NCBI GenBank assembly: GCA_030835305.1
Contig: JAURPJ010000125.1
Coordinates: forward strand, 1-64,000
Direction: 5' to 3'
DNA length: 64,000 nucleotides
Source of the DNA: Verrucomicrobiota bacterium
Lineage (GTDB): Bacteria; Verrucomicrobiota; Verrucomicrobiia; Verrucomicrobiales; Akkermansiaceae
Below are positions 1-64,000 of the stretch, in pieces (within the stretch, counting starts at the first letter, position 1; every line of letters begins with the position of its first letter). The notes below the pieces were generated by a model. That model had not been told where the DNA came from and searched no databases. It saw only the letters and a list, made by a program, of their open reading frames with translations. Made by a program: the position numbers and the translations under genes.

Positions 1-425
1 GGATCGTTCCGAAAATCTCCGATAAATTCAAGTTCGCGCAGATGCACATTCTCTATGCGATAAACTCCGCTCCAAACCGCTCCAACGTCCACTTGGGCGT
101 CAATTCCCCGCGCATTGATATTCCGCATGCCATTCAACCCCTTGAAGGAAAAATTGTCGGTCTTCACGCTCCAACCATCCCACTGGAAAATTGAAAGTTC
201 GGCATCTCCGTTAAGTTCATAACCAACCTCCTCGCCGAGCATCAACCTGAATTCATCACTTCGCAAATAGCTTCGAATCGAGTTGTATCCAACAATCAAT
301 CCGGCCAAAATTAAAACCGCAAAAATCCCCCCTGCGAAATACACCCACTTCATCGATCCTCTCTTGCGAGACTTACGACTCCGCGCCTCGCGCGCTTTTG
401 ATTTCCGACTTCTCCGACTGGCCAT
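1..425 (-). CDS. N-terminal part of a membrane-anchored protein (runs off the window)
   Basis: The reading frame is open from the window edge to an ATG at 423-425. The first 23 residues are almost all Arg, Lys and Ser, followed by one hydrophobic segment (about residues 28-46, WVYFAGGIFAVLILAGLIVG), so a cytoplasmic basic tail plus a single membrane anchor with the rest outside is inferred. AGGA lies 7 nt before this ATG and favours it. A second in-frame ATG at 351-353, just before the hydrophobic segment, also has a GAGAGGA-like site and is the alternative start. The visible 140 residues resemble the start of AsmA-like or DUF-type periplasmic proteins only in general layout. I do not recognise the family. 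Confidence 0.6.
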   Translation of the reverse strand, partial: MASRRSRKSKAREARSRKSRKRGSMKWVYFAGGIFAVLILAGLIVGYNSIRSYLRSDEFRLMLGEEVGYELNGDAELSIFQWDGWSVKTDNFSFKGLNGMRNINARGIDAQVDVGAVWSGVYRIENVHLRELEFIGDFRND

Positions 426-565
426 ACTGGAATCCTAGCAGCGAGTTCAACTTAGCCAATCCGGCAAAATCACTTTTTCGCCGGGAAAAAAATTGGTCCA
501 CCGTCAATACTGACTGGCACAGGAGCGAAAACGATCTCGTCGATACGCTGTCTCGAGGTTTGTGC

Positions 566-1381
566 TTAGAACGTCCGATCGTAGCGCTCAACTCCCGAAA
601 CGATAGCCCGGGCTGCTGCAGCCTGGTAACTTGAAGTTTTGCAACGGGAACGCTCATAAGAATTGCTGATAAATCCGCACTCCACCAATACAGCGGGGCA
701 AAGCGTGTGACTGAGAACGGAAAACTTTTTGAATTTGTATCCCCGATCTCGTACTTTGAGGTTACTCACAAGGTGACTCTGAATGCTCTTCGCAAGAAAA
801 CTGCCACGCTTGCCAACATAAAACGTTTCCGCTCCCCGGGCGCCAGTATGAGGAGTGGCGTTGAAGTGAATACTAACAAAAATACAGTTGCGATACTTGT
901 TCGAGATCTCAGCCCGACGACGAAGGTCCACAAAAACATCGCTGCGACGAATCATCGTGACGAGATATCCCTTGCTCTTCAGGGAAGCCTCGACGCGGCA
1001 AGCCACCTTCAAATTAAGATCAGATTCCCGGACGCCGCCCCAAACCGCGCCCCGGTCCTTGCCGCCATGGCCCGCATCAATAATAACTCTGAGAGACTTG
1101 GAGGCCGTTTGGGATTTGGGCGGCCGGCTGGCATTCAAGACCCGGGTCGCTATCTTAAGAGTTTTCGACGGAATTTTAAGCACCTGTCCGACCCTCAAGC
1201 TATCTTTGTCCTTAATCCCGTTATACGCCGCAAGACTCTCCATCGAGACTCCATACTTAAGCGATATTCGATAGAGATTCTCAGCCTTCCTGACGGTGTG
1301 CGTCAGCCCCATTGACAGAGCACACGAAAAAACGGCAAACATGACGCCAACTAGATATTTTTTTAGCCAAAAGAGCCTCAT
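566..1381 (-). CDS. LysM domain N-acetylmuramoyl-L-alanine amidase (Amidase_3)
   Basis: A 271-residue secreted cell-wall hydrolase that should cut the amide bond between N-acetylmuramic acid and the stem peptide. Residues 1-27 form a signal peptide. Residues about 28-71 are a LysM peptidoglycan-binding repeat (HTVRKAENLYRISLKYGV, ending LRVGQVLKIP). Residues about 97-268 are an Amidase_3 domain with the zinc-site motifs IIDAGHGGKDRGA, the acidic residue in GGVRESDLN, SIHFNA and the late VECGF. Length and order match AmiC/CwlM-like enzymes of Gram-negatives. It is followed at 426-565 by about 140 bases without a gene. Assignment to the family is firm; the exact division role is not visible. 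Confidence 0.93.
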   Translation of the reverse strand: MRLFWLKKYLVGVMFAVFSCALSMGLTHTVRKAENLYRISLKYGVSMESLAAYNGIKDKDSLRVGQVLKIPSKTLKIATRVLNASRPPKSQTASKSLRVIIDAGHGGKDRGAVWGGVRESDLNLKVACRVEASLKSKGYLVTMIRRSDVFVDLRRRAEISNKYRNCIFVSIHFNATPHTGARGAETFYVGKRGSFLAKSIQSHLVSNLKVRDRGYKFKKFSVLSHTLCPAVLVECGFISNSYERSRCKTSSYQAAAARAIVSGVERYDRTF

Positions 1382-1463
1382 AATCGCAAAACTTGCGATT
1401 TTCTATTCTCAGAAATCCCTTAAGTCAACGAAGTTTTTAAAAAATGTCGATAGTCATGCAAAA

Positions 1464-2318
1464 CTAACCTTTAACCTCCACCCTATTTGCTCTGAAGAGC
1501 GGGAGAACCAAATAAACCACGAAAATTGCAGCTGGAGTGTAAACGGTCCACTTGACAATAAGTCCCAAAAGCAGGGCAAATCCCAATAGAGTCCAAACAT
1601 TGGCTTTGGTCTTGAGATCAATCTTTTTAAAACTTGGGTAGCGCACGTTACTCACCATTAAGATCGAAATTCCGAGAATCATTCCGGCCAAAACGTAGGA
1701 CCAAAGGCCCAGAGAACGATCATTCTCGGCCAAACTAATCATAATGAAGGTTAATGAGGCCACAAAACCCGCGGCCATGGGAATAGGAATGCCCCGAAAG
1801 TCACCGCTGGTCGAGCCGATCCGCGCGAGACAATTAAATCGCGCCAGCCTTATTCCACCACATAGCAAATAGATAAAGGCAATCGCCCAGGTCAGTCCAC
1901 GCTCGCGCGTCCCATTCGGATCAAACACTTCCGGCAATTGGAGATCACCCAAAACCGCACGCGAGACCAACATCGCCGGAGCGAGACCGAACGAAACCAT
2001 ATCAGCCAGCGAGTCAAACTCCTGACCAAAGGGAGATTCCTGACCTCCCAGCCTCGCAAGCCGCCCGTCAAGAAGATCAAAAAAACACGAGCCGAAAATA
2101 TAGAGCATTGCTTTCTCGTAGTATCCCTTCGAGATCATGGCTTTCTCGTGGAAATCCAAATCCCCAAGGAGGTCTTCAGCCTGCATCCCCTGAAAAATCG
2201 TCAGGATCGCCAAAAATCCGCACAAGAGATTGCCCGCCGTCATTAAATTCGGCAAAAGGTAAATTTTGGGTTCTTGGTCTTCTTGTTCCATGACTTCTAC
2301 AGTTGGCAACATTGTCAA
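1464..2318 (-). CDS. pssA: CDP-diacylglycerol--serine O-phosphatidyltransferase
   Basis: A 284-residue integral membrane enzyme making phosphatidylserine from CDP-diacylglycerol and serine, the first step to phosphatidylethanolamine. The CDP-alcohol phosphotransferase signature is complete: DGRLAR, then G eight residues on, then EFDSLAD (pattern DGxxAR-x8-Gx3Dx3D) around residues 82-107. Several hydrophobic helices follow. The start is uncertain among close ATGs (residues 1, 3, 10); the first is used. It is transcribed away from the rhodanese-like gene at 2387, with a 68-bp divergent spacer that must contain both promoters. No phosphatidylserine decarboxylase gene is adjacent. Confidence 0.9.
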   Translation of the reverse strand: MTMLPTVEVMEQEDQEPKIYLLPNLMTAGNLLCGFLAILTIFQGMQAEDLLGDLDFHEKAMISKGYYEKAMLYIFGSCFFDLLDGRLARLGGQESPFGQEFDSLADMVSFGLAPAMLVSRAVLGDLQLPEVFDPNGTRERGLTWAIAFIYLLCGGIRLARFNCLARIGSTSGDFRGIPIPMAAGFVASLTFIMISLAENDRSLGLWSYVLAGMILGISILMVSNVRYPSFKKIDLKTKANVWTLLGFALLLGLIVKWTVYTPAAIFVVYLVLPLFRANRVEVKG

Positions 2319-2386
2319 AGGTCTTCGCCCTTGGAAAGTCTCAACTCCCCTCTTTCCCCGAAGGGATTCTCTGTCATCGTTAGGCT

Positions 2387-2932
2387 ATGCCAGCTGAGAT
2401 GACCGCGGAACTTACCATGAAATCCCTTCTCGCCCAATACCCGGGAGCAAGGAGAGCCCTCTTCTCCGCATTCCACATTGGGGGCTGCCAATCCTGCGCC
2501 TACAAGCTCGATGAAACTCTTGAAGAGGTTTGCAAAAATCATGAGATCGATTTGGAAACCGCCCTCCAATGCCTTGTCGAAAGCCAGGAACATGACGCCA
2601 GCATGTTTATTTCGCCTGAAGAATTGAAAGCCCTGCTTGATGGCGATGAACCCTTCGTCCTTCTAGACACCCGGACCCGCGAGGAGTTCGAGGCAATTAC
2701 CCTGCCGGGAGCCCAACTCATGACCTTGGAACTGCAAAACAGCTTGTTTGCCCACAAGAAGACTGATCAAAAAATCATCCTGATTGATCATCAGGGTCGA
2801 AGTGTCCTCGATCACTGCGCATGGTTCAGGGGGCATGGGCTCGCCGGGACCTTCGGAGTCGATGGCGGGATTGATCGTTACGCCCGGGAAGTCGACTCCT
2901 CAATCCCCCGCTATCGGCTTGAAATGGATTAA
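2387..2932 (+). CDS. DUF1858/ScdA_N-like plus rhodanese-like domain protein, catalytic Cys missing
   Basis: 181 residues. Residues about 8-65 resemble the small helical DUF1858/ScdA_N module (QYPGARRALFSAFHIGGCQSC, then ETLEEVC), with a CxxC pair. Residues about 72-170 are a rhodanese fold: LLDTRTREEFEAITLPGA is the typical first half. In active rhodaneses the loop after the central strand begins with the persulfide-bearing Cys (CxxGxRS). Here the loop reads IDHQGRSVLDHC, with Asp at that place, so sulfur transfer by the usual route is unlikely. Such inactive rhodanese domains are known as binding or regulatory modules. Function here is not determined. Confidence 0.8.
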   Translation: MPAEMTAELTMKSLLAQYPGARRALFSAFHIGGCQSCAYKLDETLEEVCKNHEIDLETALQCLVESQEHDASMFISPEELKALLDGDEPFVLLDTRTREEFEAITLPGAQLMTLELQNSLFAHKKTDQKIILIDHQGRSVLDHCAWFRGHGLAGTFGVDGGIDRYAREVDSSIPRYRLEMD

Positions 2933-2941
2933 GGTGAATGA

Positions 2942-2970
2942 AGCACCCCGCTTCCTGGGTGCTGAGAGTT
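2942..2970. terminator. Hairpin between convergent genes
   Basis: AGCACCC (2942-2948) pairs with GGGTGCT (2957-2963) across an 8-nt loop. It lies between the end of the rhodanese-like gene (2932) and the end of the PDZ gene (2989), which converge. The T-rich stretch after it is short (AGTTTT), so a factor-independent terminator is plausible but weak. Confidence 0.45.
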
Positions 2971-2988
2971 TTGAGAGGACTTTGAAAA

Positions 2989-4002
2989 TTATTCGCCCTT
3001 CTTTCCTGGAGCGCCTTCCTGACTACCTTTCTGTTTTTGAAGAAGGTCACGCCCGTTCAGCTGCAGTCGAAATCCATTTCCGTTACCACGATTATCGAGT
3101 CGCTCAACTCGCTCACGGTATTCCTCAGGCACTGCCGCCTTGTCGATATCATTATCGTAAGGTCCCTCAAAGAGAAGGTTTCCATCCTTGTCGCGGATCG
3201 CAAGTTCACGCTGACCATCGGTCATCCTCATTTCAATCGATCCATCTTCATCGACAAACTTCATTGAGCCGATTCCACGGAATCCCATCTTGAGATTCTT
3301 CTCATCGAGCATGTCGCCCCCGAGATTAAACTTGAACTGTTGGAAGCCTCCGGCATTTCCGCCAAGCGCTTTTTCAAGCTGCTCCATCATCTCCTTCTGC
3401 AACTTGTCGTTGCCGAGGTCACCCAAGGCATTCTGAAGTTGCTCGTTCAGCAGACGATTCATATCGGCCGCCGGGTTGGGAATAATTGCCTGGGGTGGGA
3501 AATTCTGGATGGCAGGCGCTTCACCAAGGGTCAACTTTTGCTCGATCGTCTTTCCACGACGAATAATCTTCAAGGTCACTTCGTCACCGGGATTATAGCC
3601 AGTGATGACCTCACGGAGCGAGTCCTGATCGGTGAGCTTCTTGTCATCAACCGACACGATAATGTCCAACTCGTTGAGACCGGCCAGACCAGCGGGACTA
3701 GTAGGCTTCACCGTACTAAGCAAAAGGCCTCCCTCAAGTTCAAGATGCGCGCGAAGAGCTTCGCTTGCCGCATCTCCCCGAACGCCGAGATAGGCTACCT
3801 TCTCAATTGGCATCTGCTTGGGCGCCACTTTGCCCCCATCTCTCTTGTCAGCTTTATCAGCCCTTTGATCGTCTCCGAGGATTCCCCCCTTAGGCTGGGC
3901 AGGAGTTTTCTCAGTTGTTTTGTCCCCGCCCGGACGCTCGATTGCCGAAAGGCTAAGAAGAGAACAGAGAAGAGCTGTCAGCCCGATTGTTGTGATTTTC
4001 AT
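2989..4002 (-). CDS. Secreted PDZ-domain protein of the sigma/anti-sigma operon
   Basis: 337 residues from the ATG at 4000-4002; a further in-frame ATG lies 15 nt upstream at 4015-4017. Residues 1-20 are a signal peptide (MKITTIGLTALLCSLLSLSA). Residues about 70-155 form a PDZ domain with the typical PTSPAGLAGLNELDIIVSVD and GDEVTLKIIRRGK segments, but no protease domain precedes it. The rest is charged and rich in Asp, Gly and Asn, ending in a Lys/Gly tail. It is the last gene of a minus-strand run after an ECF sigma factor and an anti-sigma-like membrane protein. That position suggests a periplasmic sensor or effector of the sigma system (inference from order only). Confidence 0.78.
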   Translation of the reverse strand: MKITTIGLTALLCSLLSLSAIERPGGDKTTEKTPAQPKGGILGDDQRADKADKRDGGKVAPKQMPIEKVAYLGVRGDAASEALRAHLELEGGLLLSTVKPTSPAGLAGLNELDIIVSVDDKKLTDQDSLREVITGYNPGDEVTLKIIRRGKTIEQKLTLGEAPAIQNFPPQAIIPNPAADMNRLLNEQLQNALGDLGNDKLQKEMMEQLEKALGGNAGGFQQFKFNLGGDMLDEKNLKMGFRGIGSMKFVDEDGSIEMRMTDGQRELAIRDKDGNLLFEGPYDNDIDKAAVPEEYRERVERLDNRGNGNGFRLQLNGRDLLQKQKGSQEGAPGKKGE

Positions 4003-4051
4003 AGCTGGATCTTTCATTCGTCCATTGAGCGACTTGCCTCAAAAAATTTGT

Positions 4052-4714
4052 TTAATCAAATTTCACCGGAGTGAAAGTCACCTCTCTTTTGGGCTGCTCG
4101 ATGATCAATTTTTCACCGCGCTCATTCACAAACTGCAGCTCGTTGTTCACGTGCACCTCCACGCAACGAAGCGGCTGCCCCCTCTTGGTCCAAACCACCC
4201 CGTGATCCTTTGCCGAGACCACCGAAGCACGCGCGTCCTCGGGCGTGAACACAACAGGCGCCGTGTTTCCATTGCTAAGGTCCGGGATTCGTTCCGCGAC
4301 CGGCTCGGATTGGGAAAAAGGGTTACTCGAAAGAATAGCAGCACCCGCACCCAGAACAGCGACGGCGGCCACCGACCGGATCCCAAGCCACGATGACCGG
4401 CGGTCAACGACTTCCGGGTGAATCGCAACGATCTTTTCCTCCACCGGCACCTCCTCGTGCCAACGTGCCATCGCATCATCAAGACGGGAAATCATATCCG
4501 CAGGAACGCCATAAGGTACCAGTCCACGAAGGCTTTCTTCCAAAGCCGAAAGCTCGCCATCCGATGAGGCTACGATAATTTTTTCTTCGCGCCTAGAAAT
4601 CCCCTCGACTGCCGAAGCCATGGCACCGTCGAGCCGATCAAGAAGAGATTCTGACATTGGAGCCGGGTACAATTTCTTCAATTCGTTTTCGAGAGTGATG
4701 GAATCAATATCCAT
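4052..4714 (-). CDS. Putative membrane anti-sigma factor with an internal repeat
   Basis: 220 residues with one membrane segment at about residues 117-132 (VAAVAVLGAGAAIL), giving a cytoplasmic N-half and a periplasmic C-half. It lies directly downstream of an ECF sigma gene (50-bp gap), the usual place for the cognate anti-sigma factor. The N-half lacks the zinc anti-sigma HxxxCxxC motif. Instead a module is present twice: ELKKLYPAPMSESLLDRLDG followed by AMA, and SLRGLVPYGVPADMISRLDD followed by AMA. Each could be a sigma-binding helical unit (inference). The C-half ends with an FTPVKF-like strand. The family is not recognised by name. Confidence 0.6.
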   Translation of the reverse strand: MDIDSITLENELKKLYPAPMSESLLDRLDGAMASAVEGISRREEKIIVASSDGELSALEESLRGLVPYGVPADMISRLDDAMARWHEEVPVEEKIVAIHPEVVDRRSSWLGIRSVAAVAVLGAGAAILSSNPFSQSEPVAERIPDLSNGNTAPVVFTPEDARASVVSAKDHGVVWTKRGQPLRCVEVHVNNELQFVNERGEKLIIEQPKREVTFTPVKFD

Positions 4715-4764
4715 AGGTTTGTGTATCGGGAATTAGGGTTTGTGTGGGCCTTTCAATCCGCAGC

Positions 4765-5349
4765 TTAGATGTCCTCATTCAAGCGTGCCGTTGCGAGTTG
4801 TTTTCTTAGAGCTTCGATTCCGTAGCGATATCGCGATGCCGCCGTGTTGAGCGAGATATTGAGGGCTTCACCGATCTCGGCAAAAGTGCACTCGCCCCAT
4901 AGCTTCATGCTGATCACTTCGGAAAATTTCTTGGGTAGAGTCTTCATCCCCTCGATGAGAATGCGGCGAGTCTCATCCTGACTCTCTCCTTCTTCAAAGA
5001 GAGGCATCTCAATATCTCGCCCCAGAGAGCGCTCATCCTTCACAACATTCTCTTCTCGCTTTCGCCGTCGGTCATCCTTCCGCCCCAGGTCGATCGCCTC
5101 TCTGCGAATCTGCGTATAAACGAAAGCGAGCCACGAGTCCAGCCCTCCCACGAACGATCCCTCTTCAACCTTGCGGGCCAATTTCACGAGAGCGTCTTGC
5201 AAGACATCTTCAGCATCCGCGATACTCCGCGTCTGCTGTCTCGCGAATAATAGGAGCTTCGAACCATGTTCGTCGAGCCACGGTCGGAAGCGTGACGAAT
5301 TCTTGTTTTGCCTGATTACCGAATTCACGTGTTTTTCTGTGCCTGCCAT
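4765..5349 (-). CDS. ECF-type RNA polymerase sigma factor
   Basis: Region 2 is visible in RSIADAEDVLQDALVKLAR and region 4 in MKLWGECTFAEIGEALNISL followed by NTAASRYRYGIEALRK, the helix-turn-helix that reads the -35 element. The ORF is open up to 5493, where an ATG abuts the stop of the M29-like gene, but the residues before MAGTEKH show no family likeness. I therefore chose the ATG at 5347-5349 (194 residues), with 5391 as an alternative. The next gene downstream is the anti-sigma-like protein and then the PDZ protein, so a membrane-stress regulon is likely. No target promoter motif could be deduced here. Confidence 0.85.
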   Translation of the reverse strand: MAGTEKHVNSVIRQNKNSSRFRPWLDEHGSKLLLFARQQTRSIADAEDVLQDALVKLARKVEEGSFVGGLDSWLAFVYTQIRREAIDLGRKDDRRRKREENVVKDERSLGRDIEMPLFEEGESQDETRRILIEGMKTLPKKFSEVISMKLWGECTFAEIGEALNISLNTAASRYRYGIEALRKQLATARLNEDI

Positions 5350-5493
5350 AGGAGCGCTGCAGATTAGGGATTTCGTTTTGTTAAGTTCCATTTTATCGCA
5401 TTCAGGACGCCATGCAAGATCTCTCCTTGAAACAAAAACGGCCCACTCGATAAACGAACGGACCGCTTGGGATTGTGATCTCAGCAGATCCAT

Positions 5494-6717
5494 CTAGGCC
5501 GGAATCAGCTCCTCGGGCGATTTTTCGCAAAGGGCATTCATCACATAGTTGGCAGGCCGGAAGTTTTCGATGACTACCTCTGTGCGTTCGCCCCAATTCA
5601 TGCGAACCTCCTTAACATTGAAGTTCGGAGTTTTGTGAGGAGCGAACAAAATATCGTCATGAGTGCTGTTCTCGTGCTTTTTGAACATCTGGGGAACGAT
5701 GTCGCCCCCCAAGTGGTCGTCACGACCAGTTGCAAGATGACAGGTGCCCAGCACCTTCTCATCTTGAATGTCCTGATAAGAGACCGGCAGGACCTGGGTA
5801 CCAAATCCGAGTTCACCCAGAGTGCCCGTCATCGGGTCATCTGCAAGACGGGCGTTGTGGTCGTCGATCGTGGCCTGATTCCCCTCAATGAGGGTCGATT
5901 TCACCACATCACGATTCACAACATCAAGGACTCCCAGCGTCCCGTCTTCGTATTTCATTGGAAATTTCCCGCGGGCGTTCTGCGGAACAAAGTAGACCTC
6001 TCCCGCCGGAAGATTGGCAATATCGGGTGTTGTTCCACGACAAAGGCCATGCGACTTCTGGGCTTCCTGTCCGGCAAGGCCGAGCCATGCCGTCAAAATT
6101 TCACCGTCCTCAAGCTCGAAATCAATCTCCACCGAATCCGCCTTCGTCAGTGCCGCCCTCATTTTTTCGGCGTCGTCAGACACCTCCTGGTAATTCACCG
6201 CGAGTCCCGAATTCAAGATAACATCGTTCATGCCGTGCATTGTCGCGCCGCGAAAATTGAACTCCTTGCACTTCGCCGTCAACGGAGCAGTCGCAGACCA
6301 AGTCGAAATGCAGAGGACAATATCATATTTTGAGTAGATGTCACGATCCAGCGAAAGCTGATTTCCCTCGATATCCCAGACCTCGTCGCTCATATCAAGA
6401 TTCGACCCGTAGGTGTAGTTGTAAGCAAACATCTCGCCTCCGATCATTCCCAATTCCTTGAGAACTCCGTCTTGGAGCCCCTCATAAAAGTAGGTGTAGG
6501 CATTGTTCTGAACCTCAAATTGATCCTCGCCCCGAAAAGCGAAGTCCTTGATCCACTTCGCCGGGTCCTGAAAGTCAACGAGAATACAAACACGACACCC
6601 CTCGGTCGGGGCGAAAACAGTGTCAAGAAGGCGATTTAATTCAAATTTTGGGAAGGTCCGCTTCTCCGGATTCAGGAGAATTTCTTCCTCGAGATACGAT
6701 GGTTTATTCATGCGCAA
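5494..6717 (-). CDS. M29-family-like aminopeptidase
   Basis: 407 residues, cytoplasmic (no signal). The C-terminal half carries the hallmarks of thermophilic-type M29 aminopeptidases: ANLPAGEVYFVP with the first metal-binding Glu, GTLGELGFGT with the second Glu, GTCHLATGRDDHLGG with metal-binding His, and STHDDILF with the next His/Asp pair. These enzymes use two metal ions to release N-terminal amino acids from peptides. The N-terminal half is less conserved. Start at 6717 (MRMNK) or 6711 (MNK) cannot be decided. It lies between the sigma gene and the DUF151 gene on the same strand and may be co-transcribed with them. Confidence 0.75.
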   Translation of the reverse strand: MRMNKPSYLEEEILLNPEKRTFPKFELNRLLDTVFAPTEGCRVCILVDFQDPAKWIKDFAFRGEDQFEVQNNAYTYFYEGLQDGVLKELGMIGGEMFAYNYTYGSNLDMSDEVWDIEGNQLSLDRDIYSKYDIVLCISTWSATAPLTAKCKEFNFRGATMHGMNDVILNSGLAVNYQEVSDDAEKMRAALTKADSVEIDFELEDGEILTAWLGLAGQEAQKSHGLCRGTTPDIANLPAGEVYFVPQNARGKFPMKYEDGTLGVLDVVNRDVVKSTLIEGNQATIDDHNARLADDPMTGTLGELGFGTQVLPVSYQDIQDEKVLGTCHLATGRDDHLGGDIVPQMFKKHENSTHDDILFAPHKTPNFNVKEVRMNWGERTEVVIENFRPANYVMNALCEKSPEELIPA

Positions 6718-6764
6718 TATCTTATCGCCCCCCTAAAGTCCCGCAAGCGATCTTTTGAATTCGG

Positions 6765-7229
6765 CTAAACCCCAAAGCCCTCGGGCGGGTTTTCCTGATT
6801 TCGCAAGCTGTCGAGAGCCTCGCTCATGTCCTCAAGCTTCTCCCACACTTCCGGGACCACGAAAACCGGGGCTTCATGCCTGACCGCCAGGGCCAGACAA
6901 TCGCTGGGTCGGGCATCGAGCTCCACGATCTTCTTCTCCATGATCTCGTTCTCGGCCTTGATGATGAGGCGGGCAAAAAAGATCTCCCCTTCCTGCTTCA
7001 CAATCGTGGTGTGAAGCATTTCCGCGCCGAAAGCATCGAGCGTCTGCGCAAAGAGATCGTGCGACAGAGGTCGGGGAGGGACCGCCCCCGACAGCACGGC
7101 ATTGATGGAAGCGCCTATCGCCGGATCGATGTAAAAAACGATCACCTTTTCCCCATCACCAAGAAAAACGGCACATCCCGCCGGGGTTGGCAGGAGCGCC
7201 ACAGGCTCGACTCTGACCAAATCGCTCAT
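6765..7229 (-). CDS. Bifunctional nuclease family protein (DUF151)
   Basis: 154 residues matching the DUF151/BFN domain over nearly all its length: GDGEKVIVFYIDPAIGASI, RPLSHDLFAQTLDAFGA, IVELDARPSDCLALAVRHEA and PVFVVPEVWEK. Plant members of the family have been reported as RNase/DNase; the bacterial role is unclear. It lacks the UVR motif seen at the C-terminus of some members. It lies 44 bp downstream of cysJ and 47 bp before the aminopeptidase, all minus strand. Confidence 0.88.
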   Translation of the reverse strand: MSDLVRVEPVALLPTPAGCAVFLGDGEKVIVFYIDPAIGASINAVLSGAVPPRPLSHDLFAQTLDAFGAEMLHTTIVKQEGEIFFARLIIKAENEIMEKKIVELDARPSDCLALAVRHEAPVFVVPEVWEKLEDMSEALDSLRNQENPPEGFGV

Positions 7230-7273
7230 GCCGAAACCTCACCTCTTCGGCTCCGAAAAACCAGCACCGACTT

Positions 7274-9001
7274 TTAATAAACGTCGCGAGAGTAGCGTTT
7301 CTCTTTTTTCAAGTTTTTAAAATAATCCACTGCCTCCTCCTCGCTTAATCCGCCATGGGTCTGCGCGATCGTGTGAAGCGCCTTATCCACATCCTTCGCC
7401 ATACGCGAGGCATCACCACAGACGTAGAAATATCCGCCACCCTGCAGCCACTCCCAGAGCTCCGCTCCGGCTTCGAGCATCTTATCCTGAACGTATATCT
7501 TTTGCTCCTGGTCTCGAGAGAAGGCCAAATCAAGCTTGGTCAAAGTGCCGTTCTCAAGCGAGGCGTTGATTTCGTCCTCATAAATGAAGTCGGTAGCACG
7601 GTATGGATTACCAAAGAACAACCAATTCCGGCCACTAGCCTTGGAAACCTCGCGCTCTTCGAGGAAGGCACGGAAGGGAGCGATCCCCGTTCCCGGCCCT
7701 ACCATGATGACGTCTTTGGTAAGATCCTCGGGTAGACGGAAGGCCTTGTTATTGTGGACAAAAACTCCGGCACAAACATCTCCGACCCGATCCGCAAGAT
7801 AGGTGGAGCAAACGCCCCCCCGATCACGACCGTGAGTGTTGTAGCGGACAATCGCCACCGTCAGGTGAACCTCACCCGGATGGGCATTGGGACTTGAAGC
7901 GATGGAATAGAGACGTGGCTGCAATTTCTTCAGCACACTGACAAATTCCTCCCCGTCACCAAAATCAGCGGGATGGTCGTTGATCAAATCTATCAATTCA
8001 CGACCCCAGCAAAATTCCTCGATCTCCTCCCGGCTTCCGCCTTCGACAAGTGCGCGCAGAAAGGGCGAACCGGATCGTTCCGACCAAGCCTGCAAAAGCC
8101 TCTTGTTCAAACTTCGAATATCATAAGAGGTTATGAGAGCCTCGCGTAGCGGAGCCTCGTCTCCATTCGGAAGCGGCACTTCGTCCTTCACATTGAAGGG
8201 AAGCAGCGGAAGAATCTCGTCCACCACTTGGGCCGGATTATGCGACAGCACACCCAACGCATCACCAACTTGATATTCCAGCCCGGAATCCTTGAGAGAG
8301 AGCTCAACGTGATAGGTCTCACGCACCGATCCCGCCTTGTTCAAATCATACGAATTGAGCAAGGGAGAAGGAAACGGGTTTTTCTTTCCGTATTCCTCCC
8401 GCTCAGCGACTTCCTGGGCTACCGTCGCCGCCTCAATGCCACCCATCGCGGCAATGACCCCCTGCTTCCACTCGACAAATTCATCGTCATAATCGACATC
8501 GCAATCGATCCGCTTGAGCATCCGTTTGGCCCCAAAGGCCTCAAGGCGCTGGTCAAATTCGATTCCGCACTGGCAAAAATCGGGATACTCGCTGTCGCCC
8601 AGCGCAAAAACCGAATAATTGACCCCCTCAAGACTAGGGACGTCATCTCCCATGATGTATTCATGGAGGTCCGCCGCATTATCAGGCGGCTCGCCATCTC
8701 CGTAAGTGCTCGTGATGATCAAAAGATTCTTCTCCGTAGGCAGCTTGCTCTTGTCATAAGCCGCCATATCAAAAACCTCCGGCTCATAATTGCCCGCTTT
8801 CAAGGCTTTCATGAATTTCTTGGCAACCCTCTCGGAATTACCGGTCTGACTCCCCCACAAAATTGTCACGGGAATTGCAGGACCGGCCGGCTCGACTGAA
8901 ACAGCCTGGCCACCAAGTGCCTTGGTTAAAAAATCACTGAGCCAAGCGCGCTGCTCGGCGTTAAAAGGGGCATTTTCTGGAATGACAATCGGAGAACTCA
9001 T
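7274..9001 (-). CDS. cysJ: NADPH sulfite reductase flavoprotein (alpha) subunit
   Basis: 575 residues from the ATG at 8999-9001; the longer ORF to 9082 lacks family-like sequence. Order: flavodoxin domain (residues about 42-180, ILWGSQTGNSERVAKKF, TSTYGDGEPPDNA, FALGDSEYPDFCQCG), FAD-binding domain (RLYSIASSPNAHPGEVHLTV, then GVCSTYLADR), and NADPH-binding domain (MVGPGTGIAPFRAFLEER, FGNPYRATDFIYEDE), ending KKEKRYSRDVY as CysJ does. It passes electrons from NADPH through FAD and FMN to the sulfite reductase hemoprotein in sulfate assimilation. No cysI hemoprotein gene is adjacent, so its partner must lie elsewhere. The divergent 163-bp spacer to the next gene holds the promoters. Confidence 0.92.
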   Translation of the reverse strand: MSSPIVIPENAPFNAEQRAWLSDFLTKALGGQAVSVEPAGPAIPVTILWGSQTGNSERVAKKFMKALKAGNYEPEVFDMAAYDKSKLPTEKNLLIITSTYGDGEPPDNAADLHEYIMGDDVPSLEGVNYSVFALGDSEYPDFCQCGIEFDQRLEAFGAKRMLKRIDCDVDYDDEFVEWKQGVIAAMGGIEAATVAQEVAEREEYGKKNPFPSPLLNSYDLNKAGSVRETYHVELSLKDSGLEYQVGDALGVLSHNPAQVVDEILPLLPFNVKDEVPLPNGDEAPLREALITSYDIRSLNKRLLQAWSERSGSPFLRALVEGGSREEIEEFCWGRELIDLINDHPADFGDGEEFVSVLKKLQPRLYSIASSPNAHPGEVHLTVAIVRYNTHGRDRGGVCSTYLADRVGDVCAGVFVHNNKAFRLPEDLTKDVIMVGPGTGIAPFRAFLEEREVSKASGRNWLFFGNPYRATDFIYEDEINASLENGTLTKLDLAFSRDQEQKIYVQDKMLEAGAELWEWLQGGGYFYVCGDASRMAKDVDKALHTIAQTHGGLSEEEAVDYFKNLKKEKRYSRDVY

Positions 9002-9164
9002 CTTAGAGAAAAAAGGGAACGAGAAGTTTTGTGCTGGAACATGGCGCTTACCTCGAGACCTGACAAGCGCGTTTCGAGCCATCCTCGATCTAACTTTTCA
9101 ACCGGCCTGTGAGGTCGTCTCCCGACTGGACAAGTCTAAGAGGCCACGGCAACCTAACCCAGTC

Positions 9165-12100
9165 ATGAAGATTGCGGTCATTGGCATCATTGCGGTGCTC
9201 GCGGCACCGGTTTGGGGGCAAGTCACCGAAACCTCCCAAAACCCGGGCCTCGGCCGCCGCCAGTACGAAGAGTCGCTCGCTGACGCCTATGAACGCATCG
9301 ACCCCACCAAGGACGGCTGGGAATCCGAAGCCCGCTCCTCGGAGTATCAAGGAATCCTCGAAATTTTCCTTAACGACCTCCTTCACCAGCAAGAAACCAG
9401 GACCATCGCACCGGATTTCAAATCTGCCCAGCTCCTCAAACCCGAAACCGCGGTCGTTTTTCAGAACTCCGGCCTCACCGTTCGCAGGATTTCAGTCAGT
9501 GCCATCGATGCCCCCTACTCCAAGCTCACTCCCCGCAGCAAGCCAAAGTTCAAAACCAAGATCAAGATGACCTCGGTCGGCAAAGCCACCTCAAACTCGC
9601 TTGTCACCCTCAAGTCCCCACTCCTTCAAATCAATGCCCACTGGAACTGCACCTGGACCGATACCTCGCCTCCAATACTCAAATCCATCGCCCTTAAATA
9701 CTTTGAGGAAGTGGAGCAATCCGGCACCTCCCAACTCCTCTCCGACGTCACCGCCTCTGCCTTCGAAAAAAACCCTTCCTATCACTCCCAGCTCCTTCGC
9801 TCCGCCGACCACTGGCGCAGCCGCATACCCCGCGACTTCGGGCTCGACTCCGCCGCCAACCACGGCCTCGCCCTCGGAGACGTGAATGGCGACGACCTCG
9901 AAGATCTCTACCTCTGCCAGCAGGGCGGCCTCCCAAACCTCCTCTTCCTCCAGAACCCTGACGGCACCCTCACCGATTTTTCGGCCGAATCTCAAACCAA
10001 CTGGCTCGACTACTGCGCTGCCGCTCTTTTCCTCGATCTCGATAACGATGGCGACCAGGACCTCGTCATCTCACAGGATTTCAAAATTCTCTTCATGGAT
10101 AATGTCGACGGCAAGGGCCACTTCGAACTCGCCTTCGGTCGCTCAACCAAAGCTCAATCCTTCTCCCTTACCTCTGCCGACTTCGATCAAGACGGCTTCC
10201 TCGATGTCTATATCTGCGGCTACAACCCCTCAAAATCGACAGCCCGGGCCGGTGCCCTCGCCGAACCTGTCCCCTTCCACGATGCTAACAACGGCGGCCA
10301 AAACATTCTCTGGCGAAACATCGGAGACTGGACCTTCGAGGACGTCACCACTCAGACCGGACTCGACCAAGACAACACCCGTTTCTCCTTCGCCGCCTCC
10401 TGGGAAGACTACGACCAAGACGGCGATCTCGATCTCTACCTCGCCAACGACTTTGGTCGCAACTGCCTTTACCAAAACCAAGGCACCACCGATGGCAAGC
10501 TCCCTTTCTTCGTCAACATCGCCGGACCTCTCGGGGTCGAGGACTCCGCCGCCGGCATGTCCACCAACTGGGGTGACTTCAACCGCGACGGCTGGATGGA
10601 CCTCTACGTTTCCAACATGTTCTCCAGTGCCGGCAGCCGCATCACCTCCCAGCAGCGCTTCCTCAAAGAACTCGACCGCGACGAGGAAACCCGGGGCACC
10701 TTCCGCCGCATGGCTCGCGGAAATACCCTCTTCGCTGCCAATGGCAAGGGCGGCTTCAGCGACGTCTCCACCCAGACAAACACCACCATGGCCCGCTGGT
10801 GCTGGGGCTCCACCTTTGCCGATCTCAATAACGACGGTTGGCTAGATATCCTCGGTGCCAACGGCTTCATTACAGCAGAAGACACCAGCGACTTGTGAAG
10901 TGTCTATTGGCGACAGGTCGTGTCGCAATCACCTCTCGATTCTCAAGGCACGAACGGGCTCATCTCCTACCGCCAAGGCTGGCAGGCTCTCAATCGACTC
11001 CTTCACGAGAACAAATCATTCTCCGGTCGCGAGACAAACAATGCCTTCCTGAACTGCGGAAAAGACACCCCCTTCGCCGACGTCTCCACCGCCATCGGCT
11101 GGGACTTTGCGGACGATGCCCGCGCCATCGGCCTCATCGATTACGATCACGATGGCGACCTCGATCTCTTCGTCACCAACCGCACCGCGCCCCGCGTCCG
11201 GCTCCTTCAAAACAACCTCAAATCCAAGTCAGACTTCCTCTCCCTTCACCTCACCGGCAATGGAAAACCCACCCCGCGCGACCCCATCGGAGCCCGTGTC
11301 GAAGTCCATCTCAAAGACCAGCCCATCCCCCACCTCCGCACCCTCCACGCCGGCCAATCTTTCCTCGCCCAATCCTCCCGCTGGCTCCACTTCGGCCTCG
11401 GCAAAAAGGCCGTCATCGAAAAAGTGATCGTCCGCTGGCCCGGCGCCAAATCACAAACCTTCACCGGCATCAAAGCGAACCAACACCTCTACCTTACCCA
11501 GGGTTCAACCGCCGTAACTCCGCGCCAAGGCCGCCAGGAGACGGCCCTCAAACCGGGCCCACACCCGCTCCCCGAAAAAACCTCCATCGCCCGTATCATC
11601 CCGCCTGCGGGTCATGCCATCCCAACTTTACCCATTTCAGAAGTTCAGCCCGTCAACCATTCTGGAACAACCCTCATTGCTCTCTGGAGCCGCACCTGCC
11701 CACACTGTCAGGAAAAACTTAGGACTTGGTCCGGCGAAGCCGAGAAATTCAAAACCTCCGGCATCAAACTTGCTCTCCTTTGCACTGATCAGGAGCCCCT
11801 CGATGAAGCCGACGCTTTTCTCAAATCTATCAAGTCACACTTTCTTACACAAAAGGCCGCACCCGAAGCCGTCGAACTCCTCGACGCTCTTCACGCCTCA
11901 ATCATAGACCTTTGGATTCCCATCCCCGTCCCGACCAGCTTCCTCGTCTCGAACGAAGGCCAGCTACTCGCCATCTATCGCGGCCCGGCGTCTCTCGACC
12001 AAATCATCACCGACACCAAACTCGCAAGCGCCACCGCCGAAGAACGTCGGCTCGCCGGCACTCCCTTCTCCGGCCGCTGGACGGGCAAGCCCACCCCCTC

Positions 12101-12926
12101 ATCCCCACAACGGACCGCGCAACAACTCGTCCAGCGCGGCCTTCCTGATCTCGCCATCAACTATCTCCGCTCCGCCCTAACCAAGCCTTTCCTGCAAAGC
12201 GACAAATTCACGCAAAGCGACAACCTTCTTCTTCTGGGGCAACTCCTCGGTCAACAAGAGCGCCCCGCCGAAGCCCTGACTCATCTGGAAGCCGCACACC
12301 AGCTCCTTCCCAACGACATTCGCATCCTGCGTCTCATCGCCACCGCCTACGCGGACACAGGAAACCTCGCCGAATCCTACGCCACCTTCGACTCGACCAT
12401 GAAACTCCACCCGCAAAACCTGGATATTTATGACGATGCCATAGGGATTGCGCTCAAAGCCAAAGATCCGACACAAGCCCTGAATTACCGGAAAAAATCC
12501 GTCACCAACAATCCCCGGAACCCCATCCTTCGCTACCGCCTCGTCCTTTTTCAACTCAAAAAAGGTCAACCCGCGGATGCCGTCGCCAACTGCAAAACCA
12601 TTCTCGGCACCTCCCCCAAATTTCTCGAAGCCGCCAACCTTCTCTCTCGAATTCTCTCCACTCATCCCAATGAGAAAATTCGCAGCCCCGAAGAATCCTT
12701 CGCCCTCGCCTCCCGCCTCTGCCAACTCTCCAAAAACCGGAACGCCAGCCACCTCCTTACTCTCGCCTATGCCCAAGCCAACCTCGCTAAATTTGAGGAC
12801 GCCACCAAAACCCTCGGTCTCCTCACCAAAGTCGCTCCCCCCGATTCCACTTTCACAAAAGAGGTCAACGCCGCCCTCGAAAAAACAAAGGCGAACCAAG
12901 TCATCCGTAACTCCTACTGGCAATAA
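9165..12926 (+). CDS. Candidate selenoprotein: secreted CRTAC1-like (FG-GAP/ASPIC-UnbV) protein with thioredoxin-like and TPR domains, in-frame TGA at 10896-10898
   Basis: One 1253-residue frame broken only by a TGA read as selenocysteine 578. Order: signal peptide (1-19, MKIAVIGIIAVLAAPVWGQ); a charged N-domain; FG-GAP/VCBS repeats with Asp-rich calcium loops (GDVNGDDLEDLYL, DLDNDGDQDLVI, DFDQDGFLDVYI, DYDQDGDLDLYL, DFNRDGWMDLYV, DLNNDGWLDILG, then after the TGA DYDHDGDLDLFV); an ASPIC/UnbV domain ending VIVRWPGAKSQTFTGI; a thioredoxin-like domain with CPHC at residues 845-848; and TPR-like helices to the end. The TGA sits in the middle of the propeller, between NGFITAEDTSDL and SVYWRQVVSQSP, and both sides stay in one frame with the same domain. 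A SECIS-like hairpin follows it. The fdhF gene just downstream shows that the cell reads TGA as Sec. Alternatives: a recent nonsense mutation, or two separate products (the downstream half would start at GTG 10920 without signal peptide). No clear RBS is seen before the ATG. Confidence 0.8.
10899..10932 (+). promoter_or_regulatory. Candidate bacterial SECIS element of the CRTAC1-like gene
   Basis: Immediately after the in-frame TGA. The upper stem GCGACA (10910-10915) pairs perfectly with TGTCGC (10921-10926) around the five-base loop GGTCG (10916-10920). Below it G10909 is bulged, ATT (10906-10908) pairs with AAT (10927-10929), and a short lower helix GTG (10900-10902) with CAC (10930-10932) closes the element. 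The loop starts 17 nt after the TGA, against 18 nt for the loop GGTCT in this window's fdhF. A bulged base in the stem and a GGUC-type loop are features of the E. coli fdhF SECIS bound by SelB (known); the match here is by eye. Confidence 0.75.
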
Positions 12927-13275
12927 CCAAACTTAGGAAAAGCTTTCCCGCCTGCGCACACCCAAGCAAGCCTCACTCCGCAAACTCAGAGGCCAGAAAA
13001 CCAGCCTTATCCACCTGCCGAAAGGCATCCTCGGACCGCGAATTTACAAACTCAGCCAATCTCTTCTCCGACTCAAATCTCACCATCACCCACGAGCCAC
13101 CACCACTCCCGCAAAACGGAGAGAAAAAATCCAACCACACCATTTTACTTGCCCGATAGGAGCCAAGGCGCCCCCGCTTCCTCAAATCAAGGCTCCGCTG
13201 CTCTCCGTAACATCTCCAACTAGCATTAAAAACCTTCGCGCCTTGGCATCTTTACGGTAACTTTCCGCTGCCGTT
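12927..13275. other. Spacer between the CRTAC1-like gene and fdhF
   Basis: About 350 bases with no confidently coding gene apart from one doubtful small minus-strand ORF (12973-13143). No strong terminator hairpin, riboswitch fold or sigma-54 type -24/-12 promoter could be seen before fdhF. The fdhF promoter should lie in the last 130 bases. Confidence 0.5.
12973..13143 (-). CDS. Possible small protein, 56 residues
   Basis: An open frame from the ATG at 13141-13143 to a stop at 12973. The sequence has an even, protein-like composition, with aromatic residues near the N-terminus (MVWLDFFSPFCGSGGGSWVM) and a charged helical C-half (RLAEFVNSRSEDAFRQVDKA). No family is recognised and no ribosome site is evident. 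It would be divergent from fdhF. It may be the remnant of a longer protein or a chance ORF. Confidence 0.3.
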   Translation of the reverse strand: MVWLDFFSPFCGSGGGSWVMVRFESEKRLAEFVNSRSEDAFRQVDKAGFLASEFAE

Positions 13276-16014
13276 ATGATCAACGACCCAAACTCCGCCA
13301 TCGCCTCACAACTTACCATCACCATCGATGGCCAAAAGACCACTTTCACCGAAGGCGAAACAATCTACCAAGTCGCCACCCGTCTCAAAAAAGACATTCC
13401 CACTCTCTGTTACGATGATCGCCTCGAGGCCTTCGGCGGATGCCGCCTCTGCATTGTCGAGGTCGAAGGCATCCGCAACCCCGTCGCCTCCTGCACTACC
13501 AAGGCCAACGACGGCATGGTCGTGAAAACGGCCCCGCCCCGAATCCAAAAAATGCGGAAGACGCTCCTAGAAATGGTCGTTTCTGAAAACCGCCAGATCG
13601 AAGTCGACCCTCTCCGCGGCCTCGCCTCCCAGGAGCTATCTACCCTCGTTAACAAATACGGCGCCCGCAATGGTCGCTTCAAAGGGGCCAAATCGGGCAC
13701 TTCAAACATCAAAGACCAAAACCCCTTCATTCTCCGCGACTACGAGCAGTGCATTTCCTGCTACCGTTGCGTCCGCGTCTGCGCCGAACAGGAAGGTGAC
13801 TACGCCATCACCGTCGCCAACCGCGGCTTCCACACTCAAATCACCACCGAGTTCAACAACGACCTCCGTGATTCCGACTGCACCTTCTGCGGACAGTGCA
13901 TTCAAACCTGCCCCACTGGTGCTCTTGCTGACAAGAAGGCCATTCGCGCCGAAGCTCTCCCCGATCCCATTCAAAAGACCCGCACGGTTTGCCCATACTG
14001 CGCCGTTGGTTGTTCGATTGATCTCATGACGAAGGGCGACAAAATCGTCGGAGCTCAGCCCGCGATGAACGGCCCCGCCAACAAAGGTGCCCTCTGCATA
14101 AAAGGCCAGTTCACTTACGACTTTATCCAACACGAGGATCGCCTCAAGAAGCCCCTCATCAAACAAGCCGACGGAACCTTTAAAGAGGTCGAGTGGGACG
14201 AGGCCCTAAAGAAAGCCGCCGAAGGATTTGCCAAGGCAAAGACCAAGTACGGCAGACATAGTATTTTCGGAATCGCTTCCGGCCGGGCCCCGCACGAAGC
14301 CGCCTACTCGATGCAGAAGTTCATTCGAGCGGGATTCGGGACACACCACATCGATAACTGTAGTCGAGCCTGACACGCTCCCACCGTGGCCGGTCTGGCC
14401 GCTCAAATTGGAAGAGGCGCAATGTCCAACCCCCTCGTGGACATGGACAAACCCGACACCATCTTCGCCATTGGCACCAACATGACCGAGTGCCACCCCG
14501 TCGCCGCCACCGGCCTCAAAAAAGCACTCACAAAGGGAGCCAAGCTCGTCGTCGCCGACCCCCGCAAGACGCGCCTCGCCGAACTTGCCCACCTTCATCT
14601 ACCCATCCGCGTAGGATCTGATGTCGCTCTCCTACTCGCCATGGCTCACGTCATCGTGCGGGAAGGATTGGAGGACACGGAATTCATTTCCGACCGAACC
14701 ACCGAGATCGAAGCCTTTAAGGAACACGTTAGGGAATTCACTCCGGAGTGGGCCTCCGAAATCTGTGAAGTTCCTGCGGCTGATATCGAACAAGCCGCGC
14801 TCTGGTATGGCTTGGCCAAACTCGGAGCCATTTATTATACTCTCGGCATCACCGAGCACATCTGCGGAGTCGACAACGTCCAGTCCCTCTGCAACCTCGC
14901 CCTGCTCACCGGGAATCTCGGCAAGGAAGGCACCGGCATCAACCCGATGCGTGGACAGAACAACATTCAAGGCGCCGGTGACTGCGGAGCCGTCCCCGCA
15001 AACTATCCCGGCTTCCAACCCGTGGTCTCGGAGGAGTTTCACGAAAAGTTCAAGAAAGCGTATCAACAACCCGACCTCGACCTCGGCAATGCCATGACCA
15101 AGGTCACCGCTCTGAACCTCTGCGGCCAGAAAGAAGGAGGAATCCACGCCATGCTCATCAACGGCGAAAATACCGTGGTCACCGACCCAGATAAAAACCA
15201 CTGTGAAAAGGCCCTCAACTCTCTGGACCATCTCGTCGTCATTGATATTTTTCTCACAGAAACCGCCCAGATGGCCGACATCGTCCTCCCAGCCTCCGCC
15301 TGGGGCGAAACCGATGGCGTCCAGGCAAACACCGAACGACGGGTCCAACGCCTCCGCGCCGCCGTCCCTTCCTGGGGTGATTCCAAACCCGACTGGTGGA
15401 TCATCGCCGGCATTGCCAAAGAAATGGGCATTCCCGGATTCGAATTCGAATCTGCAAAAGACGTTTTCAACGAACTCTGCTCACTTAGCCCGATCTACAA
15501 AGGTCTCAACTGGGACAATATCGGCGACGGCAACTACCAATGGCCAGTCCCCGAAGAAGGCCACCCCGGCACTCCCATCCTCCACCAAGGCGAATTTAAA
15601 GACGGCAAACCAGGCCTCTTCAAAATCATCGGCTACCGTGACCCAGCCGAAGTCATCGATGACGACTACCCGGTCTGGCTCACCACCGGTCGCCGCCTCC
15701 AGGCCTATCACACCCGCACCCAAACCGGGCGCGCCAGTGGCATCGACTACCTCCTCTCCGAGGAAACTCTTGAAGTCCACCCGGACGACGCCAGGGACTG
15801 GGGCCTCATCGACGGCAAATTTGCCAAGATTGCCAGCCGCCGGGGCGAGATCCAGCTCAAGGTCGAAACCACCACCCGCTCTCCGCGCGGCACCGTTTTC
15901 ACCTCCTTCAGCTTTGCCGACACCAACGTCAACATTCTCACCGGATCCGGCTACGACCCTATCACCCAAACCGCCGAACTCAAAGTCTGCCCTGTCCGAA
16001 TCAAGCCAGCTTAG
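13276..16014 (+). CDS. fdhF: Selenocysteine-containing formate dehydrogenase, catalytic subunit (TGA at 14371-14373 read as Sec366)
   Basis: 912 residues if TGA is read as Sec. N-terminus: a NuoG-like [2Fe-2S] domain (TLCYDDRLEAFGGCRLCIVE), then two [4Fe-4S] motifs (CISCYRCVRVC, CTFCGQCIQTC), then the molybdopterin enzyme with its own [4Fe-4S] site (CPYCAVGC), the cofactor-binding oxidoreductase domain and a molydopterin dinucleotide-binding C-domain (LTTGRRLQAYHTRTQTGRA). The TGA lies in CSRA-U-HAPTVAGLAAQIG, the exact place of the metal-bound Sec in E. coli FdhH (known). It oxidises formate to CO2 or runs in reverse, in the cytoplasm (no Tat signal). No gene for a flavin/NAD-binding diaphorase partner is adjacent. 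It must not be annotated as two genes split at 14373. Confidence 0.95.
14374..14403 (+). promoter_or_regulatory. SECIS element of fdhF
   Basis: After the Sec codon, GGCC (14388-14391) pairs with GGCC (14397-14400) around the loop GGTCT (14392-14396). The stem is extended by a T-G wobble (14387/14401) and G14386-C14402. The loop starts 18 nt after the TGA. The E. coli fdhF SECIS has the same GGUCU loop at the same distance (known), so this is a clear match. Confidence 0.88.
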
Positions 16015-16042
16015 CGGAGACTCTCTGTCTTCCGGCATTGCC

Positions 16043-16582
16043 ATGAAAAAATTAATCGGTCTTCTCAGCCTGGTTCTGAAACACCGACCGGAAGAAATTG
16101 GCCTCACCCTTGATCCAAAAGGCTGGGCCCGGGTCGATGAACTTCTGACATGCCTGAACAAAAAGCATGGCCCGGTCACCTGCGCCGATCTCGAAAAGCT
16201 GGTGAACTCGCATGAGCCACGACGATTTTCCTTCACTGACGACGGAACCGCAATCCGGGCAAACGAAGGACACTCGATCAAGATCGAACTTGTAGCGGTC
16301 CCAAAAAAACCTCCCGAATTCCTCTACCACGGGACCGCCACTCGTTTCATGGATCTTATTGAGCGCGAAGGTCTCTCCAAAATGTCCCGTCAGCAGGTTC
16401 ATCTGAGTGGCGGCATTCGCCCCGCCCACGACGCAGGCGAGAAACATGGCAAGCCCATCATTCTCGAAATTTCCTCAAACGTCATGCATAACCACGGTCA
16501 CCAATTCTTTCTGTCCGAGAATGGAGTTTGGCTTACCGAGTCGGTCCCGCCGGACTATCTCACCCGCCGTTTTTCTTTATGA
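16043..16582 (+). CDS. kptA: RNA 2'-phosphotransferase, Tpt1/KptA family
   Basis: 179 residues. The N-terminal winged-helix part has LSLVLKHRPEEIGLTLDPKG and the ADP-ribosyltransferase-like C-part has LYHGTATRFMDLIEREGL and RQQVHLS. Tpt1 enzymes transfer a 2'-phosphate from RNA to NAD+, giving ADP-ribose 1''-2''-cyclic phosphate. In fungi this finishes tRNA splicing; the bacterial substrate is uncertain (known). The conserved Arg-His-Arg-Arg type residues fit by eye: KHRPE, HGT, and the RRFSL end. It starts 28 bp after fdhF on the same strand and may be read through from it, although a functional link is not obvious. Confidence 0.9.
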   Translation: MKKLIGLLSLVLKHRPEEIGLTLDPKGWARVDELLTCLNKKHGPVTCADLEKLVNSHEPRRFSFTDDGTAIRANEGHSIKIELVAVPKKPPEFLYHGTATRFMDLIEREGLSKMSRQQVHLSGGIRPAHDAGEKHGKPIILEISSNVMHNHGHQFFLSENGVWLTESVPPDYLTRRFSL

Positions 16583-16594
16583 TCACACGATCAC

Positions 16595-16626
16595 GAAAAA
16601 AGCCACCGCCCAATCCGGGCGGCAGC
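16595..16626 (-). terminator. Terminator of the coiled-coil gene
   Basis: Read on the minus strand, GCTGCCGCCC (16626-16617) pairs with GGGCGGTGGC (16611-16602) across a 5-nt loop and is followed by a run of T (16601-16596). The stem contains one mismatch. It sits between the convergent kptA and the gene at 16654. Confidence 0.7.
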
Positions 16627-16653
16627 TTTCCAGTGTCCGGGCCAGCAAGACAA

Positions 16654-17091
16654 TTAGAGATCTTTCCGACGCTCGCGCTGGGCGGGCTCGTTCGCCATGA
16701 GAAGCGATCGCAAAACCGTCCCGATCGTAACCGGTTCGTCGTGACGAATTTTAGAGGCCTTTTCGGCAGAGAGATTGGGGGAGCCGGAAGAGCCGCTGGC
16801 TCCGTTTTTATCGGACGAGACAGATCCTGGTTCCTCGCCGTCGGAATTGGCAAGTGCTTGCGCCGATTTGATCTCCGAGCGAATCGCACCAAGGGCACTC
16901 TTAAGATCAGCAACCACTCTATCGAGCTGTTTTAAATGTTCCTGCGTTTCGGAATCCTCATCTGAAACCAGCTGGTGCAGATTCAAAGCCTCTGCGTCCA
17001 AATCCTTCGTGATGCCCTTTGTGTGGGCGTCGAGTAAGGCGATCGCATTCTCCAGCTTTGAGTCTAGTTCTTCGTTTCGTGTCTTTATCAT
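16654..17091 (-). CDS. Hypothetical coiled-coil protein, 145 residues
   Basis: A soluble protein without signal peptide or membrane segment. Residues 1-80 are strongly helical and charged with heptad-like spacing of Leu and Ile (LENAIALLDAHT, LKQLDRVVADLKSALGA). The middle is Ser/Gly-rich (residues about 90-110) and the C-end (IGTVLRSLLMANEPAQRERR) could form a short amphipathic helix. No family is recognised. It has its own terminator and is divergent from the HD-domain gene. Confidence 0.6.
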   Translation of the reverse strand: MIKTRNEELDSKLENAIALLDAHTKGITKDLDAEALNLHQLVSDEDSETQEHLKQLDRVVADLKSALGAIRSEIKSAQALANSDGEEPGSVSSDKNGASGSSGSPNLSAEKASKIRHDEPVTIGTVLRSLLMANEPAQRERRKDL

Positions 17092-17241
17092 AATTAATTC
17101 GGATAAATTTTTAATAGCGCTCCAGGACTCCTTCTTAGATTTCAGAAAGGTGTTGCAGGTTGTTGCTCACTCAAAATTCCGTTTAGCTTGGTTTCGTTCG
17201 TCAAACTTTGTGCTGCTCACGTCTTGTTCCTCGCATCCGAC

Positions 17242-17901
17242 ATGCCAACACTCCACGACATGACGGAGGAAGACATCACACACTGGTCAACAGTCTTTGA
17301 GACAGCCATTGAATCGGGAGACCCGGCCCACGATCTCGAACACATTCGCCGGGTTGTTCGGAATATCAAAAATCTCGCTCGAATTGAGAATCTCTCACTC
17401 GAAGTCCTGCTTCCCGCTGCCTGGCTTCACGACTGCATTCACGTCCCAAAAAATTCTCCTGAACGGTCCAAGGCATCAAGCCTGGCTGCCGATCACGCGC
17501 TCACCATTCTCAAATCGCAGAGCTATCCTGAGGAACATTTCGAAGCCATTCACCACGCCATCGAAGCACACAGTTTTTCCGCAAAAATCACTCCAAGAAC
17601 CCTCGAGGCAAAAGTCCTGCAGGACGCTGATCGTATTGACGCCCTTGGCGCGGTCGGAATAAGCCGCTGTCTTATGCTTGGAGGGCACATGGGTTCCGAT
17701 CTTTACCACATCGACGATCCATTCGTTGTAAATCGCTCGATCAATGATGCAAAATACTGCGTCGACCACTTCTACGCCAAGCTCCTCGGCCTCAAGGACA
17801 CCATGCATACCCGAGCGGGTAAAGCTCTTGCCGGGGAACGCACTCAATTCCTGATCGACTTCCTCAATCAGCTCGGATCCGAGATCGGACGCCCGCCCTA
17901 A
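17242..17901 (+). CDS. HD-domain phosphohydrolase
   Basis: 219 residues of an HD metal-dependent phosphohydrolase, YedJ/YpgQ type. The metal ligands are seen in HDLEHIRRVV (first His), AAWLHDC (HD pair) and QDADRIDALGA (late Asp). The start at 17242 was chosen because the 18 residues before it in the open frame are unlike the family. Substrate unknown; related small HD enzymes act on nucleotides or other phosphate esters. It lies just before the sugar dehydrogenase gene but is probably independent of it. Confidence 0.85.
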   Translation: MPTLHDMTEEDITHWSTVFETAIESGDPAHDLEHIRRVVRNIKNLARIENLSLEVLLPAAWLHDCIHVPKNSPERSKASSLAADHALTILKSQSYPEEHFEAIHHAIEAHSFSAKITPRTLEAKVLQDADRIDALGAVGISRCLMLGGHMGSDLYHIDDPFVVNRSINDAKYCVDHFYAKLLGLKDTMHTRAGKALAGERTQFLIDFLNQLGSEIGRPP

Positions 17902-17959
17902 AAAAGCCACCTTGCCTTCCAGCACTCATTTCTTCAGCTTTCAACAGTCTCCCTTTCTC

Positions 17960-20503
17960 ATGTCCCGCCTACTCGTCTTCTTCCTCCTCAGTTCGTTTGC
18001 ATCTGGGGCAGACTCCTTCCGCTTTCAGGTCAAAACCATCGCGGAAGACTTCGCCCGCCCGATGGGCATGGACCTCGGACCCGATGGATCCATTTATCTC
18101 ATCGAACTCCAGGGCAAGGTGAGCCGCATTAACTCTACGACCGGAGAGCGCTCCACCCTCGCTGAAATCAAGGTCTTCGGAGAACAGGAAAATGGTCTCC
18201 TTGGCATAGCTCTCGATCCAAACTTTGAAAAGAACAATCACCTCTTCCTTCTTTACTCGCCTACCGATTTCATTGGGCAACGCATTAGCCGCTTCACTGT
18301 CCGGGAAAACACTCTCGCCGATGAAAAGAAGGTCATCGAATGGGCCACCCAGCGTCGTGAATGCTGCCACCATGGGGGCATGCTCAAATTCGGCCCCGAT
18401 GGCTGCCTCTTCGCTTCCGCCGGTGACAACACCCATCCTTTCGGAGATTCGGCATCTTATGCACCCATCGACCGACGCCCCGACCGCGAACCATGGAATG
18501 CCGAAAAATCATCAGCCAATCCCAACGACCTTCGCGGCGGATTGATTCGCATCAGAGTCAAGCCAGACGCAACCTACACCATTCCCAATGGCAACCTTTT
18601 TCCTCCTGGTATGAAAGGCACGCGCCCCGAGATCTACATCATGGGTTGTCGCAATCCCTGGAAGTTTTCCATAGACCCCAAGACGGGCCACCTCTACTGG
18701 GGAGACGTCGGACCCGACGCCGGAAATGACGGGCCCCGCGGCCCCCGTGGACACGACGAAATCAATCAGGCCCGCAAAGCCGGCTTCTTCGGCTGGCCCT
18801 ACTTTATCGCCGATAACAAACCGTATGCCCGCGTCGATTTCACAAATGGAAAAGTTGGAGAAAAATTTAACGCGCGGAATCCCATCAACGACTCTCCGCT
18901 TAACACCGGGCGCAAGGATCTCCCCCCCGCTCAATCAGCTTTCATCTTCTACCCTTATGCGGATTCGAAAGAGTTCCCAGAACTCAAAAAAGGGGGGCGC
19001 ACCGCCTGTGCCGGGCCCGTTTTCCACTACGATCCCAAGTTCGAAAAAACCGGTGGCTTCCCCAAGGACTTCGATCACTGTCTGCTCTTCTGGGACTGGA
19101 ATCGCCCCTTCATCAAATGGGGCCGACTTGATAAGAATGAGGATCTTGTTGGAATCGAGAACTTCGATCTTCCCGTAAAAATCAAGCGCCCGTCCGATGC
19201 CCTTTTTGCTCCCGATGGCACCCTCTGGTTTATCGATTACGGAGCCACCTGGGGAAACAACAAGGATGCCAAGCTTATCCACATTAGCTATCGTCACGGA
19301 AATCTCGACCCCATCGCCAAATTCACCATCGACAGAAAACATGGCTCTCTTCCCCTCAAGGTCCAACTTGACGCCTCGGGTTCCACCGACCCCGAAGGCG
19401 AACCCTTAAAATTCGCTTGGCTCAAAGACGATGAAGTCGTCTCAACTGACGCGAAGACCACCGTCACCTTCACCGACCCCGGAGACCAACCGGTGACCCT
19501 GAAGATCACCGACACACATGGTGCCACCAGCGAACTCACCCAAAACGTAAGTGCCGGAAATTCACCGCCCGAACTCACTTTCGAATCACCCCTCGACGGG
19601 TCCTTCTACACCCCTGGAGCTCCCATCGATTACCGACTTTCCGTAAGCGACCCCGAAGATGGTGATTCCACAACGAGGCCAGACTCCTTTGCCTCCACGG
19701 TGGTCACCCTCGCCCCTCTCGCCAAAGCCGCTCCCGGTCTCTCAGCCATCCGCGCCTCCGACTGCTTCAACTGCCACCACTCCACTCAGAAGCTCATCGG
19801 CCCGTCGTTCAACGACATCGCCAAACGCTACAAGGGAGACCCGGCCGCCTTCGACATCTCGGTCGAAAGAGTGATGAAGGGTTCATCAAAAGTTTGGGGT
19901 GAAATCCCGATGCTTCCCCATCCCAACTTGAAGCGTGACCAAGTGGCCTCCATGGTTCGCTGGATCTACTCCCTCTCCGAGAAAACCGCTCCGCAAGTCT
20001 CGCGAGGCGTCGAGGGGAGCCTAACACCGTCAGCGGGCATTCAATCCCTTGAGCTTTCCGCAAACTTTACCGACTTCGGTGCACACGGAGGTAAAGCCTC
20101 TTCGCTTTCAGGCGGCACTTCCATTCGGCTCCATCCGCGCACCATTCAGGCCGAAGACTTCTCGTCCCACAAAGGACCTCAAATCCTCGGAAGCGGCGAT
20201 TCCAAATTCATTGGAGCCATCAACCACTCCCACTGGACGGAGTATCCCGGCTTCCGCATCAATGACTGCAAATCCATCACTCTTCGCTACGCCTCGGCAG
20301 GCCCGGGAGCAAGGATTACCATCACGGCCGATGGGAAGAATATTGCCGTCGCACCAATCAAACCCACGGGCGATTGGAACAAGTGGGAGGAAGTCACCGT
20401 ACCGCTCGTAGATACACCCCGGGGCCTCGTTAACCTTCGCCTCACATTCACCAATCCTGGCAAACAACATCTCGCCAATCTGGATTGGTTTCGTTTCGAA
20501 TAA
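17960..20503 (+). CDS. Secreted sugar dehydrogenase with PKD, cytochrome c and carbohydrate-binding domains
   Basis: 847 residues, signal peptide 1-18. Residues about 22-445 are a glucose/sorbosone dehydrogenase beta-propeller (FARPMGMDLGPDGSIYLIE, HHGGMLKFGPDG, GDVGPDAGND). A PKD domain follows (about 455-550, LPLKVQLDASGSTDPEGEPL), then a cytochrome c module with CFNCHH (about residues 600-675, with MLPHP supplying the likely Met ligand region). It ends with a CBM6-like domain (RTIQAEDFSSHKGPQIL to ANLDWFRFE). The architecture suggests periplasmic oxidation of sugar with electrons passed directly to the attached heme. Whether PQQ is used cannot be told. It is the first gene of a polysaccharide cluster; the sulfatase starts 12 bp later. 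Confidence 0.88.
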   Translation: MSRLLVFFLLSSFASGADSFRFQVKTIAEDFARPMGMDLGPDGSIYLIELQGKVSRINSTTGERSTLAEIKVFGEQENGLLGIALDPNFEKNNHLFLLYSPTDFIGQRISRFTVRENTLADEKKVIEWATQRRECCHHGGMLKFGPDGCLFASAGDNTHPFGDSASYAPIDRRPDREPWNAEKSSANPNDLRGGLIRIRVKPDATYTIPNGNLFPPGMKGTRPEIYIMGCRNPWKFSIDPKTGHLYWGDVGPDAGNDGPRGPRGHDEINQARKAGFFGWPYFIADNKPYARVDFTNGKVGEKFNARNPINDSPLNTGRKDLPPAQSAFIFYPYADSKEFPELKKGGRTACAGPVFHYDPKFEKTGGFPKDFDHCLLFWDWNRPFIKWGRLDKNEDLVGIENFDLPVKIKRPSDALFAPDGTLWFIDYGATWGNNKDAKLIHISYRHGNLDPIAKFTIDRKHGSLPLKVQLDASGSTDPEGEPLKFAWLKDDEVVSTDAKTTVTFTDPGDQPVTLKITDTHGATSELTQNVSAGNSPPELTFESPLDGSFYTPGAPIDYRLSVSDPEDGDSTTRPDSFASTVVTLAPLAKAAPGLSAIRASDCFNCHHSTQKLIGPSFNDIAKRYKGDPAAFDISVERVMKGSSKVWGEIPMLPHPNLKRDQVASMVRWIYSLSEKTAPQVSRGVEGSLTPSAGIQSLELSANFTDFGAHGGKASSLSGGTSIRLHPRTIQAEDFSSHKGPQILGSGDSKFIGAINHSHWTEYPGFRINDCKSITLRYASAGPGARITITADGKNIAVAPIKPTGDWNKWEEVTVPLVDTPRGLVNLRLTFTNPGKQHLANLDWFRFE

Positions 20504-20515
20504 TCCAAACTTCCC

Positions 20516-21907
20516 ATGAAACACCTGCTTTTTCTCCTCTGCATTCTTGCCACGCTAACCGCAGCCGACCGCCCGCATATCATCCTCGTCATGGCCGACG
20601 ACCAAGGCTATGGCGACTGCGGATTTACCGGACATCCCTACGTCAAGACGCCCAACCTCGACGCGATGTCAAAAAACTCGGTCGTCTTTGACCGCTTCTA
20701 TGCCGGAGCTCCGGTCTGCTCACCCACCCGGGCCAGCGTCATGACAGGGCGCAACCCTGTTCGCGTCAACGTTCCCAACCACGGTCACTATCTCCGCCCT
20801 CACGAAACCACTATCGCCGAAGCCCTGAAATCAAGCGGATACCTGACCGCTCACTTCGGCAAGTGGCACATCGGCTCGGTTCAAAAAGAAAGCCCCACTT
20901 CCCCCGGCGGCCAAGGCTTCGACCATTGGCTCAGCGGACTCAACTTTTTTGACCGCGAGCCCTACCTCTCGCTCAACGGAACCTTCCAGCAGTTCAAAGG
21001 CCAAGGCACCGTCATCTCCATGAACCACGCTCTCGAACACCTCAAATCCCACGCCCCACAACACCCCACCTTCACCGTCATCTGGTTTCCCTCGCCCCAC
21101 GATCCCCATCGCGAAACCTCCGCCAATCCCAGCCTCTACCAAGGAAAGCCCCACGCACCCTACTATCAGGAAATCACTCTGATCGACGAACAAATAGGAC
21201 GCCTCCGCACAACTCTCCGCGACCTGAAAATCGCCGACAACACCCTCCTGTGGTACACCTCCGACAACGGTGGTCTCGTCAAAGAACATTCCGGCGGACG
21301 CGAGAAAAAAGGCTCGGTTTACGAAGGCGGACTCCGGGTGCCCTCTCTCATCGAATACCCGGCCAAATTCAAACCAACCCGTATCACAGCCCCCACCAGC
21401 GCCACCGACATTTACCCCACCCTCCTCGCACTCACGGACACCAACGTCGAAAACCAAACGCCGCTAGACGGCATTAACCTCCTTCCCTTCATCTCTGGCG
21501 ACAAAGTAAAACGCGCCAAGTCCATCAGCTTCTGGCACAGATTCACCGGAGGACAATCAACACAAAGCGACCGCATCATAAAAAAGCTCATGGAAGCCCA
21601 GCAGGCGAAGCAAGCCAATCCTTTCCCCGACCGGCTTCTTAAGAATGTGAACGACTTCCCCAAGTACGAGGACGGCTCTCATCAAAGCGGCCACGCCGCC
21701 CTTCTTGACTGGCCCTTCAAGATCCACGGCATTTACAACAAAAAGAAAATCACCTGGGAACTCTACGACCTCTCCAAAGACCCCATGGAGACCACTCCCC
21801 TGAATACCCAACAGCCCCAGCGCCTTGCCGGCATGCAAAAGCAACTGACCACCTGGCAAAAATCAGTCCTCAGCAGCCACGCCGGAAACGACTACAAGAA
21901 GCAATGA
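20516..21907 (+). CDS. Secreted sulfatase (formylglycine-dependent)
   Basis: 463 residues, signal peptide 1-17. The metal-binding Asp pair is in MADDQGYGD (residues 28-29) and the sulfatase signature is CSPTRASVMTGR with Cys68, the residue turned into formylglycine by a maturase (known). The later GKWHIG and TSDNGG segments complete the active site. It should cleave sulfate esters from sulfated glycans in the periplasm. It overlaps the next sulfatase gene by 4 nt (ATGA at 21904), so the two are translationally coupled. Confidence 0.93.
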   Translation: MKHLLFLLCILATLTAADRPHIILVMADDQGYGDCGFTGHPYVKTPNLDAMSKNSVVFDRFYAGAPVCSPTRASVMTGRNPVRVNVPNHGHYLRPHETTIAEALKSSGYLTAHFGKWHIGSVQKESPTSPGGQGFDHWLSGLNFFDREPYLSLNGTFQQFKGQGTVISMNHALEHLKSHAPQHPTFTVIWFPSPHDPHRETSANPSLYQGKPHAPYYQEITLIDEQIGRLRTTLRDLKIADNTLLWYTSDNGGLVKEHSGGREKKGSVYEGGLRVPSLIEYPAKFKPTRITAPTSATDIYPTLLALTDTNVENQTPLDGINLLPFISGDKVKRAKSISFWHRFTGGQSTQSDRIIKKLMEAQQAKQANPFPDRLLKNVNDFPKYEDGSHQSGHAALLDWPFKIHGIYNKKKITWELYDLSKDPMETTPLNTQQPQRLAGMQKQLTTWQKSVLSSHAGNDYKKQ

Positions 21908-23772
21908 AATCCCTCCTCCTTTTCATCCTCTGCGTATCGACTTCTCTGCATGGTGCCGAACGACCCAACATTCTCTGGCTCTCGGCCGAAGACATCAACG
22001 CCCACTTTGGCTGCTATGGCGACCCCAACGCCATTACTCCCAATCTTGACCAACTGGCCAGGGAGGGTGTCCGCTACACCAACGCCTACACCGCCGCCGG
22101 AGTCTGCGCGCCCTGCCGCTCCACCATCATCACCGGCATGTATCAGACCAGCATTGGCACCATGCACATGCGCAGCAGCGCTGTTCTGCCGGACTCCATC
22201 AAACCCTTTTCAATCTACCTCAGAAACAGCGGCTACTACTGCACCAACAATTCGAAAACCGATTACCAATTCAAGACTCCTAAAGAGACCTGGGACGAGT
22301 CCAGTGCCACGGCCCACTGGAAGAAGCGAAAGGAGTCGAACAACCCCTTCTTTGCGGTCTTCAACTTCGCCGGCTGCCACGAGAGCGGCATCGCCGGCGA
22401 TACAAAATACAAGTCCGTGACCAAAGGACTTTCGCCTGGCGAACGCCAGGATCCCGCCAAACTGAAAACCCTCCCGCCCTACTACCCCGATACGCCGCGT
22501 GTTCGGGAAGACTGGAAGCGAAACTACGAGCTCATCACCGCCATGGATGCGTGGGTCGGCAACCACATCACCGCGCTCAAGGAGGCCGGAGAATATGAGA
22601 ACACCATCATCGTTTACTGGTCTGACCACGGGGTCGGCCTGCCCCGGGCCAAGCGCTGGCTCTATGATTCCGGCACCCGCATTCCCCTCATCGTTCGCAT
22701 CCCCGAGAAGTTTCGCACTTCCGGCCAGGGCAAGCCCAGCACTGTCGACGAGCAACTCATCAGCTCCCTCGACTTCGGCAATACCGCCCTCAATCTAGCC
22801 GGACTCCCCGCCCCACCCCTAACCCAGGGCCGTGCCTTCCTCGGCGAAAACCTCTCGCCTCAACGCGACTACATCTTCGGTGCCCGCGACCGCATGGACG
22901 AACGCTACGACATCATTCGCAGCGTCCGCGACAAACGCTATCGTTACATCCGCAACTACGAACCGCTCAAGCCTTACTTCCAATACATGAACACTCCCGA
23001 AAAAGGAGCAACCATGAAAGAGCTTCGTCGCGTCGCTAAAACCGGAAAGATGCCCGCCGCCATGAAACTCTTCATGGCGGATCGCAAACCAGTCGAAGAA
23101 TTCTACGACCTCCAAAACGACCCGCACGAAATCAACAACCTCGCAACAGACCCCAAATATAAGGAGCAGCTTGAAAAGCTTCGCAAAGTTCACAAGCAGT
23201 GGATCAAAGAGACCCGGGACCTCGGACTCATCCCCGAACCCGAGATGGTCCTTCGCGAAAAGCAGGTCGGATCACGATACGACATCCTCGCGAAGACCGA
23301 TGACAAGACCCTCCCCGAGCGACTTGGTCGCATGGCTGCCCTCGCGTCGGAAGGCACGCAGGCTCTCCCCGAACTCCTCAAAGGTCTTCAGGACAAGGAC
23401 GCCGCTGTCCGTTACTGGGCCGCCATCGGAATTGGAAACATCGGGAGACTCTCGGACGAGGCCACAAGGGCATGCCTGAATATTCTCGAAAAAGAAACCT
23501 CCACCGTCGTTCGCATTGCCGCCGGCCGGGCCCTCCTCAGAATGAAGACAGAAGAGAAGAAAGCCCTGTCCGAATTATCCAAATCCCTTGATTCTCCGGA
23601 GGAATGGTCCCGCCTCCACGCAGCCATCGCCCTTGATGAAGCCGACGAGCAGGCCCGCCCCGTTCTCACATCCCTTAAGGAGGCCCTGAAAGATCAGCCA
23701 AATAAATACATTATCCGCGTGGCCAACAAAGCGGTTAATGACCTTCTTGGCACCAAAAACACGGTGAAATAG
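21904..23772 (+). CDS. Secreted sulfatase with C-terminal HEAT-like repeats
   Basis: 622 residues, signal peptide 1-18. The sulfatase domain spans about residues 20-455: SAEDINAHFGCYG has the metal-binding acidic residues, CAPCRSTIITGMY carries the formylglycine Cys68 (CxPxR form), and VYWSDHGVGLPRAKRWLYDS is the late active-site segment. Residues about 495-615 are HEAT-like helical repeats (AVRYWAAIGIGNIG, VVRIAAGRALLRM, WSRLHAAIALDEA). This fusion is common in PVC sulfatases. Coupled to the preceding sulfatase by ATGA; the substrate is not visible from sequence. Confidence 0.92.
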   Translation: MKSLLLFILCVSTSLHGAERPNILWLSAEDINAHFGCYGDPNAITPNLDQLAREGVRYTNAYTAAGVCAPCRSTIITGMYQTSIGTMHMRSSAVLPDSIKPFSIYLRNSGYYCTNNSKTDYQFKTPKETWDESSATAHWKKRKESNNPFFAVFNFAGCHESGIAGDTKYKSVTKGLSPGERQDPAKLKTLPPYYPDTPRVREDWKRNYELITAMDAWVGNHITALKEAGEYENTIIVYWSDHGVGLPRAKRWLYDSGTRIPLIVRIPEKFRTSGQGKPSTVDEQLISSLDFGNTALNLAGLPAPPLTQGRAFLGENLSPQRDYIFGARDRMDERYDIIRSVRDKRYRYIRNYEPLKPYFQYMNTPEKGATMKELRRVAKTGKMPAAMKLFMADRKPVEEFYDLQNDPHEINNLATDPKYKEQLEKLRKVHKQWIKETRDLGLIPEPEMVLREKQVGSRYDILAKTDDKTLPERLGRMAALASEGTQALPELLKGLQDKDAAVRYWAAIGIGNIGRLSDEATRACLNILEKETSTVVRIAAGRALLRMKTEEKKALSELSKSLDSPEEWSRLHAAIALDEADEQARPVLTSLKEALKDQPNKYIIRVANKAVNDLLGTKNTVK

Positions 23773-23781
23773 CTCAAGCCC

Positions 23782-24396
23782 ATGTCAACTGTTCGCCAAT
23801 CAATCTACGAAGTCTTTCCCCATCAAAAAAAAGACCTTCTCCTGCACCTTTTCTCCGAACCAATCTGCGAGTCACCCGCTCTCGTCTTTGTGCGGAGCCG
23901 GGAAACACTCCATGCCTTGAATACCGCCGCAGGCCTCAAGGGCCTTGCCACTGAGAACATCTCGGGAAACAAAAAACCCGAAGTCCGCGAACGAACTCTC
24001 AAAGAACTTAAGGAAAGGGCATTCGACATTCTCTTCGCCACCGAGTCGGTCTTGCGGGAGAGCGACCTCTCGGGCATCGCAACCATCATCCATTTTGATG
24101 TGCACGAGATCGATGCCGACTATCTGGGCCATCTTCAATCAGCCTCTTCCGAAGTCATCACCTTCATCACACGAAGTGATCAGAATCGCCTAAAAACGCT
24201 GGAAAAGCTGGCAGGAGAAGAGCTTGAAAAGTGTCTCGCCGAGGGATTCATTTACGACAAGCAGCCGCACTTGATCAGGGTTCAGCCAAAAAAGGGGCAG
24301 AGCAACCGGAGTAGCTCCAAGCCGCTTCAGCACAAAAAACCAAAACTGAAAAGCAAAGGCCCTCGTCGTAAAACCGGCCGAACCAGAAAGCGTTAA
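23782..24396 (+). CDS. Orphan helicase C-terminal (RecA2) domain protein with basic tail
   Basis: 204 residues. Residues about 15-130 follow the second RecA-like domain of DEAD-box RNA helicases: ALVFVRSRETLHALNTAAGL (motif IV region), RERTLKELKERAFDILFATE with SVL (motif V region) and the FDVHEIDADYLGHLQSA stretch where motif VI (HRxGRxGR) would be. The Arg residues of motif VI are absent here. There is no Walker A or DEAD domain in front: the gene starts 9 bp after the sulfatase stop. The C-terminus is a Lys/Arg-rich RNA-binding-like tail. It is either a degenerate or a specialised ATPase-less half-helicase. Confidence 0.7.
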   Translation: MSTVRQSIYEVFPHQKKDLLLHLFSEPICESPALVFVRSRETLHALNTAAGLKGLATENISGNKKPEVRERTLKELKERAFDILFATESVLRESDLSGIATIIHFDVHEIDADYLGHLQSASSEVITFITRSDQNRLKTLEKLAGEELEKCLAEGFIYDKQPHLIRVQPKKGQSNRSSSKPLQHKKPKLKSKGPRRKTGRTRKR

Positions 24397-24459
24397 GCCT
24401 CCCGCAGAGCCGGACTACTCCAGCTCCGAAGGAGGAGACACTTTACAGAACCGCTCATC

Positions 24460-27408
24460 TCACTCGGCAAAGGACTTCATCAATTCTTCCGGGGTCAAAG
24501 CAGTTTGACGCCCACTCCATTTCTCACGCGTCCTCTTGACTGTTTCAACCTGAACCGCTGAATGATTATTTCCCCACGCATGTCTGATAAAAGTCGAGAC
24601 ATCAGCCAGGTCGGCATCATTTATTTGCGGAGCATCTTTCAATCCGGGCATCGCTGCTGCCGGAGTGTATTTTATGCCATTGACTTCGATGGAGCCCATC
24701 AAGCCCTGAAGTAAAATTGCAGACAAACGCTCCGGCGAGCCCGTGACCCACTCCGACTTGACCAAAGGCGGTCCAAGCTGCTCAAGCCCCTTTCCGTCCG
24801 GCCCGTGACAAGCCATGCAATTGGTGATGTAGAATTTTTCGCCCCGTTGAAAAGACTCCCTATGTTCCTTGTTACGAGGCGCCTTGAAAGCAGAGGCTGT
24901 TGTTTTTGGGGTCAGGCAATGCTCGAGATACTTGAGAAACTTTCCGTCTTTAAAGTCGTTCCCAAGAAAGTCTTGAAACTCTTTCTCTCGACCAGCCAAG
25001 CCACTGACAACCACCTCGCGGAAGTAGGGCTCGTCGATATTCCTCAAGAGGAGCTTCTTCAGCAAAATGAGGGCTCGCCCCGAACCCATCTGACCAAGCC
25101 CCCCGGCAAGAGCGCGCTGAACCACAAGGCTGGGATGTTCTGCAAGCAGCTTAAAAGTCGCAATCAATTGCTCCCGTTCCTCGGAAGAAAGAAGGCTCGA
25201 GAGACGAATCGCGGACTCCAGGACATATGGGTCCGATGAAGCCATTGCTCCCGCAATATGGTCGAGCTTCACTTGCCCCAACCCTTCAAGGGCCCAGAGA
25301 GCATGGAGTTGGCCCAGCGACTTCCCTTCATCATCAGCCAGTGCAACCAATTGAGGAACGACCGCAAGGTCTTTTGAATCAACGATGAGTTGCTGGGCGG
25401 TATCGCGCCACCACCCGTTCGGATGAGCAAGGAACTCCACCAACTCCCCCGCCTTCTTTCCGATCATTTCAGGCTTTGCGCCCAGGGGGCGATCACGATG
25501 CTTAATTCGATAAATCCTCCCAAGACGCGGATGACTCTCGAGGTTACGATGTGTGATGTGCTCGCGAAGATATTTGGTCAGGTAGTGTTTGTGCTGAATG
25601 ATGCCGTGATACATATCAACCGCGTAGATCGTCCCATCAGGAGCATTGAAAAGATTCACCGGCCGAAAACGTTCGTCGGTCGACGCAAGAAATTCCCGTT
25701 CCCCCATCAGATGCTCACCAGTGAGCAGTCCATCTTTACGACTCAGATGGACCATGCGAATGAGATTCGCGGTCGGCTCACAAAAAAGCGCGGTATTTTG
25801 AAACTCAGGAGGAAATTGATCACCTCGATATGCCACCGGGCCGGCTGCCCCGGTCGCGGCTTTCAAATATCCATTTTCATCGATATCCCCTTCACCCCCG
25901 CGATTCACCCCCGGGGTGATGCGGGCGGGATAAAGCTTATCCCGGAAGGAAATGTGTTGGCCGTGCGCCCGCCCCAGCTGGAAATTGGGATTCCTCATGA
26001 GGGTGTTTGGCAGCAATTGATCCGCTTTGATCCCAAACCAATTCTCGTTGTAATAAAGTCGCCCAAAATTGTCTTGGGACAACCCCCACTGCCCGCGAAA
26101 GGAAGTTTTTTCCTTCACCCACTTTCCATCGACCTCCCGATACCGGGCATCTGACTTGACGTTGTAAATCCAATTATCAAGCCCACGAAAAAGGGCATTG
26201 GTGCGGTGCTCCACGTTTGCATCCTGCGTGTAATTTTCATCGATGACCGTCATCTTACCCGCCTTACCATCGACATTCTCGACGTAGTATAGCTTCTCAT
26301 GTCCTCCAAAAAGAAGGCCGTTTTTATAAAGGGCGATTGACCGGGGTTGATTGAGCCCATCAAGAAAGACGCTCGTTTTGTCATAGAAACCGTCACCGGT
26401 CGTATCCTCGTGGATCGAAATCCTCCCGGTTGGAGCATCCTCGCCTTCCCCATTGGCATTAGGCATGTAGGATCGCATCTCCACCACCCACATCCGGCCG
26501 TTTCCATCAAAGCGCAACGCGAGTGGATTTTGCACCGCCGGTTCGTGGGAAACCAAACTCATCTCGAAATCTTTGTGCAGCCGAAAGGTCTCCAAAGCTT
26601 CCTGCGGCTTCAAAGCAGGCGAGGCCGGAATCTCCTCGAAAGGAATCACATAGGTGTAACCCTTTTTTTTCTGAGGCTTGGGGGCATCCTTCTTTTTCAC
26701 TTCGTCGAGTTTTAATCGTTTGATCCAGGCGTTCCGAAACTTTACCGGGTTATGATGTCCTTGAAATTTAATGGGGCCCGGCTCGGGCCCCTCCTTCTGA
26801 CCGGCACCCGTCTTGTTGACGAGGGCGTAATCATCATGAATTAAAACCCCGTTGTGCTGAACACTGATACGGGCCTTTTCAATGCGTTCGCCATCCTTAA
26901 AGCGGGCAGCCCTGAAAACAATATCATAGGTTTGCCACTCTCCAGCCGGCTTGGACACCAACTTGTCCGGCTTCTTCTGACGATAAAGACTGCCGGCATA
27001 GCTCGCCTTGTAGTCTTCGGGCGAAACTCCGTGGGAATTTAAAATCTGAAGCTCATATCGCTTTTGGATGTAGATCCCCGAATTCCCGTTCTTTTCGGCA
27101 TCCACATCCGGCACGTTGTTTACATTAAACTCCACGTGCATCCTAAAATCGGTATAGGAATCCGGGGTCACCAGGCTGTCCCACTTGGGCGAAGCTGTCA
27201 GCACTCCGTCATTAAAAACCCACTGGCTTGCCACCTTCCCGGATTCAGGAACCAAAATGTGCCCGCGTTCGCCCACGAGTTGGACCGCATCCATCGGACG
27301 TTTCCCGTCAAAATATCCCTTTGTGATGCCCGCGACACGTTCCGCGGCAACGGCTAGACCAAGAGATTTGGAAGCCAACAGAAAAACGGCAACGCTCTTT
27401 AAGTTCAT
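24460..27408 (-). CDS. DUF1080 - PVC-type dehydrogenase - HEAT - cytochrome c fusion protein
   Basis: 982 residues, signal peptide 1-22. Residues about 28-235 are DUF1080 (3-keto-disaccharide hydrolase-like beta-sandwich; SGIYIQKRYELQILNSHGV, GEWQTYDIVFRAARF). Residues about 268-640 are the PVC membrane-bound-dehydrogenase propeller (MWVVEMRSYMPNANGEGEDA, GDIDENGYLKAATGAAGP, YAVDMYHGIIQH). HEAT-like repeats fill about 660-830 and a cytochrome c with CMACHGPDGKG lies at about 875-960. Related DUF1080 proteins cleave 3-keto-glycosides (known), so this may join cleavage and oxidation in one periplasmic protein (inference). It is convergent with the sulfatase cluster. Confidence 0.88.
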   Translation of the reverse strand: MNLKSVAVFLLASKSLGLAVAAERVAGITKGYFDGKRPMDAVQLVGERGHILVPESGKVASQWVFNDGVLTASPKWDSLVTPDSYTDFRMHVEFNVNNVPDVDAEKNGNSGIYIQKRYELQILNSHGVSPEDYKASYAGSLYRQKKPDKLVSKPAGEWQTYDIVFRAARFKDGERIEKARISVQHNGVLIHDDYALVNKTGAGQKEGPEPGPIKFQGHHNPVKFRNAWIKRLKLDEVKKKDAPKPQKKKGYTYVIPFEEIPASPALKPQEALETFRLHKDFEMSLVSHEPAVQNPLALRFDGNGRMWVVEMRSYMPNANGEGEDAPTGRISIHEDTTGDGFYDKTSVFLDGLNQPRSIALYKNGLLFGGHEKLYYVENVDGKAGKMTVIDENYTQDANVEHRTNALFRGLDNWIYNVKSDARYREVDGKWVKEKTSFRGQWGLSQDNFGRLYYNENWFGIKADQLLPNTLMRNPNFQLGRAHGQHISFRDKLYPARITPGVNRGGEGDIDENGYLKAATGAAGPVAYRGDQFPPEFQNTALFCEPTANLIRMVHLSRKDGLLTGEHLMGEREFLASTDERFRPVNLFNAPDGTIYAVDMYHGIIQHKHYLTKYLREHITHRNLESHPRLGRIYRIKHRDRPLGAKPEMIGKKAGELVEFLAHPNGWWRDTAQQLIVDSKDLAVVPQLVALADDEGKSLGQLHALWALEGLGQVKLDHIAGAMASSDPYVLESAIRLSSLLSSEEREQLIATFKLLAEHPSLVVQRALAGGLGQMGSGRALILLKKLLLRNIDEPYFREVVVSGLAGREKEFQDFLGNDFKDGKFLKYLEHCLTPKTTASAFKAPRNKEHRESFQRGEKFYITNCMACHGPDGKGLEQLGPPLVKSEWVTGSPERLSAILLQGLMGSIEVNGIKYTPAAAMPGLKDAPQINDADLADVSTFIRHAWGNNHSAVQVETVKRTREKWSGRQTALTPEELMKSFAE

Positions 27409-27461
27409 GTCTGAAAGTTAAAGTCAAACATCCTCCCATCAAGTCGCAATCAGTGATTTTC

Positions 27462-28169
27462 TTAGCCCGCTTCGGGTATGCCACCCGTCTGGCCTGGGGT
27501 TGGAATAATTTCAATCCATTCCCCTTCTTTAAACTCGCCGGAAAGCTCCAACTCCCCGATGGCCTCGCGATGAAGAGCGATCACTTTCAGCGAGAATTTT
27601 GCAAACATCCTCTTAATTTGATGATGCTTCCCCTCGTAGATAGTGAGCCGGCACTTGCCTGGACCCAACTGCTCAATCGCAGCTGGAGAGGTCGTCACCT
27701 TTTCCTTGGCAAACCATATCCCGGCCTCGAAGGCCGAAATCACCTCCGGGCCAATCCCGCCATCCACCTCTACCAAGTACCGTTTCCCAACCTTGTTCGA
27801 AGGCTCGGTCAATAATTCGGAATAACGGCTATCATTGGTAAGAACCACTAATCCGGAGGTGAAGCGATCAAGCCTTCCTGCCAGATGAAGTTGGTCCGCC
27901 CAGTCTTCCTGAATCAAATCAATCACTGTCTCGTGCTCGAGATCGGAGGTCGCACTCACGACGCCTTTTGGCTTGTGGAGCATGATGTATCGAGGCACCT
28001 CATTTTGCAGAATCATTTCATCAACCTGAACGTGATCAAATCTGCCCACCTGGACCCGCCCATCTTCGCACAACTGCCCGTTTAGCATCACTCTGCCAGA
28101 CTCGAAAAAACCGCGAGTCCGACGCTTCCCCGTCCCCGCCCATTTCCCGACCATTCGATCAAGGCGCAT
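27462..28169 (-). CDS. Pseudouridine synthase, RsuA/RluB/E/F family
   Basis: 235 residues: an N-terminal S4 RNA-binding domain (residues about 1-52) and a pseudouridine synthase domain with the catalytic Asp in AGRLDRFTSGLVVLTND. YEGKHHQIKRMFAKF and VIALHREAIGELEL are further family motifs. Small-subunit RsuA (16S U516) is the closest type by length, but the RluB/E/F choice cannot be made without alignment. Its ATG directly abuts the stop of the upstream dGTPase gene, so the two form an operon. Confidence 0.9.
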   Translation of the reverse strand: MRLDRMVGKWAGTGKRRTRGFFESGRVMLNGQLCEDGRVQVGRFDHVQVDEMILQNEVPRYIMLHKPKGVVSATSDLEHETVIDLIQEDWADQLHLAGRLDRFTSGLVVLTNDSRYSELLTEPSNKVGKRYLVEVDGGIGPEVISAFEAGIWFAKEKVTTSPAAIEQLGPGKCRLTIYEGKHHQIKRMFAKFSLKVIALHREAIGELELSGEFKEGEWIEIIPTPGQTGGIPEAG

Positions 28170-29459
28170 CTAGCCGACAAGATCACCAATACTTCCAAAT
28201 CCGGGCTCAAAGAGCCGCCGGAACGTTCTGGCAGCATAACCATCAGTCATCCCCGCCAGAAAATCACAAACAAGACGGGCCTTTTTCCCCGAAGTCTCCG
28301 CTTCCAAAATCTCAGCCGCGTCGGCCTCCGGCAGCAGCGCAAAATCCTGACCATCGATATCAGAACCCAGCACGTATCGCTGCTCCATCACTTCCCACAA
28401 TCGTCGAAGCATGTAGCTCCCCTTGTGCTCCAGTTGCTTGAGTTGTGGTGATAGGAACACCACTTCATAGGCAAGACTCTTGAACAACTCACTTTCCGCC
28501 CGAACCCCGGAATTGATCACCAAATCCAGGGCATACCGGTGGCTGGTTCCACTCAGCAAATTTGTGGCTTTTACCAGAGTAGCCGATTGAATGTATTTTC
28601 CGATGCGCTTCCCGACAAAGGGTTCGATCCTTTGACCTCGGATCGCCTTCAAAAGAGCACCCAGCGGAGCATCCCCCGAGGTCTCGTGACCGCGCCTTTC
28701 GGCCCAGCGCTCAATTTTCTCCACCGTGAGAAATCCCGCCTTCACCGAATCTGCCAGATCATTAAGCGAGTATGCAGTATCGTCCGCCCAGTCCATGATC
28801 TGGCATTCTATCGACTTAAAGCAGTCCCTTTCATCACCCGGAGGCAGTTCGGCAGGGAAGTCATTCCCTCCCATGGCCCAGCTCAAGTCCTCGCTCTGTG
28901 AATCATAAAGGAAATGATTTTTGGGCAGCTTTCCTTTGGTGGTCTTTAACTCGGACCAGAGAGATTTGTATTTCAGAACTCCATCCAAAAACGCCCGCGA
29001 CGGATCCATGCCCTTGCGGCTTTGCGAAAAGATTCTGTCGGTGAGCAATCGCAGCGTCTGGGCATTCCCTTCAAACCCGCCGTAGTCTGCCATAAAGTGG
29101 TTGAGCGAACGTTCCCCAGCATGACCAAAGGGTGGATGCCCGAGATCGTGGGAAAGGCAGACGGCCTCAACCAAATCTTCATCGACAAAAAAATCATCAG
29201 CCAGCAAATCGCTTGAATGCTTCAGCCAGTGGCAAATCGACTTGCCAATCTGCGCAACTTCCAGTGAATGGGTAAGGCGGGTACGGTAAAAATCGTACTC
29301 TCCGCTCCAAAAGACCTGGGTTTTGCTCTGCAACCTGCGAAACGCCGGAGTATGCAGAACCCGGTCGCGATCGATTTGAAAAGGCGAGCGAAAATCATCC
29401 GAAGTGTCATAACCGGAAGCTCGCGCGGTATCAAAGGCCTGGTAAAAACGGTTCTGCAC
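28170..29459 (-). CDS. dgt: Deoxyguanosinetriphosphate triphosphohydrolase-like protein (dGTPase)
   Basis: 429 residues, HD superfamily. The N-terminal RTRLTHSLEVAQIGKSICHW supplies the first His, CLSHDLGHPPFGHAGE the HD pair, and ECQIMDWADDTAYSLNDLAD the final Asp. The RDRVLHTPAFRRLQSKTQVF segment before them is also typical. Enzymes of this family split dNTPs to nucleoside and triphosphate. The short length corresponds to the type 2 (non-E. coli) subfamily. First gene of an operon with the pseudouridine synthase. Confidence 0.9.
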   Translation of the reverse strand: MQNRFYQAFDTARASGYDTSDDFRSPFQIDRDRVLHTPAFRRLQSKTQVFWSGEYDFYRTRLTHSLEVAQIGKSICHWLKHSSDLLADDFFVDEDLVEAVCLSHDLGHPPFGHAGERSLNHFMADYGGFEGNAQTLRLLTDRIFSQSRKGMDPSRAFLDGVLKYKSLWSELKTTKGKLPKNHFLYDSQSEDLSWAMGGNDFPAELPPGDERDCFKSIECQIMDWADDTAYSLNDLADSVKAGFLTVEKIERWAERRGHETSGDAPLGALLKAIRGQRIEPFVGKRIGKYIQSATLVKATNLLSGTSHRYALDLVINSGVRAESELFKSLAYEVVFLSPQLKQLEHKGSYMLRRLWEVMEQRYVLGSDIDGQDFALLPEADAAEILEAETSGKKARLVCDFLAGMTDGYAARTFRRLFEPGFGSIGDLVG

Positions 29460-29501
29460 GCCGGAGGATGAACACTTTTGGCCGAATCTTCAAGAACCAC
29501 C

Positions 29502-30539
29502 CTACTTGAACGCCCGGCCTTTCAGTTCCGGTGCAGACACCGGATTCGCCCGGGCAACGACACGATCAGGGAACCGGACCTCGTATTCGCCGATCCGGGG
29601 TACCTTGTCAGGGAAATCCGTGCTGACAAACTGGGCTCCGCTGGCGAGAGCCCTGCGGGCCCGGGTCCTGTCATTGGCACGGGCCTCCACCGTGTTGGCA
29701 TCGGCCCGGGTACGCACCATGAACCCCGCTTTGACCAGTTTCTGAATCTCGTCGAAACTCCCGACCGGATTATTTCGCTTCATCCAGGCTGCCGCAGGGT
29801 GCACGGGATCAACACTCACGAACAAGAGTCGCTTCTCCAGGGTGGGATTCCCTTTCAAGTATACATCCCGGTGCCCCCCTTCGTTATCGAGACAGAACAT
29901 GAGCTTCCCCCGACATTTCTCCAGCTTCGGCCATCCATTTTCACCAATCGCATCCCGTAAAGTGGCGCTCTCTCCCCGCACAAAATCAGGCGTGATCAGA
30001 TTATCCTTCTTCACCACCGAGAGAATTTCCTTCTCCAACGCGATCATCTGCGCTCGATCGAACTTCACCGGCTTCTGAGCGAGAGGATTATCAGCCCGGT
30101 CCTTCAGCTCCACCAGAATCATGACCGGCAAATGGTTCGGATTCTTACCGGACCATTCTTCCACCGCAGCCAGCGCGCCCTTGAAAGTAGGATGAATCGA
30201 TCTCGCATCAAATTGCGGAACATGGAGAACTTTGATCCCGGGCTTTCGCATCGGGCTATCTGCAGGGTCACCCGGCTTGGCAAAAAGCCCGCCCTTTGGA
30301 TCGGCAAAGACATCGAGCTCGAAATGCCGCAAGCCATTGTCCAGCTGCTCTCCCAAAGGCTTCCTTGTGTAGTCCCAGGCTGTCGCAGCCCGCTTGTCGA
30401 AGAGGCCAAAAACCCTCATTTCCTTCGCCGTCGGCGCGACGTGGTAGGAATTATGGGTTCCGATCAGCTGGATCTGATTGAGACGGAATTCCGCAAAAAC
30501 CGGGAAAGGCAAAAGGAGGATCAAGAGAATTATTTTCAT
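29502..30539 (-). CDS. Secreted PI-PLC-like phosphodiesterase (calcium-dependent C1-like)
   Basis: 345 residues with a signal peptide (1-16, ending FPVFA). The fold is recognised from LIGTHNSYHVAPTAKE with the first catalytic His, LRHFELDVFADPKGG with the metal-binding Glu and Asp, LHVPQFDARS with the second His, and VMILVELKD. This is the pattern of phosphatidylinositol-specific phospholipase C1-like proteins of bacteria. The substrate is unknown. The lipoprotein gene 7 bp upstream on the same strand (end at 30547) is likely co-transcribed. Confidence 0.8.
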   Translation of the reverse strand: MKIILLILLLPFPVFAEFRLNQIQLIGTHNSYHVAPTAKEMRVFGLFDKRAATAWDYTRKPLGEQLDNGLRHFELDVFADPKGGLFAKPGDPADSPMRKPGIKVLHVPQFDARSIHPTFKGALAAVEEWSGKNPNHLPVMILVELKDRADNPLAQKPVKFDRAQMIALEKEILSVVKKDNLITPDFVRGESATLRDAIGENGWPKLEKCRGKLMFCLDNEGGHRDVYLKGNPTLEKRLLFVSVDPVHPAAAWMKRNNPVGSFDEIQKLVKAGFMVRTRADANTVEARANDRTRARRALASGAQFVSTDFPDKVPRIGEYEVRFPDRVVARANPVSAPELKGRAFK

Positions 30540-30546
30540 GACCTGA

Positions 30547-31068
30547 TTATTGAAGTTTGCTTTTCCAGGGTGAAGGAACAGGGCTTTTGGTAACTCCGGA
30601 ATCAGGCACCCACGCGGGATGTTTCAGCCCCCTCTTCATTGCTCCGACCAATCGCAGAACCGGGCTGCTTCGGTAATAAATTTTCAAAGAACCAAGATGA
30701 GCGGTGCCGTCAAACTTCTCAGGTTGTTTTCCGACCCAAGCTTCGCTGTAGTCCGGAATCTTAAACCATTCCCCCGGCTTGGCTCCCATGACCCAGAGTC
30801 CGTCCACCTGATCGTAGGTTTGATTGGACGGCATGATCAATTCCCTCCCGCTCTCAGGAATGACCCGGATCTTTTCCAACTGTGAACCCGCCACCTCTTC
30901 GAAAGTCACCTGCCCGGCAAATGCTTTCTTCTTTGATGCCACCGAAGCCTCAACCTTGGGCTGCTTATTTTTGGATGGTGCCTTTGCAACAAAAGGCCGC
31001 GACACCGGGTCCGAACCACAGGACACCAAAACGAACAGCAAGAAGCTTGCCGCAAAGATCAACCTCAT
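30547..31068 (-). CDS. Hypothetical lipoprotein
   Basis: 173 residues from the ATG at 31066-31068, chosen because it begins a lipoprotein signal (hydrophobic FAASFLLFVLVSC, lipobox LVSC, followed by GSD). The mature part has a Lys-rich linker and a C-half with WVMGAKPGEWFKIPDYSEAW and SLKIYYRSSPVLRLVGAMKR. I do not recognise the family. It is the first gene before the PI-PLC-like gene and divergent from chrA. Confidence 0.65.
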   Translation of the reverse strand: MRLIFAASFLLFVLVSCGSDPVSRPFVAKAPSKNKQPKVEASVASKKKAFAGQVTFEEVAGSQLEKIRVIPESGRELIMPSNQTYDQVDGLWVMGAKPGEWFKIPDYSEAWVGKQPEKFDGTAHLGSLKIYYRSSPVLRLVGAMKRGLKHPAWVPDSGVTKSPVPSPWKSKLQ

Positions 31069-31173
31069 GAGCACAGGTTTCCTTATCCTCAACGACATCG
31101 CGAGATCTAAAATGCCCTTCTCTCACAAGGCTGCCATTGACAGTTTTTCTTCCTGTGGTCTCCTCATTCACAA

Positions 31174-32322
31174 ATGAACGCAGCCATTGAATGCTTTCTC
31201 GCTGCCCTCCGGCTCGGACTAACTTCCTTTGGAGGACCCGTTGCCCACGTTAGCTATTTCCGCGAGGAATACGTGGCCCGGCGCAAGTGGGTCACGGAGT
31301 CCCGCTTTGCCGAAATCATGTCGCTAACCCAATTTATTCCGGGCCCGGGAAGCAGCCAACTCGGCGCTGCCATCGGCTACGAAAGGGCCGGATTGCCCGG
31401 AGGACTGGCGGCTTGGCTCGGCTTCACTCTCCCCTCGGCTTTGGTTCTCATTCTTGTTGCACTTGGTATTGGCGATCTCTCCGGCGATCACGCGCAAGGA
31501 GCGCTTCGCGGACTTAAATTGGTTGCTCTGGCCGTCGTTACCGGAGCATGGCTGGGAATGCGCAAAAACCTCGCCCCGGACCTCCGACGCCTCGCCATCG
31601 CTTTTCTTGTGCTGGTCGCGCTTTGGTTCTTCCAGGCACCATGGATCACCGTTCTCGTGATCACCATTTCCGGAATGATCGGGATCTTCATCCTCTCAGC
31701 CGGGGAGAAAATTGAAAAACAAAAGACAGGTGGTCGCGGGCTTCTCGGCTGGGGAGCACTCGTGGTTTTCTTTGTCCTCCTATTTATCTCCATCGGTCAC
31801 AATGGCCCCCTCGCCGGAATCTACCGCGCCGGCTCTCTCGTCTTCGGCGGAGGCCACGTGGTTCTCCCCCTCCTGCAAGAAAGCATGGTCGATGGTGGCT
31901 ACATGTCGAAAGAGGTTTTCCTTGGAGGCTATGGAGCGACCCAAGGCGTTCCCGGTCCCGTCTTCACCTTCGCCGCATTTCTCGGGGTCAAAGCCAACAT
32001 CTTCGATAATCCCTGGTTCAGTGCCGGCGCAGCCCTCATCGCGGTATTTCTTCCAGGGATGCTACTCCTAGGCGGCACAATGAAGATTTGGGGACGTCTC
32101 CGCGGCAAACGGTGGGCCCAGCGTGCGGTCAATGGAGCCAACGCGGGTGTGGTCGGCGTCCTCGGTGTCGCCCTCCTTCGTATGGCGACCGACTCCACCA
32201 CCCTGACGGGCTGGGTCGATGCCACCTGCGTCGCCATTCTCTTCCTGATTTTACGGAAAAAAATCATCCCGGTCTGGGCACTCGTGATCATCGCGGCAGC
32301 CGGTGGTGCCGTCATCGGCTAG
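31174..32322 (+). CDS. chrA: Chromate transporter family protein, two-domain form
   Basis: 382 residues, about ten to twelve hydrophobic helices in two homologous halves. Half 1 has FGGPVAHVSYFREEYVARRK and TQFIPGPGSSQLGAAIGYER; half 2 has the matching FGGGHVVLPLLQESMV and GATQGVPGPVFTFAAFLG. The PGP and FGG motifs are signatures of the CHR family. Members export chromate or take up sulfate-like anions; which applies here is not visible. ATG at 31174, no operon partner downstream (leuC starts 76 bp later). Confidence 0.9.
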   Translation: MNAAIECFLAALRLGLTSFGGPVAHVSYFREEYVARRKWVTESRFAEIMSLTQFIPGPGSSQLGAAIGYERAGLPGGLAAWLGFTLPSALVLILVALGIGDLSGDHAQGALRGLKLVALAVVTGAWLGMRKNLAPDLRRLAIAFLVLVALWFFQAPWITVLVITISGMIGIFILSAGEKIEKQKTGGRGLLGWGALVVFFVLLFISIGHNGPLAGIYRAGSLVFGGGHVVLPLLQESMVDGGYMSKEVFLGGYGATQGVPGPVFTFAAFLGVKANIFDNPWFSAGAALIAVFLPGMLLLGGTMKIWGRLRGKRWAQRAVNGANAGVVGVLGVALLRMATDSTTLTGWVDATCVAILFLILRKKIIPVWALVIIAAAGGAVIG

Positions 32323-32397
32323 AAACTCCCGAGATGCTTGCTTTCAAGCGGATTTCCGTACATCGTCCCCGCCCCGCGAAAAATTCGCGGTTTTGCC

Positions 32398-33822
32398 ATG
32401 GGAAAGACTCTTTATCAGAAAGTTTGGGATGCTCACACAGTGGGAACCCTGAGTGATGGACGCACACAACTCTTTATCGGAACACACCTCATTCACGAGG
32501 TCACCAGCCCGCAGGCCTTCGGCATGCTCCGAGATCTCGGCCTGAAGGTGAAATATCCCTCGCGGACCTTCGCGACGATCGACCACATTGTCCCCACCGT
32601 CAATCAGGACGAACCCGCTGATCCCCTCGCCGCCGCCATGATCGATGCCATTCGCAAAAATTGCGATGACTTTGGCGTGACCTACTTTGATCTTAAGTCC
32701 GGTAAACAAGGCATCGTTCACGTGGTTGGACCCGAGCAAGGAATCACTCAACCCGGATCGACCATCGCTTGTGGAGACTCCCACACCGCCACCCACGGGG
32801 CCTTCGGAGCGATTGCATTTGGCATCGGTACCACCCAGGTTCGCGATGTTCTGGCCACTCAAACCATGGCTATGGAATCTCTCAAGGTTCGCAAGATCGA
32901 GGTGAACGGAGAGCTTCGTCCGGGGGTTTACGCCAAAGACGTGACCCTCCACATCATCCGTATGCTGGGAGCCAAAGGCGGCATCGGATACGCCTACGAA
33001 TATGCCGGCACCACCTTCGACAACTTCTCCATGGAGGAGCGCATGACCGTCTGCAACATGGCCATCGAGGGAGGGGCCCGCTGCGGTTATGTCAATCCTG
33101 ATGAGACCACTTTCGAGTTCCTAAAAGGCCGACCCTACTCTCCCACGGGCGAGGATTGGGAGAAGGCTGTCGAGGAATGGAAGTCCTTCGCCACCGATGC
33201 CGATGCGGAATTCGATGATATCATTGTCATCGATGCCCAAGACATCGAACCGACCGTCACCTGGGGGATTTCACCAGACCACGGAATCTCCATCGGTGAG
33301 TCCATACCGGACCCCACCACGGCGGAACCCGATCAAAAGGCAGTCATTGAGGAAGCCCTCGCCTACATGAAGCTTCCCGCCGGAACCCCAATCAAAGGCA
33401 TCCCCATCGATGTTGCTTTCATCGGTTCCTGCACCAACGGACGCCTTTCCGATTTCCGCGAAGCCGCCAAATTCCTCAAAGGAAACAAGGTCGCCGAAGG
33501 GGTCAAAGCCATTGCCGTTCCCGGATCACAAATCACCGCAATCCAATGCGAGAAGGAAGGGATTGACAAGATCTTCGAGGAAGCCGGATTCGAATGGCGC
33601 GCCGCCGGTTGCTCCATGTGCCTCGCCATGAACCCCGATAAACTCATCGGCGATCAAATCTGCGCCTCCTCCTCCAACCGAAATTTTAAAGGCCGTCAGG
33701 GATCCCCCATCGGTCGCACTGTCCTCATGTCGCCCATCATGGTCGCCGCTGCCGCCGTCGAAGGCCGAATCGCCGATGCCCGAGAAACATTCGAAGTCAC
33801 CGAAGACACGGCAGTCGCCTAA
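32398..33822 (+). CDS. leuC: 3-isopropylmalate dehydratase large subunit
   Basis: 474 residues from the ATG at 32398 ([13 protein letters not shown]); the open frame continues upstream but without family likeness. The iron-sulfur ligands are present: Cys in [15 protein letters not shown] and the pair in [31 protein letters not shown] and [11 protein letters not shown] are aconitase-family motifs. With LeuD it isomerises 2- to 3-isopropylmalate in leucine synthesis. LeuD is encoded two genes downstream, with a DUF2059 gene between them. Confidence 0.95.
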
Positions 33823-33841
33823 TCCAAACAAAACCTAAATC

Positions 33842-34324
33842 ATGAAATCCATTCTACTCCTCACCTTTTCACTCCTTCTTCTACCGGTATCCGGACAGGA
33901 GGGAGCCAAGCCAGCCCCAATTGACGAACTTCTCAAGATCATGAAGTTCGAGCAAACTGTGATCGATGGAGGTGAAACCGGCTTCGCCATGGTCGAGCAG
34001 AGCCTCGCGGGCCAGGACCTCAAGAAAGAGGAAATGGGCGAAGTCAAAGACGCCTTCATGGCCTACATGGGCAAAGTCGCCGGCGACCCACAGCTCAAGG
34101 CTAAAACAAAAGCTGTCTATGAGGAGCACTTCAGCGAAGACGAAATCACAGCACTGATTGCCTTTTACAAAACGCCAGTGGGGCAAAAAACCCTCGAAGT
34201 TATGCCTGCGATCACCGGCGAAGTCATGGCACTGAGTCAGCAGTTGGCCCAGAAACACGTCGGATCGTTCCAAGATGCTCTCACCAAGATCCTCGAGCGC
34301 AGAGCTGCCCGTGGAGACAAGTAA
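33842..34324 (+). CDS. Secreted DUF2059-like protein inserted between leuC and leuD
   Basis: 160 residues. Residues 1-18 are a signal peptide (MKSILLLTFSLLLLPVSG). The mature part matches DUF2059 (YEEHFSEDEITALIAFYKTP followed by VGQKTLEVMPAI), a helical domain found in many Gram-negative exported proteins without known function. It starts 19 bp after leuC and ends 23 bp before leuD, all on the same strand, so it is probably co-transcribed with leucine genes. A functional link with leucine synthesis is not expected for an exported protein. Confidence 0.82.
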   Translation: MKSILLLTFSLLLLPVSGQEGAKPAPIDELLKIMKFEQTVIDGGETGFAMVEQSLAGQDLKKEEMGEVKDAFMAYMGKVAGDPQLKAKTKAVYEEHFSEDEITALIAFYKTPVGQKTLEVMPAITGEVMALSQQLAQKHVGSFQDALTKILERRAARGDK

Positions 34325-34347
34325 GGAACAAAACTCCATTAACCACC

Positions 34348-34950
34348 ATGGCTATCGCACCAATTACGCAAGTCTCCGGCACGGCCGTTCCCATCCCGGG
34401 AGCAGACATCGACACGGACCGCATCATTCCCGCACGCTTTATGAAGTGTGTCACCTTCGACGGACTGGGAGAATACGCCTTTTACGATGTTCGCTTTGAC
34501 CCGGAGTCAGGAGAAAAAACTGATCACCCGCTCAATGACGAGCGCTTCAAGGGAGCTTCCATTCTCATCGCCGGTATCAACTTTGGCTGCGGGTCCTCTC
34601 GGGAGCACGCACCCCAATCGCTCGCCAAGTATGGATTCAGCGCCATCATCGCCGAGTCTTTTGCCGAGATTTTTTACGGAAACTCGACGACCCTCGGACT
34701 TCCCTGCGTCAGTTCCTCCCGCGAAAATATCGACGCGCTCAAAGCGGCATGCCTAGCAGACCCATCGCTTGAAGTCTCGATTGATCTTAATGCCATGATG
34801 GTGGCAGCCGAAAATCTTTCCTTCCCTGTCGAGATGCCTGCCTCCGCACGCCAAGCCCTGCTGGCCGGCAAATACGATCCCATAAAGGAACTCCTCGATA
34901 ACAACGACAAGATTGAAGCAACTGCCGCTTCCCTATCCTACGTCGGCTAA
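34348..34950 (+). CDS. leuD: 3-isopropylmalate dehydratase small subunit
   Basis: 200 residues. GADIDTDRIIPARFMK and FGCGSSREHAPQSLAKYGFS are the swivelling-domain signatures of LeuD. It forms the heterodimer with LeuC encoded upstream. A strong factor-independent terminator at 34968 ends the operon. Confidence 0.95.
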   Translation: MAIAPITQVSGTAVPIPGADIDTDRIIPARFMKCVTFDGLGEYAFYDVRFDPESGEKTDHPLNDERFKGASILIAGINFGCGSSREHAPQSLAKYGFSAIIAESFAEIFYGNSTTLGLPCVSSSRENIDALKAACLADPSLEVSIDLNAMMVAAENLSFPVEMPASARQALLAGKYDPIKELLDNNDKIEATAASLSYVG

Positions 34951-34967
34951 CATCCGAATCACCTTCA

Positions 34968-35006
34968 AAAAGCCCCGCGACCAATCCGGTTGCGGGGCTT
35001 TTTTTA
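34968..35006 (+). terminator. Rho-independent terminator after leuD
   Basis: AAGCCCCGC (34970-34978) pairs with GCGGGGCTT (34992-35000) across a 13-nt loop that can pair further, and is followed by seven or more T. It separates the leu genes from the metal-uptake operon. Confidence 0.92.
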
Positions 35007-35054
35007 CGCCATATTCCTTCGACCCCCCCTTTGATACGAGTCTTCAAGTTTTTT

Positions 35055-35072
35055 ACTTTGACTATTCAAAGT
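35055..35072. promoter_or_regulatory. Palindrome upstream of the metal ABC operon, candidate metalloregulator operator
   Basis: ACTTTGA (35055-35061) and TCAAAGT (35066-35072) are perfect inverted arms around CTAT, 20 bp before the first ATG. Size and symmetry suit a dimeric DtxR/MntR or Fur-type repressor site (inference). The first arm also contains TTGACT, which could serve as a -35 element, so a bound repressor would block transcription. No clear -10 box was found. Confidence 0.5.
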
Positions 35073-35092
35073 CGTGGTGCCACTTCACGTAA

Positions 35093-36037
35093 ATGAAGAG
35101 ATCAATCCTCCTCGCTCCTTTGCTGTTTTTGGGGGCCTGCACAAATAAGGATAAAGCAGCCAAGACCGACGGGACGATTGTCACGACGGTGGGCATGATC
35201 GGGGACGTCACGCGCCAAATCGCCGGGGACAAGCAAGAGGTTATTAATATCATCGGCGAAGGCATCGATCCACACACCTACCAGCCAAGCAAGTCTGAGA
35301 TCGACAAGATTCAGAAAGCCGGACTCGTCCTTTACAACGGCCATTTTCTTGAAGGCAAGATGGGATCCATTCTCAAAAGCCGGGTAGAACAGGACAAGCC
35401 TGTCTTTGCAGTGACCGAGGGCTTGGATGAGGTCGAACTCATCGGTGATGGTGACCATCCAGACCCCCACCTCTGGATGGACCTTTCCATCTGGTCCAAA
35501 GTCGCCGGAAAAATCGGTGATGAGCTGGCCGCATTTGATCCGGACAATGCCAACCAATATCAAAAGCAATGCCAGGAATATCAGGAGAAACTCAACGACC
35601 TTCACACCTATGCACTCATGGTATTTCCCACCATTCCTCAAAAGCAGCGAGTCCTCGTCACCGCTCATGACGCCTTCTCCTACCTCGGTCGGGCCTACGG
35701 GATCGAGGTGCGCGGCATTCAGGGAATCTCAACAGAATCCGAAGCCGGCACCAAAGACATCAACGACCTTGTTTCCTACCTTGTTGAAAACGAAATCCCC
35801 GCAATCTTCATTGAGTCATCGGTCCCGGAAAAATCTGTCAAAACGGTGATCGAAGGGGCTGCCGAAAAGGGCCACACCGTAAAAATCGGTGGGAAGCTTT
35901 TCTCAGACGCCATGGGCCCCGCCGGAACCTACGAGGGAACCTACATTGGGATGATGGACCACAATATCACAACCATCGTCAACGCCCTCGGCGGCAGCGC
36001 GCCCGAAGGCGGTTTCCAAAATAAACTCAACAACTAG
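35093..36037 (+). CDS. Metal (Mn/Zn) ABC transporter substrate-binding lipoprotein
   Basis: 314 residues, TroA/PsaA family. Lipobox FLGAC gives a lipid anchor at Cys16. Candidate metal ligands are His in GIDPHTYQPS, His in DPHLWMDLSIW, Glu in AIFIESSVPE and Asp in LFSDAMGP. The second His-site and the absence of a His-rich loop fit manganese- or iron-type better than zinc-type binding proteins, but this is not decisive. First gene of the operon; the ATPase starts on the next base after its stop. Confidence 0.92.
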   Translation: MKRSILLAPLLFLGACTNKDKAAKTDGTIVTTVGMIGDVTRQIAGDKQEVINIIGEGIDPHTYQPSKSEIDKIQKAGLVLYNGHFLEGKMGSILKSRVEQDKPVFAVTEGLDEVELIGDGDHPDPHLWMDLSIWSKVAGKIGDELAAFDPDNANQYQKQCQEYQEKLNDLHTYALMVFPTIPQKQRVLVTAHDAFSYLGRAYGIEVRGIQGISTESEAGTKDINDLVSYLVENEIPAIFIESSVPEKSVKTVIEGAAEKGHTVKIGGKLFSDAMGPAGTYEGTYIGMMDHNITTIVNALGGSAPEGGFQNKLNN

Positions 36038-36817
36038 ATGCGCCCGGAACATCCTCCCGAATTCCCGCTTGCGGTCCACGACCTTACTGTCGCCTATCAT
36101 CGCAAGCCCGTTCTTTGGGATGTCGAATTAAACATCCCCGAGGGGACCCTGGCCGGCATTGTTGGACCGAACGGAGCAGGCAAATCCACCCTGCTGAAAG
36201 CGTGTCTCGAACTTATCCCAAAAACTTCCGGCGAGGCCCTGATTTACGGCAAAACCTACGAGCAACAGCGTGACCTTATCGCTTATGTCCCGCAACGCGA
36301 AAGTGTCGATTGGGACTTCCCAGTGAGCGCTCTCGATGTCGTCGCGATGGGAACCTACCGAAAACTTGGATGGTTTAAACACATTACCGGCGCACAAAAA
36401 AAACAAGCATTCGAAGCCCTTGAAAAGATTGGCATCGGTCACCTTGCCAGACGTCAAATCTCGCAACTCTCGGGTGGCCAACAGCAACGAGTCTTCCTCG
36501 CACGCGCTCTCGTCCAGGACGCTCAAATCTACTTCATGGATGAGCCATTTGCCGCCGTCGATGCCGCTACCGAACAAGCCATTATCGGGCTCCTCAAGGA
36601 GCTAAATACGCAAGGAAAAACCGTTCTCTGCGTCCACCACGATCTTGCCACCGTATCACGATACTTCGACTATCTGGTCCTACTCAACATGCGCGTCGTT
36701 GCCAGCGGCCCCACCAGTGAAACCTTCACGCGGGAGAATCTCCAAAAAACCTACGGCGGCAAACTCAACCTGCTCGACGATGTTGCCCAGGCGCTCAAGA
36801 ACGTCGGACGCTCTTAG
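36038..36817 (+). CDS. Metal ABC transporter ATPase
   Basis: 259 residues. Walker [15 protein letters not shown]-loop VPQRESVDWDFPV, signature LSGGQQQRVFLARAL, Walker B IYFMDEPFAAVD and the H-loop CVHHDL are all intact. The sequence type (TroB/MntA, with DWDFPV after the Q-loop) matches Mn/Zn/Fe uptake systems. Directly coupled to the substrate-binding gene. Confidence 0.94.
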   Translation: MRPEHPPEFPLAVHDLTVAYHRKPVLWDVELNIPEGTLAGIVGPNGAGKSTLLKACLELIPKTSGEALIYGKTYEQQRDLIAYVPQRESVDWDFPVSALDVVAMGTYRKLGWFKHITGAQKKQAFEALEKIGIGHLARRQISQLSGGQQQRVFLARALVQDAQIYFMDEPFAAVDAATEQAIIGLLKELNTQGKTVLCVHHDLATVSRYFDYLVLLNMRVVASGPTSETFTRENLQKTYGGKLNLLDDVAQALKNVGRS

Positions 36818-36829
36818 TACGAAAGAACC

Positions 36830-38188
36830 ATGACCTGGGAACTCCTTAGCGAAACTCTTCGCCTCGAACAATACAACACACGTTTGGTGGTTCTTGGCGT
36901 CGCCTTCCTCGGAGCCACCGCAGGTCTTGTCGGCAGCTTCCTGCTTTTGAGAAAACAATCCCTCCTCGGCGACGCCCTCTCCCACGCCACCCTCCCCGGC
37001 ATTGGTATCGCCTTTGCCCTGATGTCCGCCTTGGGCTTCACCGGTAAAAGCCTGCCCGGCCTCCTCATCGGAGCCACCATTACAGGCCTTTTCGGTGTCT
37101 TGCTTGTTCTGGCCATCCGCAAAACCACTCGCCTCAAAGATGATGCCGCGATGGGCATCGTTCTCTCCGTCTTCTTTGGCCTGGGAGTCGCCATTCTAAA
37201 AATGGTAGAGAGACTCCCGGGCCAAAGCGCAGCCGGACTGGATGGCTTCATTTACGGAAAGACCGCCTCCATGGTTTGGTCTGACTTCGTTCTCATCGCC
37301 ATCATTCTTGTGATCACCACAGCAGTCACGATTGCCCTTTTAAAAGAACTCACTCTCCTCTGCTTTGATGCCAATTTCGCCTCGACGCAGGGCTGGCCCG
37401 TTCTTTGGCTCGATATCATTTTGATGGCCCTCGTCACGGCAGTCACCGTAGTCGGTCTTCAGGCGGTTGGCCTGATTCTCATCATCGCATTCCTCATCAC
37501 CCCACCCACCGCAGCACGTTTCTGGACCAATCGGCTCGGATGGATGCTTTTTCTTTCCTCGACCATCGGAGCAATCTCGGGCTGGCTCGGAGTTTCGATT
37601 TCAGCGCTTTATTCCAATCTCCCTGCCGGAGCAATCATTGTCATCTCTGCCGCAACCATCTTCCTCTTCAGCATGATTTTCGGCACCGCCCGTGGCGTCC
37701 TTCCCCGCTACCTCCGCCATCTCAAATTACTGCGCAAGGTTGGCCGCCAACACCTCCTGCGCTCGACATACGAAATTCTCGAAGAAACCCAGGATACTAA
37801 GCCACTCAAAAACCTTCCCATCCCAATAGATCTTCTGCGCAAGCACCGCTACTGGTCAAAAGGAGAACTCGCAAAATTGATCCGCCAAGCCCGGTCCGAA
37901 GATCATATCGAACGCCAGCCGTCGGGCGAACTTCGCCTCTCCGAATCCGGCTTCGGCGAAGCCTCACGCATTACTCGGAACCACCGGCTCTGGGAACTCT
38001 ACCTCATCAAATACGCCGACATCGCACCCAGCCACGTCGACCGCGATGCCGATATGGTCGAGCACCTTCTCGGAGCCGAAATCGTCCACCAACTCGAAGC
38101 CGAACTCGACCTCTCCAAGCCCACCATCGACTCACCTCACACCATCGAACCGAAGGAGCTTGTACCTCTGTCCAAGCCTACAGGCTAA
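36830..38188 (+). CDS. Metal ABC transporter permease fused to a DtxR-type regulator domain
   Basis: 452 residues. Residues about 1-285 are a TroC/ZnuB-type permease with eight to nine helices (LGDALSHATLPGIGIAFAL, GLQAVGLILIIAFLITPPTA). Residues about 300-440 are a winged-helix plus iron-dependent-repressor dimerisation domain: HRYWSKGELAKLIRQA, LRLSESGFGEASRITRNHRL followed by WELYLI, then HVDRDADMVEHLL, whose His, Glu and His match the DtxR/MntR metal-binding helices. The cytoplasmic tail may sense intracellular metal and gate transport or bind DNA near the membrane (inference). Such fusions are known in some bacteria but their function is not settled as far as I know. Confidence 0.88.
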   Translation: MTWELLSETLRLEQYNTRLVVLGVAFLGATAGLVGSFLLLRKQSLLGDALSHATLPGIGIAFALMSALGFTGKSLPGLLIGATITGLFGVLLVLAIRKTTRLKDDAAMGIVLSVFFGLGVAILKMVERLPGQSAAGLDGFIYGKTASMVWSDFVLIAIILVITTAVTIALLKELTLLCFDANFASTQGWPVLWLDIILMALVTAVTVVGLQAVGLILIIAFLITPPTAARFWTNRLGWMLFLSSTIGAISGWLGVSISALYSNLPAGAIIVISAATIFLFSMIFGTARGVLPRYLRHLKLLRKVGRQHLLRSTYEILEETQDTKPLKNLPIPIDLLRKHRYWSKGELAKLIRQARSEDHIERQPSGELRLSESGFGEASRITRNHRLWELYLIKYADIAPSHVDRDADMVEHLLGAEIVHQLEAELDLSKPTIDSPHTIEPKELVPLSKPTG

Positions 38189-38201
38189 ACATTATCACCT
38201 C

Positions 38202-39107
38202 ATGAATCTAAAACTACCCGCTATCCTCTTCCTCAGCCTAATTGACACAACATTAGCAGATGACCTCAAGGCGAATGCATTCATACCGCGCTACAGAGAA
38301 CACCCTTCGGGAAAACTAACTGAAAGTCGGACCAATCAAGACTTCATCGGTGTCGTCAACGCAATCGACATTCCCGGCATCCCACCCCGCCCAGTTTACG
38401 ATAAAACGCAATACAACCTCTTTGAACCCACACCCAACTACCTACTCCGCGGACTCTCTCCTGATCGCCCGGATGCCACCGAATCCCCGATTACCGTCGA
38501 TGCCGGACGCTACCAAATCGAAGCCTCCCTCTTCGACTACCGCCGTGACCAAGGCCTCAAGACCTCTATTTATGGTCAGATCAATATGAAGGCCGGACTC
38601 ACTCACAACATCGACCTTCAGGCGATCATTGACGTCAGGTCCGAGACCGCCGGAGATTGGACCACCTTTGGAGACCTCACCATTCGTCTCAAGTACAACC
38701 TCTGGGGCAATAATAGCGGCGACTCCGCCCTCGCCATCATGCCCTATGTCACCGCCCCCACCCGCAGCGACGAATGGCAGGGCGGAATCATCGTCCCTTG
38801 GGCCTCAACCCTAACCAATGACATCAGCCTTGGGCTTCAGGGCCAACTGGACTTCGTCAACGACGGCACCGGAGGCGAAACCGAGTTCCTCTTCACCGCC
38901 GTCATCGGCTACCCCATCATTGGCAATCTCGGCGGCTACACCGAATACATCGGAGTCATCGCGGAAGACCGCTACGAATCGTACTACTCTGGCGGCTTCA
39001 CATACGAAATCAACGATAACTCCATCCTCGATGCCGGCGTACAAGTTGGCCTCAACAGCGACTCTGAAGACTTCGGCTGCTTCACAGGATTCACTCAACG
39101 CTTCTAA
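38202..39107 (+). CDS. Outer-membrane beta-barrel protein within the metal uptake operon
   Basis: 301 residues, signal peptide 1-19 (ending DTTLA). The mature part has the pattern of alternating strands and the LRGLSPDRPDATESPITVDA segment typical of the PF13557-type (phenol MetA-like) outer-membrane proteins, ending in an aromatic C-terminus (FTQRF) as beta-barrels do. The gene lies between the two permease genes with 13- and 12-bp gaps, so it is co-transcribed. A role as outer-membrane entry channel for the metal or a chelate is inferred from position. Confidence 0.75.
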   Translation: MNLKLPAILFLSLIDTTLADDLKANAFIPRYREHPSGKLTESRTNQDFIGVVNAIDIPGIPPRPVYDKTQYNLFEPTPNYLLRGLSPDRPDATESPITVDAGRYQIEASLFDYRRDQGLKTSIYGQINMKAGLTHNIDLQAIIDVRSETAGDWTTFGDLTIRLKYNLWGNNSGDSALAIMPYVTAPTRSDEWQGGIIVPWASTLTNDISLGLQGQLDFVNDGTGGETEFLFTAVIGYPIIGNLGGYTEYIGVIAEDRYESYYSGGFTYEINDNSILDAGVQVGLNSDSEDFGCFTGFTQRF

Positions 39108-39119
39108 ATTCCTCTAACC

Positions 39120-40040
39120 GTGAACTGGACCGCAAACGACTTTCACATCATCCTAGTCGGAGGATTGTGTGCCATGGCGTGTGCTCTTCCGGGCACCTTC
39201 CTCCTCCTACGCCGTATGAGCATGATGGGTGACGCCATCAGCCACGCTGTCCTACCCGGCCTAGCCATCGCCTTTCTTATCTCAGGCTCAAGGGGCAACA
39301 TCTGGATGTTCCTTGGAGCCGCCATTGCCGGAATTCTCACCGCCCTCTTTACCCAGTGGATCACCCGCTTCGGAAAAGTCGAACGCGGAGCCGCCATGGG
39401 GATTGTTTTCACCACCCTCTTCGCCATCGGACTTGTTCTCATGCGCAAGGCTGCCGACCACGTGGATCTCGATGCCGGTTGCGTTCTCTATGGCGCCCTC
39501 GAATACACCCCGCTCGATATGGTCACACTCTTCGAGAACGAGACCTCATTCTTCGCAGTCCCACGCGCCGCTCTGATCATCGGGGCTACTCTCCTCTTCA
39601 ACGCCCTCGTCATCACCCTTTTCTACAAGGAATTCAAACTAGCCTCCTTTGATCCCGGCCTCGCCGAAACCCAGGGCTTTCGCCCCCAACTCATGCACCA
39701 CCTGCTCATGACCATGGTTGCCGTTACCACGGTCGCAGCGTTTGAAGCAGTCGGTTCCATCATCGTTATCGCAATGCTCATTGTTCCTCCCGCCACTGCT
39801 TTTCTTCTCACAAAAAACCTTCCCGTTCTCATCATCGTAAGCCTCATCGTTGCGGTCCTTTCCGCAGCCCTTGGACAAGTTGCCTCCCATTTCCCTCCCC
39901 TGCTCGGTCTGCCCGACACCACCAGCTCCGGCATGATGGCCACCGCCGCCGGCTTCCTCTTCCTCCTCGCCTGGCTCTTCGGGCCTGAAGGATTGTTAAA
40001 AAGACAATCGAGAGAAATCGAAGCACCCGAATTCGACTGA
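39120..40040 (+). CDS. Second metal ABC transporter permease
   Basis: 306 residues starting with GTG. TroD-type permease: MMGDAISHAVLPGLAIAFLI and AFEAVGSIIVIAMLIVPPAT correspond closely to the segments of the first permease, so the two likely form a heterodimer in the inner membrane. Unlike its partner it has no regulator tail, ending shortly after the last helix. Last gene of the operon. Confidence 0.92.
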   Translation: MNWTANDFHIILVGGLCAMACALPGTFLLLRRMSMMGDAISHAVLPGLAIAFLISGSRGNIWMFLGAAIAGILTALFTQWITRFGKVERGAAMGIVFTTLFAIGLVLMRKAADHVDLDAGCVLYGALEYTPLDMVTLFENETSFFAVPRAALIIGATLLFNALVITLFYKEFKLASFDPGLAETQGFRPQLMHHLLMTMVAVTTVAAFEAVGSIIVIAMLIVPPATAFLLTKNLPVLIIVSLIVAVLSAALGQVASHFPPLLGLPDTTSSGMMATAAGFLFLLAWLFGPEGLLKRQSREIEAPEFD

Positions 40041-40142
40041 GCCCATTGATGAAAGTCACCCTCTTCTGCCCCCCTTTGTTCCCGCGACCCCAGTCATCCA
40101 AGGAGCTCATTCTCGACGACCTCCGATAGCCATTGCTTTCGG

Positions 40143-41360
40143 CTACCTGGCGATGGCCTCAACCAAAAACTCCAGTTCTTCCATCGTCACGGATAGCGGT
40201 GGCATGATGACAATGGTGTTTAAAATTGGTCTTGTTAGAACTCCGCGTTCCCGGAGCTTACGGCAAAATTCCTGACCACATCCCTCGATATCAAACCCGA
40301 CCACGAGCCCGACCCTTCTTACTTCCTGAATCTTCGGAATACTGACCAACTCCCGCTCGAGATAAGAGCCCTTCTCTTCAACTTCCGACAAAGTCTCACC
40401 AGTTTCAAAAAGTGATAGACTTGCAAGAGCCGCCGCGCAGCCAAGGGCATTCCCGGTATAACTATGACCGTAGTAGAAGGTCCGGCCCGGCCCCTTGAAG
40501 CCTTCGTAGATCCTATTCGTCGTCAGGGTGGCGGCCAGTGGCATGGTCCCGCCGGTCAGACCTTTGGCAAGACAAAGAAAGTCAGGAACGACCCCTTCCT
40601 TTTGACAGGCAAACATTTCGCCAGTCCGACCAAATCCCGTCATCACCTCATCGAGAATGAGATGAATCCCGAGACTTGCCGCCCAAGCCCTCAATTCACT
40701 CAGCATCCCTTGGGGCCACGGACGCATTTGGTTCACTCCCTGAATCAACGGCTCGATGACAACTGCCGAAGCCGTTTGCACAACGACTTCCGGCAAAACC
40801 TTTAAATCCTCCAGCGAACCAACACGATAAACCTTGAGCCCTGTCTCGCCGTAACCTTTGATAAATCTCGCAACGCCCCCGACTGAAGCTGCGCCCAATG
40901 TGTCACCGTGGTAAGAATTTTCAAACGCGATGATTCCCGTCCGTTCCTGTTCACCATTTTGCTGACGCCATTGCAGTGACATTTTAAAGGCCACCTCCAG
41001 CGCAGTTGAACCATCGTCCGAAAAAAAACATCGCTCCAAGCGACCTGGAAAAAATGAACACAACTTCTCGGCCAATTCACTCGCCTTATCATTCGCCAAA
41101 CCCAAGTAGGAGCTATGGCAGAGTTTGGCCGACTGCTGCTGGATCGCCTCGACAATCACCGGATGACTGTGCCCGTGAATATTGGTCCAGATACTGGAAT
41201 TGGCATCGAGGTATCGATTCCCCTCCACATCAAAAAGCCAGCTCCCCTCGCCCCGGGAAATCACAACCGGAGCTTCGCCTTCCCAAATTCCCTGATCAGT
41301 GAAAGGGTGCCAGGAATGAGCATGGTCTGCTGCGCCCCACCTATTCACCGGGTCCTTCAT
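40143..41360 (-). CDS. bioA: Adenosylmethionine-8-amino-7-oxononanoate aminotransferase
   Basis: 405 residues from the ATG at 41358-41360 (MKDPVNRWGAADHAHSWHPF); the open frame extends to 41573 but that part encodes another protein in a different frame. PLP-dependent class III aminotransferase: GSTALEVAFKM, HLILDEVMTGFGRTG with the cofactor-binding Asp, and the PLP Lys in CLAKGLTGGTMPLA. It makes 7,8-diaminopelargonate with SAM as amino donor in biotin synthesis. HSWHPFT at the start is typical of BioA. No other bio genes are adjacent. The start overlaps the 86-residue gene by 20 bp. Confidence 0.93.
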   Translation of the reverse strand: MKDPVNRWGAADHAHSWHPFTDQGIWEGEAPVVISRGEGSWLFDVEGNRYLDANSSIWTNIHGHSHPVIVEAIQQQSAKLCHSSYLGLANDKASELAEKLCSFFPGRLERCFFSDDGSTALEVAFKMSLQWRQQNGEQERTGIIAFENSYHGDTLGAASVGGVARFIKGYGETGLKVYRVGSLEDLKVLPEVVVQTASAVVIEPLIQGVNQMRPWPQGMLSELRAWAASLGIHLILDEVMTGFGRTGEMFACQKEGVVPDFLCLAKGLTGGTMPLAATLTTNRIYEGFKGPGRTFYYGHSYTGNALGCAAALASLSLFETGETLSEVEEKGSYLERELVSIPKIQEVRRVGLVVGFDIEGCGQEFCRKLRERGVLTRPILNTIVIMPPLSVTMEELEFLVEAIAR

Positions 41361-41601
41361 TAGGCTTACCCAAAATTTTGTCGACCTTGGCAACCAAATT
41401 CCAAGCGCAACGCTTACGCTGATACTTCCGCCAGAGGACATCGCGGAGAGCTTCCCAGACCTCCTTCGAGGGAGGATCAAGCTTTTCCCATCGATCGTCC
41501 TCATCTGTCTTGGTATAAAGCTCAAAACGACCTCCATGATAATTCGCCCGCCAAAAACAAACCTCCTCGCCATCTTCTCCCCGCCATTGGTGCCTCGTCA
41601 T
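41341..41601 (-). CDS. Small conserved-looking hypothetical protein, 86 residues
   Basis: A soluble, charged protein rich in Trp, Lys and Glu (WRANYHGGRFELYTKTDEDD, WEALRDVLWRKYQRKRCAWN), with composition typical of a real protein. It ends inside the first codons of bioA in another frame (20-bp overlap), suggesting translational coupling. No family is recognised. It begins about 180 bp from the divergent comF gene. Confidence 0.6.
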   Translation of the reverse strand: MTRHQWRGEDGEEVCFWRANYHGGRFELYTKTDEDDRWEKLDPPSKEVWEALRDVLWRKYQRKRCAWNLVAKVDKILGKPNEGPGE

Positions 41602-41779
41602 GCTTTCAGTTTTCTCACTTTCACTCGAAAACCAACTTTGAAATTCAGTTTTCCACGAATAACGGTGATTCGAGGTATGATGCTTAAAACTGTCAAACCG
41701 ACATCGATCTCTCCTCGTAATGCCAGGCCGTTTATTTCTAAATTCTCGAGTAAAACAACCAACTTACGTCACCTCAAAC

Positions 41780-42526
41780 ATGCGGAAACGAGATAGGAAC
41801 GGCCTGCGGATTTCAACCCGGATTCTCGATCTTTTTTATCCCGCTGTCTGCGACCTTTGCCAAAGTTCGCTCACGCGGGGGCGTTCACTGTGCGGCGACT
41901 GTCGTGATGAACTTCCTCGAATCACTCCACCCTTTTGCGAAAAATGCGGTGAGGTGTTTGATGGCAATATTGAAGAAAGCTTTCGCTGCCAAAACTGCCA
42001 TGGTCTGAAGTTCGATTTCGATTTCGCACGAGCGGCGCTCAAAGGGCTTGCCCTCTCGTTTCACCTCGTTCACGGGCTCAAGTATCAACGAAAATTCTAT
42101 CTTGCCCGTGAACTGGCAGGGTTTCTCCACGAGGCCCTGGAAGAAGATCCGCGGCTTGCCAAATTCAATGACGCACTTCTGATTCCGGTGCCCCTTTACT
42201 GGAAAAGGCAGCAATGGCGGCAGGGGAACCAAGCCTATGAACTGAGCCAGGAACTCACCAGGCTCAGCGGACTCGAGACAATCGAAGCTATCAAGCGGAT
42301 ACGCTCTACGAACACGCAAACCAAATTAAACAGAAAGCAGCGTCTCTCGAATCTCCGTGGCGCTTTTAAAATCAGGAAGAAATGTGCACCAAAAATTATT
42401 GGGAAGAAGGCTCTCATCATCGATGATGTTTTTACCACCGGTGCTACGGCGCACGAATGTGCCAAGATCCTAAAAAAGGAGGGCGGAGTCACGGAAGTGG
42501 CCGTTCTTACCCTCCTTCGGGGATAA
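41780..42526 (+). CDS. comF: ComF family phosphoribosyltransferase-like protein
   Basis: 248 residues from the ATG at 41780. The N-terminal zinc module has two CxxC pairs (CDLCQS, CGDC) and a second set (CEKCGEVFD, CQNC). The C-terminal half is a phosphoribosyltransferase fold with the PRPP loop IIDDVFTTGATAHECA. ComF proteins take part in DNA uptake/competence in several bacteria (known); enzymatic activity is unclear. It is a single-gene unit ended by a shared terminator. Confidence 0.92.
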   Translation: MRKRDRNGLRISTRILDLFYPAVCDLCQSSLTRGRSLCGDCRDELPRITPPFCEKCGEVFDGNIEESFRCQNCHGLKFDFDFARAALKGLALSFHLVHGLKYQRKFYLARELAGFLHEALEEDPRLAKFNDALLIPVPLYWKRQQWRQGNQAYELSQELTRLSGLETIEAIKRIRSTNTQTKLNRKQRLSNLRGAFKIRKKCAPKIIGKKALIIDDVFTTGATAHECAKILKKEGGVTEVAVLTLLRG

Positions 42527-42558
42527 AAAAAGCGCCGGATCAACCGGCGCCTTGTTTT
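42525..42558. terminator. Bidirectional terminator between comF and the PEP-CTERM gene
   Basis: GCGCCGG (42532-42538) and CCGGCGC (42544-42550) form a perfect 7-bp stem with loop ATCAA. T-rich sequence follows on the plus strand (CTTGTTTT) and an A-run precedes it (42525-42531), giving the U-run needed for the opposite strand. The two flanking genes converge on it. Confidence 0.88.
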
Positions 42559-42582
42559 AAAAAAAAATACGATTTGTGGAAA

Positions 42583-43260
42583 CTAGCGCTTCCGTCGCAA
42601 CAGAACCACAGCTCCGAGCATTGCCAGGAGGCCTGTTGACGGTTCCGGAACCGGGTTGTTTTCAAAGGCAATCTCACCAATTCCTAGCCGGTCACCACCA
42701 GCACCAGCCCCTCCTTCTGGAAGTCCGAAGAATGTTGAGGTTGCTTCCACCTGCACATAACGCGCAGTCACCGGAGAGAATGTAAAACTTTGCCTGGGAC
42801 TCGGATCAAGAATGGCAGTGAATGCCGGATTATCGGCAATCGAAGCTCCAAAGCTCTCATCACCCAGACCAGCGACACCGCCTTCGGCATCGGTAGCGAA
42901 GCTCAGGTTGAACTCTCGCATTCCATTGAGGTTTGTCGCAGCATATCCCCAATAGCTGATCTCGGTCAGCACGACATCCCGACCAAGGTCAAACCACATG
43001 TATTCGGGTCCCGCATTGACCGCGATATAGTCCGAAGGAAATCCCCCCGGAGCGTCGGTATACCAGGTTCCACCGATATTCGCGTGAGGTTCGGCAGCAT
43101 CAAAACCAACACCAGCCCCCTGAATAATGTTGGTAAGCGGATTACCACCAGGGTTTCCGGAGCTCATGTTCGTCCCGAAGTCACTGATAGGGTAAAATAC
43201 AGCGGCTTGGAGGGAAGCTCCCACAAACAGGCCCGTAAGACTTGTCGCTTTTATTTTCAT
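42583..43260 (-). CDS. PEP-CTERM sorting domain protein
   Basis: 225 residues from the ATG at 43258-43260, which begins a signal peptide (MKIKATSLTGLFVGASLQAA). The mature domain resembles an F5/8-type (discoidin-like) beta-sandwich in layout (YMWFDLGRDVVLTEISYWGY, ITARYVQVEATS-like FSPVTARYVQVEAT). It ends with the PEP-CTERM signal PVPEPSTGLLAMLGAVVLLR plus RKR, recognised and processed by an exosortase. Export to the cell surface or exopolysaccharide is expected. Neighbouring phoX-like gene is divergent. Confidence 0.87.
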   Translation of the reverse strand: MKIKATSLTGLFVGASLQAAVFYPISDFGTNMSSGNPGGNPLTNIIQGAGVGFDAAEPHANIGGTWYTDAPGGFPSDYIAVNAGPEYMWFDLGRDVVLTEISYWGYAATNLNGMREFNLSFATDAEGGVAGLGDESFGASIADNPAFTAILDPSPRQSFTFSPVTARYVQVEATSTFFGLPEGGAGAGGDRLGIGEIAFENNPVPEPSTGLLAMLGAVVLLRRKR

Positions 43261-43444
43261 ATTCTCAGAAAGAGTTTGTCGGTCCACACGGTCTCTATAC
43301 AACAAAAAACACCTCTCAGGATGCTTTGGTTTCATTTACGGGATTAATCCGGTCACAACTTCCTCCCTCCTCCCGGTGCGCTCATCGTCTCGCGTGATAG
43401 CAGAGATCTCTTGCGAAGGCACTATTTTCGAGGATTATCGCAGC

Positions 43445-44794
43445 ATGCAGAGACGGTCATTTCTAGCCACCTCAGGAACAGTGCTCGGCTTCTTCGGGCT
43501 CCAGAAATATTTGAGTGAGGCACCTTCACACCGGGTGATTGCACCTTACGGTCGGTTGATCGCCGATTCAGATGGAATTCTTGATCTACCGAAGGGCTTT
43601 TCCTACCAAATCATCTCACGACGTGGCTCAAAAATGAACGACGGGATGACTGTTCCCGGGATGCCCGATGGAATGGCCTGCTTTCCTGGAAAGGGCAACG
43701 AGATCATACTCGTTCGCAATCACGAACTCGGCCTAACCTCACAGGAAATGAGTGCCTTTCCCAGTCGCAAGGTGCCTCGCAATTTTGACCATTCCAAATC
43801 ATACGACCATGGAGAACGGGGCCAAGTTCCCCACATCGGAGGAACCACCACCATTGTTTACGATCTCAAGAAAAAAACGGTCACGAGGGAATTCCTTTCT
43901 CTCATAGGCACCGACCGGAATTGCGCCGGCGGGACCATGCCGTGGGGATCCTGGGTGACCTGCGAGGAACCCAGCGACCTCGCCAGCGAAAGAGGAAAAC
44001 TCCACGGGTATTGCTTCGAGGTGAAGGCCACGGACGATGGAAAACTACAAAAGGCAGTCCCACTCAAAAAACTCGGCCGCTTCCGCCACGAAGCAGTAGC
44101 CATCGATCCCGAAACTAGCATCCTTTACCTGACCGAAGACATCAATGACGGCCTGCTGTATCGTTTCATCCCCAAGGTCAAAAGCAACCTTCACGAAGGC
44201 CAACTTCAGGCGCTCGTGGTTAAAGGGAAACCAGCGGCGGACCTCCGCAATTATCGCGGTAGCCGGGATAAGATCAAGGAAGGCGCAGAGATGGAAGTCG
44301 AGTGGATTGACCTGGATGACTACGAAGCTCCCGCTAACGATATGCGCTATCAGGGTTTCAAACAGGGAGCGGCAAGATTTGCGCGGGGCGAAGGGATCCA
44401 GTTTGCCGACGGGTCCTTTTTCATCTGCTGCACCGACGGCGGCCCGAATAGCCAGGGCCAAATCTATCAACTCACTCCCGGGAAACCCGACAAGATCTCA
44501 CTGTTCCTGCAGCCGAATTCTGGCGATCTCCTCACAAATGGTGACAACCTCTGTGCAGCGCCTTGGGGCGATCTCATCATCTGCGAAGATCTCGTCGCCG
44601 AGTATTATGGAAACATTCCACACCTTCGCGGAATCACGCCTGAAGGAAAAATCTACTCGCTCGCCAGAAATGCCAAAAGCGCTACGGAATTCGCGGGCTC
44701 TTGCTTCTCGCCCGATGGTTCCGTTCTCTTCGTGAACATGCAGGGCGAGGGACTCACTCTCGCAATCACCGGCCCATGGAAAAAGCGGGCCTGA
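43445..44794 (+). CDS. PhoX-like alkaline phosphatase (DUF839), Tat-exported
   Basis: 449 residues from the ATG at 43445, which starts a twin-arginine signal (MQRRSFLATSGTVLG). The rest is a DUF839 beta-propeller: LPKGFSYQIISRRG, ILVRNHELGL, GTDRNCAGGTMPWGSWVTCE and LCAAPWGDLIICED. PhoX enzymes are calcium/iron-dependent phosphatases; the TRNCAGG and WGSWVTCEE segments hold conserved ligands. No phosphate-responsive (Pho box) site was evident in the 184-bp divergent spacer 43261-43444. Confidence 0.82.
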   Translation: MQRRSFLATSGTVLGFFGLQKYLSEAPSHRVIAPYGRLIADSDGILDLPKGFSYQIISRRGSKMNDGMTVPGMPDGMACFPGKGNEIILVRNHELGLTSQEMSAFPSRKVPRNFDHSKSYDHGERGQVPHIGGTTTIVYDLKKKTVTREFLSLIGTDRNCAGGTMPWGSWVTCEEPSDLASERGKLHGYCFEVKATDDGKLQKAVPLKKLGRFRHEAVAIDPETSILYLTEDINDGLLYRFIPKVKSNLHEGQLQALVVKGKPAADLRNYRGSRDKIKEGAEMEVEWIDLDDYEAPANDMRYQGFKQGAARFARGEGIQFADGSFFICCTDGGPNSQGQIYQLTPGKPDKISLFLQPNSGDLLTNGDNLCAAPWGDLIICEDLVAEYYGNIPHLRGITPEGKIYSLARNAKSATEFAGSCFSPDGSVLFVNMQGEGLTLAITGPWKKRA

Positions 44795-44810
44795 TCTCCT
44801 TATCGAATCC

Positions 44811-46001
44811 GTGAACTATCAAGAAGCTCTCGACTGGCTTTATTCAACCCAGACCTTTGGAATCAAACTTGGGCTGGAGGGGCCAACCCGCTTGCTGCGC
44901 GAATTCCTGGCTTTCCCCTCGCACCGCACCAAGGTCATTCACGTGGCCGGCACCAATGGCAAGGGGTCGACCTGCGCGATGATTGACGCTCTCGGCCAGG
45001 GACTCGCCCTCCGCAGCGGCCTCTTCACCTCCCCTCACCTCATCGACTATCGCGAGAGGTTCCGCGTCAATGGTCTCGAAATCAGCGAGGAAAAGACGGC
45101 GCGCCTCCTCACCGAGCTTCGCGAACTCGTTGCCGATTGGGACCATCATCCCACCTTTTTCGACCTAACACTCGCTCTCGGCATGAGACATTTTCGCGAC
45201 TCCGATTGCGATCTCATCGTCCTCGAAACCGGCATGGGCGGCAGGCTTGATGCCACCACCGCCATCCCCGCCGATGTCTGTATCCTCACTCCGATCTCAC
45301 TCGATCACACCAAGTGGCTTGGCTCAACCCTTGATGAAATTGCACGGGAAAAAGCGGCGATCGCGATCAAGGGGAAGCCCATCCTGTCCTCTCCCCAGGA
45401 ACCCGAGGCCGAGAACGCTATTCGCCAGGTCACCAACCAGACCCAGGCGCCACTCACTTTCGTCAAAGCTCCCTTGTTGGGCTATTCGCTGTCACTTCCC
45501 GGCGAACACCAAAAACAGAACGCCGCGCTCGCATGCGAGGCCATTGTGGCGGCAGGACTGCACCTCTCATTCGATGTCGTGCAACACTCTCTTCAGCACG
45601 TTCGGTGGCCCGGCCGCTTTGAACGAGTCAGCGACTCCCTCATTCTTGACGCCGCTCATAATCCGCACGCTGCGCAAGCTCTGGTCGAAACATGGCAGAG
45701 TGAATTCCCCGGCAAGAAAGCTGCCATCATTTTTGGTTCGGTCGAGGACAAGGCCACCGACGAAGTTCTATCCAAACTTTCCGAAATTGCCGAGGAATTC
45801 CACTTTGTCCCCGTCAATTCCCAGCGTGGACTTCCTCCGGAAAGCCACGAAGTCGAGGTAAAATCAATCGTCCATCCAAATCTCACTTCCGCGCTGGAGG
45901 CCACCGCTGGCCGGGCCACTCTTCTGACCGGCTCCCTCTTCCTTCTGGGAGAGGCCAAGGCGTTCCTTTCTGAAAAAAAATTCCGGAAGACATCGCAGTA
46001 A
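44811..46001 (+). CDS. folC: Folylpolyglutamate / dihydrofolate synthase
   Basis: 396 residues, GTG start 17 bp after the PhoX-like gene. Mur-ligase fold: ATP loop VAGTNGKGSTCAMID, LFTSPHLIDYRERF and the ILDAAHNPHAAQ segment in the C-domain. The enzyme adds glutamate to dihydropteroate/folates. No accD gene is adjacent as in many other bacteria; dnaB follows instead. Confidence 0.93.
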   Translation: MNYQEALDWLYSTQTFGIKLGLEGPTRLLREFLAFPSHRTKVIHVAGTNGKGSTCAMIDALGQGLALRSGLFTSPHLIDYRERFRVNGLEISEEKTARLLTELRELVADWDHHPTFFDLTLALGMRHFRDSDCDLIVLETGMGGRLDATTAIPADVCILTPISLDHTKWLGSTLDEIAREKAAIAIKGKPILSSPQEPEAENAIRQVTNQTQAPLTFVKAPLLGYSLSLPGEHQKQNAALACEAIVAAGLHLSFDVVQHSLQHVRWPGRFERVSDSLILDAAHNPHAAQALVETWQSEFPGKKAAIIFGSVEDKATDEVLSKLSEIAEEFHFVPVNSQRGLPPESHEVEVKSIVHPNLTSALEATAGRATLLTGSLFLLGEAKAFLSEKKFRKTSQ

Positions 46002-46073
46002 ACACGGGCGTTTCGGGTTATTCACAGGTTGTCGAGATTGCCAAGTCGCAACCGTTTAAGGCAAAGTCCCCGC

Positions 46074-47519
46074 ATGGCGATCACGGACGATAAACCACCT
46101 TTTGAAAAGAAGGACGGCCCCAGACTTCAAGACGGGAAAAAGGATCAGCGCGATGAGCTGACTCCCCCTCCTCATGCCGTCGGCCCGGAAAAAAGTGTCC
46201 TGAGCTCGATGATCCAGGATCCCGAGGAATACATTGGCCGGGCCATCGAGGGACAGCTAACCGCCGCCCACTTCTACATGCCCTCTCACGGCAAATTATT
46301 TCAGGTCTTAGTCGAGCACTTTGAAGCCGGCAAAACCGTCGAACTAGTCGCCCTGTCGCAATACCTCATGGATCGGGACCTTCTCGATGGCATCGGCGGG
46401 CCTTCCGCAATCACCGAGATTTACACCTACGCTCCGACTGCTGCGCACTTCAATTCGCACCTCGCCATAGTCAAGGAAAAGTTCATTCTGCGCAATATCA
46501 TCAAGTCGTGCACCGAGTCCATTACGACGGCTTACGATGACCCTGAAGACGTGCAAGAGTTCCTCGATAGCGTGGAGCAGAAAGTCCTCGAGATCCGCGA
46601 AGCTAGCGAGACCACCGAGGAAATGGATGTAAAAACCGCCGTCGGCGAAGTCATGATTTACCTTCAGGAATTTCTTGCCGGCGACCGCGGAATCTCTGGA
46701 ATGACCACTGGTTACGGCGAGCTGGACAAGATGATCAACGGCTTGAAGGCCCCCGATATGTTCGTCATCGCTGCACGTCCTTCGATGGGAAAGACTTCGT
46801 TCATGATGAACATCGTCGAGCACATTGCCATCACCTCGGACAAACCCGCCATGGTCTTCTCCTGCGAGATGTCGACCGTTCAGATCGTGCAGCGTCTCGT
46901 CTTCTCACGCGCACGATTCGAATTTCAAAAACTGACCAAAGGCTACCAACCCAACAAGGCCGACCTGAAGCGAATCAAGGACGCCTCCGAGGAAGTCGCA
47001 AAGTCCAGACTCTTCATCGATGACACTGCCGGCATTTCCATCAACGACCTTCGTGCAAAGGCACGACGCAAGCACCGCGATGAAGGCATCAGCGTGATCG
47101 CGATCGATTACCTTCAGTTGATGAAATCGACCTCGAAGCAGGCCTCGAATTCACGAGAGCGGGAGATCGCCGAAATCTCCGGTGGTCTCAAAGCCCTGGC
47201 CAAAGAGCTCAACGTTCCCGTCATTGTTCTAGCCCAACTTAACCGTGGCCCTGAAGGGCGAACCGGCTCATCACTCGGAGTTCCACGAATGTCCGACCTT
47301 CGCGAATCGGGATCGATCGAGCAGGACGCCGACATGGTCGGTCTTCTTTACCGAAAGGTTTACTACGTGGACAACCAAGAGGATCGGGACGAAGACGATG
47401 GCGAAGCCGAATTGGTTCTGGCCAAAAACCGAAACGGTCCCACCGGAAACGTCCCCCTCACCTTCCTCCCAGCCCTCATGCGTTTCGAGACACGGGCCTT
47501 TACTCCGGAACCCGGTTAA
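46074..47519 (+). CDS. dnaB: Replicative DNA helicase
   Basis: 481 residues from the ATG at 46074. N-terminal DnaB domain (PPHAVGPEKSVLSSMIQDPE) and a RecA-like ATPase domain with Walker A AARPSMGKTSFMMN, Walker B ISVIAIDYLQLM and the late SGSIEQDADMVGLLYR motif. No intein or insertion is seen and the length is normal. It unwinds DNA at the replication fork as a hexamer. The first 25 residues are charged and poorly conserved. Confidence 0.95.
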   Translation: MAITDDKPPFEKKDGPRLQDGKKDQRDELTPPPHAVGPEKSVLSSMIQDPEEYIGRAIEGQLTAAHFYMPSHGKLFQVLVEHFEAGKTVELVALSQYLMDRDLLDGIGGPSAITEIYTYAPTAAHFNSHLAIVKEKFILRNIIKSCTESITTAYDDPEDVQEFLDSVEQKVLEIREASETTEEMDVKTAVGEVMIYLQEFLAGDRGISGMTTGYGELDKMINGLKAPDMFVIAARPSMGKTSFMMNIVEHIAITSDKPAMVFSCEMSTVQIVQRLVFSRARFEFQKLTKGYQPNKADLKRIKDASEEVAKSRLFIDDTAGISINDLRAKARRKHRDEGISVIAIDYLQLMKSTSKQASNSREREIAEISGGLKALAKELNVPVIVLAQLNRGPEGRTGSSLGVPRMSDLRESGSIEQDADMVGLLYRKVYYVDNQEDRDEDDGEAELVLAKNRNGPTGNVPLTFLPALMRFETRAFTPEPG

Positions 47520-47533
47520 AGCATTTTCAATTA

Positions 47534-48322
47534 ATGAGCTTCAAACACTCCGTGTGCCGCTGGTGCTTCGAAGACACCCCACTTCTCGAACTCGCCGATT
47601 GGTGTCAGGAAATTGGCATCGCGGGAATCGACCTACTCCATCCAGGAGAAGTAGAACACATCAAGAATCGTGGCTTGATCTGCCCGGTCACGGCGGTCCC
47701 GGAACACCAAAGCGGACTCGGCTGTATCGAGAAGGCTTTCAATAATCCGGACCACCACAAAACACTACTCGAGATCTATCGAGAGCTCATCCCACAAGCT
47801 GCCGAGGCCGGCATTCCAAACGTCATCACTTTTTCAGGAAACCGCGAAGGCCTCAGTGACGAGCAAGGTCTGGAAAACTGCGCGCGGGGACTTGAGCCGC
47901 TCCTGAAACTCGCGGAAGAACACGACGTCACCCTGATCATGGAGCTACTCAATTCCAAGGTCGATCACCCCGATTATCAATGTGACCACAGTGACTGGGG
48001 AGTTGCCCTTTGCGAAAAACTGGGCTCGCCTCGTTTCAAATTGCTCTATGACATTTACCACATGCAGGTCATGGAAGGTGACGTTATGGCAACCATTAAA
48101 CGGCACTCCTCGTACTTCGGGCACTATCATACCGCCGGATGCCCCGGGCGGAACGAACTCGATACCACGCAGGAACTCTACTACCCCGCGATTATCGAAG
48201 CGATTAAATCGACGGGTTACACCGGCTACCTTGCCCACGAGTTCGTCCCGACCTGGCCGGACCACAAAGCAGCGCTCATTGATGCGGTGAAACGCTGCTC
48301 GCAAGTCGGGATCCCGGTTTAA
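47534..48322 (+). CDS. Hydroxypyruvate isomerase-like TIM-barrel protein
   Basis: 262 residues, cytoplasmic. TIM-barrel xylose-isomerase-like fold of the Hyi family: ELLNSKVDHPDYQCDHSDWG and KLLYDIYHMQVMEGDVMATI carry the metal-binding Glu, Asp and His, and HTAGCPGRNELDTTQELYYP plus HEFVP complete the site. It could interconvert hydroxypyruvate and tartronate semialdehyde or act on a related sugar ketone. Lies 14 bp after dnaB; its stop overlaps that of the convergent ABC permease gene by a few bases. Confidence 0.88.
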   Translation: MSFKHSVCRWCFEDTPLLELADWCQEIGIAGIDLLHPGEVEHIKNRGLICPVTAVPEHQSGLGCIEKAFNNPDHHKTLLEIYRELIPQAAEAGIPNVITFSGNREGLSDEQGLENCARGLEPLLKLAEEHDVTLIMELLNSKVDHPDYQCDHSDWGVALCEKLGSPRFKLLYDIYHMQVMEGDVMATIKRHSSYFGHYHTAGCPGRNELDTTQELYYPAIIEAIKSTGYTGYLAHEFVPTWPDHKAALIDAVKRCSQVGIPV

Positions 48323-49455
48323 ATCTCCTTGCGACAGAAGATCCAACCTGCCCATACGAGCATCACCAGGGAGAATAAAACTGACGTCCCTATAGCATAG
48401 GTGCCTGAATGACGATCTGCAGCTTTTTCAGAAACCTCGATAAACATATCGTTCTGATCCTCCTCTTCTTCGAATCCCATAATAATGCTCATAAAGCTCC
48501 CTTTAGCTCCTCCTTTCTCCCCGTTCACAACAATGAGCCGATCAGCAATTTCCATTGTTCTTCCCGTTTTGGGGAAGACGGCGTAAGCTGCGAGCAATCT
48601 CTGATACCATAGTTTCATGCTCAAGATCCCGGCATCTCCGTTATCTCTGTCAACGAAGGGCTCTTCAAGTGGCTCGGGATCGTCGACCTTCACCTGGTCT
48701 TCGGCACCTTCCTCGATTTGACCTCCCTCTTCACCTTCAAGGTCGACTCCCAGGGGTTTGGCTGACTCTCGGGCCTCGGCTTCGAACTTCTTCGACATTT
48801 CTAACGTCTGAATCATAGTATACAGATTCCCTTCAAAAAAACCGATAACACTTGAAATAGCCCATAGAACCAGAGTGAGGACTAAGGCGGTCATGACTGA
48901 GCGCGTCTTCACCGCGATCACAATCATGAATGAATAAAGATAGGTGAACACCAGGAGAATCAACGATACGTACCAAAAGATCGAAGGATTCCACGAACCC
49001 AGTCGCCATCGCAGGGCCAGAAAGACAATCAACACGAAGGCCAGAACCTGAATGGTCACGAAAAGAAGACTCCCAACAAACTTCGCAGCGAAAACCTTTA
49101 AGCGGGAAAGTTTTTTAGTGAGTTCCATCCCGGCAGTTCCCTCTTTCAAAGCCTCCGGGAAAATTGACACACAAGAAATCAAGGCGAGAAGGACGGCAAT
49201 CCAAGATAACCAGTATTCAGCAATAAGCTTGGTGAAGATCGAAACGTAAAGTGTCTCAGATTGCGAAGTGCCCTCCCGGAACATGTCACTTTCAAAATGA
49301 CTGAGGCCGAAAAACAAGCTCGTTCCAGTCTCATCGAACCCCATCGAAAGATAGACCAAGGCCACGAATAATGAAATTGCAAGAGTCACCCAAAAGATGG
49401 TGCGCGCCTTGAGCATCCGAAACGAATCAAGAAGAATGGTCAGGTAAGGTTTCAT
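48319..49455 (-). CDS. ABC-2 type exporter permease
   Basis: 378 residues with a first helix near residue 20-40, a cluster of four or five helices at about 90-215 and a final helix near the C-terminus. A long acidic, soluble loop (about 225-345, EGEEGGQIEEGAEDQVKVDD) lies between them. The start overlaps the ATPase gene by 4 nt (ATGA-type), so the two make one exporter. Substrate unknown. Confidence 0.8.
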   Translation of the reverse strand: MKPYLTILLDSFRMLKARTIFWVTLAISLFVALVYLSMGFDETGTSLFFGLSHFESDMFREGTSQSETLYVSIFTKLIAEYWLSWIAVLLALISCVSIFPEALKEGTAGMELTKKLSRLKVFAAKFVGSLLFVTIQVLAFVLIVFLALRWRLGSWNPSIFWYVSLILLVFTYLYSFMIVIAVKTRSVMTALVLTLVLWAISSVIGFFEGNLYTMIQTLEMSKKFEAEARESAKPLGVDLEGEEGGQIEEGAEDQVKVDDPEPLEEPFVDRDNGDAGILSMKLWYQRLLAAYAVFPKTGRTMEIADRLIVVNGEKGGAKGSFMSIIMGFEEEEDQNDMFIEVSEKAADRHSGTYAIGTSVLFSLVMLVWAGWIFCRKEI

Positions 49456-50423
49456 GACTGGGGAATCGCTGGAGATTGAAGAGGTGCTCCGGGAATTGGC
49501 GGCGGGGCAGAGGGATTCGCTTGATCAAAAAATCCCATAAAGAGATCTTCGAGAGACTGGGTGTGTCTCTCGACACGCACAATCACGATTCCATCCTGAC
49601 GGAGTTGATCAATCACCGATTGCACGTCACCAGGCCTGCTGGTCGCGGCAGTGATAAGTCCGGACTCCACCGTAAAACCTTGTTCCGACATGGCCTGGAT
49701 TCTAGCGGGAGCGAGGCGGCCTTCAAACTCGACCTGATAGCTGGGTTTTGAAGACCTTAGGTCATCGAGCACCCCTTCCCCGAGAAGCTGCCCGTGGGAG
49801 ATAATCGCAACCCGATCCACAATCGGCTCAAGTTCGGAGAGAATATGAGTATTGATGAAGATCGTCCGCCCTTCTTCACGAAGCTTTTTCATCAGGACCC
49901 GGAAATCACGTCGCCCGGCTGGGTCAACTCCATCGGTTGGCTCGTCGAGAAATACGATATCCGGATCGTTCACCAATGCTTGGGCGATGCCTATCCGCTG
50001 CTTCATCCCCTTCGAGTATCCCTTCATTTTCCGGTCCTGATCATCCGTCATTTGAACCAAGTCCAACAAGGAATCCGTCCGGGTCTTACATTCCAGCGAG
50101 GACACATCCTGAAGGCCGGCTGTGAACTCAATAACCTGCCGCCCGGTGAGGTAATCCGGGAACTGGGCATGTTCGGGGAGAAGGCCAATATTCTGAAGGA
50201 CACTACGGTCTCCAATCGGTTTCCCGAGCATGGTCCCTTCCCCGCCGGTTCGCCGGATCAAGGTGGTGAGAATTTTGATCATCGTGCTTTTACCAGCCCC
50301 ATTGGGACCGAGAAGCCCGTAAACACAGCCCCGTGGGACTTGCAGATCGATACCTTTTAGAGCTTCAACGCCGCCCCGGTAGGTTTTACGGATCCCGGAT
50401 AGATCCAAAACAAAGTCACTCAT
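49452..50423 (-). CDS. ABC exporter ATPase
   Basis: 323 residues. Walker [15 protein letters not shown], signature [15 protein letters not shown], Walker [15 protein letters not shown] and the H-loop NTHIL are intact. The C-terminal extension (about 225-300, [20 protein letters not shown]) and the Pro-rich tail resemble DrrA/CcmA-type exporters. Pairs with the permease encoded just downstream. Confidence 0.92.
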
Positions 50424-50470
50424 AATTGTTCGCCTGTTAAATCAACGAGGGCGACCCTAACATCTGTCTC

Positions 50471-50959
50471 GTGAAAAGCCGCTATAATTTGCTCTTCGTT
50501 TGTATGGGAAACATCTGCCGCTCACCGGCAGGCGAAAACATCTTCCGGCACGTGGTCAAGAAAGCGGGACTTTCCGGACAGATTCACTGTGACTCCGCGG
50601 GCACCATCGGAATGCACTCGGGAAAGAAGCCCGATGCCCGGATATCAAATACCATTCGTCGGCGCGGCTACGAGGTCACCGGCCATGCCCGCCAATTTGA
50701 TCGGCGGGATTTCCAAGTGTTTGATCTCATCCTTACGATGGACCACGAGAACTACCAAAACGTGATGAAGTTAGCCGGGTCCGAGGAGGAGCGGGCCAAG
50801 GTTCGCAAGTTCACAGACTTCTGCACACAACACAATCACCGCGAAGTTCCAGACCCCTACTACGGCGATGACAACGGGTTTCAATTGGTCGCGGACCTCA
50901 TCGAGGACGGAGCGACCGGGCTCTTCGATCATGTGAAAAACTGCCTCAAGCAACCCTAG
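50471..50959 (+). CDS. Low-molecular-weight protein tyrosine phosphatase
   Basis: 162 residues, GTG start. The active-site loop FVCMGNICRSPAGENIF carries the catalytic Cys and Arg, and VPDPYYGDD the general-acid Asp. Bacterial members act on phosphotyrosine proteins, often in polysaccharide export. No kinase gene is nearby. Its end overlaps the convergent panE by 4 nt. Confidence 0.93.
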   Translation: MKSRYNLLFVCMGNICRSPAGENIFRHVVKKAGLSGQIHCDSAGTIGMHSGKKPDARISNTIRRRGYEVTGHARQFDRRDFQVFDLILTMDHENYQNVMKLAGSEEERAKVRKFTDFCTQHNHREVPDPYYGDDNGFQLVADLIEDGATGLFDHVKNCLKQP

Positions 50960-51870
50960 CGCTGCTCCAACATCCCGCGAATCCGGGCATCAAGCTCTTC
51001 CATCCCCGGCGTGGAGACACCGGCAGCCCCGGCCCGCCGAAGAGGCTCGCCCCAAATTGCCTCGACTTCGACAGGATACCCTTTCACGAAGTCGATCAAG
51101 CTGGAAGGCCGGTAGTCCTTCATTGGATAAGTCCGCTCGATTTGATACTCCACAAATTCTTGCTTAATCTCAAATCCCAGGGCGGCAGCAGCCTTGGTGA
51201 CTTCGAGCATAAGTTCGCGCACGCGATCCTCTCCACCGGGTTGAGCCAAAAGCTGACCGGTATCAATTCCGCCTTCCGTGATACAGAGCCCGTTGAAGGG
51301 AATGTTCCAAACCAACTTGCGCCATTGGGTCTCGGCAAAATTCACGGCAATTTCGCAAACAATCCTGGCCTCCTCAAAAATTGCGGCCAAACCACGAAGA
51401 CGATCAGTCACTCCCGGAACAGCCTCGCCCATCGCGATCATTCCCCCACCGGTGTGACGGATCAAACCAGCCCGAATCCGGTTGATACAGACAAAACACA
51501 TCGCTCCAAGCACGCGCTCAATTCCAAAAAGCTCCCCCAACGCCTCGATGTTCCCAAGCCCATTCTGCAAAGTGATAATCGCTGTATCGTCGTGAAGCAG
51601 GGGACGGATGACTTCCTCAAAACGATGGTTCGAGGTGGCTTTCCAGGCCACGATCACCACATCGACCGTTCCAATCTCTGCGGGCGTCCTGGCGCAAGTC
51701 ACTTTGGGCAGGTGAAAATCACCATCAATGCTCTCAACAGTGAGCCCCGCTTCGTTCACGACATCGTAATCCGAGCGGAGCAAAAAACGAACGTCATGAC
51801 CGGCTGCGGCCAGACGACCGCCGTAGTAACTGCCCACCGCTCCCGCTCCGACAATCGCAAAACTCTTCAT
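50956..51870 (-). CDS. panE: 2-dehydropantoate 2-reductase
   Basis: 304 residues. N-terminal NADPH-binding motif IVGAGAVGSYYGGRLAAAGH and the segment ITLQNGLGNIEALGELFG are diagnostic; the catalytic Lys is in WRKLVWNIPFNGLC. C-terminal motif MKDYRPSSLIDFVKGYPVEV also fits. It reduces ketopantoate to pantoate for coenzyme A. Its start overlaps the stop of the deacetylase gene (51867-51870). Confidence 0.9.
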   Translation of the reverse strand: MKSFAIVGAGAVGSYYGGRLAAAGHDVRFLLRSDYDVVNEAGLTVESIDGDFHLPKVTCARTPAEIGTVDVVIVAWKATSNHRFEEVIRPLLHDDTAIITLQNGLGNIEALGELFGIERVLGAMCFVCINRIRAGLIRHTGGGMIAMGEAVPGVTDRLRGLAAIFEEARIVCEIAVNFAETQWRKLVWNIPFNGLCITEGGIDTGQLLAQPGGEDRVRELMLEVTKAAAALGFEIKQEFVEYQIERTYPMKDYRPSSLIDFVKGYPVEVEAIWGEPLRRAGAAGVSTPGMEELDARIRGMLEQR

Positions 51871-52778
51871 CGTTTCAATTCACGGGCCACTTTGGCTGCG
51901 GTTGCGATAGTATTGCGGTGAATCTTGGCAGTGTATTCCGGCTGTCGGTTGTATCCACCGCCATAAAGGATCGCGACCGGAATACGATTGCCCATGAAAG
52001 CCCGGAGGATGACCTCATCACGCCGCATGAAGTCCTTCAAATCCAGCAGCATCTGGCCCATGCGGTCGTTGCGATGGTTATCCGCTCCAGCAATCCAGAT
52101 CACAAGATCCGGAGAAAAAACATCCAGTCCCGCCGCCAAGGTATTGAAGAGCTGCTTGAGATACATCTCCCCCTCCACGTATCTGACAGTTTCGACATCC
52201 ATCGAACCTTTGACCTTACTGCTCGGAAAATTCTTCCCGACATGGATCGAGTATGTGAAGACATTGGGATCATCCGCCAGAATGCTATTGGTGCCGTTCC
52301 CCTGATGGGCATCGGTATCAACGACCATGACCTTGATCCCGCGGCGATAAACCTGCAGGTCGCGAATCGCAATGGCGACATCATTGAAAACACAGTATCC
52401 CTCACCCCGGTTCTGGAAGGAGTGATGGGTTCCGCCGGCGAGAACGGCCGCAACTCCATCTTGAAGAGCTGCATGACACGCCTGACGGGTTGCCTCCACT
52501 TCGGTCGCACTGCGATGATAGAGCTTCGGAGTGACCGGCAAACCGAGAAGAATCTGTTCTTTCCGGTCCAACTGACCGTAATAGATCTTGGAAAGGTAGT
52601 CTTCATCGTGCACCCGCCTCAAGACATGACCATCGGCCTCGCCCACCTCGATGATATCCTCTCCCTTCACAATTCCACTGCCTACAAGCATGTCCTTGGA
52701 GACTTCGAACTTGTCCATCGGGAAAGGATGTCCGTTGGGCAATTCCAGGAAAAATTCTGATGAGTAAAAGCAGCGCAT
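51867..52778 (-). CDS. Histone deacetylase family (AcuC-like) protein
   Basis: 303 residues. GGTHHSFQNRGEGYCVFNDV has the paired catalytic His, VVDTDAHQGNGTNSIL the zinc-binding Asp and His, and VIWIAGADNHRNDRMGQ the last zinc-site Asp. Family members deacetylate acetyl-lysine proteins, polyamines or acetoin-pathway enzymes; the substrate here is unknown. The conserved late GGGYNR precedes a short C-terminus. Coupled to panE by a 4-nt overlap, which suggests co-expression but no known pathway link. Confidence 0.9.
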   Translation of the reverse strand: MRCFYSSEFFLELPNGHPFPMDKFEVSKDMLVGSGIVKGEDIIEVGEADGHVLRRVHDEDYLSKIYYGQLDRKEQILLGLPVTPKLYHRSATEVEATRQACHAALQDGVAAVLAGGTHHSFQNRGEGYCVFNDVAIAIRDLQVYRRGIKVMVVDTDAHQGNGTNSILADDPNVFTYSIHVGKNFPSSKVKGSMDVETVRYVEGEMYLKQLFNTLAAGLDVFSPDLVIWIAGADNHRNDRMGQMLLDLKDFMRRDEVILRAFMGNRIPVAILYGGGYNRQPEYTAKIHRNTIATAAKVARELKR

Positions 52779-52883
52779 TTCGTTCTGGGGCTACCTTCAC
52801 GCGCCTGCGCCCACCCTGCAAGCACAGACCACGGTTGACTCATCACTGGAAATATCAGGAGATGTCGCTAAGATTTCCCTGCT

Positions 52884-53687
52884 GTGACGATTAAAGTATC
52901 CATTTTTGCAGTTCTACTGGCGCTGCCGCTCTTCGGGCAGCGAGGCCCCAAAATCACCGTGGTGCCTGCTCCCAAGGACCCCTTCAAGCTCCAGCAAACC
53001 ACCTCATACCCTTGGAAAAAGTCGATCACCGCGACCGTCTTCTGGATCGGTGAAAAGCCAACCCAAAACAACCCTACGCCAAATAACAAGTCATCGTGGG
53101 ACGTGAACTGGCAAAAAAACTACGGTGGCTTCGACAATCCCGACCCAAAAGCCCGCCTCGGATACCTACCCCGTGGCTTCACCCCGGGGCAAAATCCTTT
53201 CTATGTCGCTCTGCCTTACAATGACTGCATGAACCACCGCATGCACAAGCGGGAAGCAGCCCGGGTCATTCCCTGGTGGAACCGGATCGAACGCGAACCT
53301 GGGGAATCCACCTGTAAAGGCCGTTGGGTGCAAATCTACTGCCCTAAAACCCGCAAAGTTTGTTACGCCCAATGGGAAGACTGTGGGCCTTTCGTGACCG
53401 ATGACTGGGAGTATGTCTTTGGAAACAAGCGCCCCAAAAACAAGAGCAACCAGGGCGCGGGAATCGATATTTCTCCCGCCGTCCGAGACTTTCTCGGCGT
53501 AGGCAACAAGGCCACCGTCCACTGGCGCTTCATTGAATTCACTCGAATTCCAAAAACTGGCCCTTGGACCAAGCATGGTCAAAACAACCCGTTTGTAAAT
53601 CGGGAGGTCGACGATTCCCTGAAGGAGAGAGATCGTTACATGAGAATTCTCAGACAAGGATCCAAACGGGTTCTCAACAAAGAGTAA
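52884..53687 (+). CDS. Secreted double-psi beta-barrel-like protein
   Basis: 267 residues, GTG start, signal peptide 1-19 (ending LPLFGQ). The central part CKGRWVQIYCPKTRKVCYAQ and the following DCGPFVTDD, then NQGAGIDISPAVRDFLGV, resemble the RlpA/expansin-type double-psi barrel in which GIDLS follows a conserved Asp. Several Cys could form disulfides. The C-terminus is basic. No SPOR domain is seen. A wall-related role is possible; the assignment is tentative. Confidence 0.55.
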   Translation: MTIKVSIFAVLLALPLFGQRGPKITVVPAPKDPFKLQQTTSYPWKKSITATVFWIGEKPTQNNPTPNNKSSWDVNWQKNYGGFDNPDPKARLGYLPRGFTPGQNPFYVALPYNDCMNHRMHKREAARVIPWWNRIEREPGESTCKGRWVQIYCPKTRKVCYAQWEDCGPFVTDDWEYVFGNKRPKNKSNQGAGIDISPAVRDFLGVGNKATVHWRFIEFTRIPKTGPWTKHGQNNPFVNREVDDSLKERDRYMRILRQGSKRVLNKE

Positions 53688-53816
53688 CAAAAAATCACCA
53701 CTCTCCGTGCGGAGGAGCGCCTAATCGTTCTTCAGAAATCCTGACCCCAAAGGCTCCGGCTAGAAACTGGTCATCGGGCCTTTCGACGCAAATTAAAGCC
53801 TCTCCCAAGCGGAGCT

Positions 53817-55114
53817 TTAAGGAATGGATGCTCGAATGATCCGGTAGAAGACCTTGCCACCGACCGGAGGCTGGAAGGTCAGAGGATTATCACTCTCCAA
53901 CTCAATCGCCCCAACGATGACCGAAGTGTTCCAGTCCAAAAGTCCGGTCGAAGACTGAAGAAGATAGAGCTGTCCCGCAGGAGCGTCCCATGTAACAGTA
54001 AAGTTGTCATTTTTCAGGTCAGGGACACTAATTGTAATTTTGATCGCTTGGGGGGACTGTGTCCGAAATTAAAAGCTGAAATTTTGAATACTGTGTTGAG
54101 TCGATATTGACTCCCAAGGGAGATCCAACACTGGTCACCAGAAACTTGTAGAAAGTGTAACTCACCGTGTTGTCAAAAAACACTTCAGGCGCCGCTGTGA
54201 ATCTTTCAAAGGGAGTTTCGACCATCCCGGAACCCAGCAAAGACCAAGATTCATTGTGGCCGGTTCCGTTGTTCTCATTGAAAATTTCTACGTTTGTTCC
54301 AACGATTTCCCATGAAACCGGATCCTGCCCGTTAACATCGTTAGCCGTGGTCAAAATGAAAGAACCGGCTGCGGATGGACCAGATGAGGCAGTGATATCG
54401 AAGCCACTATTTTTACGTCCGAAATTCAGATATTTGGTGAAGGACGATGCATCTAAAAGATCCTCCGGCCCACAGAGCCCCGGGACCCCACTTTCCGGCG
54501 AAGCTTGGTGAATCGCCAGAACAGGATCATTTGGCCAAAGAATTGGCGAACCCTGCCCGCTACTGCCGTCCCAAAACTGAGCTTTGGCAATCTGCGTCGA
54601 ATTATGGGCCGGTACCTTCATTGAAGGAAATGGCGAATTTATAGGAGGAAAACATCGCTTCGTTCCAAACATTCAAAACCGCCATAGGCTCAAATCGGAA
54701 ATCGGGAAGATCCAGATCTAGCTCTGCAATTCTCGTCTATGACTCGCCCGCTCCGCCGGAATTATCGGTCAAGACAATCGCGGTGTTTGTCCGATAAATC
54801 ACGACACTGGTGGGGGTTCTTTCGACCGAATCATTGGCTGTCGTAATAACAAAGCTCCATAACAGACTCGAACCAAATACCGGGGTCACGATGAAGCCCG
54901 AGTTTTCAGGGCCAAAGTTCAGGTAATTGGTGAAAGCACTGCCATCCACAATCAATCCGGGGCCTTCGCCAACTAGATAATTGCGACTTGATGCAATGTC
55001 CTCATCGATCGCGAGAACCGGATCTCCAGGCGAAATGATGAGATCGTCTCCAAAGACCTGCCGTAGAATAGACACCGAAATCGAGGCAAGACAGATGAGC
55101 ATTTTAAATTTCAT
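53817..55114 (-). pseudogene. Broken gene of a two-repeat secreted protein (one nonsense, two frameshift lesions)
   Basis: Start ATG 55112-55114 begins a signal peptide (MKFKMLICLASISVSILRQV). Two tandem copies of one domain follow; GDPVLAI to SAFTNYLNFGPENSGF in the first matches NDPVLAI to SSFTKYLNFGRKNSGF in the second. Lesion 1: TAG at 54737-54739 in GGAGES-stop-TRIAE, where the second copy has NESW, so TGG became TAG. Lesion 2: one extra G in 54606-54608, needed to pass from NEGTG to HNSTQ. Lesion 3: one extra G in the run of six at 54050-54055, after which the frame gives PQAIKITISVPDLKND and a typical C-terminal domain (WDAPAGQLYLLQSSTGLLDW) ending at TAA 53817-53819. Each lesion is consistent in frame arithmetic. 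Domain family not recognised. Confidence 0.85.
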
Positions 55115-55264
55115 ATTTCGAAGTGACGCCGATAGATTTTGAAGTTTCTGAATTGGCCATGGTTTGACCGCAAAAAACCTTTTCGACTTTTTCAGAAATC
55201 AACTCATTCCTGCTGAAAAGCACTCCCCTCTTTCACATTCCGGAATTGGCACCACACTCAGACT

Positions 55265-56149
55265 ATGAAACGTTCCTTCACTTCTGCCCTGCTGGCTTCA
55301 ACCCTCAGTGCAGCTGCAAATCTTGATCCCGAGCCGGAGAGTCGCTCACCCATGACCGCAATGCCGGGGCGATTCGGAGTCATCTTTGGAGGTGCCTCAC
55401 CCGAAAATGGCGGGAGCGACTTTAGCTGGGAACAACTCACCCTTCAGGGCGGGTTTGCCCTCAACAAAGAGTTCAGCGACGAAATAAAGATGTTCTATGG
55501 AGTCAATTACCGCTTCACCCGCATCAACACGGGGAGTTTTCACTCCAGGGCGGATCTCGGCCACCTGCATGACATTATCGTCCCACTGTCTTTCAGCTAC
55601 GACCCCTCCGACTCACCGTGGTCCTTTTTTGCTCAAATCTCCGGTCAACTCGCCACTGACTTTAACAGCATCACCAGTCATGATTTCGACTACTTCGCTC
55701 GCGTCGGCGCCCGATATCAGTTCTCCGATACCTTCTCGCTGAATTTTGGAGCCGCCCGCGTGCGGAACTTTGGCGAAGCCATAGTTCTTCCCGCGCTCGG
55801 TTGCACCTGGCAACCCACCGATGACTGGGCCTTCACCCTGCTGGGACCCCGGATCACTCTTTCCTACAAAATCAACGATCGCCTCATCATCCGCGGAGGA
55901 GGTTTTCCAACGGGCGGCCTCTGGAATGTCGAGAATGATACCGGGAACTCCGTCGACTACGGTTTCGCCAGCTACAACGCCGGGATTGGGATCGATTTTA
56001 AATTACGCAGGGGCTTTTGGCTCACCGCTTGGGCCGGAACGAACCTTGCGAACGAACTCCGGGCCGAGCAAAATGGCAACACGATCTTCGAAGAGGATCT
56101 CGATAACGGATTCTTCGGCTACCTCGGGATTAACCTCTATGAATGGTAG
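55265..56149 (+). CDS. Outer-membrane beta-barrel-like protein (DUF6268-like)
   Basis: 294 residues, signal peptide 1-19. The mature part is a series of amphipathic strands (MFYGVNYRFTRINTGSF, YFARVGARYQFSDTFSLNFG, LLGPRITLSYKINDRLIIRG) and ends with an aromatic residue (GINLYEW), as expected for a barrel inserted by BAM. It resembles DUF6268-type proteins in layout. Function unknown. A terminator follows at 56165. Confidence 0.65.
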   Translation: MKRSFTSALLASTLSAAANLDPEPESRSPMTAMPGRFGVIFGGASPENGGSDFSWEQLTLQGGFALNKEFSDEIKMFYGVNYRFTRINTGSFHSRADLGHLHDIIVPLSFSYDPSDSPWSFFAQISGQLATDFNSITSHDFDYFARVGARYQFSDTFSLNFGAARVRNFGEAIVLPALGCTWQPTDDWAFTLLGPRITLSYKINDRLIIRGGGFPTGGLWNVENDTGNSVDYGFASYNAGIGIDFKLRRGFWLTAWAGTNLANELRAEQNGNTIFEEDLDNGFFGYLGINLYEW

Positions 56150-56164
56150 TCCGGCTGAAACAGG

Positions 56165-56194
56165 AAAAGGGCGGCTCCGAAGAACCGCCCTTTT
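56165..56194 (+). terminator. Terminator after the beta-barrel gene
   Basis: AAAAGGGCGG (56165-56174) pairs with CCGCCCTTTT (56185-56194) across a 10-nt loop (CTCCGAAGAA). The rest of the spacer to 56358 shows only a small palindrome GTAATG/CATTAC at 56303-56319, before the protease gene. Confidence 0.88.
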
Positions 56195-56358
56195 CATACA
56201 CACAATCGACAATGACAGCAGGGCAACAAACAAAACCCCGGCTCAGTCGAACCATAACAATGCAGCCCCCGTGCCAGCTTTAATTGAATCAAATACCTAC
56301 TCGTAATGAATTGCATTACTAGTCACAACTCCACCAACCAGCGACGCTTCCCCCCTAA

Positions 56359-57270
56359 ATGAAATCCGTTCTCATCGCTCTCGCCCTGATCATTCCGGCT
56401 TCCGCCCAAAGTCAGGATGTTTCCATTTTTGAACAATCCCGGAATGGCCTGCGCGCCGAGGAAAAGCGGATCGCCAAGCAAGCCGAAAAACTCGTCGAAG
56501 ACGGAAAGCTCTTGGGCCTCGAAGCCACCGGCGAACTCATCAAATCTCCCGCCGCGGCCAAGCTCGAACTTCCCGCCGCGCACCAAACCGCACTCACTCC
56601 CACCCAGATTGCCACACGGGCCAAAGCAAGTAGCTACCGCGTCGGCTGGGCCTACCTCTGCAACAACTGCGATAATTGGCACATCAACCTCGCCGGCGGC
56701 TACGCCCTCACGACCGATGGCGTTTTAGGCACCTGCGCCCACGTCATTAAAATGGACAACAAAAAGATGCGCAAAGGCGGCCTCATCGCAGTTGATCACT
56801 CCGGCAAGGTCTTCCCGGTCACCTCCATTCTGGCCAACGACAACAAAATCGACGGTGCCCTCATCAAGATCGATGCCAAAACCACTCCTCTGCCTCTCAA
56901 CGACCAGGTCTCGCCAGGGGACTCCGCCTTCTGCCTCAGTCGCCCGCTCAAACAAGGCCAATACTTTTCCCGTGGAATGGTCAATCGCTTCTACTGGGAC
57001 AGCGACCAGCGCGGTGATGATCCCAATTCCATCAAGGCTCTCGGTGCCCTCAAGCTCAATGTCAGCACACGCTGGGCACCGGGCTCCAGCGGCTCCGCGG
57101 TGCTCGACACCTTCGGCAATGTCATTGGCCACGTCGCCACCATCAGCACCATGGGCAATGGAGGCTCTCGCAAGGACAACGACAAAGGGCGTACCCTCAT
57201 CACGCTGCACTCCGCCACTCCGGCCCGCGCCATGATGGCTCTGGCCAGGCTTCCCGAAGACACGGACTAA
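56359..57270 (+). CDS. Secreted trypsin-like serine protease
   Basis: 303 residues, signal peptide 1-18. The catalytic triad is in LGTCAHVIKMD (His), NDNKIDGALIKID (Asp) and WAPGSSGSAVLDTFGN (Ser). A CNNC pair (YLCNNCDNWHINLAGGYALT) just before the His suggests an extra disulfide or metal. There is no PDZ domain, so it is not a classical DegP. The N-terminal 75 residues form a charged helical region. pdxA starts 10 bp later. Confidence 0.85.
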   Translation: MKSVLIALALIIPASAQSQDVSIFEQSRNGLRAEEKRIAKQAEKLVEDGKLLGLEATGELIKSPAAAKLELPAAHQTALTPTQIATRAKASSYRVGWAYLCNNCDNWHINLAGGYALTTDGVLGTCAHVIKMDNKKMRKGGLIAVDHSGKVFPVTSILANDNKIDGALIKIDAKTTPLPLNDQVSPGDSAFCLSRPLKQGQYFSRGMVNRFYWDSDQRGDDPNSIKALGALKLNVSTRWAPGSSGSAVLDTFGNVIGHVATISTMGNGGSRKDNDKGRTLITLHSATPARAMMALARLPEDTD

Positions 57271-57279
57271 TCACCACTC

Positions 57280-58206
57280 ATGCCCGCTCCCCTTGTCATC
57301 ACTCAAGGCGACCCCTCGGGAGTCGGCCCCGAATTGGCGCTCAAACTTCTGGCAAATCCACCCTGCCCCAATCTCAAAATCATCGGATGCGCCCGCCACC
57401 TTTCACAGGTCGCCGCTCATCTTGATCTCCCCCTCCCCAAAGATCAACTTATCGATCTCCCCCTTTCAGGATCAGTGAAAATGGGCGAGATTTCCGCAAC
57501 CGCCGGACAGCATTCCTTCGACTGCCTGGAAGCCGCCGTCGAAGGCGCCATGAGCGGCGCCTACGCCGGCGTGATCACCAATCCCATCCACAAGGAAGCC
57601 TGGCATCGCGCAGGCAAACCCTACCCCGGTCACACCGAGTATCTCGTCGAGAAGACCTCCTCACCCGACCACGCCATGATGCTCACGTCGGCCGAAATCA
57701 CCTGCTCGCTCGTGACCACACACGTATCCCTTGCCAGCGTGCCCGGACTTCTTGAAGAAAAACGCATGCTGGAGGTCATCGCCCTGACCCATCGCGCCAT
57801 GAGCGCCATTCACGGACGCCCCGCCCGACTTGCCATGCCCGGACTCAACCCCCACGCCGGCGAAGGCGGACTTTTCGGTCGGGAGGAAATTGAACTCATC
57901 ATTCCTGTCCTCGAAAAAGCGCGCACTCTCGGGATCAATATCATCGGCCCGCTCTCACCAGATACCGCCTTTCTCCCCGCCATTCGCGAAAACCTCGACG
58001 CCTACGTCTGCCTCTACCACGACCAGGGCCTTATTCCCCTCAAAACCCTGGCCTTCGATATCGGGGTCAACGTCACCCTCGGCCTCCCCATCGTCCGCAC
58101 CTCGGTCGATCACGGCACTGCCTTCGACATCGCCGGCCAGGGAATTGCTTCCGTCACCTCGCTGGCGGAAGCCACCAAATTGGCTCAAAAACTCGCCGCG
58201 TCATAA
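57280..58206 (+). CDS. pdxA: 4-hydroxythreonine-4-phosphate dehydrogenase
   Basis: 308 residues. QGDPSGVGPELALKLL at the start, TNPIHKEAWHRAGKPYPGHT with the metal-binding His, GLNPHAGEGGLFGREE and LYHDQGLIPLKTLAFD with the other two metal-site His are PdxA hallmarks. It oxidises phosphohydroxythreonine in pyridoxal phosphate synthesis by the DXP-dependent route; no pdxJ gene is nearby. Transcribed with the protease gene (10-bp gap). Confidence 0.94.
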   Translation: MPAPLVITQGDPSGVGPELALKLLANPPCPNLKIIGCARHLSQVAAHLDLPLPKDQLIDLPLSGSVKMGEISATAGQHSFDCLEAAVEGAMSGAYAGVITNPIHKEAWHRAGKPYPGHTEYLVEKTSSPDHAMMLTSAEITCSLVTTHVSLASVPGLLEEKRMLEVIALTHRAMSAIHGRPARLAMPGLNPHAGEGGLFGREEIELIIPVLEKARTLGINIIGPLSPDTAFLPAIRENLDAYVCLYHDQGLIPLKTLAFDIGVNVTLGLPIVRTSVDHGTAFDIAGQGIASVTSLAEATKLAQKLAAS

Positions 58207-58214
58207 CGACGTGT

Positions 58215-58267
58215 CAAAATGACCCGGAACGCGTCATTTTGCGCTAAATATTTGCTATGAATTTAGC
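58215..58267. promoter_or_regulatory. Two inverted repeats upstream of the hsp20 pair
   Basis: Repeat 1: CAAAATGAC (58215-58223) and GTCATTTTG (58233-58241), perfect 9-bp arms with a 9-bp spacer. This is the same geometry as CIRCE (9-N9-9), the HrcA operator, but with a different sequence. Repeat 2: GCTAAAT (58243-58249) and ATTTAGC (58261-58267), 7-bp arms with an 11-bp spacer. Both lie in the 172-bp gap after pdxA. They may be operators of the heat-shock genes, or repeat 1 may be a weak terminator of pdxA without a T-run. Confidence 0.5.
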
Positions 58268-58378
58268 TCAAAATTCTTGTTTTCTCCCGTAGTTAAAGGA
58301 TTTCGTCTGATTTTCAGCCAATTGGTCTACGTCCTGCCATAGAGGATAGACGTTAACCAAAAACCATAAATTCAATCA

Positions 58379-58768
58379 ATGAATCTGACCCACTACACTC
58401 CAAATCGTTTCCTCGGAAATCTTGACGAATTCCTGAGCCAAACCCTCCGCAGCTTCGGCCCCGCTCCCGCCATCCGCGCACCCGGAGCCTACCGATACGA
58501 GGAAAAGGACTCCTACCGGCTTCGCCTCGATCTGCCCGGTTTCACCCGCGAGGAAGTCTCCCTTTCCGTTGAGAAACGCGAACTCTCCGTGACTGCCAAA
58601 AGCGAGCGCGAAGACGCCTTCAATACTGATTTCGAGCGGACCTACACCCTGCCCGAGGACATCGACCCGAACGGCGTCACCGCCAAGCTCGAAAACGGCG
58701 TCATTGACCTCACCTTCAAGAAGCTTGCCGATGAAGAGAAGGGCGTCCGTAACATCGAAATCTCATAA
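58379..58768 (+). CDS. Small heat-shock protein, Hsp20/alpha-crystallin family (first copy)
   Basis: 129 residues. The alpha-crystallin domain runs from about residue 38 to the end: YRLRLDLPGFTREEVSLSVE, ELSVTAKSE, ERTYTLPEDIDPNGVTAKLE and NGVIDLTFKK are its strands. The N-terminal arm is short and the C-terminal IXI motif is replaced by RNIEIS. It is an ATP-independent holdase. It is followed 26 bp later by a second copy that is only distantly similar, so the two may form mixed oligomers. Confidence 0.93.
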   Translation: MNLTHYTPNRFLGNLDEFLSQTLRSFGPAPAIRAPGAYRYEEKDSYRLRLDLPGFTREEVSLSVEKRELSVTAKSEREDAFNTDFERTYTLPEDIDPNGVTAKLENGVIDLTFKKLADEEKGVRNIEIS

Positions 58769-58794
58769 TCCTTTAATTCCAAAAATATAGAATC

Positions 58795-59130
58795 ATGAAC
58801 CCTCAAATTTCCACCGAAAGACCACGCTTTAAAACCCGCGCCCACGAAGCCGGATTCGAACTCGTCGTTGCCCTCCCTGGTGTTGGCAAGGAAGACCTTG
58901 AAGTGAACCTTGAAAAACGGATCCTGACCGTTGGCGGCGAACGAAAGGAGATCGAAGGCGACTTCGAAAACCGTGAGCACGAGGCTCTCCGCTTCGAGCT
59001 CAAAGTCGAACTCCACGAGGATCTGGATGTCGAGAACATCAAAGCCACCCACCGCGGTGGTGTCCTCACCCTGTCGCTCCGGAAGCCACAAGAACTTGCT
59101 CCCCGGAAAATCGACATCCTCGCCAATTAA
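58795..59130 (+). CDS. Small heat-shock protein, Hsp20/alpha-crystallin family (second copy)
   Basis: 111 residues, almost entirely the alpha-crystallin domain ([63 protein letters not shown]), ending [10 protein letters not shown]. The N-terminal arm is very short, which usually gives smaller oligomers. Same operon as the first copy; ended by a strong terminator. Confidence 0.93.
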
Positions 59131-59162
59131 AGACTTTTCATGGTGTGTCTGCATCGTGCGAC

Positions 59163-59196
59163 ATGGCGCCTCCCACCCGGAGGCGCCATTTTTTTG
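59163..59196 (+). terminator. Rho-independent terminator of the hsp20 operon
   Basis: ATGGCGCCTCC (59163-59173) pairs with GGAGGCGCCAT (59179-59189) around a 5-nt loop (CACCC), followed by a run of T. Perfect 11-bp stem. Confidence 0.93.
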
Positions 59197-59326
59197 GAGT
59201 ACAAACGCCCTCATCCTCGCAGAAGAACGGTCTGTCATGGGTCTCAACTACCAAATCACAAAGCCAACCCGTTCGTTCGTTCATTCCGCCATTGTCCATT
59301 CCTTCATTCCTAGTCACCTTCCCTCC

Positions 59327-60100
59327 ATGAAACTCATCTCATGGAACGTTAATGGCATCCGCGCTGCCCTTAAAAAGAACTTCACCGACTTCGTTCTCGC
59401 ACACGATCCCGACATTCTCTGCCTCCAGGAAACGAAAGCCCGCCCCGAACAAGTCGAACTCCCCCTCGACCTCGCCGGATACAAAACCTACTGGAACTCT
59501 GCGGAAAAACCCGGCTACTCCGGAACTGCCGTCTTCACCAAACTCGAACCCCTTTCGGTACGCCTCGGTATCGGCTCCGAAAAAAGTACTGAAGGCGACC
59601 GCGAAGGCCGCGTCATCACCCTCGAATTCCCCGACTACTTCCTCGTCACCGTATACACCCCAAACGCCAAAAACGAACTCCTCCGCCTTTCCTACCGCAT
59701 GGAGTGGGATATCGCCTTCCGCGACTACCTGAAAGCGCTCGAAGCCGAAGGCAAACCCGTCATCGCATCAGGAGACCTCAACGTTGCCCATCAGGAAATC
59801 GACCTTGCCCGCCCCAAAACCAACCACAAAAGCGCTGGTTTCTCACCCCAGGAACGGGCCGGCTTCACCGAACTGGTGAACGCGGGATTCATTGATACCT
59901 TCCGTCACTTCCACCCGGACCAAACCGACGCCTATTCCTGGTGGAGCTATCGTGGTGGCGCCCGCGCCAAAAACGTCGGCTGGCGCATCGACTACTGGAT
60001 CGTCTCTGAAGCACTTATCCCAAAACTCAAATCCGCCTCCATCAACGACGACGTCCTCGGCTCCGACCACTGCCCCGTCACACTCGACATCGACCTCTAA
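59327..60100 (+). CDS. xth: Exodeoxyribonuclease III (AP endonuclease)
   Basis: 257 residues from the ATG at 59327 ([19 protein letters not shown]). Endonuclease/exonuclease/phosphatase fold: [12 protein letters not shown] has the metal-binding Glu, [17 protein letters not shown] the catalytic Asp and Asn, [20 protein letters not shown] and [14 protein letters not shown] the final Asp-His. It cleaves at abasic sites in base excision repair. The bases just upstream (about 59265-59320) contain short TTCGTTC/CATTCC-type repeats with no obvious meaning. Confidence 0.95.
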
Positions 60101-60140
60101 ATTTTAAAAAAATTCAGCCTAAAACTCCCGAGACTTTCGG

Positions 60141-60869
60141 CTACCTCATCTGCGCCAAAAATTCAATGTTGCCGTCCGTTCCCGTAATTGGCGAGGTAAT
60201 GACTCCGAACCATTCGCGGCCCAATTCTTCAGTGATGAAGGTTCGGATCTTATCGACTGCTTTTTGATGAAGCTCCGGCTCTCGGACGATTCCACCCTTC
60301 CCCACTTCCTCTCTCGAAAGTTCAAACTGCGGCTTGATCAGAGGAATGACAAAACCGCCTTCATCAAGGATGGAGAAGGCGGCGGGCAAGACCTTGGTCA
60401 GGGAAATGAAAGACAAATCCATCACTACCAATTTCACTTTCTCGCCAATGTCTTCAACGGTAAGATGTCTGGCGTTGAAACGTTCCATGGAAATCACACG
60501 CTCGTCGCTTCGCAACTTCCACACCAATTGATTGGTTCCAACATCAATGGCGTGAACTCGTGCCGCGCCTTTCTGGAGAAGACAGTCGGTAAACCCTCCG
60601 GTGGACGCACCGAGGTCAGCACAGACCCAGCCAGCCGGATCCACCCCAAATTCCCGCAATGCCCCCTCAATCTTAAAACCACCACGCCCGACATACTTTG
60701 GCTTTTCCTTTACCGATAAATCAGCGTCTTCATCAAGCTTCGTACTTGGCTTGGCAATACGCTCCGTTCCAGTCATAACTTCCCCAGCCATGATCAACCT
60801 TTTGGCCTGCTCGCGGGAATCACACAATCCCCGCGCCACCAATAACGCATCCACCCGTTGCCTCGCCAT
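60141..60869 (-). CDS. tlyA: TlyA family rRNA methyltransferase
   Basis: 242 residues: N-terminal S4 domain (residues about 1-62, RVDALLVARGLCDSREQAKR) and an FtsJ-like methyltransferase domain (ADLGASTGGFTDCLLQKGAA for SAM binding, VVMDLSFISLTKVLP for the active site). TlyA methylates 2'-OH of cytidines in 16S and 23S rRNA and in some bacteria is also called a hemolysin. Its ATG overlaps the stop of the LOG gene (TGATG), so the two are coupled. Confidence 0.92.
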   Translation of the reverse strand: MARQRVDALLVARGLCDSREQAKRLIMAGEVMTGTERIAKPSTKLDEDADLSVKEKPKYVGRGGFKIEGALREFGVDPAGWVCADLGASTGGFTDCLLQKGAARVHAIDVGTNQLVWKLRSDERVISMERFNARHLTVEDIGEKVKLVVMDLSFISLTKVLPAAFSILDEGGFVIPLIKPQFELSREEVGKGGIVREPELHQKAVDKIRTFITEELGREWFGVITSPITGTDGNIEFLAQMR

Positions 60870-61987
60870 CAGTTTTCTACTTCGGCCTCATTGAGTGCAT
60901 TGATAAATTCCCGCAAGAGTCCGAAGTCGCAGCGTCGATGACGCAGCACGATGCGAGGTAACTCGGCCAACTCGGGTTCGTTGCTCTCCTCCTTCAATGC
61001 CGGCCCTTGCTTGATCTCCCCCGACTTTACCATTGCGGCAAATTCCTGATTTAAATCTTTCAACGCGGCTTCCGACAACGCTGTTTGCAAGCGAATTACC
61101 AAGCGATCCCCGACATAGCGGTAGGAATGGAAATTTACATAAAACCCGGTGATTTCAGCAATGGCTTCCTCAACGTCATCAGTCACCTTGAAGAGTGAGA
61201 AATCGGATTCGGAAATCATCCCCAGTCTGAAAAGGTGCTCTTCCACAAATTTTTTCCATGCCTTCCAGTAGGTTCCGCCCGGAGCATCGAGACACACGAT
61301 GGGATAGAGCTTGGCCTTGCCGGTTTGAATGAGAGTCAGAGCTTCAAAAACCTCGTCCTGCGTACCCATCCCACCCGGCATCCCCACTCCGGCATCCGCC
61401 TCCTTCACAAAAGCCAACTTGCGGGTGAAAAAGTAATTGTAATCGATGAGCTTGGGATCGCCGGAGATAAATTCGTTCGCCGACGCCTCAAAAGGCAGCG
61501 TGATATTGAGACCGAAACTGTGCTCGGCAGTCGCTCCTTCGTTTCCAGCTGCCATGATTCCCGGACCCGCTCCGGTGATTGTCATAAACCCCTCCTCCAC
61601 CATTCGGCGCGAAAACTCGACCGCAGTTTGATATTCCTTTTCTTCGGGCTTCGTCCGCGCCGAACCAAAAAAGGCAACCTTACGATTCCCACGAAAAGGT
61701 CCGAAAATCTCACTCGACTTCTTCATCTCCTTGAGCGCGCGGTTCGCCAATTTGAAATCGGCGTTGTCGGCGGTGCCCCGGGCCATTCCAACCGCAGTGG
61801 CAATCATTTCTGCGAGCAGACAGAAATCATCGACTCCACCCACTGACTTGGCGAGCTCCAGAATCCGCGCATCGAGTTCCTTGTCCTCGGTTGAATCGAT
61901 GTAATTGCATGACAAATCTAAATCCGGCACCATTCCGGCGGTGAGATCACGGCGCAGCGGCGGCTGCCGTTTTCGCTTCTTGGACAT
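60869..61987 (-). CDS. LOG family nucleotide-binding protein
   Basis: 372 residues from the ATG at 61985-61987; a longer frame to 62023 is less likely. Rossmann fold with GAGPGIMAAGNEGA and the LOG motif PGGMGTQDEVFEALTLIQ, which carries the catalytic Arg-Glu type site of cytokinin-activating phosphoribohydrolases. Long N- (about 90 residues) and C-terminal (about 110 residues) extensions occur in the bacterial large-LOG group (related to PpnN). Such proteins cleave nucleoside monophosphates to base and ribose 5-phosphate (known for PpnN). Confidence 0.88.
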   Translation of the reverse strand: MSKKRKRQPPLRRDLTAGMVPDLDLSCNYIDSTEDKELDARILELAKSVGGVDDFCLLAEMIATAVGMARGTADNADFKLANRALKEMKKSSEIFGPFRGNRKVAFFGSARTKPEEKEYQTAVEFSRRMVEEGFMTITGAGPGIMAAGNEGATAEHSFGLNITLPFEASANEFISGDPKLIDYNYFFTRKLAFVKEADAGVGMPGGMGTQDEVFEALTLIQTGKAKLYPIVCLDAPGGTYWKAWKKFVEEHLFRLGMISESDFSLFKVTDDVEEAIAEITGFYVNFHSYRYVGDRLVIRLQTALSEAALKDLNQEFAAMVKSGEIKQGPALKEESNEPELAELPRIVLRHRRCDFGLLREFINALNEAEVEN

Positions 61988-62067
61988 GTTAATTAAACTG
62001 GACCGTATCCTGCAATCTGACAAACCTCCACTCTTGAATTTTTCAAAAAACCTTAAAGACTCCGCCC

Positions 62068-63129
62068 GTGGCCACCACTAACACAGACGACCTCCGCATC
62101 GCCCGCATCGACCCGCTCATTTCGCCGGCCGTTCTTTCCTATCAACTCCCGCTAAGCGAACCAGCCGCACAGCTCGTTTCTTCCGCCCGTCAGGGAGCCG
62201 AAGCAATTTTAAAGGGTGAGGATGATCGCCTGCTCGTGGTCGTGGGTCCCTGCTCCATCCACGATCCTTCGGCCGCCATTGAATATGCCGCGCGGCTCAA
62301 GGGAGCGGCTGAGCTTTATAAAAAAGACCTTCATATCATCATGCGCGTCTATTTTGAAAAGCCACGCACCACGGTGGGCTGGAAGGGACTCATCAATGAT
62401 CCTGGTCTCAACGACTCTTTTGATATCAACCGCGGACTGCGGACCGCCCGTGAACTTCTCCTGCAACTTGCCGAAATGGGAGTTCCGGCCGGCACCGAAT
62501 TTCTCGATGCCATCTCGCCGCAATATGTTGCCGATGTGATTGCCTGGGGAGCCATCGGGGCGAGAACAACCGAATCCCAGGTCCACCGTGAACTTGCCTC
62601 CGGGCTCTCAATGCCCGTTGGTTTCAAAAACGGAACCGGCGGCTCGATACAAATCGCGCTCGATGCCATTGGCGCTTCCTCAAAGCCCCACCACTTCCTT
62701 TCCGTAACCAAGCAGGGCGTCTCCGCAATCGTCACCACCACCGGCAATGACGCCTGCCACCTTATCCTCCGGGGTGGTAAGAGTGGTCAAAATTATACCC
62801 GTGATGAGATCGATCCGGTCAGTTCAAAACTCCGTGAAATCGGGCTACCCGAGCAACTCATGGTTGATTGCTCCCACGGAAACTCGAACAAGGACTACCG
62901 CAACCAACCCAAGGTGGCCGCAGATCTTTGCGAACAAATGGCGAACGGAGCCACAGACATTGCCGCTGTAATGATCGAGTCCAATATCGTTGAGGGAAAT
63001 CAAAAGATCTCGGATGACATGGTTTACGGACAATCGGTCACCGATGCCTGCATCAACTGGCAAACCACCGAGGAAGTCCTGCAAACTTTCGCAGAAGCGG
63101 TGGAAGCCCGCCGTGCCAAGAATGACTAA
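62068..63129 (+). CDS. aroG: 3-deoxy-7-phosphoheptulonate synthase (DAHP synthase, type I)
   Basis: 353 residues, GTG start. VVGPCSIHDPSAAIEYAARL, RVYFEKPRTTVGWKGLINDP, GARTTESQVHRELASGLSMP with VGFKNGTGG, and MVDCSHGNSNKDYRNQ are signatures of AroF/G/H enzymes. It condenses phosphoenolpyruvate and erythrose 4-phosphate, the first step of aromatic amino acid synthesis. Which feedback type cannot be told. Its end overlaps the next gene by 8 bp. Confidence 0.95.
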   Translation: MATTNTDDLRIARIDPLISPAVLSYQLPLSEPAAQLVSSARQGAEAILKGEDDRLLVVVGPCSIHDPSAAIEYAARLKGAAELYKKDLHIIMRVYFEKPRTTVGWKGLINDPGLNDSFDINRGLRTARELLLQLAEMGVPAGTEFLDAISPQYVADVIAWGAIGARTTESQVHRELASGLSMPVGFKNGTGGSIQIALDAIGASSKPHHFLSVTKQGVSAIVTTTGNDACHLILRGGKSGQNYTRDEIDPVSSKLREIGLPEQLMVDCSHGNSNKDYRNQPKVAADLCEQMANGATDIAAVMIESNIVEGNQKISDDMVYGQSVTDACINWQTTEEVLQTFAEAVEARRAKND

Positions 63130-63583
63130 GGACGACGTCATCTCCAACCTGCTCCGGCAGATGGAGGAAAAAATTGCCATCATAAAATCGGCCCTCGCTG
63201 AAACCAACGAGAGCGCCAGCGGTGACGAGACGAAGTCGGAAGGAAAATACGACACTCGCGCCATCGAGGCCGCTTATCTTGCCGAAGCACAGGCAGGGCA
63301 ATTGGAGCTCGCCGAGAAATCGCTCGCGACATTCAAGCGATTCGAACCCCGCAACTTCGAAATGACGGAACCAGTGGGCCCAGGGGCCTTGGTCGAAGTC
63401 GATCAGGACGGCGAAATTTGTTTCTACCTTCTCGCGCCCACTGGAGGCGGGCTCATGACAAACTATCTCGGCTGTGACGTCACCGTGATCACTCCGGATT
63501 CACGACTCTATCAAGAGCTCAACGAAAAGAAGATGGGCTCAGAACTGGAAAGTCGTCCTCTTACGATCACCGGGGTCGAGTAG
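63122..63583 (+). CDS. GreA/GreB-like transcription elongation factor family protein
   Basis: 153 residues from ATG 63122, overlapping the end of aroG. N-half: coiled-coil like helices (VISNLLRQMEEKIAIIKSAL, YLAEAQAGQLELAEKSL). C-half: FKBP-like domain of GreAB (GPGALVEVDQDGEICFYLLA, VTVITPDSRLYQELNEKKMG). The acidic DE tip typical of GreA coiled coils is not clear, so it may bind RNA polymerase without stimulating cleavage. Probably co-translated with the DAHP synthase. Confidence 0.75.
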   Translation: MTKDDVISNLLRQMEEKIAIIKSALAETNESASGDETKSEGKYDTRAIEAAYLAEAQAGQLELAEKSLATFKRFEPRNFEMTEPVGPGALVEVDQDGEICFYLLAPTGGGLMTNYLGCDVTVITPDSRLYQELNEKKMGSELESRPLTITGVE

Positions 63584-63682
63584 CTTTGGCAGTCACTTTA
63601 ATTCCATGGCAGTTTACACCTTGGCAAATTGAGCCTGAATTCCTACCGTCGCCTCCACCTTCTCCGCCCGGATTATTGACTT

Positions 63683-64000
63683 ATGAGAATCTTCAACTTC
63701 CGACGCAGCTTCTTCCTGCTTCTCTTTCTTGCGATCCTTCCAGCCTCAGCCTCTAAGGTTCTCTGGAAGGTTAAGGAATATCGCAACAACAAGTATGTTC
63801 CCCTTTCCCAGGTAAAGGGCTTTTACGGCCTCACCAGCATGACCAAGTCGGGGAGCTACATAATTTTGAGAAACTCCGATGTCGAACTCAAGTTTCGCGC
63901 TGGTGGACAGGAGGTCCTAATGAACAATGTAAAGTTCATTTTTAGCCACGCCGTGGTTTCACTTGGCACCTATCACATCTCGATCGTAGACCTGAAAAAG
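63683..64000 (+). CDS. N-terminal part of a secreted protein (runs off the window)
   Basis: 106 residues visible, starting MRIFNFRRSFFLLLFLAILP with cleavage after ASA. The visible mature part (VLWKVKEYRNNKYVPLSQVK, IILRNSDVELKFRAGGQEVL) resembles the copper amine oxidase-like N-domain found before amidase domains in some bacterial wall amidases, but the catalytic part is not in the window. Confidence 0.6.
   Translation, partial: MRIFNFRRSFFLLLFLAILPASASKVLWKVKEYRNNKYVPLSQVKGFYGLTSMTKSGSYIILRNSDVELKFRAGGQEVLMNNVKFIFSHAVVSLGTYHISIVDLKK

Follow-up and report, generated by a model that had tools for sequence, protein, structure and literature searches.

The gene at positions 9165 to 12926 of the window (the whole 64,000-nucleotide stretch of contig JAURPJ010000125.1 that was analysed) very probably encodes a selenoprotein with the CRTAC1/ASPIC-UnbV fold, in which UGA 578 is decoded as selenocysteine (Sec) and which represents a family widespread in Planctomycetota and Verrucomicrobiota. 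Sec at residue 578, as the preliminary description had proposed, is supported because the TGA is conserved to about 33% identity and across dozens of paralogues, because a covarying SelB-type hairpin is restricted to the TGA-bearing members, because the genome encodes the Sec machinery, which tends to be found in the same genomes as the TGA forms, and, less clear-cut, because a sister clade has Cys at the site, often in genomes that lack this machinery. The finding is larger than that description claimed, i.e. it concerns a multi-paralogue family and not one gene. Judged from its sequence, the apparently UGA-read propeller protein belongs to a large multi-paralogue Sec family of Planctomycetota and Verrucomicrobiota, copy numbers reaching 24 in one genome.

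As first described, the reading frame contains one internal stop, TGA 10896–10898 at position 578. It spans 1253 residues. The features of the gene, and the basis on which each was assigned, are as follows.

9165–12926, forward strand: whole predicted selenoprotein gene, 1253 residues with Sec578 (single-TGA open frame; homologues L001–L022 with the same TGA)
9165–9221, forward strand: probable signal peptide, MKIAVIGIIAVLAAPVWGQ (translation read by eye)
9321–9719, forward strand: N-terminal helix and beta domain, W160 and W164 being invariant (secondary structure from AF2 model m4abd4ebcaec0; invariant columns)
9711–11216, forward strand: FG-GAP beta-propeller of the CRTAC1 type (Pfam FG-GAP_3/FG-GAP; model compared with murine CRTAC1, 9etn_A)
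10896–10898, forward strand: predicted Sec578 codon TGA in the motif D-L-U-S-x-x-W-R (TGA in 22/22 close homologues; 120 distinct Sec contexts)
10910–10926, forward strand: putative bacterial SECIS hairpin, stem GCGACA 10910–10915 / TGTCGC 10921–10926, loop GGTCG 10916–10920 (pairing, covariation, energy and codon conservation)
11286–11489, forward strand: ASPIC/UnbV domain (Pfam PF07593, E 2.6e-17, residues 708–775)
11655–12005, forward strand: ResA/TlpA-like thioredoxin domain, C845-x-x-C848 at 11697–11708 (NCBIfam StoA and PDB ResA; Foldseek ResA, TlpA and StoA)
12213–12644, forward strand: tetratricopeptide repeats (Pfam TPR_19 and others)

All domains named in the preliminary description are recovered: the FG-GAP propeller followed by ASPIC/UnbV is matched by Pfam above gathering scores, the TPRs by Pfam, and the thioredoxin-like domain, at about residues 831–947, by ResA/StoA entries of NCBIfam and PDB. 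Both C845 and C848 are invariant among close homologues. The AF2 model (pLDDT 82.7, pTM 0.87) superposes on murine CRTAC1 with Z 40 along 457 residues, the rmsd for propeller plus ASPIC region being 2.3; the best counterparts of its C-terminal domain are of the ResA/TlpA kind. Sec578 opens a short predicted helix in an insert of the last propeller blade, where local pLDDT is about 50–70. As such, the protein shares domains and fold with CRTAC1/ASPIC_UnbV proteins (PF07593; 9etn) over the propeller and ASPIC region, but differs from CRTAC1 in the D-L-U-S-x-x-W-R insert and in the additional domains fused to it (N-terminal, thioredoxin and TPR). Where ordinary relatives of the CRTAC1 type were compared, they have no insert at the Sec site. 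Its C-terminal domain is of the same kind as the ResA/TlpA/StoA oxidoreductases, including the invariant CxxC, but in this protein it forms one part of a fusion, with the Sec located elsewhere, and other family members lack the domain altogether. The core common to all classes examined consists of the propeller, the Sec insert and ASPIC/UnbV, with the thioredoxin-like and TPR domains being optional. The Sec578 propeller protein is probably extracytoplasmic or secreted.

A scan of contigs yielded 22 close homologues (33–92% identity) from Akkermansiaceae, other Verrucomicrobia and Planctomycetales/Pirellulales. TGA occupies the same codon in 22 of 22, down to about 33% protein identity and together with the covarying hairpin, which is the opposite of a TGA conserved in no relative, the outcome that the preliminary description had held to speak against Sec. 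Seven residues around Sec578 are invariant in these homologues (D576, L577, S579, W582, R583, V585, and Q588), as are, outside the site, W160, W164 and C845/C848. Across 120 distinct Sec contexts, position −2 is Asp in all 120, position +1 is Ser in 109, and position +4 is Trp in 116, and the interrupting codon is always TGA, never TAA or TAG, among the matches listed.

Profile searches place members in 23 of the 27 genomes of the window's genus, with up to 18 per genome and three in the window's own genome. Among the matches listed, every one from the genus carries exactly one TGA except L089, which has Cys at the aligned Sec site and no TGA. Counted from the match table, seven further genomes hold 24, 14, 10, 7, 4, 2, and 0 TGA members (14, 10, 24, 4, and 7 in the genomes of L013 and L017–L020, respectively), counts that may include contamination where they come from MAGs. 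Relatives are also present in 108 of 392 Planctomycetota genomes, most with TGA; the Planctomycetota matches listed comprise 18 without a stop, all others having one TGA. Members also occur in two single-contig multi-megabase assemblies, G727 and G527. Over the wider Verrucomicrobiota, a narrow profile matched only 2 of 388 genomes, and the family is thus patchy there.

The hairpin begins 11 nt after the UGA and its loop 17 nt after it; the hairpin, with six base pairs, has an energy of −7.9 kcal/mol. The stem, the GGTCG loop and the 17-nt distance are exactly those first reported, while the lower stem proposed with them is mostly unconserved. Folding of the region returns the hairpin as described, but the 53-nt sequence taken alone is unexceptional (z −0.81), and comparative tests were therefore used. 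Across homologues and paralogues, 96.4% of cells in the six-pair stem are paired, with double-sided changes at three pairs in ten cells; 0 of 500 shuffles match the real values for paired cells, double-changed cells, and covariation score, and stem registers slid away from the true one score far lower. In a second class of ten sequences, a GGUC loop sits on a stem displaced by one position, and the covariation is weaker. Nowhere else in the gene are synonymous codons as conserved as at 577–588. At positions where the more distant homologues have the same residue, identity to the codons of the window's gene is 74% at 579–591 vs 40% elsewhere.

The loop is also specific to the TGA-bearing forms. 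In the same alignment, a GGUY loop at offset 17 is found in 93 of 120 distinct Sec contexts vs 0 of 35 non-TGA contexts. Hairpin energy averages −8.2 kcal/mol for Sec sites, compared with −0.4 for Cys sites, −2.1 for codons drawn at random from these genes and −3.9 for other non-Sec sites, the last group including three or four stray FG-GAP matches that are not family members. Three GC-rich sites of that group have good hairpin scores without a GGUY loop. The non-TGA paralogues L193, L195, and L196, whose Sec position is occupied by Glu or Gln, carry GC-rich hairpins of −12 to −23 kcal/mol that possibly arose by chance and have no GGUY loop.

Within the window, five in-frame TGAs are flanked by ≥150 open codons in both directions, and a GGUC loop follows at 17–18 nt in two of them, i.e. 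10896 and 14371. The latter belongs to a FdhF-type formate dehydrogenase selenoprotein downstream of the propeller gene (13276–16014, forward strand; TGA 14371–14373), whose U366 lies in HIDNCSRA-U-HAP and whose GGUCU loop stands at 18 nt; the comparison drawn with it in the preliminary description thus holds. No Rfam family matched anywhere in the window at gathering thresholds, and none reports the SECIS of this fdhF; a tRNA/tmRNA search of the window found none. The propeller gene shares with FdhF-like selenoproteins of the E. coli SECIS type the UGA, the adjacent downstream hairpin, the GGUC-type loop at 17–18 nt, and SelA/SelB/tRNA-Sec. In contrast to them, it encodes a propeller protein and not a thioredoxin fold or molybdoenzyme. 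SelB and tRNA-Sec would decode UGA 578 as Sec, guided by the downstream GGUCG-loop hairpin.

The genome encodes selB, selA, and tRNA-Sec (TIGR00475, 317.7 bits; TIGR00474, 488.8 bits; tRNA-SeC with anticodon TCA), and SelB is above cut-off in all but three of the 27 genus genomes. Among the 392 Planctomycetota genomes, SelB is found in 66 of the 73 listed TGA genomes vs 170 of 319 others (P = 4e-10). Six of the seven SelB-less TGA genomes have SelA, so that SelB or SelA is present in 72 of 73 and incomplete assembly is the likely reason for the missing SelB; G481 is the TGA genome with neither in its assembly. Eight SelB-less genomes have a relative but no listed TGA member, and the absence of the TGA was confirmed in all eight; five of them have Cys at the Sec site, and SelA gave no match in seven and a below-cut-off match in one.

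Over distinct contexts, the residues at the site are U (120), C (16), E (7), A (4), Q (3), and D (2), three further rows with L or S being stray matches. In a tree of 150 rows, the Sec label changes five times vs 28.6 times in shuffles. The Cys rows (14 in the tree) group with two Glu rows and one Asp row in a fully supported sister clade; one Cys row in another frame, L207, is a long-branch stray match. This Cys form (DY-C-[ST]-x-[FY]-W; L089, L205, L212, and L214) has the same fold as the Sec family and Cys at the aligned site but, unlike Sec members, neither TGA nor hairpin, and it is found in SelB-less genomes, yet also in genomes with Sec members. Within the main Sec clade the replacements that arise are Glu, Gln, Ala, and Asp; the second class shows a single origin of Glu. 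Variable non-Cys residues, which the preliminary description had regarded as evidence against Sec, do therefore occur in nested paralogues, but because these lie inside the TGA-dominated clade and have no GGUY loop, we read them as probable losses of Sec. The nearest main-clade paralogues without Sec have Glu, Gln, Ala, or Asp and not Cys; the classical Sec/Cys exchange is thus seen only towards the sister clade. The root of the tree is arbitrary, so we make no claim of Sec as the ancestral state.

Other readings of the TGA have to be set against this evidence. An ORF with a GTG start at 10920–12926 would allow UGA 578 to be a true stop, with the downstream part translated from an internal start as the second piece of a two-piece protein without Sec. 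We consider this very unlikely: the stop is never TAA or TAG in the matches listed, S-x-x-W-R directly after the TGA is among the most conserved parts of the protein, the open frame after the TGA has a median of 527 codons vs 20–32 in shifted frames, and the covarying hairpin and the link with SelB would be left without explanation. Less likely still is that UGA is reassigned in these genomes or read by a near-cognate tRNA, e.g. as Trp. Low-rate readthrough of stop codons can occur, but TGA is an ordinary terminator in 19 of 51 family genes (those whose end lies in the locus), relatives without TGA carry C, E, A, Q, or D at this position and never Trp, and the genome has a tRNA-Sec. A sequencing error at the TGA, or a pseudogene, is scarcely credible even though many of the genomes are draft MAGs, given that the same codon is present in more than 100 genes, including those of the two single-contig multi-megabase assemblies, and that protein-level conservation persists past it; the recurrence of the TGA refutes this reading.

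Sec insertion at residue 578 being the preferred reading, its chemistry is a separate matter. The Sec in the last-blade insert may form the centre, reactive or metal-binding, of an enzyme that acts outside the cytoplasm. In members such as the window's protein, the fused CxxC domain suggests thiol reduction, and this ResA/TlpA-type domain could re-reduce the Sec. Depending on the clade, the site holds U, C, E, or D, all of them capable ligands, which makes it a serious alternative that Sec (or Cys, Glu, Asp) is a propeller metal ligand and not a thiol-type redox residue. In the DMSO reductase superfamily, Mo is likewise coordinated by Sec, Cys, Asp, or Ser, depending on the enzyme. A metal ligand also agrees with the similarly propeller-shaped aldos-2-ulose dehydratase (Z 22), whose deposited structures are titled with an active-site metal, and with the retention of Sec in members without any thioredoxin domain. 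Gln and Ala are nevertheless also found at the site, and a thioredoxin or AhpC/TSA-like domain is fused in several members, which favours thiol chemistry; we hold the metal-ligand role only tentatively, at somewhat less than even weight.

No conserved gene-neighbour partner was found for the family; its neighbours are variable or are tandem arrays of the same family, with no consistent functional clue. A CysJ-like sulfite reductase flavoprotein (7274–9082, reverse strand; TIGR01931, 641 bits, just under cut-off) is divergent to the selenoprotein gene, and most close relatives have an ORF of similar size (575–614 aa) at its position. The name UnbV was originally given to proteins of enediyne clusters. 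In G527 (9.5 Mb contig), two tandem Sec-propeller genes (L230:6076–11775) lie beside a type I polyketide/PUFA-type synthase, a neighbour that we do not take as functional evidence. In some bacteria, CRTAC1-family genes are reported to adjoin hydrazine synthase-like genes (PMC12758564).

Other Sec variants were seen alongside. A separate subfamily with the motif P-D-G-U-[TRS]-C-x-W (L206, L208, L222, L103, and L107:3454–3507) is present in G727, a single-contig assembly, and in the window's genus, and has a different hairpin (GGGCTGTCGTGTCACAGCCC in L107). In Planctomycetota, U-S-x-x-W-R is replaced by D-L-U-L-P-F-A-E-G in L218, L221, and L225, and by D-L-U-L-S-L-I-E-N in L217.

The preliminary description knew of no selenoprotein family of the CRTAC1/ASPIC-UnbV type, and current resources agree. 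A 2026 catalogue of 119 prokaryotic selenoprotein families and subfamilies (PMC13188914) has no CRTAC1, FG-GAP, or UnbV entry, and NCBIfam returned no selenoprotein model among the matches of the window's protein or of four other members (three of them Sec forms). Among openly licensed papers, none was found that links selenoproteins with ASPIC/UnbV or bacterial CRTAC1; a paper on Porphyra planctomycetes that lists selenoprotein candidates (PMC4807772) may contain an earlier sighting. The way in which the UGA would be decoded is ordinary, but the catalogue has neither the protein class nor the Sec motif nor the replacement pattern.

According to the 2025 deep-Sep study, every known selenoprotein now seems to have a Cys homologue, and the method's own filter may miss any that does not (PMC12013277). 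The main clade of the Sec-propeller family is a large counter-case to such universality, and filters that demand Cys homologues would be prone to discard it because its replacements are Glu, Gln, Ala, and Asp. The same study reports 46 genes in the largest bacterial selenoproteome, the previous record being 39 (PMC12013277); against this, one genome here has 24 genes of the Sec-propeller family alone and another has 18. A broader proposal, which we regard as evenly poised between right and wrong, is that these proteins form a major undescribed class of extracytoplasmic selenoenzymes with dozens of paralogues per genome, whose propeller Sec would bind a metal or perform a redox step, whose main-clade substitutes are Glu, Gln, Asp, or Ala and not Cys, and which would have been missed since detection demands Cys homologues. 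Standard annotation will tend to split or truncate such genes, and selenium use in these phyla would therefore be underestimated. If the proposal is true, some Planctomycetota and Verrucomicrobiota would be among the most selenoprotein-rich bacteria known.
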